From a bacterium (GTDB lineage Bacteria > Myxococcota_A > UBA9160 > UBA6930), in assembly GCA_024228115.1 (NCBI GenBank), contig JAAETT010000232.1:1-34022 (forward strand): a DNA stretch of 34,022 bases, read 5' to 3'. The notes under the pieces were generated by a model. It did not search any database. It saw only the letters and a program-made list of their open reading frames with translations, and had not been told where the DNA came from. A program made the translations under genes and the position numbers. Shown here piece by piece: positions 1 through 34,022 of this stretch (positions within the stretch are counted from its first letter, which is position 1; every line of letters starts with the position of its first letter).

Positions 1-1
1 A

Positions 2-100
2 GACGATCGCAACCGAACGACGAAGGGCGTCGACTGGCAATTCACGACCCAACAAGCCCGCGTGACACTGCGACGACTCTACCCCCAGCTTTTGGTGTGA
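2..100 (+). CDS. C-terminal end of a probable transposase (partial)
   Basis: An open frame enters from the left edge and stops at TGA 98-100, giving 32 codons that include the string VDWQFTTQQARVTLRRLYPQ. I associate the pattern DWxFTxxxARxxLxxLYP with the extreme C-terminus of some IS630-like transposases, where it follows the DDE catalytic core; this is from memory and the core itself lies outside the window. No start is visible. The stop is 17 bases before a large palindrome (118-204), which fits a mobile-element end or an associated hairpin repeat. It could be the tail of some unrelated protein, since only 32 residues can be read. Confidence 0.4.
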   Translation, partial: DDRNRTTKGVDWQFTTQQARVTLRRLYPQLLV

Positions 101-117
101 CAAGGGACTAGTCGGGG

Positions 118-204
118 GCGGGGACGTTCCTTGCGAACTTGCGTTGCCCGGGTTGTGGGGGACCCACAACCCGGGCAACGCAAGTTCGCAAGGAACGTCC
201 CCGC
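118..204. repeat. 87-bp near-perfect palindrome (42-bp arms, 3-base loop)
   Basis: Bases 118-159 are exactly complementary to 163-204, with a loop of only three bases (160-162, GGA). The arms begin with GCGGGGACGTTCCTTGCG and end in CCCGGGTTGTGGG at the loop. Such a long perfect inverted repeat is far beyond a normal terminator and has no U-tract. It sits between the transposase-like tail (stop at 100) and the murA start (233). It may be a REP/MITE-type element mobilised by a transposase, or two head-to-head element ends. In RNA it would form a very stable stem in the murA leader and would also stop transcription arriving from the left or recruit RNase III. Confidence 0.9.
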
Positions 205-232
205 TTCCGGAAGCGTCCGCTAGCTTCCTGAG

Positions 233-1528
233 GTGCAGCAAAGCGGAGATTGTTTCGTCGTCGAGGGTGGTCGGCCCGTTTCTGGGACACTCCAGCCCGC
301 CGGCAACAAGAACGAAGCGCTACCGGTCCTCGCAGCCTCCCTGCTGGCTCCAGGCCAGTCACGTCTCAGCAATGTGCCGGACATCCGGGATGTCTCCACG
401 CAACTGCGCATCATGTCGGAAATGGGCGTCGTCACTACCAGGGATCCGGACACCGGCGATCTCCGGATCGACACGGCGCCCCTCGAAGGTACGGCGCCCA
501 GCGCGGAACTTGGCCGAGCGATCCGGGGCTCGTTCCTGCTCGCGCCGGGCCTGCTCCATCGCACCGGCAGCGCGGTGCTTCCTCGCCCCGGCGGCGACCG
601 CATCGGACGGCGCCGGATCGATACCCACCTGCACGCCCTGCGTCTGCTCGGGGCCGAGGTCGAGAGCCGCGAACGCCAGGTGCATCTCCGCCTCGACGGT
701 CGCTTTCGCGGCACGGACATCTTCTTCGATGAAGCCAGCGTGATGGCGACCGAAAACGCCGTGATGGCAGCCACGGTTGCCGAGGGCCATACGCGCATCG
801 CCAATGCGGCCTCCGAGCCCCACGTCCAGGGCCTTTGCCGATACCTGAACGCGATGGGTGCCCAGATCCGCGGCATCGGGACCAACATGCTCGAAATCGA
901 GGGCGTCTCCGAACTTTCCCCCGCAGCCCATCGGGTTGGCCCGGATCACATCGAGATCGGCTCCTTCGTCGCCATCGCAGCGATGACCGGCGGCGCGCTC
1001 GAGGTCGTCGACGTCGTCCCCGATGATCTGCGCATGATGTTGATGGTCTTCGCGCGCCTGGGCGTCGAGACGCGCATCGACGGAACGACCTTGCGGGTTC
1101 CGGCCAAACAAGAACTCGTGATCCAGGACGATATGGACGGTGCAATCCCCAAGGTGGATGACGCGCCGTGGCCCGGCTTCCCGACCGACTTGAGTTCGAT
1201 CGCCCTCGTACTCGCCACGCAAGCATCGGGCACCGTGCTGATCCACGAGAAGATGTTCGAGAACCGCCTCTTCTTCGTAGACCGCTTGATCACCATGGGT
1301 GCCCGGGTCGTGTTATGCGATCCGCACCGGGCTGTCGTCACCGGCCCGATCCGCCTTCAGGGCGAGACCATCACGTCTCCCGACATTCGTGCCGGAATGG
1401 CGCTCGTCGCGGCCGCGCTCTGCGCTGAAGGGCGTTCCGTGATCATGAATGCCCATCAGATCGACCGAGGCTATGAGCGCATCGATGAGCGACTGCGAAA
1501 CCTCGGAGCCCATATCCACCGTACCTGA
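233..1528 (+). CDS. murA: UDP-N-acetylglucosamine 1-carboxyvinyltransferase, Asp-type
   Basis: MurA transfers enolpyruvate from PEP to UDP-GlcNAc, the first committed step of peptidoglycan synthesis, in the cytoplasm. The 431-residue length fits the family (about 420-430). Visible marks are the N-terminal substrate loop GNKNEALP (Lys26 equals the conserved Lys of GAKNAALP), the active-site loop [15 protein letters not shown], and the C-terminal [17 protein letters not shown]. The loop residue that is Cys115 in E. coli is Asp122 here (codon 596-598), the form found in mycobacteria and chlamydiae and known to be insensitive to fosfomycin. The start is GTG 233, the first possible one: an in-frame TAG lies at 221-223. 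The sequence is rather divergent (KNEALP, unusual PRPGGD), so a MurA-like paralogue cannot be excluded. Confidence 0.9.
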
Positions 1529-1592
1529 AGAGGTGGAGCGGCCGGGCTGAGGGGCGACCGCCGATCTCCTGCGGGTTCTGCGTGATCCCGGC

Positions 1593-2243
1593 CTAACCCG
1601 AGCTGTCTTCTCTTCCCCAGCGATTCCAATACGTGACCTGATTTGCCGGGCGGCGATTGGCAGGGCGGAGATTGGCCCCCGCCATGTGGCCGATGGGGAG
1701 AAGCACGGTCTGGGTCACACCTTCGGGAATGCCGAGGGCCTGGGCAGCCTCGGCTTCGTGGACGAGGTGGAGCGTGGTCCAGGTGCTTCCGATCCCGCGA
1801 GCCCGGAGGGCCACCATCAGGGACCACGCGGCCGGCAGTACCGAACCGTAGAACGCGACCCGCATGGCATTCGTTTCCATCGGCGGGGCGCCTTCGGCAC
1901 AGACCAGGATCAATGCAGGGGTCGTCTCGAGGCGGTCGGCCAATTCCCTGGCGCGGGGCTTCGGACCACTCGAATCGGGTCGAAGGGCTGCATAGCTTTC
2001 CATCGCCCTGCGGTAGAGCGCAGCCAGCGCCGCCTTCGGTTCCGGCTCGTCGAGGACGAGGAAACGCCATGCCTCGAGGTTGGCGCCGGTGGGGGCCTGC
2101 ACCGCGACGTTGATACAAGCATCGATCAGGCCCCGGTCGACCGGTCGCTCCCAATCGAGGCGCCGCCGGACGCTTCGGGTCGTCGAGAGGGCCCACTCTA
2201 CCGAGTCGGCGAAGGCAGGGACGGTCTCGTCGGGTTGATCCAT
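1593..2243 (-). CDS. Nitroreductase-family flavoprotein
   Basis: The 216-residue protein has the nitroreductase fold signature: an N-terminal TTRSVRRRLDWERPVD segment, the FMN-contact stretch APTGANLEAWRFLVLD (about residues 50-65), and a later GIGSTWTTLHL segment (about 150-160) matching the conserved second flavin/dimer region. Members are FMN-dependent NAD(P)H oxidoreductases acting on nitroaromatics, quinones or enoates in the cytoplasm; the substrate cannot be read from sequence. Its start is 10 bases downstream of the stop of the MFS gene on the same strand, so the two are probably co-transcribed. It is clearly different from the BluB-type member of the same superfamily at 17697. Confidence 0.85.
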   Translation of the reverse strand: MDQPDETVPAFADSVEWALSTTRSVRRRLDWERPVDRGLIDACINVAVQAPTGANLEAWRFLVLDEPEPKAALAALYRRAMESYAALRPDSSGPKPRARELADRLETTPALILVCAEGAPPMETNAMRVAFYGSVLPAAWSLMVALRARGIGSTWTTLHLVHEAEAAQALGIPEGVTQTVLLPIGHMAGANLRPANRRPANQVTYWNRWGREDSSG

Positions 2244-2252
2244 CTGCCCACT

Positions 2253-3428
2253 CTACCCCGCGCGGTGTGCGAGCCCGCGATGAAGGCTTCTGAAGCCCAG
2301 AGTCGCGGTTCCGCTGGCCAGAGCACAAGCCACGAGCGCGAAACCTCCCATTCCATCCCAGCCGGCCACACCCAGGAAGAGCCCCATGCCGAGAAACGGC
2401 GCGATGGCGCCGCGCAGGCCCGTCAGCGTTGCATGCAGGCCCATGTAGAGACCGGCCCGCTCCGGATGGGCGAAATCGTTGTGTCCGAGCTGCCAGGCCA
2501 GGATTCCCCCGCCGCGGGCGATGCCTAGCATCGTCCTGCCGACCGCGATCCATGCAAGCGATCCGGTGATCGCACCCACACCGGTGAGTGCCTGGGAAAC
2601 GGCCCACAACCAGCTGTGATGAGATCGGAACTCGGTAATGTGGACGCGATCGATGTATCCGGCCCAGAGGGGAATCGTCACGATCGCCAACGCCATCGGG
2701 ATGACGGTCAGCAGGCCAATACTCACGGTGTAGCTCGCCGCGAGTTGGCGCGAGACCACGTAGAGCACGATGGGCTCTGTCATCATGTTCGAAACGCCCA
2801 ACAGGAATTGCCAGGCGAGGTAGCGTGCGAAGGTCGGATCGGTGCGTAGGATGCGCAGCGCGGCTAGTGGGCCGGCATCCTCTCTTCGGCTCTCCGCGCC
2901 GATCGCGACCGAGCCACGGGTCTCCTCCCCAGTCAACTCCACTCGCGCAAAGGCCAGCACACCGGGGAGGATCAGAAGCGCGGCACCGGCGTAGATCAGC
3001 CGGAACGCGTTCGGATCGCGATCGAGAATCAGTCCGCCGGCGAGCGACGTGGCGATCAGCACCAGACTGGAGATCACGGTCAGACGCGAGGTCACCCGGG
3101 CGCGCACTTCCGCTGGATAGTTGACCGTCCAGATGACGCTGCGAACCGTCACCACGCCGCCAATCACGAGGCGGCTCGCAACCAGGGCAGCAATCAGCAG
3201 CCAACCCCCGAGTGCACCCGCGGGCACCCATGCCACCGAGGCCACCAATGCCAGCAGCAGGACGTTCATCCCGACCAGGAGCGGAACCTTGCGCCGGCCC
3301 TCCGCGAAACGCGCCCACAGCACGCTCGACAGATTCCCGAACATCGGTGCGGCGCTGATCAGTGCCAGGGCCGCGGGATGAACGTGGAAGGTCTTGTCGG
3401 CGATCACCCCGACGAAGCCGCCCTCCAT
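2253..3428 (-). CDS. MFS transporter, N-terminus probably longer
   Basis: The product is a polytopic membrane protein with long hydrophobic stretches, for example VPLLVGMNVLLLALVASVAW and AGAALLILPGVLAFARVEL, and the basic loop FAEGRRKVPL after the second helix, as expected for the major facilitator superfamily. The ATG at 3428 gives 391 residues but starts inside the first membrane helix: the frame continues upstream as QFFLPISISVMEGGFVGVIA and beyond, to a stop at 3558-3560, and holds no ATG, GTG or TTG. A CTG at 3548-3546 overlaps the TGA of the upstream aldo/keto reductase gene and is a possible translationally coupled start. The substrate is unknown. The nitroreductase follows after 9 bases. 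Confidence 0.82.
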   Translation of the reverse strand: MEGGFVGVIADKTFHVHPAALALISAAPMFGNLSSVLWARFAEGRRKVPLLVGMNVLLLALVASVAWVPAGALGGWLLIAALVASRLVIGGVVTVRSVIWTVNYPAEVRARVTSRLTVISSLVLIATSLAGGLILDRDPNAFRLIYAGAALLILPGVLAFARVELTGEETRGSVAIGAESRREDAGPLAALRILRTDPTFARYLAWQFLLGVSNMMTEPIVLYVVSRQLAASYTVSIGLLTVIPMALAIVTIPLWAGYIDRVHITEFRSHHSWLWAVSQALTGVGAITGSLAWIAVGRTMLGIARGGGILAWQLGHNDFAHPERAGLYMGLHATLTGLRGAIAPFLGMGLFLGVAGWDGMGGFALVACALASGTATLGFRSLHRGLAHRAG

Positions 3429-3544
3429 GACCGAGATGGAGATGGGCAGGAAGAACTGGGCGAGCCGTTCCTGGCGATAGCTGCGCGCCGCCGCATCGGG
3501 AAGCTGGGGCCGGCGAAGCCGTTGGAATCGATTCGTCTTTCCGA

Positions 3545-4783
3545 TCAGCCCAGCATCCTACCGGCTGAACGCATGAGTTCAGGAATTGCGACAGCGTGGG
3601 GACAAGCCGTGGCGCACGGCGCTCCCGAGCACGAGAGGCAAGGCGCCGCGTCCCGACGAAGCGTCGCATATTCCTCCCTGCCGAGTTCCAGATCGCCGTA
3701 GTCCGCTGCGTACATTCGAGTGCGAAGCACCTGCGAGATCTCGACTCCGGTCGGACAGGCTGCCTCACACTCCGCGCAGCCATAGCGGCATTGGCTCCGC
3801 TCGGTTCTGCGGGCGTATCGGGTAAGCAGGCCGGCGTCGGCAGGATGTGGAGCGTCCCAACCGGATGCCATCAGATACTCATCCACCTGCTCGAGATTCT
3901 TCATCGTAATGATGGCCGCATCGACGAATGTGCTGGCAAGGGTCCAGCGCAGAGCTGCCTGGCCGAATGTCGCCCCAGCGCCTTCGTACGGCCGCATATC
4001 GTTCTGGCGCGCACCGCGAAGCGTCTTCATCGCCACGACACCGACCTTCTTCTCCTTGGCGCGTGCCAGTACACGCGGAAGGTCGGGCTGCCGGGCGACG
4101 AAATCGAACCGGCCAATGAACCTCTCATAGAACGCCGGATCCTGCCCGAAGTTGTATCCGACCAGCACGACATCGACATGGTCGGTGTCGAGCGCGCGAT
4201 CGATGCATTCGACCAGCCTGCCACCATGCCCGGACAACCCGGTGAAACGAATCTTGCCCTGCTGCTTCGCGCGGGTCGCAAACTCGAGCCACTCCTCGTT
4301 CTCGAGCCGGCGCACATCGTTCACGGCATGCTGGAAGTAGATATCCACACGATCGGTCGCCAGACGTTCGAGGCTTCCTTCGAGGTGGGACATCAGTTCG
4401 TCACGGGTGTCGGACCGCCCGTCCTGCACCTTGCTGGTGAGAACGATGCGATCGCGATCTCCGGCCAACGCTCGGCCGAGTGTGCGTTCGGCCTCGCCCC
4501 CCTTGTAGCTTTCGGCCGTATCGAAGAAGGTGACTCCGCGATCCAACGCCCGGCCCACGAGCGCTTCGTCACCGGCCAGGCGGCTGCTGCCGAAGCCGAT
4601 ATCGCTGATCTCGAGACCTGTCCGTCCGAGCCGAACCGTGCGGCGAATCGCCGGCTGCGGAGCCGGGGCAGCGACGGCGGCCAGGGGCGTGAAGGCAGCC
4701 CCCATCCCGAGACCAGAGGCCAGGGCCGTCCCCCGGCGCAGTAGCTCCCGTCGGTCGATCTCTGTCATCGCGGGCCTCCCCAT
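3545..4783 (-). CDS. Tat-exported aldo/keto reductase with C-terminal ferredoxin-like domain
   Basis: The 412-residue protein starts with a twin-arginine-type leader (RRELLRRGTALASGLG, then a hydrophobic stretch ending AVAAPAP), so it is probably exported folded to the periplasm. The aldo/keto reductase barrel follows (about 50-320), with the catalytic tetrad visible as Asp and Tyr in FFDTAESYKGG, Lys in VLTSKVQD and His in IYFQHAVND. The C-terminal part has two cysteine clusters, CRYGCAECEAACP and CLSCSGAPCATACP, typical of the 4Fe-4S tail of this oxidoreductase subfamily. The start at 4783 could be moved six codons in, to a second ATG just before TEIDRR. The downstream MFS frame overlaps its stop. 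Confidence 0.88.
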   Translation of the reverse strand: MGRPAMTEIDRRELLRRGTALASGLGMGAAFTPLAAVAAPAPQPAIRRTVRLGRTGLEISDIGFGSSRLAGDEALVGRALDRGVTFFDTAESYKGGEAERTLGRALAGDRDRIVLTSKVQDGRSDTRDELMSHLEGSLERLATDRVDIYFQHAVNDVRRLENEEWLEFATRAKQQGKIRFTGLSGHGGRLVECIDRALDTDHVDVVLVGYNFGQDPAFYERFIGRFDFVARQPDLPRVLARAKEKKVGVVAMKTLRGARQNDMRPYEGAGATFGQAALRWTLASTFVDAAIITMKNLEQVDEYLMASGWDAPHPADAGLLTRYARRTERSQCRYGCAECEAACPTGVEISQVLRTRMYAADYGDLELGREEYATLRRDAAPCLSCSGAPCATACPHAVAIPELMRSAGRMLG

Positions 4784-4912
4784 GCAGCGTAGCGCTCCGC
4801 TGAGATCGGCAATTTCCCTTGTGAATCAAAGACTTAGTGGATTCACGCAGATACGGCTCAAGTTGCCGATCGGTGGGGACGAACACTCACCCAAGCCCCC
4901 CGGGAGAACACC

Positions 4913-5284
4913 ATGGCCGCATCAGCCTGGACCGTCCCCGGCCCCAATATGGGTCCCACTGGAGAGCTGGCTCCGCCGGCTCTCCCCATCCCCGCGCAAT
5001 CGCGTCGCGGTGCTCGTAGATGGCTCGCGTGGTCCTTCCTGCCCACTCCTTTCCTGGGCTTCGCCCTGGGTGTGAGCTTGGCCATCGCCCAGGCACCGCC
5101 AAGTGAGCTGCCCGAGGGTCGCGTCGGGGCACCGCCACCTGCCCTCACCTGGCCCGTCCGGGAGCTGGAGCCCCGCTTCTGGAAGCCCGCCGGATCGACG
5201 GCCGTTCGACCCACGCCCCGTTTCAGCCAACGCAGGTATCACCCACCGGTACGGTTTGCGGCCAGGCCGACGTTGGTGCCATAG
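4913..5284 (+). CDS. Small hypothetical membrane or secreted protein
   Basis: A 123-codon frame begins with ATG 4913, preceded by a good GGGAG ribosome-binding site at suitable spacing. The product has a proline-rich N-terminus, a basic stretch SRRGARR, one hydrophobic segment (WLAWSFLPTPFLGFALGVSL, about residues 37-56) and a proline/arginine-rich C-terminus. That would suit a single-pass protein with a periplasmic tail. I recognise no family. It lies alone between divergent and convergent neighbours and ends 9 bases before the stop of the RND permease on the other strand. The ribosome-binding site is the main evidence; chance coding in high-GC DNA remains possible. Confidence 0.45.
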   Translation: MAASAWTVPGPNMGPTGELAPPALPIPAQSRRGARRWLAWSFLPTPFLGFALGVSLAIAQAPPSELPEGRVGAPPPALTWPVRELEPRFWKPAGSTAVRPTPRFSQRRYHPPVRFAARPTLVP

Positions 5285-5293
5285 AGCTGAGCC

Positions 5294-8200
5294 TCAGCCC
5301 TCAGCCGGAGCGTCACCCTCTCCGAGGGTTTCGGCCGAACCCTCCGCCGCAGCCTCCCGTGCTGCCCGTCGCACACGCGCAGGGCCGCGGTTGTCTCTAC
5401 GGCCGCGAAGAAGCAGGGCCACGTCTTCGACGACCAGATGCGCGCAGGGCACGAAGAAGAGTGTGATCAAGCTGGCGAAGATCACACCGAAGCCGAGCGC
5501 GATGGCCATCGGGATCATGAAGCGTGCAGACATGCCGCGCTCGAGCATCATCGGGGAGAGACCGACGAAGGTGGTGAGTGAGGTCAGCATGATCGCTCGC
5601 AGGCGGGCTCGCCCGGCGTCGCGAACGGCCTCGGCCAGCCGCGCGCCCTGGCTGCGCAAGCGATTCATGTGGTCGACGAGAACGAGGCTTGCGTTCACGA
5701 CCACACCTGAAAGCGCCACGAAGCCGATGATCGAGTACATGCTGAAGTCGTACCCGAGCAGCATGTGGCCTGCGATGGCGCCGACCAGGCCGAAGGGAAT
5801 GGCGGTCATGATGATGAGCGGCTGGATGTAGGAACGCAGCGGAACGGCGAGCAGTGCGTAGATCACCAGGAAGGCGAGCACCTGGCCACGCAACATGGCC
5901 GACATGAAGATCCGCTGCTCGGCCTGCTCTCCCTCGAAGGAGTGATGCACGCCCGGGTAGCCTGCCAGCAGCTCGGGGAGAACCTGCTCCTCGAGTTCGC
6001 CGACGATCTCGTTTGCGTTGGCCACAGCGACATCCACGTCGGCGGAGACCGTTACGATGCGTTGACGATCCACACGCCGAATGGCCGAGAAGCCTCTTCC
6101 AAGCTCCGCAGCGGCCACCGACGTGAATGGGACTTCGTCACCTTCCCGGGTGCGGATGCGCATGGCCTCCACATCCCCCAGCGAACGTCGGCGCTCGGCC
6201 GGGTACCGCACCATGACCTTCACTTCGTCTCGCCCGCGCTGGAGACGCTGGGCTTCCTCGCCGTGAAACGCCTGGCGAACCTGGCGGCCGACATCCTGGA
6301 GCGAAACGCCAAGAGCCTCCGCCGAGGGAAGAACACTGAACTGAAGCTCCTGCTTGCCGCCCCGAAACGAATCGGAAATGTCGAACACTCCCGGATAGGC
6401 AGAAAGGCGCCCCTTCAGATCGCTGGCGGCTTGCCTCAAACTTTCCAGATCGTTGCCACGAAGCTCGAGTTCGATCGGCATTCCAGCCGAAATGAGACTG
6501 TTGCGGAAGCCCAGCTCTTCGGCACCGGCGATGGTTCCGACCCGCTCACGCCAGCGCCGCTGCATCTCGTTCGTACCAACAGCCCGGGTCTCGGGACCCA
6601 TCAACTCGACCTGCACCTCACCCAGGTTGGCTGCGCTGCCGCCAGCGGCGAGATTCGGCAGAGGACCGGAGTGGCGGGAGGACGGCTGTTCGCCCACGGT
6701 CGTCTTCATGTGGACAAAGATGCTTTCGCCCCCGCCAGCCGTCTCCGCATCGGCCTCAGCCTGGATTTCCCTGGCAGTGGCTTGCAGGTGCTCGATGGCG
6801 CGGGCGGTTTCCTCCACTGGCGTGCCCGGTGCCATGGTCAGGGTCGCGCTGATCACATCTCCCTCGACCGGCTCCTGGAAGGTGAAACGCAGCCAGCCTC
6901 CTGCCAGGAGGCCCACGCTGAACAGCAACAGCGAAAGCGCCACCGCGATCGTCAGGTATCGCCACTCCAGACACCACTCGAGGGCGGGCCGATAGCGATG
7001 CTCGATCATCGTCTCGAGCCCCTGGGCCACGCGATCCTGGAACGCGCGCCAACCGCGGGACACCCGATGGGTCGGTTCATCGCTCGGCCGGCTCTTCCCA
7101 TGCCCCAGATGTGCCGGGAGAACGAACATGGCCTCGACCAGGGAGAAGAGCAGGCACGCGATCACGACCGTCGGAAGAACAGAGGTGAGCTTGCCCATCG
7201 AACCCGGGATGAAGAGCATCGGTGCGAACGCAGCGATGGTCGTGAACACTCCAAAAAAGACCGGAACAGCGATTCCCTGGGCACCTCGAATCGCACCCGT
7301 GAGCTTGTTTCCCGTGCGGAGCTGCTCGGTATAGGTGTTCTCGCCCACCACGATGGCGTCGTCCACGACGATCCCGAGCACGACGATGAAGCCCAGCAGC
7401 GAGATCCAATTGATCGTCTGGTCGAGGCTCGGAAGGATCGCCAAGGCTCCGAGAAAAGCGATCGGAATGCCGAGGCTCACCCAGAGCGCGAGCCGAAGGC
7501 GCAGGAAGATCGCGAGTACGGCCACGACCAACAAGAATCCGCTGCGGGCGTTGCGGAACATGCTGCCCAGGCGATCGTCGAGGAAATCCCCGGCATTCAT
7601 CCAGATCGTTACGAAGATCCCAGGGGGAAGGTCCGTCTTCGATCCTGCGACGTATCGCTTCACGGCGTTGGAAACGTCGAGCATCTTCTCATCGCCAACC
7701 TGGTAGACCTGCACCATCGCCGCAGGCTCACCGTCGAACGTCGAGTACTGGTCGGTCTCTGCGAAGCCGTCCGTCACCGTTGCGACGTCGCCAACCTTGA
7801 GGCGGGTTCCATCGCGGCGGGAAACCAACGCGATCTGCTCGAACGCCGTCCCCTCCGTGGCCTTTCCCTTGGCGCGCAGCAGGATCTCCCCACCCGCAGC
7901 GCGGACCGAGCCTCCCGGCTGATCGATCGACGATCGGCGCACGGCATTCGCCACATCGTCGAAGCTCACGCCGAAGCGTTGGAGCGCTTCTTCCGACACC
8001 TCGATCTTGATCTCGTAGGGGCGGACAGATGCCACGGAGACCTGGCTGATCTCGGGCAGTGCCGTTAGCTCATCCCGCACCTGCTCAGCGGCATGCTTCA
8101 GTGTGCGCTCATCGACGGCGCCGGAGACCGCAATCGCGAGCACGATGCGGCCGATTTCGGCCTGTTTGACGATCGGGCTCTTCGCTTCGTCGGGAAATCC

Positions 8201-8551
8201 CTCGATGGCATCGACCCGAGCGCGAACGTCGGCGAGCCTGCGGCTGAGATCCTCGCCCGCGCGCATCTCGACGACGACCGAGGCCATGCCTTCGGAAGCA
8301 GTCGATCGCACGCGTTTGATGCCGGGAAGCCCATCCAGGGCTTCCTCGATCCGGATCGCGATTGCTTCCTCCACCTCGTCGGGCGAAGCGCCCGGGTAGA
8401 CGACGCTGATCGTGACGATGTCGAGATCGACATCCGGAACCATCTCCTGCCCGATGGTCGGAATCGTGATCATCCCGCCAACCACCAGCAATGCCATCAG
8501 GAGGTTCGCGGCAACGTGGTTCTCGGCGAACCACGCGATCGCGCGGTTCAC
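5294..8551 (-). CDS. RND-family efflux permease (AcrB/MdtB-like)
   Basis: This 1085-residue inner-membrane protein is a full-length hydrophobe/amphiphile efflux RND transporter. It opens with the first helix MNRAIAWFAENHVAANLLMA, followed by the periplasmic porter region with VVYPGASPDEVEEAI. The proton-relay Asp pair is present in helix 4 (GIVVDDAIVVGENTYTEQ), and the second half repeats the architecture, with LVLVDHMNRLRSQGARLAEA near the C-terminus. It works with the adaptor encoded directly upstream and an outer-membrane channel that is not in the window. It starts with GTG 8551, which overlaps the adaptor TGA by four bases (GTGA), so translation is coupled. The substrate is unknown. Confidence 0.95.
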   Translation of the reverse strand: MNRAIAWFAENHVAANLLMALLVVGGMITIPTIGQEMVPDVDLDIVTISVVYPGASPDEVEEAIAIRIEEALDGLPGIKRVRSTASEGMASVVVEMRAGEDLSRRLADVRARVDAIEGFPDEAKSPIVKQAEIGRIVLAIAVSGAVDERTLKHAAEQVRDELTALPEISQVSVASVRPYEIKIEVSEEALQRFGVSFDDVANAVRRSSIDQPGGSVRAAGGEILLRAKGKATEGTAFEQIALVSRRDGTRLKVGDVATVTDGFAETDQYSTFDGEPAAMVQVYQVGDEKMLDVSNAVKRYVAGSKTDLPPGIFVTIWMNAGDFLDDRLGSMFRNARSGFLLVVAVLAIFLRLRLALWVSLGIPIAFLGALAILPSLDQTINWISLLGFIVVLGIVVDDAIVVGENTYTEQLRTGNKLTGAIRGAQGIAVPVFFGVFTTIAAFAPMLFIPGSMGKLTSVLPTVVIACLLFSLVEAMFVLPAHLGHGKSRPSDEPTHRVSRGWRAFQDRVAQGLETMIEHRYRPALEWCLEWRYLTIAVALSLLLFSVGLLAGGWLRFTFQEPVEGDVISATLTMAPGTPVEETARAIEHLQATAREIQAEADAETAGGGESIFVHMKTTVGEQPSSRHSGPLPNLAAGGSAANLGEVQVELMGPETRAVGTNEMQRRWRERVGTIAGAEELGFRNSLISAGMPIELELRGNDLESLRQAASDLKGRLSAYPGVFDISDSFRGGKQELQFSVLPSAEALGVSLQDVGRQVRQAFHGEEAQRLQRGRDEVKVMVRYPAERRRSLGDVEAMRIRTREGDEVPFTSVAAAELGRGFSAIRRVDRQRIVTVSADVDVAVANANEIVGELEEQVLPELLAGYPGVHHSFEGEQAEQRIFMSAMLRGQVLAFLVIYALLAVPLRSYIQPLIIMTAIPFGLVGAIAGHMLLGYDFSMYSIIGFVALSGVVVNASLVLVDHMNRLRSQGARLAEAVRDAGRARLRAIMLTSLTTFVGLSPMMLERGMSARFMIPMAIALGFGVIFASLITLFFVPCAHLVVEDVALLLRGRRDNRGPARVRRAAREAAAEGSAETLGEGDAPAEG

Positions 8552-9717
8552 GATCCAGGCTCCGTTCGCATGGGCTCGGAGCGAACTTCCATGCCCTCGA
8601 CCAGCATGGCGAGAGCCCGTGTGGCCACCTGCTCGCCCTCCTCGAGGCCTTCGCCAACCAGGATGCGATCTCCGATGGCGCGTAGCACCTCGACCTGGCG
8701 TAGATGAACCGTCGACGACTCCGCATCGACGAGCAGCAATTGGTCTTCCCCTCGCAGAGCAGCGCGAGGCAGATCGAAGACGGACTCCACGCGACGCCCT
8801 TCGATCTCGGCTTCGACGAAGAGACCCACCGGAAGCTGCGGCGTCTCTCCACTCGGATCCAGGTCGATCCGGGCAACGGCCACGACCATGCGCGTTCGGG
8901 AATCGAGCGCTCCTTCCGTCCGAACCAGGCGGCCCTCCCAGCGTTGCTTGCTGCCCGCGAAATGACCGGTGAGGGTCACGTGCGGAGCCTGGTCCGTGCC
9001 CGGCTCACCGAGATCGATGAACGCCAGCTCTTCGCTGGGGATCGGTAGACGAACTTCGACCGCGTGGCTGGAGTAGATACGAGCGGCTCCGGTGCCGCGG
9101 GATGCGAACATTCCGACGGAGAGAGCCGGGACTCGTATCGTGCCGTCGAAGGGCGCACGCACTTCGGTGCGCTCCAGGTCGAGTTCGGCCACGGCCAGTG
9201 CAGCGCGTGCTTCTCGCAGGGTCGCTGCGGCCACGCCGGCACGGCTCTCCGCTTCATCGAGGGAAGCAGGGCTCGTCGCTCCGACGTCGTGCAGCGTCTT
9301 CCGTCGGGCCTCGGTGGCCTTGGCCAACCGGTGCTCACTGACGGCTCTCTCGACACCCGCGCGCGCCCGCTCCAGTGCGTTCTCGAAATCGCGAGGATCG
9401 ATTCGAAGAAGAGGGTCGCCGGCGACGAACGTTCCCCCTGCCTCCAGGGCCTGGGAAATCCAGACGACGCGGCCCGCAACCTCTACGACCAACTGCGTCT
9501 CGAGCCGCGGTTCGACCGTGCCCTGCGCACGAACATGAAGTTGCACCGGTTGCGCCTCTGCGATCGTGACGGCCACGGTCTGCAACCGTTCGGCAATCTC
9601 GCGGGGCTCATCTCGGGGCTCGATGGCGACCAGGCCGGTCGTTGCAAGAAGGCCAGCGCAGAGCACCAGTACGGGGGCCAGGGCTTTCGGCCCGATCTTT
9701 CGGAGGGTCCGCGGCAT
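8548..9717 (-). CDS. RND efflux periplasmic adaptor (HlyD/AcrA-like)
   Basis: The 389-residue membrane-fusion protein has an N-terminal anchor (about residues 11-31, ALAPVLVLCAGLLATTGLVA). A first lipoyl half follows (VRAQGTVEPRLETQLVVEVAGR in two parts), then an alpha-helical hairpin rich in Ala, Glu and Arg (about 115-180), the second lipoyl half (LERTEVRAPFDGTIRVPALS) and a beta-barrel domain. It bridges the RND permease to an outer-membrane channel. No lipobox Cys follows the anchor, so it is probably held by the helix itself. It is the first gene of a two-gene operon. Its leader carries a run of nine C (plus-strand G9, 9761-9769). Confidence 0.93.
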   Translation of the reverse strand: MPRTLRKIGPKALAPVLVLCAGLLATTGLVAIEPRDEPREIAERLQTVAVTIAEAQPVQLHVRAQGTVEPRLETQLVVEVAGRVVWISQALEAGGTFVAGDPLLRIDPRDFENALERARAGVERAVSEHRLAKATEARRKTLHDVGATSPASLDEAESRAGVAAATLREARAALAVAELDLERTEVRAPFDGTIRVPALSVGMFASRGTGAARIYSSHAVEVRLPIPSEELAFIDLGEPGTDQAPHVTLTGHFAGSKQRWEGRLVRTEGALDSRTRMVVAVARIDLDPSGETPQLPVGLFVEAEIEGRRVESVFDLPRAALRGEDQLLLVDAESSTVHLRQVEVLRAIGDRILVGEGLEEGEQVATRALAMLVEGMEVRSEPMRTEPGS

Positions 9718-9760
9718 TGTCTCTCGCGGCCGTGCGTGCGGCTATCTCGGGTTGTGTTTT

Positions 9761-9778
9761 GGGGGGGGGCTGCGCCCC
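9761..9778. repeat. G9 homopolymer with adjacent 5-bp hairpin
   Basis: Nine consecutive G (9761-9769) follow four T, and the last part forms a GGGGC/GCCCC hairpin (9766-9770 with 9774-9778, loop TGC). The tract lies 44 bases before the start codon of the efflux adaptor on the minus strand and about 170 bases before the SDR gene on the plus strand. A tract of this length can vary by slippage, so it might alter spacing in the efflux operon leader or promoter; no function is shown by the sequence. Confidence 0.6.
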
Positions 9779-9947
9779 GAGGTTCCATTCACCCGACCGA
9801 TCGTCCGGGTGTGTCTGGGACATCGGCAGAATGGGGGCAGAGGATGAGCAGGCCCTTTGAGCCTGGCGTCGGCTCGGATCGATCGTCTACGAGCCTCCCC
9901 GCGGGGCCATTCAAGCCAACACCGGTTTGGCGTGCGACCATCCGGAG

Positions 9948-10727
9948 ATGCCGCGCCTAAGCCAGCTCAGCCGCTCCATTGCAGGTCGAATTGCTCTCAT
10001 CACGGGGGCCGCCAGCGGCATGGGGCGAGCGACGGCCCACCTGTTTTCCGACGAAGGCGCAAAGGTCGCCGTCTGCGACCTGAACGAGGAAGGCACCGCA
10101 GCGGTGGTGAAGGAGATCCGGGGCGCCGGCGGTGAGGCGATCGGCCTCCCCTGCGATGTTTCCGACCGCAAGGCAGCAGCCGAACTCGTCTATCGGGTCG
10201 TGGAGCACTTCGGCGGCCTCCAGATCCTCATCAACAACGCTGGGATCAGTCCAGGCACCGCGCTCGATGCGGAGGAGTTTTCGGCAGTCTGGGATCGGAC
10301 GCTGGCTGTGAACCTCACGGCGCACGTCGAACTGATCCGCGCCGCATTGCCTCATCTACAGGCGGATAGGGCTGGACGGATCGTCAACATTGCGTCGACG
10401 GAGGGCCTCGGCGCGACCGCCGGCATTCCCAACTACACGGCCAGCAAGCACGGGGTCGTGGGGCTCACGAAATCACTCGCGGTGCAACTCGGCGCCCAGG
10501 GTGTGACCGTCAACTGCGTGTGCCCGGGGCCCATTCGTACCGGCATGACGGCCGCCATCCCGGACCCGATGAAGGAGAAGTTCGCGCGTAGGCGTGTTCC
10601 GGCGAAGCGCTACGGGGAGCCGGAGGAGGTCGCGCACGCGACGCTATCCCTCGTGCTTCCCGCCGCATCGTTCATCAACGGTGCAATCCTCCCGGTCGAC
10701 GGTGGTCTCGTCATCCAGAACACCTAG
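9948..10727 (+). CDS. Short-chain dehydrogenase/reductase (SDR)
   Basis: The 259-residue classical SDR has the cofactor motif TGAASGMG near the N-terminus, the CD motif after the second strand pair (CDLNEEG and CDVSD), NNAG, the active-site Ser in NIASTEG, and the YTASK catalytic Tyr-Lys pair. PGPIRTGM and the C-terminal FINGAILPVDGGL are also typical. Members reduce or oxidise an alcohol/ketone with NAD(P)(H) in the cytoplasm; resemblance to FabG-like enzymes is general and the substrate is unknown. I prefer ATG 9948 over the upstream TTG 9927, which would add seven residues; neither has a well-spaced ribosome-binding site. It stands alone, convergent with the next gene. Confidence 0.9.
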   Translation: MPRLSQLSRSIAGRIALITGAASGMGRATAHLFSDEGAKVAVCDLNEEGTAAVVKEIRGAGGEAIGLPCDVSDRKAAAELVYRVVEHFGGLQILINNAGISPGTALDAEEFSAVWDRTLAVNLTAHVELIRAALPHLQADRAGRIVNIASTEGLGATAGIPNYTASKHGVVGLTKSLAVQLGAQGVTVNCVCPGPIRTGMTAAIPDPMKEKFARRRVPAKRYGEPEEVAHATLSLVLPAASFINGAILPVDGGLVIQNT

Positions 10728-10775
10728 GGCGCCAGTCTGGAGTCCGTTGGGAGAGGATGCCGCTCGGCGGCACGG

Positions 10776-11306
10776 CTAGATCCAGGGGGGATTGGCGAAG
10801 CTGCGAGCGGCTACCGCTTGCTCGGGGTGCAACCCCGCCATCGCACCGATGCGGTTCGCCAGTACACGGCCGAAGGCGGGAATCAGGCCGTCGGCGTAGG
10901 CGAGTTCCCAAGCCAGACCCATGATGCGCATCCGCTGGTTCGTGTCGAATGCATCGCGAACCTGTGCCGCGGCCTCGTGGGCGTCACGATCCGAATCATT
11001 CTCGGCTGCCCTAACGATCATCCAGGCTTGTCGCCGGGTCACCCCGAAGAGATCCCGGATGCCGCGGCGAAGCGTGCGACGCTCGGCCTCGATCGAATCC
11101 GCATCCCCGTAGGCAGTCGTCGCCAGAAATCGGGCTGTGGCTACCTGGATCCTTCTACAAACCGGGACGCCCAACCGGGTGTACGCCAGGGGAGCGCCGC
11201 CCACCCATCGGTTGCGCGCGCGCCCTATCCAGCGACGTGCGACCGCCCCGCTCGGGCGCGGTGCCGTACTCAGCATTTCCAACTCGGTTCGCTCCTGTTG
11301 CGTCAC
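10776..11306 (-). CDS. TerB-like domain protein, function unknown
   Basis: The 176-residue soluble protein has a basic N-terminal half and a mostly helical C-terminal half. The stretch DTNQRMRIMGLAWELAYADG followed by RVLANRIGAMAGLHPEQAVAAR resembles the TerB (tellurite resistance) fold, in which acidic residues in helical repeats can bind metal. This is a weak resemblance and no function in tellurite resistance is implied. No neighbouring ter genes are present. Its stop lies 48 bases from the end of the convergent SDR gene. The start ATG 11306 is the first in a clear frame, MTQQERTELEML. Confidence 0.65.
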   Translation of the reverse strand: MTQQERTELEMLSTAPRPSGAVARRWIGRARNRWVGGAPLAYTRLGVPVCRRIQVATARFLATTAYGDADSIEAERRTLRRGIRDLFGVTRRQAWMIVRAAENDSDRDAHEAAAQVRDAFDTNQRMRIMGLAWELAYADGLIPAFGRVLANRIGAMAGLHPEQAVAARSFANPPWI

Positions 11307-11732
11307 CCGGATTTCATGCCCCTGCGCGCGCGGTCAGATGCGCACATCCTAGTACGTCTGGGCCGACCATTGCGCTACTTCATTCGATGCCGGCATTCGC
11401 GCGCGGTTTCACCCCGAGGGGAATCGTTCGATTGGCAGCCAGGCGTTGCCGGGCCATCATCGGCGGATGCTGTCGATCGGCCCCCCGCTCCAGGCCCAAC
11501 GCCGCGGTTTCTCAGCCGCCGACCCCGGATCCGACTCCGCCGTCCACGGGTGGAGGATCCTGCTGGCCCAAGCTCGCGCCGCAGATGAGGACGGCATGGA
11601 TCGGCCCGTCGTGTCCGACCACGCCGCATCTGGCAAGAAACCCCCGCCCCGCGCCTGTCAAGGCGAACGTCACGGATCCTCAGGTCCGCGTTCCGATTCC
11701 GGCCGACCCATACGCCAGACGCTAGGCCTTCG
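11307..11732. other. Intergenic stretch without a convincing gene
   Basis: These 426 bases separate the TerB-like gene (minus) from the dehydrogenase gene (plus) and must hold both promoters. Several frames are open here, including a plus-strand one ending at 11725 with a proline-rich string (PPTPDPTPPSTGGG), but none has a good ribosome-binding site or a recognisable family, and in GC-rich DNA open frames are expected by chance. I see no tRNA, strong hairpin or repeat. Confidence 0.5.
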
Positions 11733-12692
11733 TTGAAGAGACTATCCGTCTTCCTGGCGTCACGGCTTCTCGAGGAGATCCAAAGGGATTTCGATGAAGC
11801 CTTCGATACGATCCATGTCGACACGCGGGAGCCAGCAAGAAATCTCGCCGAGATGGATTCGTCCTTCGATGCGCTTCTGGTCTCGATCGACACACCGCTT
11901 CCGGCGCGAGAAATCGAAATGCTGCCCGATTCTGTGCGGGCCATTGCAACCTATTCCGTGGGCACAGACCACATCGATCTCGCTGCCGCGAAGCGCAGGG
12001 GCATCGCCGTCTTCAACACGCCCGGTGTGCTTTCCGACTCCGTCGCCGAGAATGCCATCTTCTTGATGCTAGGCGCAGCGCGCAGGGCAACCGAGAGCAT
12101 CACTCTACTTCGAAGCGGCGCATGGGAGGGCTGGAGTGCGACCCAGCTCGTGGGCACCGAACTTTTCGGCAAGCGGCTTGGAATCGTCGGGCTCGGCGAT
12201 ATTGGCGGACGAATCGCGCTCCGCGCCCAGGCATTCGGAATGGAGATCCTCTACACGAACCGCAAGCCGCTCCCCGCAAACCATCACGTCCGTGGACACT
12301 TCTTCGATTCTCCTGCTGCACTGATCGCCGAGTCGGATATCTTCCTGCTCGCTTGTCCCTCCACACCCGAGACCCTTCGATTGGTCGATGCAAGACTGCT
12401 GGCGCGGGCGCGGCCAGGACTCATCCTGGTGAACATCGCCCGTGGCGACCTGGTGGATGACGAGGCCCTGATCGAGGCCCTGCGCGACGGACGAGTCGGC
12501 GCGGCGGGCCTCGACGTGTTCTCCGGTGAACCCGAAGTCGACCCGGCCTTCTTCGGGTTGCCCAACCTGTTCATGCTGCCCCATATCGGCAGCTCTACGA
12601 TCGAAGCCCGGCGCCGAATGGGGAAGATCCTCATCGCGGCACTCGAGTCCTGGGCCCAGGGGGGCTCCCCGAAGAGCCAGGTGTGCGGATAG
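11733..12692 (+). CDS. D-isomer-specific 2-hydroxyacid dehydrogenase
   Basis: The 319-residue protein shows the full family pattern: catalytic-domain start, NAD(P)-binding GLGDIGGRIA motif (about residues 150-160), substrate-binding Arg in NIARGDLVDD, the Glu in GLDVFSGEPEVDP, and the catalytic His in MLPHIGSST. It reduces 2-keto acids such as glyoxylate, hydroxypyruvate or branched keto acids to D-2-hydroxyacids, or the reverse. The start is TTG 11733, giving MKRLSVFLASRLLEE, a normal family N-terminus; no nearby ATG would keep this start. The CoA-transferase gene begins two bases after its stop, so they are very likely one transcription unit, suggesting that the hydroxyacid is afterwards made into a CoA ester. 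Confidence 0.9.
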   Translation: MKRLSVFLASRLLEEIQRDFDEAFDTIHVDTREPARNLAEMDSSFDALLVSIDTPLPAREIEMLPDSVRAIATYSVGTDHIDLAAAKRRGIAVFNTPGVLSDSVAENAIFLMLGAARRATESITLLRSGAWEGWSATQLVGTELFGKRLGIVGLGDIGGRIALRAQAFGMEILYTNRKPLPANHHVRGHFFDSPAALIAESDIFLLACPSTPETLRLVDARLLARARPGLILVNIARGDLVDDEALIEALRDGRVGAAGLDVFSGEPEVDPAFFGLPNLFMLPHIGSSTIEARRRMGKILIAALESWAQGGSPKSQVCG

Positions 12693-12693
12693 A

Positions 12694-15156
12694 ATGCCTC
12701 ACCAGCGAACACCCCAAGGAGAGAAGGCCGCCTTGCCTGTACACAACGTCGGTGGACCCCTGGCGGGGTTACGGGTCGTCGAGCTCTCGAACGAGATCAC
12801 CGGGCCGTATGCGGGCAAGCTCTTCGCCGACGCCGGTGCGGACGTCGTCAAGGTCGAACCGCTCCTCGGCGATCCCCTGCGACGCTGGACCGCTTCTGGG
12901 CAAGCGCTTGGCAAGCACGAGAGCGGCGCCCTCTTCGAGTACTTGAATTCTGGCAAGCGAGGAATCGTCGCCGATCTCGGGAGCGAGGCGGATCGCGATG
13001 TCGTTCGCCAGCTCGCGTTGGGCGCGGATGTGGTGATCGAGAGCTTCGGCCCGGGCGGTGCGGAGAGCTTCGGGCTCGGCTGGGATGCGATCCATGCGAA
13101 GAACCCCCACACGACGCTCGTCTCGATCTCTCCGTGGGGCAGCGCGGGCCCCTGGGCAGGTCGGCCTAGCACCGAGTTCACGCTCCAGGCAGCAACCGGC
13201 TCGACCGGGCAACGCGGGTTGCCGTCGCGAGGTCCGGTGGGCTCCGGCGGCCGCATCGGCGAATGGATCCCCGGAGTCTACGCGGCCGTCGGCGGCCTGA
13301 CCGGCTGGCTCTCGGCGCGGCGGACTGGGAATGGCCACCACGTCGACCTCTCGATGTTCGAATGCCTCTGCCTGTGCATGACGATCTTTCACGATCTGAA
13401 CTCGCAATTCTTCCCCGGCCCCCTGCCCCAGTCGATCGATACCCCCTCCATCGAACCTGCGAAGGACGGCTGGGTGGGCCTGTGCACGGTCACCGGCCAG
13501 CAGTGGAAGGACTTCTGCGCATTGATCGGCCAGGCAGAATTGGCCGAGGACATGCGCTTCTACGACGCCAAGGCACGGATGGAGCACATCGATTTCATCC
13601 ACGGAATCGTCCACGCCTACACCCAGGAGCATACGGTCGACGAGATCATCGAGCTGATGAGTCTGGCGCGAATCCCGGTCAATCCGCTCGGCAACGGCCA
13701 AACGCTGTTGGAGATGGATCATTTGAAGGAGCGTCAGGTCTTCCTGGAAAACCCGGCCGGCTTCCGACAACCGCGCCCGCCCTATCGCCTGGGCAGTGAT
13801 AAGCGGATCCTCGAGGTTCGGCCGGCACCGGGACTGGGTGAGCACACGGACGAGATCCGAACCGAGCTCACGGCGCCGAATCCTGCCCCACCCGAGGGAG
13901 GGGGACCTCTGCCTTTCGAAGGCTTGCGCGTGCTCGACCTCACGGCCTTCTGGGCTGGGCCGGTTGGAACGAGCTACCTGGCTGAGCTCGGGGCCGACGT
14001 GATCAAGCTCGAGTCCATCCAGCGCCCCGATGCCATGCGCTTCGCCGGCTCGGTGATGAACGAAACGATGTGGGAGTTCAACCCGATCCACCACGGTTGC
14101 AACTCGAGCAAGCGCAACCTCACACTTCACCTCGACTCCGAGGAAGGGATGGCGTTGGCCAGGCAATTGATGGCCAAGGCCGACGTCGTCGTCGAGAACT
14201 TCTCACCGCGGGTGATGGAGAACTGGGGACTCGACTGGGAAACGATTCACGAACTGAATCCACGCACGATCCTTGTTCGCATGCCTTCGTTTGGTCTCGA
14301 TGGTCCTTGGCGAGATCGTGTCGGCTTCGCCATGAACATCGAGCAGGTGAGCGGCCTCGCCTGGCTGACGGGCTATGACGATCTTCCCCTGGTCGTGCGG
14401 GGCGCTTGCGATCCGATGGGAGGGCAGCACGCGGTCTTCGCGCTCATGCTTGCGCTCGAGGAGAGGCGGAGAACAGGCGAAGGGCAGTTGGTGGAGGTCC
14501 CGCTCATGGAGCCGGCTCTCAACATCACCGCGGAGCAGGTCATCGAGTGGTCCGCCTACGGTGAGCTGGCCCTACGCGAGGAGAACCGCGGGCCCGCAGC
14601 AGCACCCCAAGGTGTCTACCCATGCTCGGATCGGGACGAGATGGATGCGGGGCCGGGTTGGGTCGCGATTGCCGTGGCCACGGATGAACAATGGGAAGCC
14701 CTTCGGCGTGCACTCGGCGATCCAGCTTGGGCGCGAGACCCGGTGCTGGCCACGAGGGAGGGACGGAGGGAGGCTCACGACGCGATCGACCGGGAGCTCC
14801 GCCGCTGGACTTCTGGGCGCGAACGCCACGCTGCGGCGGAAACAATGCGTGCTGCCGGGGTGCCGGCCGAAGAATGCATCAACCCGCACAACCTGTTCCC
14901 GAACCCCCAGCTCGAACACCGGGGCTTCTTCCAGGTCATGGAGCACTCCCTCGTCGGACCGGTCCGCTACCCGGGCCTTCCGATGGGCTTTTCCGGATTG
15001 CCCCGCGCGCTGCGGCGAGCTCCGACACCGCTGCTCGGCCAGCATAACGAGGAAATCCTGGGCGAAGAGCTGGGTCTTTCCGATGGCGAGATCGAGAAGC
15101 TGCGCGACAGCAAGGTGATCGGGACGCGCCCGGCGTTCATGGAGGCGGAGGACTAG
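12694..15156 (+). CDS. Two-half family III CoA-transferase (CaiB/BaiF), fused
   Basis: This 820-residue protein contains two successive family III CoA-transferase units. The first starts GGPLAGLRVVELSNEITGPY (about residues 20-40) and has DAGADVVKVEPLLGDPLRRW. The second starts FEGLRVLDLTAFWAGPVGTS (about 408-428) and has LAELGADVIKLESIQRPDAM. These enzymes move CoA between carboxylic acids through an acyl-anhydride intermediate on an Asp. By alignment with formyl-CoA transferase the second half keeps that Asp (ACDPMGG), while the first half has Glu (GRIGEWIPG), so the halves are probably not equivalent. ATG 12694 is chosen; TTG 12733, preceded by a strong AAGGAGAGAAGG, would remove 13 residues and is a real alternative. 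The substrate is unknown. Confidence 0.9.
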   Translation: MPHQRTPQGEKAALPVHNVGGPLAGLRVVELSNEITGPYAGKLFADAGADVVKVEPLLGDPLRRWTASGQALGKHESGALFEYLNSGKRGIVADLGSEADRDVVRQLALGADVVIESFGPGGAESFGLGWDAIHAKNPHTTLVSISPWGSAGPWAGRPSTEFTLQAATGSTGQRGLPSRGPVGSGGRIGEWIPGVYAAVGGLTGWLSARRTGNGHHVDLSMFECLCLCMTIFHDLNSQFFPGPLPQSIDTPSIEPAKDGWVGLCTVTGQQWKDFCALIGQAELAEDMRFYDAKARMEHIDFIHGIVHAYTQEHTVDEIIELMSLARIPVNPLGNGQTLLEMDHLKERQVFLENPAGFRQPRPPYRLGSDKRILEVRPAPGLGEHTDEIRTELTAPNPAPPEGGGPLPFEGLRVLDLTAFWAGPVGTSYLAELGADVIKLESIQRPDAMRFAGSVMNETMWEFNPIHHGCNSSKRNLTLHLDSEEGMALARQLMAKADVVVENFSPRVMENWGLDWETIHELNPRTILVRMPSFGLDGPWRDRVGFAMNIEQVSGLAWLTGYDDLPLVVRGACDPMGGQHAVFALMLALEERRRTGEGQLVEVPLMEPALNITAEQVIEWSAYGELALREENRGPAAAPQGVYPCSDRDEMDAGPGWVAIAVATDEQWEALRRALGDPAWARDPVLATREGRREAHDAIDRELRRWTSGRERHAAAETMRAAGVPAEECINPHNLFPNPQLEHRGFFQVMEHSLVGPVRYPGLPMGFSGLPRALRRAPTPLLGQHNEEILGEELGLSDGEIEKLRDSKVIGTRPAFMEAED

Positions 15157-15169
15157 AACCCGCTTGCTC

Positions 15170-15212
15170 GGATCCAGTGCCAACAATGGCCTCTGCTTGG
15201 CAGTTCCGATCC
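15170..15212. promoter_or_regulatory. Imperfect inverted repeat before cobT
   Basis: GGATC (15170-15174) pairs with GATCC (15208-15212), and TGCCAA (15178-15183) pairs with TTGGCA (15197-15202), with a 13-base loop. It lies between the CoA-transferase stop and the cobT start. It has no U-tract, so it may be an attenuator, a weak terminator or an operator. No cobalamin riboswitch consensus is visible before cobT. Confidence 0.3.
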
Positions 15213-15253
15213 AATCGACCACACTCGCCCCTCCTGGAATGGAAGGAAGGGCA

Positions 15254-16309
15254 GTGTCTGCCAGCGAAGTGAATCGCCAGCGGGCTGCGAAGCTTGCAAG
15301 AGAACGTCAGCAACAGCTGACCAAGCCTGCGGGTAGCCTCGGACGCCTGGAAGCCATTGCCGTACAGCTGGCTGCCATCCAACAGAACCCACTTCCCGAG
15401 GCGCGGCCTGCAGCTGCGTTGATTTTTGCGGCCGACCATCCGGTCACGGTCCACGGCGTCTCCGCCTACCCCCAGGAGGTGACCCGTTCGATGCTCGGCA
15501 ACCTGGCGCGAGGAGGAGCAGCAGCCGCGGTTCTTGCGAGAACGATCGGAGTTCCATTGACGGTGCTGGATGTAGGCGTCGCAGGAGCCCCGGAGAAGGC
15601 GGTCGCAACGCCTCGACATCCGGTCGCGGACCACTTGCGAGGCGATCTGCGGAACGACGATGCCATGTCCAAAGAGACCGCAGACCTTGCCCTGAATGCA
15701 GGAGAAGACGCAGTCCGTGCGCTCGACGACAAGACCCGCATCTTGATGTTAGGCGAGATCGGCATCGGGAACACGACAGCCGCAGCGGCGGTTGCGGCTG
15801 CACTATTGGGCCAAGAGGCCTCCGCATTGGTCGGCCCCGGAACCGGCGTTGACGGACCAGGCATGAAGAGGAAAATCGCTGTCGTGAACGATGCGCTCGC
15901 CCGGGTCGCAACGAGCGGCCCTGCGGGGCCGAAGGACGTTCTTCGCCGCCTTGGAGGCCCGGAACTTGCGGCACTCGTCGGAGCGATGCGCCGAGCATGC
16001 GCACGCGACATGACCATCCTCGTCGATGGCTACTCGGTTTCGATTGCCGCCCTCGTGGCCTGCCGCGTCGAACCCGAAGTGCGCGAGCATCTGATGTTCT
16101 GCCACCGCTCCGCCGAGCCGGGGCACGAGATCGTCTTGCGGGAATTGAATGCGGAGCCGCTCCTCGAATTGGGGATGCGACTGGGAGAGGCCACCGGTGC
16201 CCTGGCCGCCTTCCCGTTGATCGAAGCCGCTTGTCTCCTGCACTCGCAGATGGCGACGTTCGAAGAAGCGTCCGTGCCTACCGCGCTGCCACGAACGGAC
16301 CCCTCATGA
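15254..16309 (+). CDS. cobT: Nicotinate-nucleotide:dimethylbenzimidazole phosphoribosyltransferase
   Basis: CobT activates the lower ligand of cobalamin: it transfers ribose-5-phosphate from nicotinate mononucleotide to 5,6-dimethylbenzimidazole to give alpha-ribazole phosphate in the cytoplasm. Family marks are LTKPAGSLGRLEAIAVQLA, FAADHPVTVHGVSAYP, GEIGIGNTTAAAAVAAAL, and LGEATGALAAFPLIEAA, which contains the catalytic base Glu324. GTG 15254 is chosen because AAGGA lies six bases before it; ATG 15239 would add five residues but lacks a purine-rich site. The 351-residue length matches the family. The stop overlaps the cobS ATG by four bases, so translation is coupled. Confidence 0.95.
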   Translation: MSASEVNRQRAAKLARERQQQLTKPAGSLGRLEAIAVQLAAIQQNPLPEARPAAALIFAADHPVTVHGVSAYPQEVTRSMLGNLARGGAAAAVLARTIGVPLTVLDVGVAGAPEKAVATPRHPVADHLRGDLRNDDAMSKETADLALNAGEDAVRALDDKTRILMLGEIGIGNTTAAAAVAAALLGQEASALVGPGTGVDGPGMKRKIAVVNDALARVATSGPAGPKDVLRRLGGPELAALVGAMRRACARDMTILVDGYSVSIAALVACRVEPEVREHLMFCHRSAEPGHEIVLRELNAEPLLELGMRLGEATGALAAFPLIEAACLLHSQMATFEEASVPTALPRTDPS

Positions 16310-17079
16310 GCCTGCCCGTTCGGGCAACCCGCGCCGCCATCGCCTTCTTGACCCGCATCCCGATCGGCGAGGCGCCGGTCACCGACGAGGAATCGCTCTG
16401 GGCGCCCGCGTATTTCCCTCTCGTCGGTGCTGGCCTGGGGTTGGCGGCAGCGATGGTCCATATGTCGAGCTTCCCCTTGGGAGCGGGACCCGCCGCAGTC
16501 ATCTCCGTGGCTGCCGGCCTGCTCATGACAGGGGCGTTCCACGAAGACGGCCTTGCGGACACGGCAGATGCACTCGGAGGCTCGCTCGAGGATCGGGAAC
16601 GCCTGCTCGAAATCCTGAAGGACAGCCGGATCGGTGTGTTCGGAGCCTCGGCTCTCGTCGTCAGCCTGGCCCTGCAGTTTTCGTTGCTCACAGAGTTGGG
16701 AACGGGCGCGCCACTGGGCCTGGTTCTCGCCCACTCCCTCTCCCGGATCGCACCCGTCTGGCAACTCGCGACCCTTCCGTACATCACGCCAGTCGAAACT
16801 TCCCGAAGTTCGGAGGTGGCGACGAGTGGCCCGACACAAGCCTGGCGGGCAACGTGGATCGGCATGGGCCTGCTCGTCGCCGACTTGCTCTTCACCAAGC
16901 TCTCGCTTGCAACGGCCCTTGGCATCGTCGGGAGCCTGTTCGGCTTGGGGCTGCTTTCCGCCTGGCGCTACCAAGAGCGTGCCGGCGGAGTGTGTGGTGA
17001 TTTTCTCGGTGCGACCCAACAGCTCGGCCAGGTAGCGGTACTCGCCGTCCTCGTGCTCGATGGGAGCCTCCGGGGTTGA
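16306..17079 (+). CDS. cobS: Adenosylcobinamide-GDP ribazoletransferase (cobalamin synthase)
   Basis: CobS joins adenosylcobinamide-GDP and alpha-ribazole (or its phosphate) in the inner membrane, the last assembly step. The 257-residue protein is strongly hydrophobic with several predicted helices. It has the family hallmark AFHEDGLADTADALGG (about residues 72-87), whose acidic residues bind Mg2+, the following DSRIGVFGASAL, and the C-terminal GDFLGATQQLGQVAVLAVL. The start ATG 16306 overlaps the cobT TGA by four bases, and its own TGA overlaps the TTG start of cobC by four. This places the three genes in one tightly coupled operon for nucleotide-loop assembly. Confidence 0.95.
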   Translation: MSLPVRATRAAIAFLTRIPIGEAPVTDEESLWAPAYFPLVGAGLGLAAAMVHMSSFPLGAGPAAVISVAAGLLMTGAFHEDGLADTADALGGSLEDRERLLEILKDSRIGVFGASALVVSLALQFSLLTELGTGAPLGLVLAHSLSRIAPVWQLATLPYITPVETSRSSEVATSGPTQAWRATWIGMGLLVADLLFTKLSLATALGIVGSLFGLGLLSAWRYQERAGGVCGDFLGATQQLGQVAVLAVLVLDGSLRG

Positions 17080-17618
17080 CGCTCCTGGTCGCGCGGCACG
17101 CGCAGGTCGAAGCCGCCGGCCTCTGCTACGGCCGCCACGACGTACCGACGCGCCAAGGCCCTGACTCAGCGGCCCGGGAGATCTTCCAGACCCTGGGTGA
17201 GCATCGCACGCGGATCGCTGCAGTCTGGTCTTCACCGGCGAAGCGTTGCCGCCTTCCAGCAGAAACCCTTGCTGGTCTCCTCGACGTCCCTGTTCGCCTC
17301 TCCGACGATCTCCAGGAACTCGACTACGGCCAGTGGGAAGGCCAGCGCTGGGACATCCTCGAGCGCGACGACAGCGAACGATTGAAGCAGTGGCTGGACG
17401 CTTGGCAGACCGAGGCGCCACCAGACGGTGAAAGGGTCGTCGATCTAGAACGACGGGTTCGCCGCTGGCTCGAAGCCAACGGAACGGGCCAACTCATCGT
17501 GGCTCATGCCGGAGTGATCCGAGCACTCTCCGTGATCCTTCGAGACCTTTCCTGGGAAGAAGCCATGGCGCGAGAAATCGAGCACCTGAAGGTCGAGATC
17601 TTCGAAGGATCCGATTAG
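17076..17618 (+). CDS. cobC: Histidine phosphatase, probable alpha-ribazole phosphatase
   Basis: The 180-residue protein belongs to the histidine phosphatase (phosphoglycerate mutase-like) superfamily: the N-terminal phosphohistidine motif reads ARHAQ in place of the more common RHG, followed by WSSPAKRCRLPAETL, ELDYGQWEG and the second catalytic His in VAHAGVIRAL. CobC removes the phosphate from alpha-ribazole-5'-phosphate or from cobalamin-5'-phosphate. The specific name comes from context: it starts with TTG 17076, overlapping the cobS TGA by four bases. Without that context the sequence could be any member of this large family. The gap to bluB is 78 bases. Confidence 0.85.
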   Translation: MTLLVARHAQVEAAGLCYGRHDVPTRQGPDSAAREIFQTLGEHRTRIAAVWSSPAKRCRLPAETLAGLLDVPVRLSDDLQELDYGQWEGQRWDILERDDSERLKQWLDAWQTEAPPDGERVVDLERRVRRWLEANGTGQLIVAHAGVIRALSVILRDLSWEEAMAREIEHLKVEIFEGSD

Positions 17619-17696
17619 CCCTGAACCGCCAGTCGCTCGTCGGCCTGGAGGCCGCTACGTTGCGCCGCCCCTCGAAGCAGGCCGGAGCGAACCAAC

Positions 17697-18338
17697 ATGG
17701 ACATCTACGAGGCCATTCGCAGTCGACGTGACGTCCGCAAGTTCCGCTCGGATGAGGTCGCCGACCACATCTTGGAGAGGATCCTCCAGGCCGGGCACCA
17801 GGCGCCCTCCGTGGGCTTCTCCCAACCCTGGCGCTTCCTGTTGATTCGCAGCCTCGATACCCGCAAAGCCGTACGGCGTCTCTTCGACGAAGCCAACGAA
17901 CGGGCGAGTGCCGCCTACACAGGGGAGCGTCGCAAGCTCTATGACAGTTTCAAGCTGGAAGGCATCCTCGAAGCACCACTGAATCTCTGCGTGCTATGCG
18001 ATCGGCGCACGGCGGAGCCGACGCTCGGAGCCCAGTCGATTCCGGAAACGGACGTGTTCAGCACCTGCCTCGCGATCGAGAACCTGTGGCTGGCCGCCCG
18101 TGCCGAAGGCGTGGGCATCGGCTGGGTCAGCATCGTCGAGCCAAAGGCCCTCCGCAGCCTGCTCGAACTCCCCGACGGCGTGGAGATCGTGGGCTACCTC
18201 TGCGTCGGCTACCCGGAAGCCTTTCTCGAACGCCCCTTGCTCGAGAAAGTGGGATGGCGCGATCGCATGCCGCTCGAAGAGATCGTGTACGAGGAGCGCT
18301 TCGAATCGAAACCCCCTCAGCGCAGGAAGCCGAGCTGA
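17697..18338 (+). CDS. bluB: 5,6-dimethylbenzimidazole synthase
   Basis: BluB uses O2 to break down reduced FMN into 5,6-dimethylbenzimidazole, the lower ligand used by CobT. The 213-residue protein is a nitroreductase-fold enzyme with the BluB-specific strings SRRDVRKFRSD, HQAPSVGFSQPWRFLLIR, and KLEGILEAPLNLCVLCDR, which distinguish it from ordinary nitroreductases, plus EGVGIGWVSIVEP toward the C-terminus. Its presence means an aerobic route to the lower ligand. It is the last gene before the riboswitch and is separated from cobC by 78 bases, so it is likely in the cobTSC operon or has its own promoter in that gap. Confidence 0.93.
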   Translation: MDIYEAIRSRRDVRKFRSDEVADHILERILQAGHQAPSVGFSQPWRFLLIRSLDTRKAVRRLFDEANERASAAYTGERRKLYDSFKLEGILEAPLNLCVLCDRRTAEPTLGAQSIPETDVFSTCLAIENLWLAARAEGVGIGWVSIVEPKALRSLLELPDGVEIVGYLCVGYPEAFLERPLLEKVGWRDRMPLEEIVYEERFESKPPQRRKPS

Positions 18339-18353
18339 CCCGACATCCCAGGG

Positions 18354-18383
18354 TTGACAAGACGCGTCCGAAGCCATCATGCT
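18354..18383 (+). promoter_or_regulatory. Candidate sigma70-type promoter of the btuB operon
   Basis: A perfect TTGACA (18354-18359) lies just after the bluB stop. With an 18-base spacer comes CATGCT (18378-18383), only a partial match to TATAAT. It is well placed to drive the riboswitch-controlled transcript that starts before 18430. The -10 box is weak, so the call rests on the -35 match and the position. Confidence 0.4.
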
Positions 18384-18405
18384 CCCAGGCGGAGTTCAGG
18401 GTGAT

Positions 18406-18423
18406 GGCGAGCAATGACTCGCC
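18406..18423 (+). other. Small hairpin just upstream of the riboswitch
   Basis: GGCGAG (18406-18411) and CTCGCC (18418-18423) form a perfect 6-bp stem with loop CAATGA. It lies in the expected leader RNA shortly before the riboswitch core. It may be a 5' peripheral stem of the riboswitch or a separate structure; there is no U-tract, so it is unlikely to be a terminator for bluB. Confidence 0.4.
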
Positions 18424-18429
18424 AGACGA

Positions 18430-18585
18430 GGAAGGGAAGGACCCGTTCCAAAGAGGGAAGTCGGTCGGAATCCGACGCGGACCCGCCACGGTAGGCGGCC
18501 CAACGCCCTCGCCACGAGCCACTGGCGATTCACGCTGGGAAGGCGGCGAGGGACATGGTCGCGAGCCCGGAGACCTACCCCGAGC
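18430..18585 (+). ncRNA. Cobalamin riboswitch
   Basis: The conserved parts occur in the right order. First AGAGGGAAGTCGGTCGGAAT (18452-18471), with the GTCGG/CCGAC stem, continuing into CGCGGACCCGCCACGGTA. Then GAGCCACTGGCG (around 18517-18528), the internal GGGAAGGCGGCGAGG (18537-18551), and a B12 box reading AGCCCGGAGACCTACC (18564-18579), very close to the consensus. The outer boundaries are approximate. It precedes btuB by about 215 bases, so cobalamin binding would lower expression of the receptor, the import genes and the assembly genes downstream. Cobalamin riboswitches before btuB are well known; the match here leaves little doubt. Confidence 0.93.
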
Positions 18586-18769
18586 GCTCGACAAATCATG
18601 AACCTGCTGTCTCGGGTAAGGACGTGCGGGTGCGGGGCCTTTTCGTTCCCTCACCGCGCGAACGGACGCTGGCTCCGAAATCCTCGTCGCGCTGAACTCG
18701 CGCGTCGAATGGTGGCTCCCCTGCATTCATGCGTGGGAAACCCCCGATGGATCCAGGCGTCGCGGCCAT

Positions 18770-18792
18770 TCCCGGGAAGCGCAACCTCGGGA
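18770..18792 (+). promoter_or_regulatory. Possible ribosome-binding-site sequestering hairpin of btuB
   Basis: TCCCG (18770-18774) can pair with CGGGA (18788-18792), which overlaps the start of the GGGAGA ribosome-binding site before ATG 18801. If the riboswitch favours this stem when cobalamin is bound, translation would be blocked. The stem is only 5 bp with a 13-base loop, so this is an inference. No clear intrinsic terminator with a U-tract was seen between the riboswitch and btuB. Confidence 0.25.
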
Positions 18793-18800
18793 GAGATGGG

Positions 18801-20690
18801 ATGCGTGGGTCTTGGAGAATCTGGAATCATTGCGGCGTCGTACTTCTCAGCGTCGTCGTAGCAAACGGCGCCTGGGCGGAGGAGCCGATCGCGACTCCGG
18901 AAGAACCGATCATCGAAGTGCCCCCGGTCCGCGTCGAGGGGCGGCGGCTGCTCGAGCCTCGTTTCAGGGGTAGCGATGCACGAACGGTCATCGAGCGCGA
19001 AGAGATCGAGGCCCAGGAGCCTCAAGCGCTGGTCGACCTGCTTCGCCAGCGCGCGGGCGTCGAAGTCCGGTCGAGCGGCGGGCCGGGCAAGGCCACATCC
19101 GTCTCGATCCGCGGTTCCAATTCGAATCAGGTCCGCGTGCTCGTCGACGGAGTCCTGGTCGGTTCTTCGACATTGGGTTCTTACGACTGGGCCAACCTGT
19201 CGTCCCATGACATCGAGCGCGTCGAAATCCTGCGCGGGCCTCAAACGACCATCTTCGGCGCGAGCGCGATGGGAGGCGTGATCCAGATCTTCACGCGCAA
19301 GCCGGAACCTGGGATTTCGGCTTCGGCCAGGGCCGGCTACGGCAACCTCGGGCACCGAACGGGGGCGGTCAGCGTCTCCGGAGGGACCGAGTCCGGCATT
19401 TGGGCCTCGTTCGCCATGGAACACACCACGATCAATGGTGTCTCCGCAGTCATTCCGGATCCTGAACCGGATTCCAGCCCAGAGACCGATCCGTTTCGCG
19501 ACACCTCCACCTCGGCACAGATCTCGGTACCGGTGGGCAGAGGCCGGGCTCGATTCTTCTGGCGGCGCGCGGATGCCCAGACCGAGCTCGACAATTTCTC
19601 GTCGGACAACGAATCCTTCGATCAAGATACCCGCCAGCGGAGCATGGGTGTCGACTGGCAGCATCCGGTCACGGACACATGGGAGACACGCCTGCTGCTG
19701 GCCCAACACGACGATCGGATCGTCGGTGAGGATCCGATCTTCGCGTTCAACAACTACGACATCGAATCCAAGCGGAGGCAGCTCGTATGGACCAACGACG
19801 TGGTCTGGGGCAATTTCAGCTTTCTCGGCGGGGTCGACCTGGAGAAGGAGCGGGCCGTCAACGAAGCGGTCGACATCCGCGAAGGCACACGCCGAACGGG
19901 CCTGTTTGGCCAGCTCCGCTACGACAATGAGCGGGTGGGCGCTTCGATGGGCGTGCGACGCGAGTGGAACAACCGCAGTGACGACAAATGGACCTACCAG
20001 CTTGGAGGTCGCGTCACGTTGCTAGAGGGCCTCGATCTGCTGGCCAATTTCGGGACGGCCTTCCGGCCGCCGACCTTGAACGAGTTGTTCTTCATGGACG
20101 CGTTTTCGTCTGGGAACCGCGATCTCGTGCCCGAAACCTCCCGTGGCGGCGATCTTGGCCTGCGCTGGACCGGCGTCTGCGAAAGTGGTTTCCGCTGGAA
20201 CGCCGACGTTCGCGCCTTTCATCAGTCGTACGAAGACCTGATCCAGTTTCGAGACCGGGGCGACTTCTTCTTCGTCGCGGAGAATGTCGAACGAGCGCGC
20301 ATGAGCGGCGCGGAGGTGAGCTTCCGATTCGATTGGAAATCGCTCTGGATCTCGACCAGCTACACGCGGCTGCGCACTCGCGACACGGAGGGTTTCCATC
20401 TGGCCCGCCGAGCGCGCAACTTCGGTCGCCTCTCGGTGGGCGGAGAATGGTGGGATCGCTTCCGTGCCGAAGTGATTCTGCATGCCGTCGGGAGGAGCTT
20501 CAGCAGCTCGCGAAATCGGCTTCCGATCAAGGGCTATTGGACGGCCGATGTGCACCTGAGTGCGGAAATCACCTCCTACCTCACGGCACGCCTCGCGGTG
20601 CGGAACCTGACGAACCATGGCTACGAAGAAGTCTGGGGCCGTGGCACCCTGCCCCGAAACGCCTTCTTCAGCCTCGAAGTGGCCTACTGA
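18801..20690 (+). CDS. btuB: TonB-dependent outer-membrane receptor, probable cobalamin receptor
   Basis: The 629-residue protein has a signal peptide (residues 1-26, cleavage near GAWA/EEP) and a plug domain (about 45-160) with LVDLLRQRAGVEVRSSGG, SIRGSNSNQVRVLVDGV, ERVEILRGPQTTIFGASA and GGVIQIFTRK. The 22-strand barrel that follows ends in LEVAY. It imports cobalamins across the outer membrane using TonB energy; the specificity is inferred from the riboswitch directly upstream and the btuF/btuC/btuD genes downstream. ATG 18801 has GGGAGA just upstream and gives a normal signal peptide; an earlier in-frame ATG at 18729 would put 24 residues before the signal. The next gene starts one base after the stop. 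Confidence 0.93.
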   Translation: MRGSWRIWNHCGVVLLSVVVANGAWAEEPIATPEEPIIEVPPVRVEGRRLLEPRFRGSDARTVIEREEIEAQEPQALVDLLRQRAGVEVRSSGGPGKATSVSIRGSNSNQVRVLVDGVLVGSSTLGSYDWANLSSHDIERVEILRGPQTTIFGASAMGGVIQIFTRKPEPGISASARAGYGNLGHRTGAVSVSGGTESGIWASFAMEHTTINGVSAVIPDPEPDSSPETDPFRDTSTSAQISVPVGRGRARFFWRRADAQTELDNFSSDNESFDQDTRQRSMGVDWQHPVTDTWETRLLLAQHDDRIVGEDPIFAFNNYDIESKRRQLVWTNDVVWGNFSFLGGVDLEKERAVNEAVDIREGTRRTGLFGQLRYDNERVGASMGVRREWNNRSDDKWTYQLGGRVTLLEGLDLLANFGTAFRPPTLNELFFMDAFSSGNRDLVPETSRGGDLGLRWTGVCESGFRWNADVRAFHQSYEDLIQFRDRGDFFFVAENVERARMSGAEVSFRFDWKSLWISTSYTRLRTRDTEGFHLARRARNFGRLSVGGEWWDRFRAEVILHAVGRSFSSSRNRLPIKGYWTADVHLSAEITSYLTARLAVRNLTNHGYEEVWGRGTLPRNAFFSLEVAY

Positions 20691-20691
20691 A

Positions 20692-21531
20692 ATGTGCCGG
20701 GCGGGAAGGGTGAGGACAGCGCGGTTCGCGCTCGCCTTGCTCTTCCTCGTCGCATCGCCCGGCTTCGCCGAAGAACGCATCCTGGCTCTGGCACCGCACG
20801 TCGTAGAGACCCTCTACGCCGTCGGTGCCGGGCCGGAGATCGTCGGAGCGGTTTCGTTCAGCGACTACCCGGATGAGGCCAAGGCGCTCCCCCGGGTGGG
20901 CAACTATCGGAAGGTCACCGTAGAAGCCGCCATCCGCTTGCGGCCGACGCTCGCCATCGCGATGGACGACGGTGTCATCGGCCTGGACAAGCTTCGGGAG
21001 CTCGGCATTCGCGTCGAGGTTTCCCATCCGACGACCGTCCTGGGCGTCGCGGATGATATCGTCCGGCTGGGCAAGATGACGGGGCACGGTGCAGAGGCCA
21101 TGCGGGTGGCCGATTCGATTCGCAAACGACTGGAGATCCTGCGCAACCGACGGCGGAAACCCATGCCGCGTGTGTTCTACGAAATCTGGCACGATCCCCT
21201 CGTCACAGCCGGAGGCGGTGGCTTCATTTCGAGCGCGCTTCTCGAGATCGGAGCGCGGAACATCTTCGAGGATCTTTCTGCAGATAGTCCGAGGGTCAGC
21301 ATCGAGGCCGTCCTTCGCGCGAAGCCCGACGTCCTGGTCATTCCAGACGAAGCGCGGAATGTCGGCGAGCGGGCTCGGACCTGGCGAGAGCTGATGGAAA
21401 AACCCGACCAGATCGTCGTCCGGGCCGATCACGATCTCCTCCACCGACCCGGCCCGCGCCTGATCGACGGGATGGAGCTCTTGCAGCGCGATCTTCATAC
21501 CGCGCTCGACCACGCGACGACCACGCCATGA
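20692..21531 (+). CDS. btuF: Periplasmic cobalamin-binding ABC transporter protein
   Basis: The 279-residue protein has a signal peptide (cleavage after GFA, about residue 26) and the BtuF/FhuD-type periplasmic binding fold: RILALAPHVVETLYAVGAG, VGAVSFSDYPDEAKALPRVG, then a long helix and a second lobe with YEIWHDPLVTAGGGGFIS and IEAVLRAKPDVLVIPDEA. It would carry cobalamin or cobinamide from the receptor to BtuCD. ATG 20692 is chosen; GTG 20710, six residues in, has GGGAAG close before it and is an alternative. Its TGA overlaps the cobQ ATG by four bases, tying uptake to assembly. Confidence 0.9.
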   Translation: MCRAGRVRTARFALALLFLVASPGFAEERILALAPHVVETLYAVGAGPEIVGAVSFSDYPDEAKALPRVGNYRKVTVEAAIRLRPTLAIAMDDGVIGLDKLRELGIRVEVSHPTTVLGVADDIVRLGKMTGHGAEAMRVADSIRKRLEILRNRRRKPMPRVFYEIWHDPLVTAGGGGFISSALLEIGARNIFEDLSADSPRVSIEAVLRAKPDVLVIPDEARNVGERARTWRELMEKPDQIVVRADHDLLHRPGPRLIDGMELLQRDLHTALDHATTTP

Positions 21532-22973
21532 GCGATGCGCTGATGATCCTCGGGACGGCCTCCGGCGTCGGGAAGTCGCTGCTGACGGCCGGCCTATGCA
21601 GGCTCGTTCACCGCGCGGGCATCCGCGTCGCACCCTTCAAGCCCCAGAACATGAGCAACAATGCGGCCGCATGCCCGGGCGGCGGCGAGATCGGTCGCGC
21701 CCAGGCGTTGCAGGCCCTGGCTTGCGGGCTGGAACCCCGCGTCGACATGAATCCTGTACTGATCAAGCCCGAGGGCGATCAGAAGGCGCAGCTCATCCTG
21801 CTCGGCAAGCCACACGGCACGCTCTGGGCTTCTCGCTTCAGACAAGACCGCGAGGTTCTCCTTCCGGAAGTACTGGCCGCCTTCGACCGCCTGCGCTCCG
21901 AGTTCGACTTCGTCTGGATCGAGGGGGCCGGCTCACCCTCCGAGCCGAACCTCCGAGAAGGAGACATCGCCAACTTCGGTTTCGCGGAAGCCGCGGATGT
22001 GGACGCCTGGCTGATTGGAGACATCGACCGTGGCGGCGTATTCGCCGCCTTGTTGGGCTCTCTTGCGGCCCTCGATGAACGGGATCGCGCACGAATCCGG
22101 GCACTCGTCATCAATCGTTTTCGCGGGAACCTGGAACTCCTGGGTGGGGCCCTGGGTTGGTTGGAGGAGCGATGCGCCCTCCCCCTGCTCGGGGTGGTTC
22201 CGATGATCGAGGATCTCTGTCTCCCGGAAGAAGACGCCCCCTTTTCCTCCGCCAATTGGAGCCCGGGCGACGCGCCGAGAGGAAAGGTCGTCGCCGTGCA
22301 GTACCCGACCGCCAGCAACCTCAGCGATCTGGATGCACTCTCCCTGGTTTCGGACCTGGACGTGAGAATCACCCGCAATCCGGACGAACTGAGGGGAGCC
22401 GATCTGATCGTCCTGCCCGGCTCCAAGGCCGTCCGGCGCGATCTCGGTTGGCTCCGCCAACACGGATTCGTCGAAAACATCGAGAAGCACATCCGCTACG
22501 GCGGACGCGTGCTGGGGATCTGCGGCGGCTTGCAGATGCTGGGCTCATCCATCGACGATCCGGAAGGACTCGAAGGCGGAGGCTCCTCCGCCGGTCTCGA
22601 CTGGCTCCCGATCCGCACGGAACTCCTCGCCGAAAAACACGTCGCGCCCGTCGAATTCGAGGTTTCCTGGCCCGAGCGCGGGAAAGTCGTCGGCTACGAG
22701 ATTCATCACGGCGCCACCACCCGCAGTCGCGCGGAGCCGCCATTTCACGCAACCTCCGAGGACGGTCGCATCCTCGGCACCTACGTCCATGGGCTCTTCG
22801 ATCACGCACCCTATCGCGATGCCGTGCTTCGCGCGTGGTTCGGCGCCGGGCTGGTCGCAACGGAAGAACTCTCCGAGCGTTGGGAACGCGATCTCGACCG
22901 GCTTGCGGACGTGCTCGCCGAAAGCCTCGACCTCTCGGACCTGGAGACGCGGCTCGGAGTAACGCTCACGTGA
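21528..22973 (+). CDS. cobQ: Cobyric acid synthase (glutamine-hydrolysing)
   Basis: CobQ (CbiP) amidates four side chains (b, d, e, g) of adenosylcobyrinic acid a,c-diamide with glutamine and ATP. The 481-residue enzyme shows the ATP-binding start ILGTASGVGKSLLTAGLCR, the signature VAPFKPQNMSNNAA, IEGAGSPSEPNL and DIDRGGVFAALLGS, then a class I glutamine amidotransferase domain with nucleophile Cys332 in RVLGICGGLQMLG and His421 in YVHGLFDHAPYRDA. The usual N-terminal MxxQGT is ILGT here. It begins within the btuF stop (ATGA) and is placed between genes for import proteins, which is unusual. The a,c-diamide substrate must come from genes outside the window or from salvage. Confidence 0.95.
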   Translation: MSDALMILGTASGVGKSLLTAGLCRLVHRAGIRVAPFKPQNMSNNAAACPGGGEIGRAQALQALACGLEPRVDMNPVLIKPEGDQKAQLILLGKPHGTLWASRFRQDREVLLPEVLAAFDRLRSEFDFVWIEGAGSPSEPNLREGDIANFGFAEAADVDAWLIGDIDRGGVFAALLGSLAALDERDRARIRALVINRFRGNLELLGGALGWLEERCALPLLGVVPMIEDLCLPEEDAPFSSANWSPGDAPRGKVVAVQYPTASNLSDLDALSLVSDLDVRITRNPDELRGADLIVLPGSKAVRRDLGWLRQHGFVENIEKHIRYGGRVLGICGGLQMLGSSIDDPEGLEGGGSSAGLDWLPIRTELLAEKHVAPVEFEVSWPERGKVVGYEIHHGATTRSRAEPPFHATSEDGRILGTYVHGLFDHAPYRDAVLRAWFGAGLVATEELSERWERDLDRLADVLAESLDLSDLETRLGVTLT

Positions 22974-23022
22974 CGGTCCTGATCGCTTTGCTCGTCGGAT
23001 GGACGCGACTGGAGGCGGCCCT

Positions 23023-23541
23023 ATGCCCTTGACGCTTCTGCTAGGCGGCGCCCGAAGCGGCAAGAGCCGGCGCGCCGAAGAACTCGCCTTCGCCCACGAA
23101 GGCCCGGTCATCTACGTGGCAACGGCACCGGAGATTCCGGAGGACCCGGAATGGACGACCCGCATTGCCGCACACCGAGAGCGACGACCGACCTCATGGA
23201 CGACCCACGAAACCCCGCTCGAACTCGTCGAAACCCTGCGTACCGAATGCCGTGAGGATGCGTTCGTCCTGGTCGATTGCCTCACCCTCTGGCTCTCCAA
23301 CTGGCTGCACGCCGGAAACACTGCAATCGAGGCAGCCGAAGCGCTCGAAGAAATCCTGCCCGAGCTGCCCGGCCGGATCGTGATCGTTTCGAACGAGGTG
23401 GGGAGCGGCGTGGTTCCGGCCAGCACCTCCGGGAGACGATTCAGGGATGCCCAGGGCGTGCTCAACCAACGCGTCGCGGCTCTCGCAGAGAACGTCGAGC
23501 TGATGGTCGCTGGGATCCCACTCGCGGTGAAAGGCCGTTGA
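23023..23541 (+). CDS. cobU: Adenosylcobinamide kinase / cobinamide-phosphate guanylyltransferase
   Basis: CobU phosphorylates adenosylcobinamide and then attaches GMP from GTP, giving adenosylcobinamide-GDP for CobS; the kinase step also salvages imported cobinamide. The 172-residue protein has the P-loop GGARSGKS (residues 8-15), the region DPEWTTRIAAHRERRP with His51 at the place of the guanylylated His, VDCLTLWLSN, and the C-terminal VSNEVGSGVVPASTSGRRFR. ATG 23023 has GGAGG eight bases upstream; an in-frame ATG at 22999 would add eight residues. The stop TGA shares its last base with the btuC start ATG (TGATG). Confidence 0.95.
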   Translation: MPLTLLLGGARSGKSRRAEELAFAHEGPVIYVATAPEIPEDPEWTTRIAAHRERRPTSWTTHETPLELVETLRTECREDAFVLVDCLTLWLSNWLHAGNTAIEAAEALEEILPELPGRIVIVSNEVGSGVVPASTSGRRFRDAQGVLNQRVAALAENVELMVAGIPLAVKGR

Positions 23542-24491
23542 TGCAAAGCCCGTGGAGCCGCCTCGTGCTGGTAGCCCTCTTCGCTGCAGGGAGTGTGGCA
23601 CTGGGCCTCGCCATGGGGGAGCGCTGGATCGATCCCTTCGGCTCCGGCTCGACGATGGATGCGGTGATCCTCGAATCCCTGCGCTGGCCTCGCGTGATGA
23701 GCGCCGCCGCCGTGGGCGCGCTCCTGGCCATGTCGGGGGCATGGCTGCAGACGCTCGTCGGCAACCCCTTGGCCGAGCCCTACATCCTGGGCGTCGCGGG
23801 GAGTGGCTCGGTCGGGGCCATCATCGCGATCGCTCTCGTCGGAGGCGCCATCGCGCCGGCGATCGGCGCCTTCCTGGGCGCGGTGGTCGGAACGCTCGCG
23901 GTACTCCCCTTCGTGCGGCTCGGCCCTACCCGTCTGCTGCTGGCTGGAGTGGTGCTGGCGGCCCTCTGGGGTGCCATGGTGGCGCTCGCGCTCTCGCAAC
24001 TGGGAGACCCGGAATTGCGCAGGGCCGTCCAGTGGATGCTAGGCGATCTGGGATCGAACCCGCTTCCGAACTGGCTCCTGTATGGCGCAGGGGCGCTGGC
24101 CCTCGCGATCGGCGTTGCCCTCGGGCGGGATCTGGACCGGCTCGCACTGGGTGAGGTTCACGCCGCGACCCTGGGCACGTCGGTAGCCTGGCTGCGGCTC
24201 GTCCTCGTCTTGCTCGCTTCGGCAACGACCGGCCTGGCTGTCGCCGCCGCAGGGACCGTCGGATTCGTCGGCCTCATCGTTCCGCATGCCGTGCGCCTGC
24301 TGATCGGCTCCCCACACAGGTTCCTGCTGCCGGCCTCGGCCCTTTGCGGCGCGGGCCTGCTGGTGCTGGCAGACGCCACAGCCCGCGCCATCGTCGCACC
24401 GGCGGAGCTTCCGGTCGGGGTCATGACGGCGCTGCTAGGCGTACCGACGTTCCTCTGGCTGCTGGTACGGAGAAGCCAATGGAGCTCTTGA
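23541..24491 (+). CDS. btuC: Cobalamin ABC transporter permease
   Basis: The 316-residue inner-membrane protein of the FecCD/BtuC family has about ten hydrophobic helices. Family strings are LRWPRVMSAAAVGALLAMSG, WLQTLVGNPLAEPYILGVAG, SGSVGAIIAIALVGGAIAPA, and, in the second half, AAAGTVGFVGLIVPHAVRL, which contains the site that contacts the ATPase, followed by LPVGVMTALLGVPTFLWLL. With BtuD and BtuF it imports cobalamin across the inner membrane. The start ATG 23541 overlaps the cobU stop by one base, and its 3' end overlaps btuD by 13 bases. Iron-siderophore permeases share this family, and the cobalamin call comes from the gene order and riboswitch. Confidence 0.92.
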   Translation: MQSPWSRLVLVALFAAGSVALGLAMGERWIDPFGSGSTMDAVILESLRWPRVMSAAAVGALLAMSGAWLQTLVGNPLAEPYILGVAGSGSVGAIIAIALVGGAIAPAIGAFLGAVVGTLAVLPFVRLGPTRLLLAGVVLAALWGAMVALALSQLGDPELRRAVQWMLGDLGSNPLPNWLLYGAGALALAIGVALGRDLDRLALGEVHAATLGTSVAWLRLVLVLLASATTGLAVAAAGTVGFVGLIVPHAVRLLIGSPHRFLLPASALCGAGLLVLADATARAIVAPAELPVGVMTALLGVPTFLWLLVRRSQWSS

Positions 24492-25237
24492 CCCATGGCC
24501 TCGAACTTCGACGGGGAGACGCGGTACTGATCCTCGACCTCGACATGGCTGTCGGGCCGGGGGAGATCTGGGCTGTCCTGGGGCCGAACGGATCGGGCAA
24601 ATCGACCCTTCTGCTCGCTCTTGCCGGCGTACTCCGCCCTACGGCGGGCGAAGTGCTCCTCGATGGAAAACGCCTCAGCCGTTGGTTGCCCACCGAGCGA
24701 GGCCAACGGATCGCTTGGCAGGGGAGCCTGCCGAGTGCCGAATTCGGCTTCAAGGTTCACGAACGCCTCGAGCTCGTACCGAGCCGAACGCGTAAGGTGA
24801 ACGACGCACTCGAAAGGCTCGACCTCGGCCCCCTCGCAGAGCGTCGGCTCTTTGAACTCTCGGCGGGTGAACGTCAGCGCGTCGAACTCGCGGCCTTGTG
24901 GCTACGCGACGCACCGGTCTGGCTCCTGGACGAGCCGACGACGCATCTCGACCTGCGCCATCAAGTCTCTTGCCTCGATCTCCTGAGGGAGGAAGCCGGG
25001 AATGGACGCTCCCTCGTCGTCGTCCTGCACGATCTGACCCAGGCGCACGCGATCGCGGATCAGGCACTGCTGCTGCGGGCGGACGAGACCCACGAGACGG
25101 GCCCGGCCGTGGAGTTGCTTCTCCCCGAGAAGTTGGAGCCGGTCTTCGGAACCCGTTTGCATGTGGCACAAGGCCAGGAAGAAAGCGCCCTGCTTCCGGC
25201 CTATCATTCCCGCGATCTGCGAAGGAGCCCCGAATGA
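24479..25237 (+). CDS. btuD: Cobalamin ABC transporter ATP-binding protein
   Basis: The 252-residue ATPase has Walker A GPNGSGKS (residues 35-42), a Q-loop region around RIAWQGSL, the ABC signature LSAGERQRVELA, Walker B VWLLDEPTTHLDLRHQ and the H-loop VVLHDLTQAHAIAD. It powers BtuC. The helical part is short, and the C-terminus ends with a tail of about 20 residues of no clear role. It starts inside the btuC 3' end (13-base overlap) and its TGA overlaps the cobO ATG by four bases, so btuC, btuD and cobO are translationally linked. Confidence 0.92.
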   Translation: MELLTHGLELRRGDAVLILDLDMAVGPGEIWAVLGPNGSGKSTLLLALAGVLRPTAGEVLLDGKRLSRWLPTERGQRIAWQGSLPSAEFGFKVHERLELVPSRTRKVNDALERLDLGPLAERRLFELSAGERQRVELAALWLRDAPVWLLDEPTTHLDLRHQVSCLDLLREEAGNGRSLVVVLHDLTQAHAIADQALLLRADETHETGPAVELLLPEKLEPVFGTRLHVAQGQEESALLPAYHSRDLRRSPE

Positions 25238-25833
25238 CGGATCAGAACGACGACCAATACAAGGAGCGAATGGCTCGACGCAAAACGAAGATCGACGAGC
25301 GCATCGCGAAGTCCGACGAAGATCGCGGGGTACTCGTCGTTCTGACGGGCAATGGGAAGGGCAAGAGCAGCTCTGCGTTCGGGATGGTTGCCCGTTGCCT
25401 CGGCTACGAGATGCCGTGCGCGATCGTCTACTTCATCAAATCGCGAGAGACCGGAGAACTCCTGCTATTTCGCGATCTGCCGGGGGTCGAGGTCCACCTG
25501 ATGGGCGAGGGCTTCACCTGGGAGACGCAGGACAAGGAACGGGACCAGAAGGCTGCTGCCCGCGCCTGGGAGATCTCTGCGAAGCACCTCCAGGATCCGG
25601 AGATCTCATTGGTCGTGCTCGACGAACTCTGCATCGCCCTTTCCAAGGGCATGCTCGAACTTCCACCCGTCCTCGAGGCGCTCCGCAACCGGCCACACGA
25701 TCAACACGTGGTCATCACGGGTCGAGGTGCACCCAAAGAGCTGATCGATCTCGCAGATACCGTGAGCGATGTCCGAACCGTGAAGCACGCCTTCCAGGCC
25801 GGAGTGAAGGCGCAGCGCGGGATCGAGTTGTAA
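25234..25833 (+). CDS. cobO: Cob(I)yrinic acid a,c-diamide adenosyltransferase
   Basis: CobO (BtuR/CobA type) transfers the 5'-deoxyadenosyl group from ATP to the cobalt of reduced corrinoids, making adenosyl forms for CobQ and for coenzyme use. The 199-residue protein has a helical N-terminus (DQYKERMARRKTKIDERIAK), a P-loop VLTGNGKGKSSSAFGM (residues 35-50), IVYFIKSRETGELL, VVLDELCIALSKGMLE and VITGRGAPKELIDLADTV, all characteristic. A good AAGGAG lies eight bases before ATG 25234. It is the last gene of the riboswitch operon and ends 20 bases from the convergent regulator gene. Confidence 0.94.
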   Translation: MTDQNDDQYKERMARRKTKIDERIAKSDEDRGVLVVLTGNGKGKSSSAFGMVARCLGYEMPCAIVYFIKSRETGELLLFRDLPGVEVHLMGEGFTWETQDKERDQKAAARAWEISAKHLQDPEISLVVLDELCIALSKGMLELPPVLEALRNRPHDQHVVITGRGAPKELIDLADTVSDVRTVKHAFQAGVKAQRGIEL

Positions 25834-25853
25834 CGGGCGGCTCGTCGAGGGGC

Positions 25854-28805
25854 CTAGCAGAGCAAGCGCCGAGCAGCTCGGGGGTCGGGATCGTCCCGCG
25901 CCTCGCTGAAACGCTCGAGAACCCCCGACAGGAGCGCACGGCGAGCGTCGCTGATCCGCCCGTTCTCCCCGCGATCGAAATCGGCCCAGGACAGGACGGA
26001 ACGCAGCTCCATCGACAGGGTTCCGTGACCTCGAGCGATCTCGAAGGCGGCTTCGAACGAGCGCGACGCCAGCCTCCGGTCCTTTTCGTCCCCGCATGCC
26101 AGGAGCAGGCCCTCGACCCGGCGCCGCTCGGAATCGAGGATCACCTGGCCGGATCTCTCGATCAGCTGCTGAATCTCAGCGAGCGTTGATCGTCCACTGC
26201 TCGTGTCACCTGATTTCACCATCAGCTCGACGCGTAGACAGAGCCAGAGGGGAAGACCGAGCCCGGCGCCCATTTCTCGCCACGCAGCAATGCCACGATC
26301 GAGTTCCTCGAGGGATTCTCGAGGCGAAACCTCGGCTTGAAGTGCCCAGCCCCTGACGATCTGTCCCAGCGCGAGCCACAACGCCATGTGCTCGTGCCGT
26401 GCCAGCTCTTCGAGCTCGGCCACCGCTCTCATTGCGCCTTCCGCGTCGCGACGGAACAGCTGCACCACCGCGCGAAAAGCCATTGCGATCGCCAGAGAAG
26501 GCGGATGCTCGAGCGCCCGCCCGTGAGCAACCGCCTGCTCCGCCCGGGCGACCGCCTGGGTCGGTAGCCCCCGGAACCAGAGCGCCCATGAGAGGTAGGC
26601 AAAGCTCAAGACCACCGGATCATCGCCGGTGGAATAGTCCAGACGTTGATGGTGCTCGACATCGTATCCATCGAGTCCGGCTTGGATCAGCTCGCAGGAT
26701 TCCTTGGGAAAGCCTTCGTACAAGCGCACGTGCCCGAACGCACGCTGGCCCTGGAGCCGAGAGACCGCATCGTCATTGCCATCGGCAATGGAAATCAAGC
26801 GGCGCCCGAGTTCGCCTGCGCGGGCCATGTCCGCGCGAACCAGACTCAATGACCACAGACCCAACAGAACGGGGAAGAACGCAGCCGATTCCCCGAATTG
26901 ACTGGCCAGCTCCTCGATCCGGGTCAGGTTGTGCTCCAACGCGGAGACACCATATCCCTCCACTGCGGCGACAGGGACGTTCAGTACGAGCCGTAGCGCC
27001 AGCTCCTGGGCGTCGCGTTCGGCCGAAGGTTCGAGCTGGGCGAGGAGCTCCAGCCCTTTTCTCAACAAAGCCGTCGCCTCGAGGTTTGCGAATCGCCGGG
27101 CCGCTTCCTCGCCGGCAAGCGCCAGATAGCGGACCGTTCGAACCGTATCGTGGGCTTGTTCGAAGTGGTGGGCGAGCTGCGCCGCGATCCTTCCTTCTGA
27201 TCCCGCAAAACCGCGTTCCTTGTGCAGGCCGATCTCGAGATGGAGACGGCTCCGCCGTCCAAAGCCGATCTCGGATTCGAATGCTTCCCTGTGGAGCGCA
27301 TGGGAGAAACCGAACCCGGAAGCCATCGTGCCATCGGGCCACTCGGCCAGCCCCTTTGCCACCAGGAAGCGCCCGCGGTGAGCGAGAACCTCACATCGCT
27401 CCTCGATTTCTGGCAGCGTCGGCCCGTTTTCCCTGAGCAGAGCCGCGGCCGAGAACTCCATGCCCGCGATGCTCGCGACCTCCAACAGCTCGCGATCGGC
27501 CGCCTCGACGCGCCCGATTTCGTCGCGCAACAAGAGAGCAAGCGAGCCCGACGGCGGGAGCCCCGAGAGCTTGCCCTCCAACCGCCAACGGCCTTCCAGC
27601 TCGACCAGGACGCCCCGGTCGATCAGATCGTTCACCACACTGACGACGTAGAGCGGATTTCCCTCGGTCCGCACCGTGAGGAAATCGCGGAGATTCGAGC
27701 GATCGGCGTCGGCCAACGTGCCGTGGAAGCGCTGGTCCAGGTACTCCACCAGCGCCTCCCTGCCGAGCAGTCCGAGTGCGAGCTCCCGACCATCGCCGCG
27801 CAGGACGAACTCCCGCAAGACGGGAAAGAGCTCGTCGCCCGGCGTCGAAGCCTCACTCGGCCGATGACAGGCGATGACGAGCAGACGCGCCGGCTCGTCG
27901 CGACGCATCACCTGCGCGAACCACGCGAGCGTGGCCGCGTCGGACCAATGCAGGTCGTCGATCCACAGGATGACGACGCGATCTCGGCTCAGGACTTCGA
28001 GCGCATCCGTCAGCTCACGAATCATCCGCTCGGGGCTGGCACCCTGAATCTGGCGCCGCAGTTCCTCCCGCTCTTCGGGTTGCGTCAGCGAGGGCAGGTG
28101 GGCCAACCACATCGGCGCGTGGCGGCGAAGCACGTCGACAGGCTCGTCACCTCCGATCGAGCGACACAGCCGCAGGATCGCTTCGAGTACCGGGAGATAG
28201 GGCTCGGATGCACCGTGATGCTCGATGCATTGGCCTCGCGCGACCGACACACCCGGGGTACCCGCGACGAATTGGAAGGCCGACTCGACCAACGATGTCT
28301 TCCCGATCCCCGCTTCGCCCGAAACGAGCACGAGTTGTCGCGAACCCTCGCGAGCACGAGCCAGGGCATGGCTCAACTGCCCGATTTCCTCTCTCCGCCC
28401 GACGAGAGGAGCCCGCGTCGGAAGCGAGGCCGACCCCTTCGTTCCTCCCTTTGCAGGAGCCGCGTCGAGGAGCCAGACCCCGGAGCCCGCATCCGCAACT
28501 CGACCGACGAAGCGCCAGCCACGCCGCGGCAAGGTCTGGATGAACATCGGCTCCGAGCCAATGTCCCCAAGTGCCACACGAAGCTGACGAAGGGTGTAGC
28601 GGAGAGCATCGGCGCTGACCGTCACGCCGGGCCAGACCGCCTCGAGCAACTGATCGCGGCTCTGAACCTGCCCCGCGTTCTCGACCAGGTACCGGAACAG
28701 GGCGAATACCTTCGGGGGCAACGGGACTTCGTCGTCCCCCCTGCTTAGGTGCTGCGCATTGGTATCCAGCCGATACGAGCCTTGCAGCGAGGGACCGGCG
28801 GTCAT
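25854..28805 (-). CDS. Winged-helix/ATPase/TPR-like transcriptional regulator
   Basis: The 983-residue protein begins with an OmpR-type winged-helix DNA-binding domain (about residues 10-105: YRLDTNAQHLSRG, PPKVFALFRYLVENAG, SRDQLLEAVWPGVTV, FIQTLPRRGWRFVG). An AAA-type ATPase module follows, with APLVGRREEIGQL, Walker A GEAGIGKTS (163-171) and Walker B VVILWIDDLHWSDAAT. The last 400 or so residues are Ala/Leu/Glu-rich helices with TPR-like periodicity. This is the AfsR/CadC-like or MalT-like type of signal-sensing regulator; the signal is unknown. The start is ATG 28805; the frame stays open further upstream only as the antisense of the divergent luxR-type gene. It shares its promoter region with that gene, suggesting a regulatory pair. 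Confidence 0.85.
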   Translation of the reverse strand: MTAGPSLQGSYRLDTNAQHLSRGDDEVPLPPKVFALFRYLVENAGQVQSRDQLLEAVWPGVTVSADALRYTLRQLRVALGDIGSEPMFIQTLPRRGWRFVGRVADAGSGVWLLDAAPAKGGTKGSASLPTRAPLVGRREEIGQLSHALARAREGSRQLVLVSGEAGIGKTSLVESAFQFVAGTPGVSVARGQCIEHHGASEPYLPVLEAILRLCRSIGGDEPVDVLRRHAPMWLAHLPSLTQPEEREELRRQIQGASPERMIRELTDALEVLSRDRVVILWIDDLHWSDAATLAWFAQVMRRDEPARLLVIACHRPSEASTPGDELFPVLREFVLRGDGRELALGLLGREALVEYLDQRFHGTLADADRSNLRDFLTVRTEGNPLYVVSVVNDLIDRGVLVELEGRWRLEGKLSGLPPSGSLALLLRDEIGRVEAADRELLEVASIAGMEFSAAALLRENGPTLPEIEERCEVLAHRGRFLVAKGLAEWPDGTMASGFGFSHALHREAFESEIGFGRRSRLHLEIGLHKERGFAGSEGRIAAQLAHHFEQAHDTVRTVRYLALAGEEAARRFANLEATALLRKGLELLAQLEPSAERDAQELALRLVLNVPVAAVEGYGVSALEHNLTRIEELASQFGESAAFFPVLLGLWSLSLVRADMARAGELGRRLISIADGNDDAVSRLQGQRAFGHVRLYEGFPKESCELIQAGLDGYDVEHHQRLDYSTGDDPVVLSFAYLSWALWFRGLPTQAVARAEQAVAHGRALEHPPSLAIAMAFRAVVQLFRRDAEGAMRAVAELEELARHEHMALWLALGQIVRGWALQAEVSPRESLEELDRGIAAWREMGAGLGLPLWLCLRVELMVKSGDTSSGRSTLAEIQQLIERSGQVILDSERRRVEGLLLACGDEKDRRLASRSFEAAFEIARGHGTLSMELRSVLSWADFDRGENGRISDARRALLSGVLERFSEARDDPDPRAARRLLC

Positions 28806-28958
28806 CGCCGGATGATAGGGGCATTTCTGGCCATGCTCACGTCGCCAAGCCTGAGGCCTGCGCCGGCAAGTAGCGTGAGTTTGTCGTGAGGGCGGGTGAG
28901 AGCCGCGCCGCTCGCCCTGCGGACGGAATAGGATGGCCTCGTCCCGCGAGAAGCCCCC
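28806..28958. promoter_or_regulatory. Divergent promoter region with in-phase GTGAG repeats
   Basis: This 153-base stretch separates two divergent regulator genes. GTGAG occurs at 28875-28879, 28886-28890 and 28896-28900, so the copies are 11 and 10 bases apart and would lie on one face of the helix. The first two are in the longer form CGTGAG. An inverted copy, CTCAC, lies at 28836-28840. This pattern would suit an operator for one of the flanking regulators, but the repeats are short and could be chance. Confidence 0.4.
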
Positions 28959-30029
28959 ATGCAGCAGCTGCGCAGAACCGACTTCGACACCCTTCAACGC
29001 ATCGCTCATGCCCTGTATGCGACGCGCGAGCTGGATGAGTTCGCCGAGACCGCCATTCGCGAGGTTCCTCATCTGGTCGGCTCCGACCTGGTGAGCTACC
29101 AGGAGCTCGATCTGACCCTGCACCGCGCGAAGACCGTCGTCGCGGATCCGGGCGTCCAAGCCGCTCATGCCCGTTTGAGTCGGGCTTTCGAGAGACACAT
29201 GGACCAGCATCCGGTGGCCCGCCACTACCTGGAATGCGGCGTGGACGGCCCTCGGAAGATCAGCGATTTCGTCGGCCAGGATGAGTGGCATCAGAATCCC
29301 CTCTACTGCTCCTTCTATCGCGAGCTCGGAATCGAATGTCAGATCCTCGTGCCGAGCGGCCCGACCGAGCGCGGCCCGGATGGCGCGCGTATTCACGGAT
29401 TGAGTCTGAACCGCATCCGCAAGGATTTCAGTGAACGTGAGCGCGCCCTCCTCTCCCTGTTGATGCCCCATCTCGAACAGGCCCGGACCCAGGCGGCGCT
29501 GATCGGAACGCTGCAACGGCAACTGCGGGTCGATGCATTCGTTCGAACCCGCCTGGACAAGAACCTCGTCGAACTGGATACCGACGGACGACCGCTCCGC
29601 ATCGACCCAGGCGCAGCCGAAGCCTTCGGCATCTTCTTTGGCACGTCGCGAGGCCGCATGCCGGAAGAAGTCCAAGCCTGGCTGGCATCGGATTCGAAAC
29701 GCCAACCCCTGGTTCGCGAACACCACCTCGACCAGATCATCGTCCGCGATCTGGGGATGGTGAACGGGAGCCGCGTCCTTCTGGTCGAAGCCAGCCATCG
29801 GCAGGGGGACCCGGAACGCCTCCGTTGCCTCGGGCTCACCCGGCGCGAAGCGGAGACCCTCTATTGGATCGCCCAGGGCAAGAGCAACGCCGAGGTCGCC
29901 ATCATTCTCGACATCCGTGACCGCACCGTCGCCAAGCACCTGGAGGCCGTGTACGCCAAGTTGGATGTCGATTCCCGGACGGCCGCCACTCTCCGCGCCA
30001 TCGAAACCCTGGCAAGCGCCCTGCACTGA
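28959..30029 (+). CDS. LuxR-type transcriptional regulator
   Basis: The 356-residue protein has a long N-terminal sensory part (about residues 1-200) of mixed alpha/beta character, perhaps GAF- or PAS-like, with HYLECGVDGPRKISDFVGQD and CSFYRELGIECQILVPSGP. The C-terminus (about 293-350) carries a LuxR/FixJ-type helix-turn-helix: LTRREAETLYWIAQGKSNAE followed by VAIILDIRDRTVAKHLEAVY and KLDVDSRTAA. No phosphoacceptor receiver domain is evident, so it probably responds to a small molecule or another cellular signal. It is divergent from the ATPase regulator. Start ATG 28959 lacks a strong ribosome-binding site. Confidence 0.85.
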   Translation: MQQLRRTDFDTLQRIAHALYATRELDEFAETAIREVPHLVGSDLVSYQELDLTLHRAKTVVADPGVQAAHARLSRAFERHMDQHPVARHYLECGVDGPRKISDFVGQDEWHQNPLYCSFYRELGIECQILVPSGPTERGPDGARIHGLSLNRIRKDFSERERALLSLLMPHLEQARTQAALIGTLQRQLRVDAFVRTRLDKNLVELDTDGRPLRIDPGAAEAFGIFFGTSRGRMPEEVQAWLASDSKRQPLVREHHLDQIIVRDLGMVNGSRVLLVEASHRQGDPERLRCLGLTRREAETLYWIAQGKSNAEVAIILDIRDRTVAKHLEAVYAKLDVDSRTAATLRAIETLASALH

Positions 30030-30082
30030 GCCGCCGGGCCCGAAGGGCTGCCCTCCAACCCGGGTTCAGGTAGGGTTGCCGG

Positions 30083-30487
30083 GTGAAACATCCCATCCTT
30101 CGCACCGCCTGGCTCCTGCTCGCGTGGGTGGCCACCGCAGGCTGCGCAACCTCCTCCCTGTCCGGATATGACGAGCCCGATTTCCCGGCGGTCGTCGCCC
30201 AATACAAAGCCCTGGAGGGAGCCAAGGTTCTCGCGCTCGGAACCGAGGCGAACAGCCGGTTCGCCTGGGGGATCAGCGCCGGAGAAGCGTCGGAAGCGGA
30301 CGCCCGAAACGGGGCGCTGGATCGCTGCCGCCGGGCCGCGCGCTCCGGAGGGATGCGTGCGACGTGCTACGTCTTCGCTGTCGGAAATGAGCCTGCCGCG
30401 GATACCGTCCGCGACTGCGCGGCACGCCGGCTCCCCTCGCGCCGATGCCACATGCAGCGTCAGAACCAGGGCAAGCTCGGCAAGTAG
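30083..30487 (+). CDS. Small probable lipoprotein, DUF4189-like
   Basis: The 134-residue product starts with GTG 30083 and has an export signal (MKHPILRTAWLLLAWVATAGC), in which Cys21 could be the lipidated residue of a lipobox reading TAGC; the usual Leu at -3 is missing, so lipidation is uncertain. The mature part contains FAWGISAGEASEADARNGAL followed by DRCRRAARSGGMRATCYVFA, reminiscent of DUF4189-type secreted domains with a spaced Cys pair. Further Cys residues near the C-terminus could form disulfides in the periplasm. The function is unknown. It ends 10 bases from the convergent glycosylase gene. Confidence 0.65.
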   Translation: MKHPILRTAWLLLAWVATAGCATSSLSGYDEPDFPAVVAQYKALEGAKVLALGTEANSRFAWGISAGEASEADARNGALDRCRRAARSGGMRATCYVFAVGNEPAADTVRDCAARRLPSRRCHMQRQNQGKLGK

Positions 30488-30497
30488 GCTCGCGCGA

Positions 30498-31073
30498 TCA
30501 TGCCAACGCCCGCTTGACCCGACGACGCAACACCGGAAGCAGCTCGTCTTCGAACCAGGGATGGCGTTTGAACCAGCCCTGGTTGCGCGGACTCGGATGA
30601 GGAAGCGCCATCACCTTGGGGTCCCGCTCCCTCCAAGCCGCGACGGTTTCCGAGAGTGTGCGAGCACGTTTCTCGAGGTGATAGGCCTGTGCATAGGTGC
30701 CAATCACGAGCGTGAGGCGCAGATCCGGAAGGGATTCCAAGAGCTTCTCTCGCCATGCCGGCGCACATTCGGCGCGCGGTGGTAGATCGCCACTCTTGCC
30801 GGTCCCGGGATAGCAGAAGCCCATCGGGATGATGGCAACGCTCCGGGCGTCATAGAAGACATCATCGTCGATTCCCATCCATGCACGCAGGCGATCTCCG
30901 CTCGGATCTCGAAAGGGAACTCCGGCCTCATGGGCCCGACGACCAGGCGCCTGGCCCGCGACCAGGATGCGCGCTCGCGCGTCGGCTTGAAGGATGGGGT
31001 TCGGGTCGACCGGCAAACCGGCCGCGCAGATCTCGCAGGCGCGAACCTCCGCTAGAAGACGTCGAAGCGACAT
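30498..31073 (-). CDS. Uracil-DNA glycosylase superfamily protein
   Basis: The 191-residue protein has the superfamily motifs: motif 1 region LVAGQAPGRRAHEAGVPFRD, where the water-activating position follows GQAPG, and motif 2 near the C-terminus, ALPHPSPRNQGWFKRHP, containing the conserved His. An N-terminal CEIC could be part of an iron-sulfur site as in family 4/5 enzymes, but the other expected Cys residues are not obvious. It would remove uracil or a related damaged base from DNA; the exact subfamily and activity cannot be assigned. The start is ATG 31073 (MSLRRLLAEVRACEICAAG). Confidence 0.75.
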   Translation of the reverse strand: MSLRRLLAEVRACEICAAGLPVDPNPILQADARARILVAGQAPGRRAHEAGVPFRDPSGDRLRAWMGIDDDVFYDARSVAIIPMGFCYPGTGKSGDLPPRAECAPAWREKLLESLPDLRLTLVIGTYAQAYHLEKRARTLSETVAAWRERDPKVMALPHPSPRNQGWFKRHPWFEDELLPVLRRRVKRALA

Positions 31074-31245
31074 GACTCACCCCCATCGGAACGGACCGAG
31101 CAGGCACCTGCTTCATCCGAAGAATGGACCGGTACGGGAATCGTCGCACGTCCGATGCCCTGGCAGCCAATCGATTTCCGTCGCCGCATCGCTGGCCACT
31201 GCAATGAACTTTTCGATGGGGGGATGGGCTAGCGGAACCGGGCCA

Positions 31246-32082
31246 CTAGATCGCAACCGTCCCGTCGATCACGGAGACGCAATGCCCGCCGACTTCCACG
31301 CGGTCCGCGATCCGCACACGGATGCGGCCGTCTCGCTCGAGGAAGCGACCTTGGCGAGCCTCGTAGGCTTCGCCCGTAAGGCTCTCGGCACCAGTTGCAC
31401 GAAGATGGTGGCCCACGGCCGCATTGCCGCTGCCGCACACAGGATCCTCGTCGATGCCGTCCGCTGGCGCGAACGAGCGCACCTCGACCGTTCCATCCGA
31501 CGAGACGGAATACACGTTGATCCCAACCAGGCCGTCTGCGCGCGTCGCATCCGCAATCGCAGGATAGTCGGGCTGGATGCGATCCAGATCCCCGGGTTCC
31601 GTCAGGCGCAGGGTGAGCCAACGTGGACCCACATCGATGAGGAGCGGATCTGTCACCCCTCCGCCGCCGAGTAGCCTCACCAGCTCTTCAGCCGTCCTGG
31701 GGGAAGCGGATGTCTTCGCTGAAGGCGCCGTGAAGACGAGTGCTCCATCCCCCTCGACACGGATCGGGATCAAGCCCGCCTCACATTCCTGCACCAGGGC
31801 CTCCGCGCGCGAGACCCGACCCGCCTCCAACAGGGCATGGCAGGTACCGAGGGTAGGGTGCCCGGCGAAGGGGAGTTCCTGGCTGGGCGTGAAGATCCGC
31901 ACCCGATAGTCGGCCTCTGACGCAGTCGCGGGAAGCACGAAGGTCGTCTCCGAGAGGTTGGTCCAGCGCGCGAAACGAGCCATCTGGGCGTCGCTCAAGC
32001 CCCCGCCGTCGAGGACGACGGCGACCGGATTTCCGAGGCCCGCCTCCTGCGTGAACACATCGACCTGTTGGAAGTTTCGCAT
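31246..32082 (-). CDS. PhzF-family isomerase-like protein
   Basis: The 278-residue protein has the length and two-fold diaminopimelate-epimerase-like architecture of PhzF proteins. Visible marks are MRNFQQVDVFTQEAGLGNPV at the start, the catalytic Glu in NLSETTFVLP, RIFTPSQELPFAGHPTLGTC in the first lobe, and RSFAPADGIDEDPVCGSGNA in the second. True PhzF isomerises a phenazine precursor, but most family members have other or unknown substrates and there are no phenazine genes nearby. ATG 32082 is chosen because the family-typical MRNF start begins there. It is divergent from the zinc-ribbon protein gene. Confidence 0.88.
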   Translation of the reverse strand: MRNFQQVDVFTQEAGLGNPVAVVLDGGGLSDAQMARFARWTNLSETTFVLPATASEADYRVRIFTPSQELPFAGHPTLGTCHALLEAGRVSRAEALVQECEAGLIPIRVEGDGALVFTAPSAKTSASPRTAEELVRLLGGGGVTDPLLIDVGPRWLTLRLTEPGDLDRIQPDYPAIADATRADGLVGINVYSVSSDGTVEVRSFAPADGIDEDPVCGSGNAAVGHHLRATGAESLTGEAYEARQGRFLERDGRIRVRIADRVEVGGHCVSVIDGTVAI

Positions 32083-32262
32083 GGATGGACGATGCAGATG
32101 AGCCGCACGGGGCGCCACCGGCCAACACACCCGATCCGAGGGCCTTCGAAGCCGGACATGCGAATCATCCGCACCCCGCTGGAATGCCCGATTCCGATTG
32201 AACCTCCAGAAGCCTCGGCGAGACCCACTGTTCAGCCCCCCAGAGGGCAGGAGGACTCGCAG

Positions 32263-32919
32263 ATGATCATCTACGGAACCCGCGCCACCATCACCGCCGG
32301 CCAGGGGCTGGGCCATGCATGCCCCGAGTGCGAGCAGCCGACACTCCGCGGCTTCCGGGTCTTGCGCTACGCCCACCTCTACTACATCCCTACGCTGCCC
32401 GTTGGAAGCCAGCCCGGCATCGAGTGTGATGCCTGTTTCCTCACGCGCGTGGGAGCCGAGATCCCCGAGCAACTGAGAGCCGCGGCCGGAGCTGCGATTC
32501 GCGAGATCCGGCGCCCCCGATGGCATTGGGTCGGAAGTCTGCTTCTCGCTCTATTGATCGGTTGGCTCTCTTTCGACGGCGCGAGGGAGGCAGAGGCGAA
32601 TCTTGCCCAGCTCGCGGAGCCGGTGATCGGCGATCTCTATGTGCTCGATCTCCGGGGCGAAGCCGAGAACGTGGATCCCGAAATGCCTTATGTCGTCACC
32701 CGCGTCGAGGCCGTGAGCGATGAGGCCGTAACGGTCCGAATGGGGCGCTGGCTCTACGACACTGCCTGGGATGCCCGGAAGGCCGTGATCCGGAATCACC
32801 CCAAGGAGGCCGATTACTGGGGCAACCAACATTGGTCGTACGAGCGCGGACAGCTGCTCGGCCTCGAGGCGAGCAACAAGCTCCACGTCGCTCGGCGGGC
32901 AGGGGAACGCGCGGGCTGA
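32263..32919 (+). CDS. Zinc-ribbon single-pass membrane protein, function unknown
   Basis: The 218-residue protein starts at ATG 32263 with AGGAGG eight bases before it. Its N-terminal part has a zinc-ribbon pattern, CPEC (residues about 20-23) and CDAC (about 53-56), around RYAHLYYIPTLPVG. A membrane helix follows (WVGSLLLALLIGWLSF, about 88-103), with a C-terminal domain of about 110 residues (GDLYVLDLRGEAENVDPEMP and on). The ribbon would be cytoplasmic and the tail periplasmic. Similar N-terminal ribbon-plus-TM layouts occur in unassigned bacterial proteins. The next gene starts 41 bases later. Confidence 0.7.
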   Translation: MIIYGTRATITAGQGLGHACPECEQPTLRGFRVLRYAHLYYIPTLPVGSQPGIECDACFLTRVGAEIPEQLRAAAGAAIREIRRPRWHWVGSLLLALLIGWLSFDGAREAEANLAQLAEPVIGDLYVLDLRGEAENVDPEMPYVVTRVEAVSDEAVTVRMGRWLYDTAWDARKAVIRNHPKEADYWGNQHWSYERGQLLGLEASNKLHVARRAGERAG

Positions 32920-32959
32920 AGCTGCCGTCGATTGGAAGCGCGACAATGGCCAGGGGAAT

Positions 32960-33922
32960 ATGCCATTCTCTGAAGAGCCCCATCGGCCTTCCCAGCCGTT
33001 CGCGATTGGAGGCTGGTCAGTGGCGATTTCTCTGCGGATCGAGGACGCGGAATCGAGTGAAGTCGCGGAGGCTTCGCTCCGCGCGTCCCTGGTCCCGATC
33101 TCGAGTGTCGGTGCTCCTGCCGTGCTCTTCGGGAGCCTCCTCTGGTCCCAGATCGATCTGCCTGGCGCCCCCGCGGCCGCCGCTACCTTGCTGGCCATCG
33201 GGTACGTGCTTTTCGGGTTGGCCCTTCGCTGGCACCGCCACCCACCGCGGCGGGCACATCTCGCGGCCAGCACGACCCTCGCCATGCTCTTCGTCTCGGC
33301 CATGGTCCAACTGCTGGTCTACCCCAACCCGGGCCTGGGCGCCCTGCATGTGGTCCTCGCGTTCGGAGCTGCAGTTTCCCTGACCGACCTCCGCTGGCTG
33401 GTCGGTGTCGAACTCTTCGGCGCAGCCACATGGCTCGCGCCATTCGCGCTCGCATCTGCGGCCCCACAATGGCCGCTCGTCGGCCTCGTCTTGTTCGCCA
33501 GCTCGATCGCCGCGCTCGCAGCGCGGGTGGGACATTTCCTCACCATCCAACGGATTCGCGATCTCACGTCTGAACGCGAGAGCCGAGAAGATGCAATTGG
33601 GCGATCCAACAGGGCGCTCCGCAACGCCCAACGGATCGCGAGCGTTGGGAGCTACGAGTGGGACCCGGCGACCAACGAACTCAGCTGGTCGGACGAGCAC
33701 TACCGGATCTTCGGATGGGAACCGGGCGAGCCGCTTTCCTCGAAGCGATTCTTCGATGCCATCGTCGCCGAAGACCGCCCGAGGCTCGTCGAGGCGCTCG
33801 CCCGATCCCTGAACGATGGAACTCCGGTCGATCTGGAATTCCAGATTCGCAGACCCGATGGGCAACGACGCCTCCTCCACGGGCTAGGAGTCTGCGCGGT
33901 AGAAGCGAGATCGGCCGCGTAG
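32960..33922 (+). CDS. Membrane protein with C-terminal PAS domain, no output domain
   Basis: The 320-residue product has about six hydrophobic segments in residues 45-195 (for example VGAPAVLFGSLLW and LAMLFVSAMVQLLVY). A linker helix (TIQRIRDLTSERESREDAIG) and a PAS domain follow (about 220-315), with RIASVGSYEWDPATNELSWS, EHYRIFGWEPGEPLSSKRFF and DLEFQIRRPDGQRRLLHGLG. PAS domains of this type usually lead into a histidine kinase or GGDEF domain, but here TAG comes a few residues after the point where the last PAS strand ends. No other frame downstream continues it before the window ends. It may be a truncated sensor or a stand-alone one. ATG 32960 has AGGGGA close before it. Confidence 0.75.
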   Translation: MPFSEEPHRPSQPFAIGGWSVAISLRIEDAESSEVAEASLRASLVPISSVGAPAVLFGSLLWSQIDLPGAPAAAATLLAIGYVLFGLALRWHRHPPRRAHLAASTTLAMLFVSAMVQLLVYPNPGLGALHVVLAFGAAVSLTDLRWLVGVELFGAATWLAPFALASAAPQWPLVGLVLFASSIAALAARVGHFLTIQRIRDLTSERESREDAIGRSNRALRNAQRIASVGSYEWDPATNELSWSDEHYRIFGWEPGEPLSSKRFFDAIVAEDRPRLVEALARSLNDGTPVDLEFQIRRPDGQRRLLHGLGVCAVEARSAA

Positions 33923-34022
33923 CGTGGGATTCTCGGTTGAATTGTTGCGGTGAGTAGGGTCTGGGGCGCCCGGGACCGCGAAGGCTCCGGATCGGGTGTG
34001 AGCCGGGGTTGCCCTGGAAGCC
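33923..34022. other. Last 100 bases, no gene seen
   Basis: After the PAS protein stop there is no recognisable coding frame, hairpin with U-tract or repeat up to the edge. The sequence GGGCGCCC (33965-33972) is a short palindrome and probably chance. Confidence 0.4.

Follow-up and report, generated by a model that had tools for sequence, protein, structure and literature searches.

The palindrome and its surroundings

The window considered here, a stretch of 34,022 nucleotides, is contig C232 of the source genome, a draft of 6.4 Mb in 700 contigs (G000). On the forward strand, positions 1–111 carry the C-terminus of an IS630-family transposase, with its TGA at 98–100, followed by the IS right end CAAGGGA and a CTAG target at 108–111, all of which lie outside the hairpin that is the subject of this analysis. 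The hairpin itself occupies positions 118–204, and beyond it come a motif conserved upstream of murA within the genus (TCCGCTAGCTT, 216–226, forward strand), possibly a -10 region, and an intact murA (233–1528, forward strand) whose product scores 451 bits with TIGR01072 (cut-off 393). With 28 bases between the end of the palindrome and the murA GTG at 233, the hairpin lies upstream of the gene and leaves it uninterrupted. On its other side, the palindrome begins 17 bases after the TGA.

Its description of two fully complementary arms separated only by GGA is exact. The arm at 118–159 is the reverse complement of that at 163–204 at 42 of 42 positions, and the stem reaches 113–209 once two mismatches are allowed. 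From base composition, about 8e-19 such palindromes would be expected by chance in the window. Folded as single-stranded DNA, the region 106–232 has a minimum free energy of -69.7 kcal/mol (z = -14.1), a stability equaled by none of 200 shuffles. Complementarity, the fold, and the family search described below identify a REPIN-like hairpin of subfamily B, in which the left outer arm (120–143, forward strand; GGGGACGTTCCTTGCGAACTTGCG) is common to all five B hairpins, with one mismatch in one copy, and the right outer arm (179–202, reverse strand) is its inverted copy. Between them, the inner stem and loop (144–178, with stem segments 144–159 and 163–178 and the loop GGA at 160–162) vary among the B copies and are nearly fully self-complementary throughout. 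An assembly artefact, initially offered as one way to dispose of the palindrome, is unlikely because hairpins of the same kind turn up in genomes assembled independently, and the orthologous murA site of the sister genome G003 holds a remnant.

The adjacent IS630-family element

Positions 2–97 encode a C-terminus that shares 58–68% identity, across about 30 residues, with proteins that mostly carry an IS630-family annotation. IS630 elements prefer CTAG/TA targets, and in G003 the CTAG is intact, carries no IS, and overlaps the stop codon of the upstream gene. The element is present in high copy in G000, where about 40 of its right ends recur at contig ends and break the assembly; its body was seen on no contig. 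All 29 distinct right ends inspected read CAAGGGACTAG.

Such proximity invites the explanation that the palindrome is a product of this element, either two fused ends, as the initial annotation had considered, or a MITE of the IS, and the IS does adjoin a hairpin both in the window and at contig C503. Against this, G003 has CTAG without the IS in both of these cases. The flanks of the other right ends inspected are unrelated in nearly every instance, and an IS adjoins only a minority of the hairpins. Moreover, the IS in the window stops at the CTAG at 108–111, and the hairpin ends do not match its terminal repeats (CAAGGGA versus GGGGACGTTC). An IS-derived palindrome, which is barely credible, was rejected on the grounds that IS630-family ends and hairpins are distributed independently; the two are independent, and the IS landed beside the hairpin in a separate event. 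An enrichment of CTAG beside hairpins (0.85% versus 0.04% of positions) was likewise not accepted as a sign of insertion, since the window as a whole avoids CTAG (21 sites versus 110 expected from base composition, about 5-fold rarer) and many of its sites are at ORF ends.

A dispersed hairpin family

A search with half of the window hairpin returned further copies in G000, and the pattern GGGGACGTTCN{45,75}GAACGTCCCC gave 25 matches there, with none for the reversed control. Although this pattern fixed the outer 10 bp only, pairing being demanded at the extraction step, all 25 matches are near-palindromic. Pattern and BLAST searches of the draft genome put the family, with tips GGGGACGTTC, at 27 or more hairpins in G000, and 37 were counted in G003. 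Looking for the arm in the genome and its relatives, as had been proposed for the murA palindrome, thus reveals a dispersed family rather than a sequence unique to that site; a literature search for the arm sequence returned nothing related, judging by titles. The extracted set comprises 59 hairpins, 27 from G000 and 32 of the 37 in G003. Two rows (L144 and L137) were excluded from it as non-members, and one G003 copy (L143), dropped as a duplicate core, was later added.

The majority of copies belong to subfamily A, whose arm reads GGGGACGTTCTTTCCGC(T/A)GTTTCCGTT with minor variants; subfamily B has five copies, the window's among them, and solo arms are also present. Outer arms of ~24–27 bp are nearly invariant across the family. 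In the A cores of 85 bp (n = 25), pairs 1–27 are near invariant, pairs 28–39 vary among several Watson-Crick types, about ten of the 300 being non-pairs, and pairs 40–41 are GC and CG, forming a clamp before a 3-base loop that is mostly GGA, AGA, AAA, GAA, or one of their complements. Over the 59 hairpins, 28 of 2606 pairs are mismatched. In G001, G002, G004, and G026 only the outer arms are palindromic, so membership does not depend on a perfect inner stem. Thirteen hairpins are found in G026, with the arm GGGGACGTTCTTGAATATTCAA and non-palindromic inner parts, and that genome (84% complete) has no PF01797 match.

Transposase genes bracketed by family arms

The initial annotation had advised looking for Y1/RAYT genes near other copies, and such a gene is present on contig C653 of G000. 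It encodes a Y1 protein of 296 amino acids (PF01797 at 40 bits) and is flanked on both sides by inverted 30-bp A arms. The protein also gives weak matches, below the Pfam cut-offs, to HTH_23 (E 7e-5, residues 251–283) and Bac_DnaA_C (E 0.004). A second RAYT, of about 328 amino acids, is found on contig C203 (L098 2238–3306) with its own GGGGACGGGGTTTAC arm and hairpin; neither of these domains is reported in its protein, and the contig terminates within a perfect hairpin. The sole NCBIfam match of both RAYTs is to the REP-associated tyrosine transposase model, at 64 bits (C653) and 51 bits, both below its cut-off of 80. A classical IS200-type gene at C273 and other, weaker PF01797 genes were set aside as partners, as the family arm does not bracket them.

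Comparable arrangements recur in related genomes. At the locus orthologous to C653, G003 has a RAYT gene with the same inverted repeats, and JAFDCZ010000221, from the Deltaproteobacteria MAG Meg19_02_Bin_150, carries a C653-type gene with the same inverted repeats and the same flanking sequence, its equal match suggesting that it represents the G003:C140 locus. G001, G011, and G034 each have a RAYT flanked by arms that match the hairpins of the same genome, with small differences in G001. No evidence speaks more strongly for a RAYT/TIRYT system than this species-by-species match of gene and repeat, and the family extends the known range of RAYT/TIRYT repeats to an uncultured deltaproteobacterial lineage.

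For subfamily B the connection is less direct, as its link to a RAYT is drawn from its likeness to A. No RAYT with B arms was found in the draft G000. A search of 80 genomes of the order gave a few B arms in G003 and G004 and two-mismatch matches in G067, and no RAYT was found at these loci. Subfamily B may be an orphan, it may be served by the A enzyme, the GCGGGGACGTTC tip being the same in both subfamilies, or the assembly may lack its gene.

Inverted conserved arms that form one long hairpin, dozens of dispersed copies, sister sites that are occupied or empty, and orthologs that differ by paired changes form the basis for reading the palindrome, with considerable confidence, as a non-autonomous, REPIN-like repeat (a TIR dimer) belonging to a Y1 (HUH) transposase system of the RAYT/TIRYT type. 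The REP/MITE option of the initial annotation was right in kind, and the Y1/RAYT search that it advised led to this reading, with an A-arm-bracketed Y1 gene elsewhere in the genome. In the proposed mechanism, the transposase would recognize the invariant outer arms as single-stranded DNA and would occasionally move or copy a hairpin to a new intergenic site, with copies vertically inherited between such events. The window copy is a member of the minor subfamily B, and no transposase gene specific to that subfamily was found; the IS630-family element arrived beside it separately.

Orthologous sites and the age of the murA copy

Fifteen G000 hairpins have an orthologous hairpin in G003, with flanks about 81–94% identical. 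Orthologous spacers in G003 are empty for the hairpins at C61:44256, C162, and C437, and show no tip remnants. In G004 the spacer corresponding to C62 lacks the hairpin, and the spacer corresponding to C151 lacks the B copy in G004, G001, and G002. No transposition event was seen directly, and some of these empty sites could represent precise losses. The C151 spacer holds a B hairpin in G000 and an A-type one in G003, and the C162 spacer holds an A hairpin in G000 and a B-type one in G004; that the same spacers hold A or B depending on species hints at preferred sites.

Upstream of murA, G003 has GCGGGGGCGTCCCCCGC, which resembles a collapsed hairpin, and the corresponding position in G004 holds a decayed hairpin of A type. 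The element is absent from this region in G001, G002, and the other genera inspected. The perfection of the palindrome had been taken as a possible sign of recent arrival. Because G003 keeps an apparent collapsed stub there, the murA copy is instead probably old and likely to predate the split from G003. Perfection belongs to the family and outlasts changes in sequence, so it is no sign of youth. More generally, "perfect palindrome" should not be read as "recent insertion."

Also to be weighed is the possibility that selection upstream of murA has favored an RNA, whether cis-regulatory or structural, or a bidirectional terminator. An element or its remnant is found at murA in three of five species of the genus, and a 42-bp stem would form a strong RNA hairpin if transcribed. 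Yet murA is kept in species whose upstream region has no element, dozens of unrelated loci carry the same family, and a search against Rfam gave no match above a family's gathering score, the sub-threshold matches being mostly to microRNA-precursor models. In addition, members of the genus share a TCCGCTAG-type motif between the palindrome and the murA start. This motif may be the -10 region of murA, in which case the hairpin would lie within or upstream of the -35 region. Given the position of this conserved motif, the hairpin is probably upstream of the murA transcript, and a selected RNA or terminator, including the structural RNA in the murA leader suggested at first, is improbable.

How the arms stay paired

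Eight length-matched ortholog pairs provide 110 inner pairs for comparison, of which 14 show compensated changes, 6 one-sided changes, and none uncompensated double changes; if the arms were independent, about 0.5–0.9 compensated changes would be expected. In seven further ortholog pairs the lengths differ and the stems are still paired. Loop polarity relative to the flanks is flipped in 5 of the 8 pairs, with an exact inversion in one (TTT to AAA), a small test in which five flips of eight are also what random polarity would give; it shows that loop polarity is not kept while the arms are. The outer arms differ at 8 of 756 sites between orthologs with flanks about 82–94% identical, and are therefore under separate constraint or concerted evolution.

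Template switching has been reported to leave homogenized arms and inverted spacers behind (PMC8604942, PMC8794818), and for this reason it is favored, as a reasonably probable mechanism, for keeping the arms identical. Inner arms would mutate, and template switching during replication (quasipalindrome correction) would then recopy them from the opposite arm, flipping the loop as well and so giving near-perfect palindromes whose sequence drifts. The paired arm changes and inverted loops are like those of inverted repeats corrected in this way (PMC8604942, PMC8794818, PMC7202029); unlike those repeats, the hairpins here form a dispersed bacterial mobile-repeat family with arms of about 40 bp, and we infer the mechanism. 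A weaker but serious alternative retains the same element and has pairing kept by selection on hairpin formation, through a one-sided mutation followed by a compensating second one, the basis of selection being either single-stranded DNA recognition by the transposase or an RNA role. Compensatory changes are common in REPIN spacers, where hairpin-forming capacity has been read as critical (Bertels and Rainey, PMC3116915), and intermediates do exist here, as the mismatched pairs and the one-sided ortholog differences attest. On the other hand, the loop flips and the changes in arm length with pairing kept fit template-switch footprints (PMC8604942, PMC8794818), and several genomes have a non-palindromic inner part despite palindromic outer arms. 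Orthologous near-perfect palindromes thus offer a dataset on whether compensatory change takes place in one step, by template switching, or in two, by mutation and selection.

A further observation concerns the SbcCD palindrome nuclease. No SbcD above the NCBIfam cut-off is found in five genomes of this bacterial family (G000, G001, G003, G004, and G011), and 8 of 14 controls pass; the match in G000 reads as a general metallophosphoesterase. SbcCD is thus possibly absent from these genomes, and if it is truly missing, long palindromes may be tolerated, which is no more than a lead. Somewhat tentatively, long near-perfect palindromes may be actively kept, with an invariant outer stem of ~27 bp recognized by the transposase, a drifting 12-bp stem rewritten with loop inversion, and a GC-clamped triloop of mostly purines (or their complements), possibly tolerated without a recognizable SbcD. 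If so, the hairpins together would preserve a natural record of template switching over the long term.

Relationship to known repeat systems

The element is of a known kind; what is notable is how perfectly its palindromes are kept. TIRtrons, in which TIRYT genes are associated with TIR repeats, were described by Di Nocera et al. in 2013 (PMC3733652), and TIRYT is probably the TnpA-Y1 subclass 2.1 of PMC6006769. As in those systems, a RAYT-like Y1 gene lies between long terminal inverted repeats starting GGGGW(S), repeat copies are dispersed and often dimeric, and a PF01797 gene is bracketed by inverted repeats of the dispersed family, here for subfamily A and its relatives (C653, G001, G003, G011, and G034). 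The C-terminal HTH_23 or Bac_DnaA_C-like domain of TIRYT proteins (subclass 2.1) may have a counterpart in the weak sub-cut-off matches of the C653 protein. The published consensus GGGGWSAS, a motif common to some TIRs only (PMC3733652), differs from GGGGACGT here in that the first six positions fit and the last two do not, and the dimers are near-perfect hairpins of 66–109 bp with a 3-nucleotide loop.

The resemblance to REPINs (Bertels and Rainey, 2011; PMC3116915) lies in two inverted conserved ends, a variable spacer that still pairs, a single predicted hairpin, compensatory changes, and scattered intergenic copies that are linked to one RAYT gene, a RAYT with the same ends being found for subfamily A and none for B. 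Unlike REPINs, the family lacks a REP monomer that carries a GTAG/GGAG tag and forms a small hairpin by itself; inspection of the arms shows no obvious internal hairpin in A and only GTTC-CTTGC-GAAC in B, and the doublet is palindromic almost to the loop. Subfamily A shows the defining features of TIRYTs and REPINs except for a GTAG-tagged REP monomer and the full GGGGWSAS. The arm ends, which read CGTCCCC outward, also recall CGTC-tagged REPs, a class in which dimers are common (PMC3733652), but those are described with stems of 8–9 bp and no associated transposase gene, whereas the arms here bracket a Y1 gene. A Desulfobacterales RAYT relative (L117 2520–4033, JAUWXF010000101.1) has inverted repeats of its own, GGGGACGTCCATYGGATTATAG, on both sides, and another inverted repeat, GGGACGTTCTCAACATTTAAA, lies close by.
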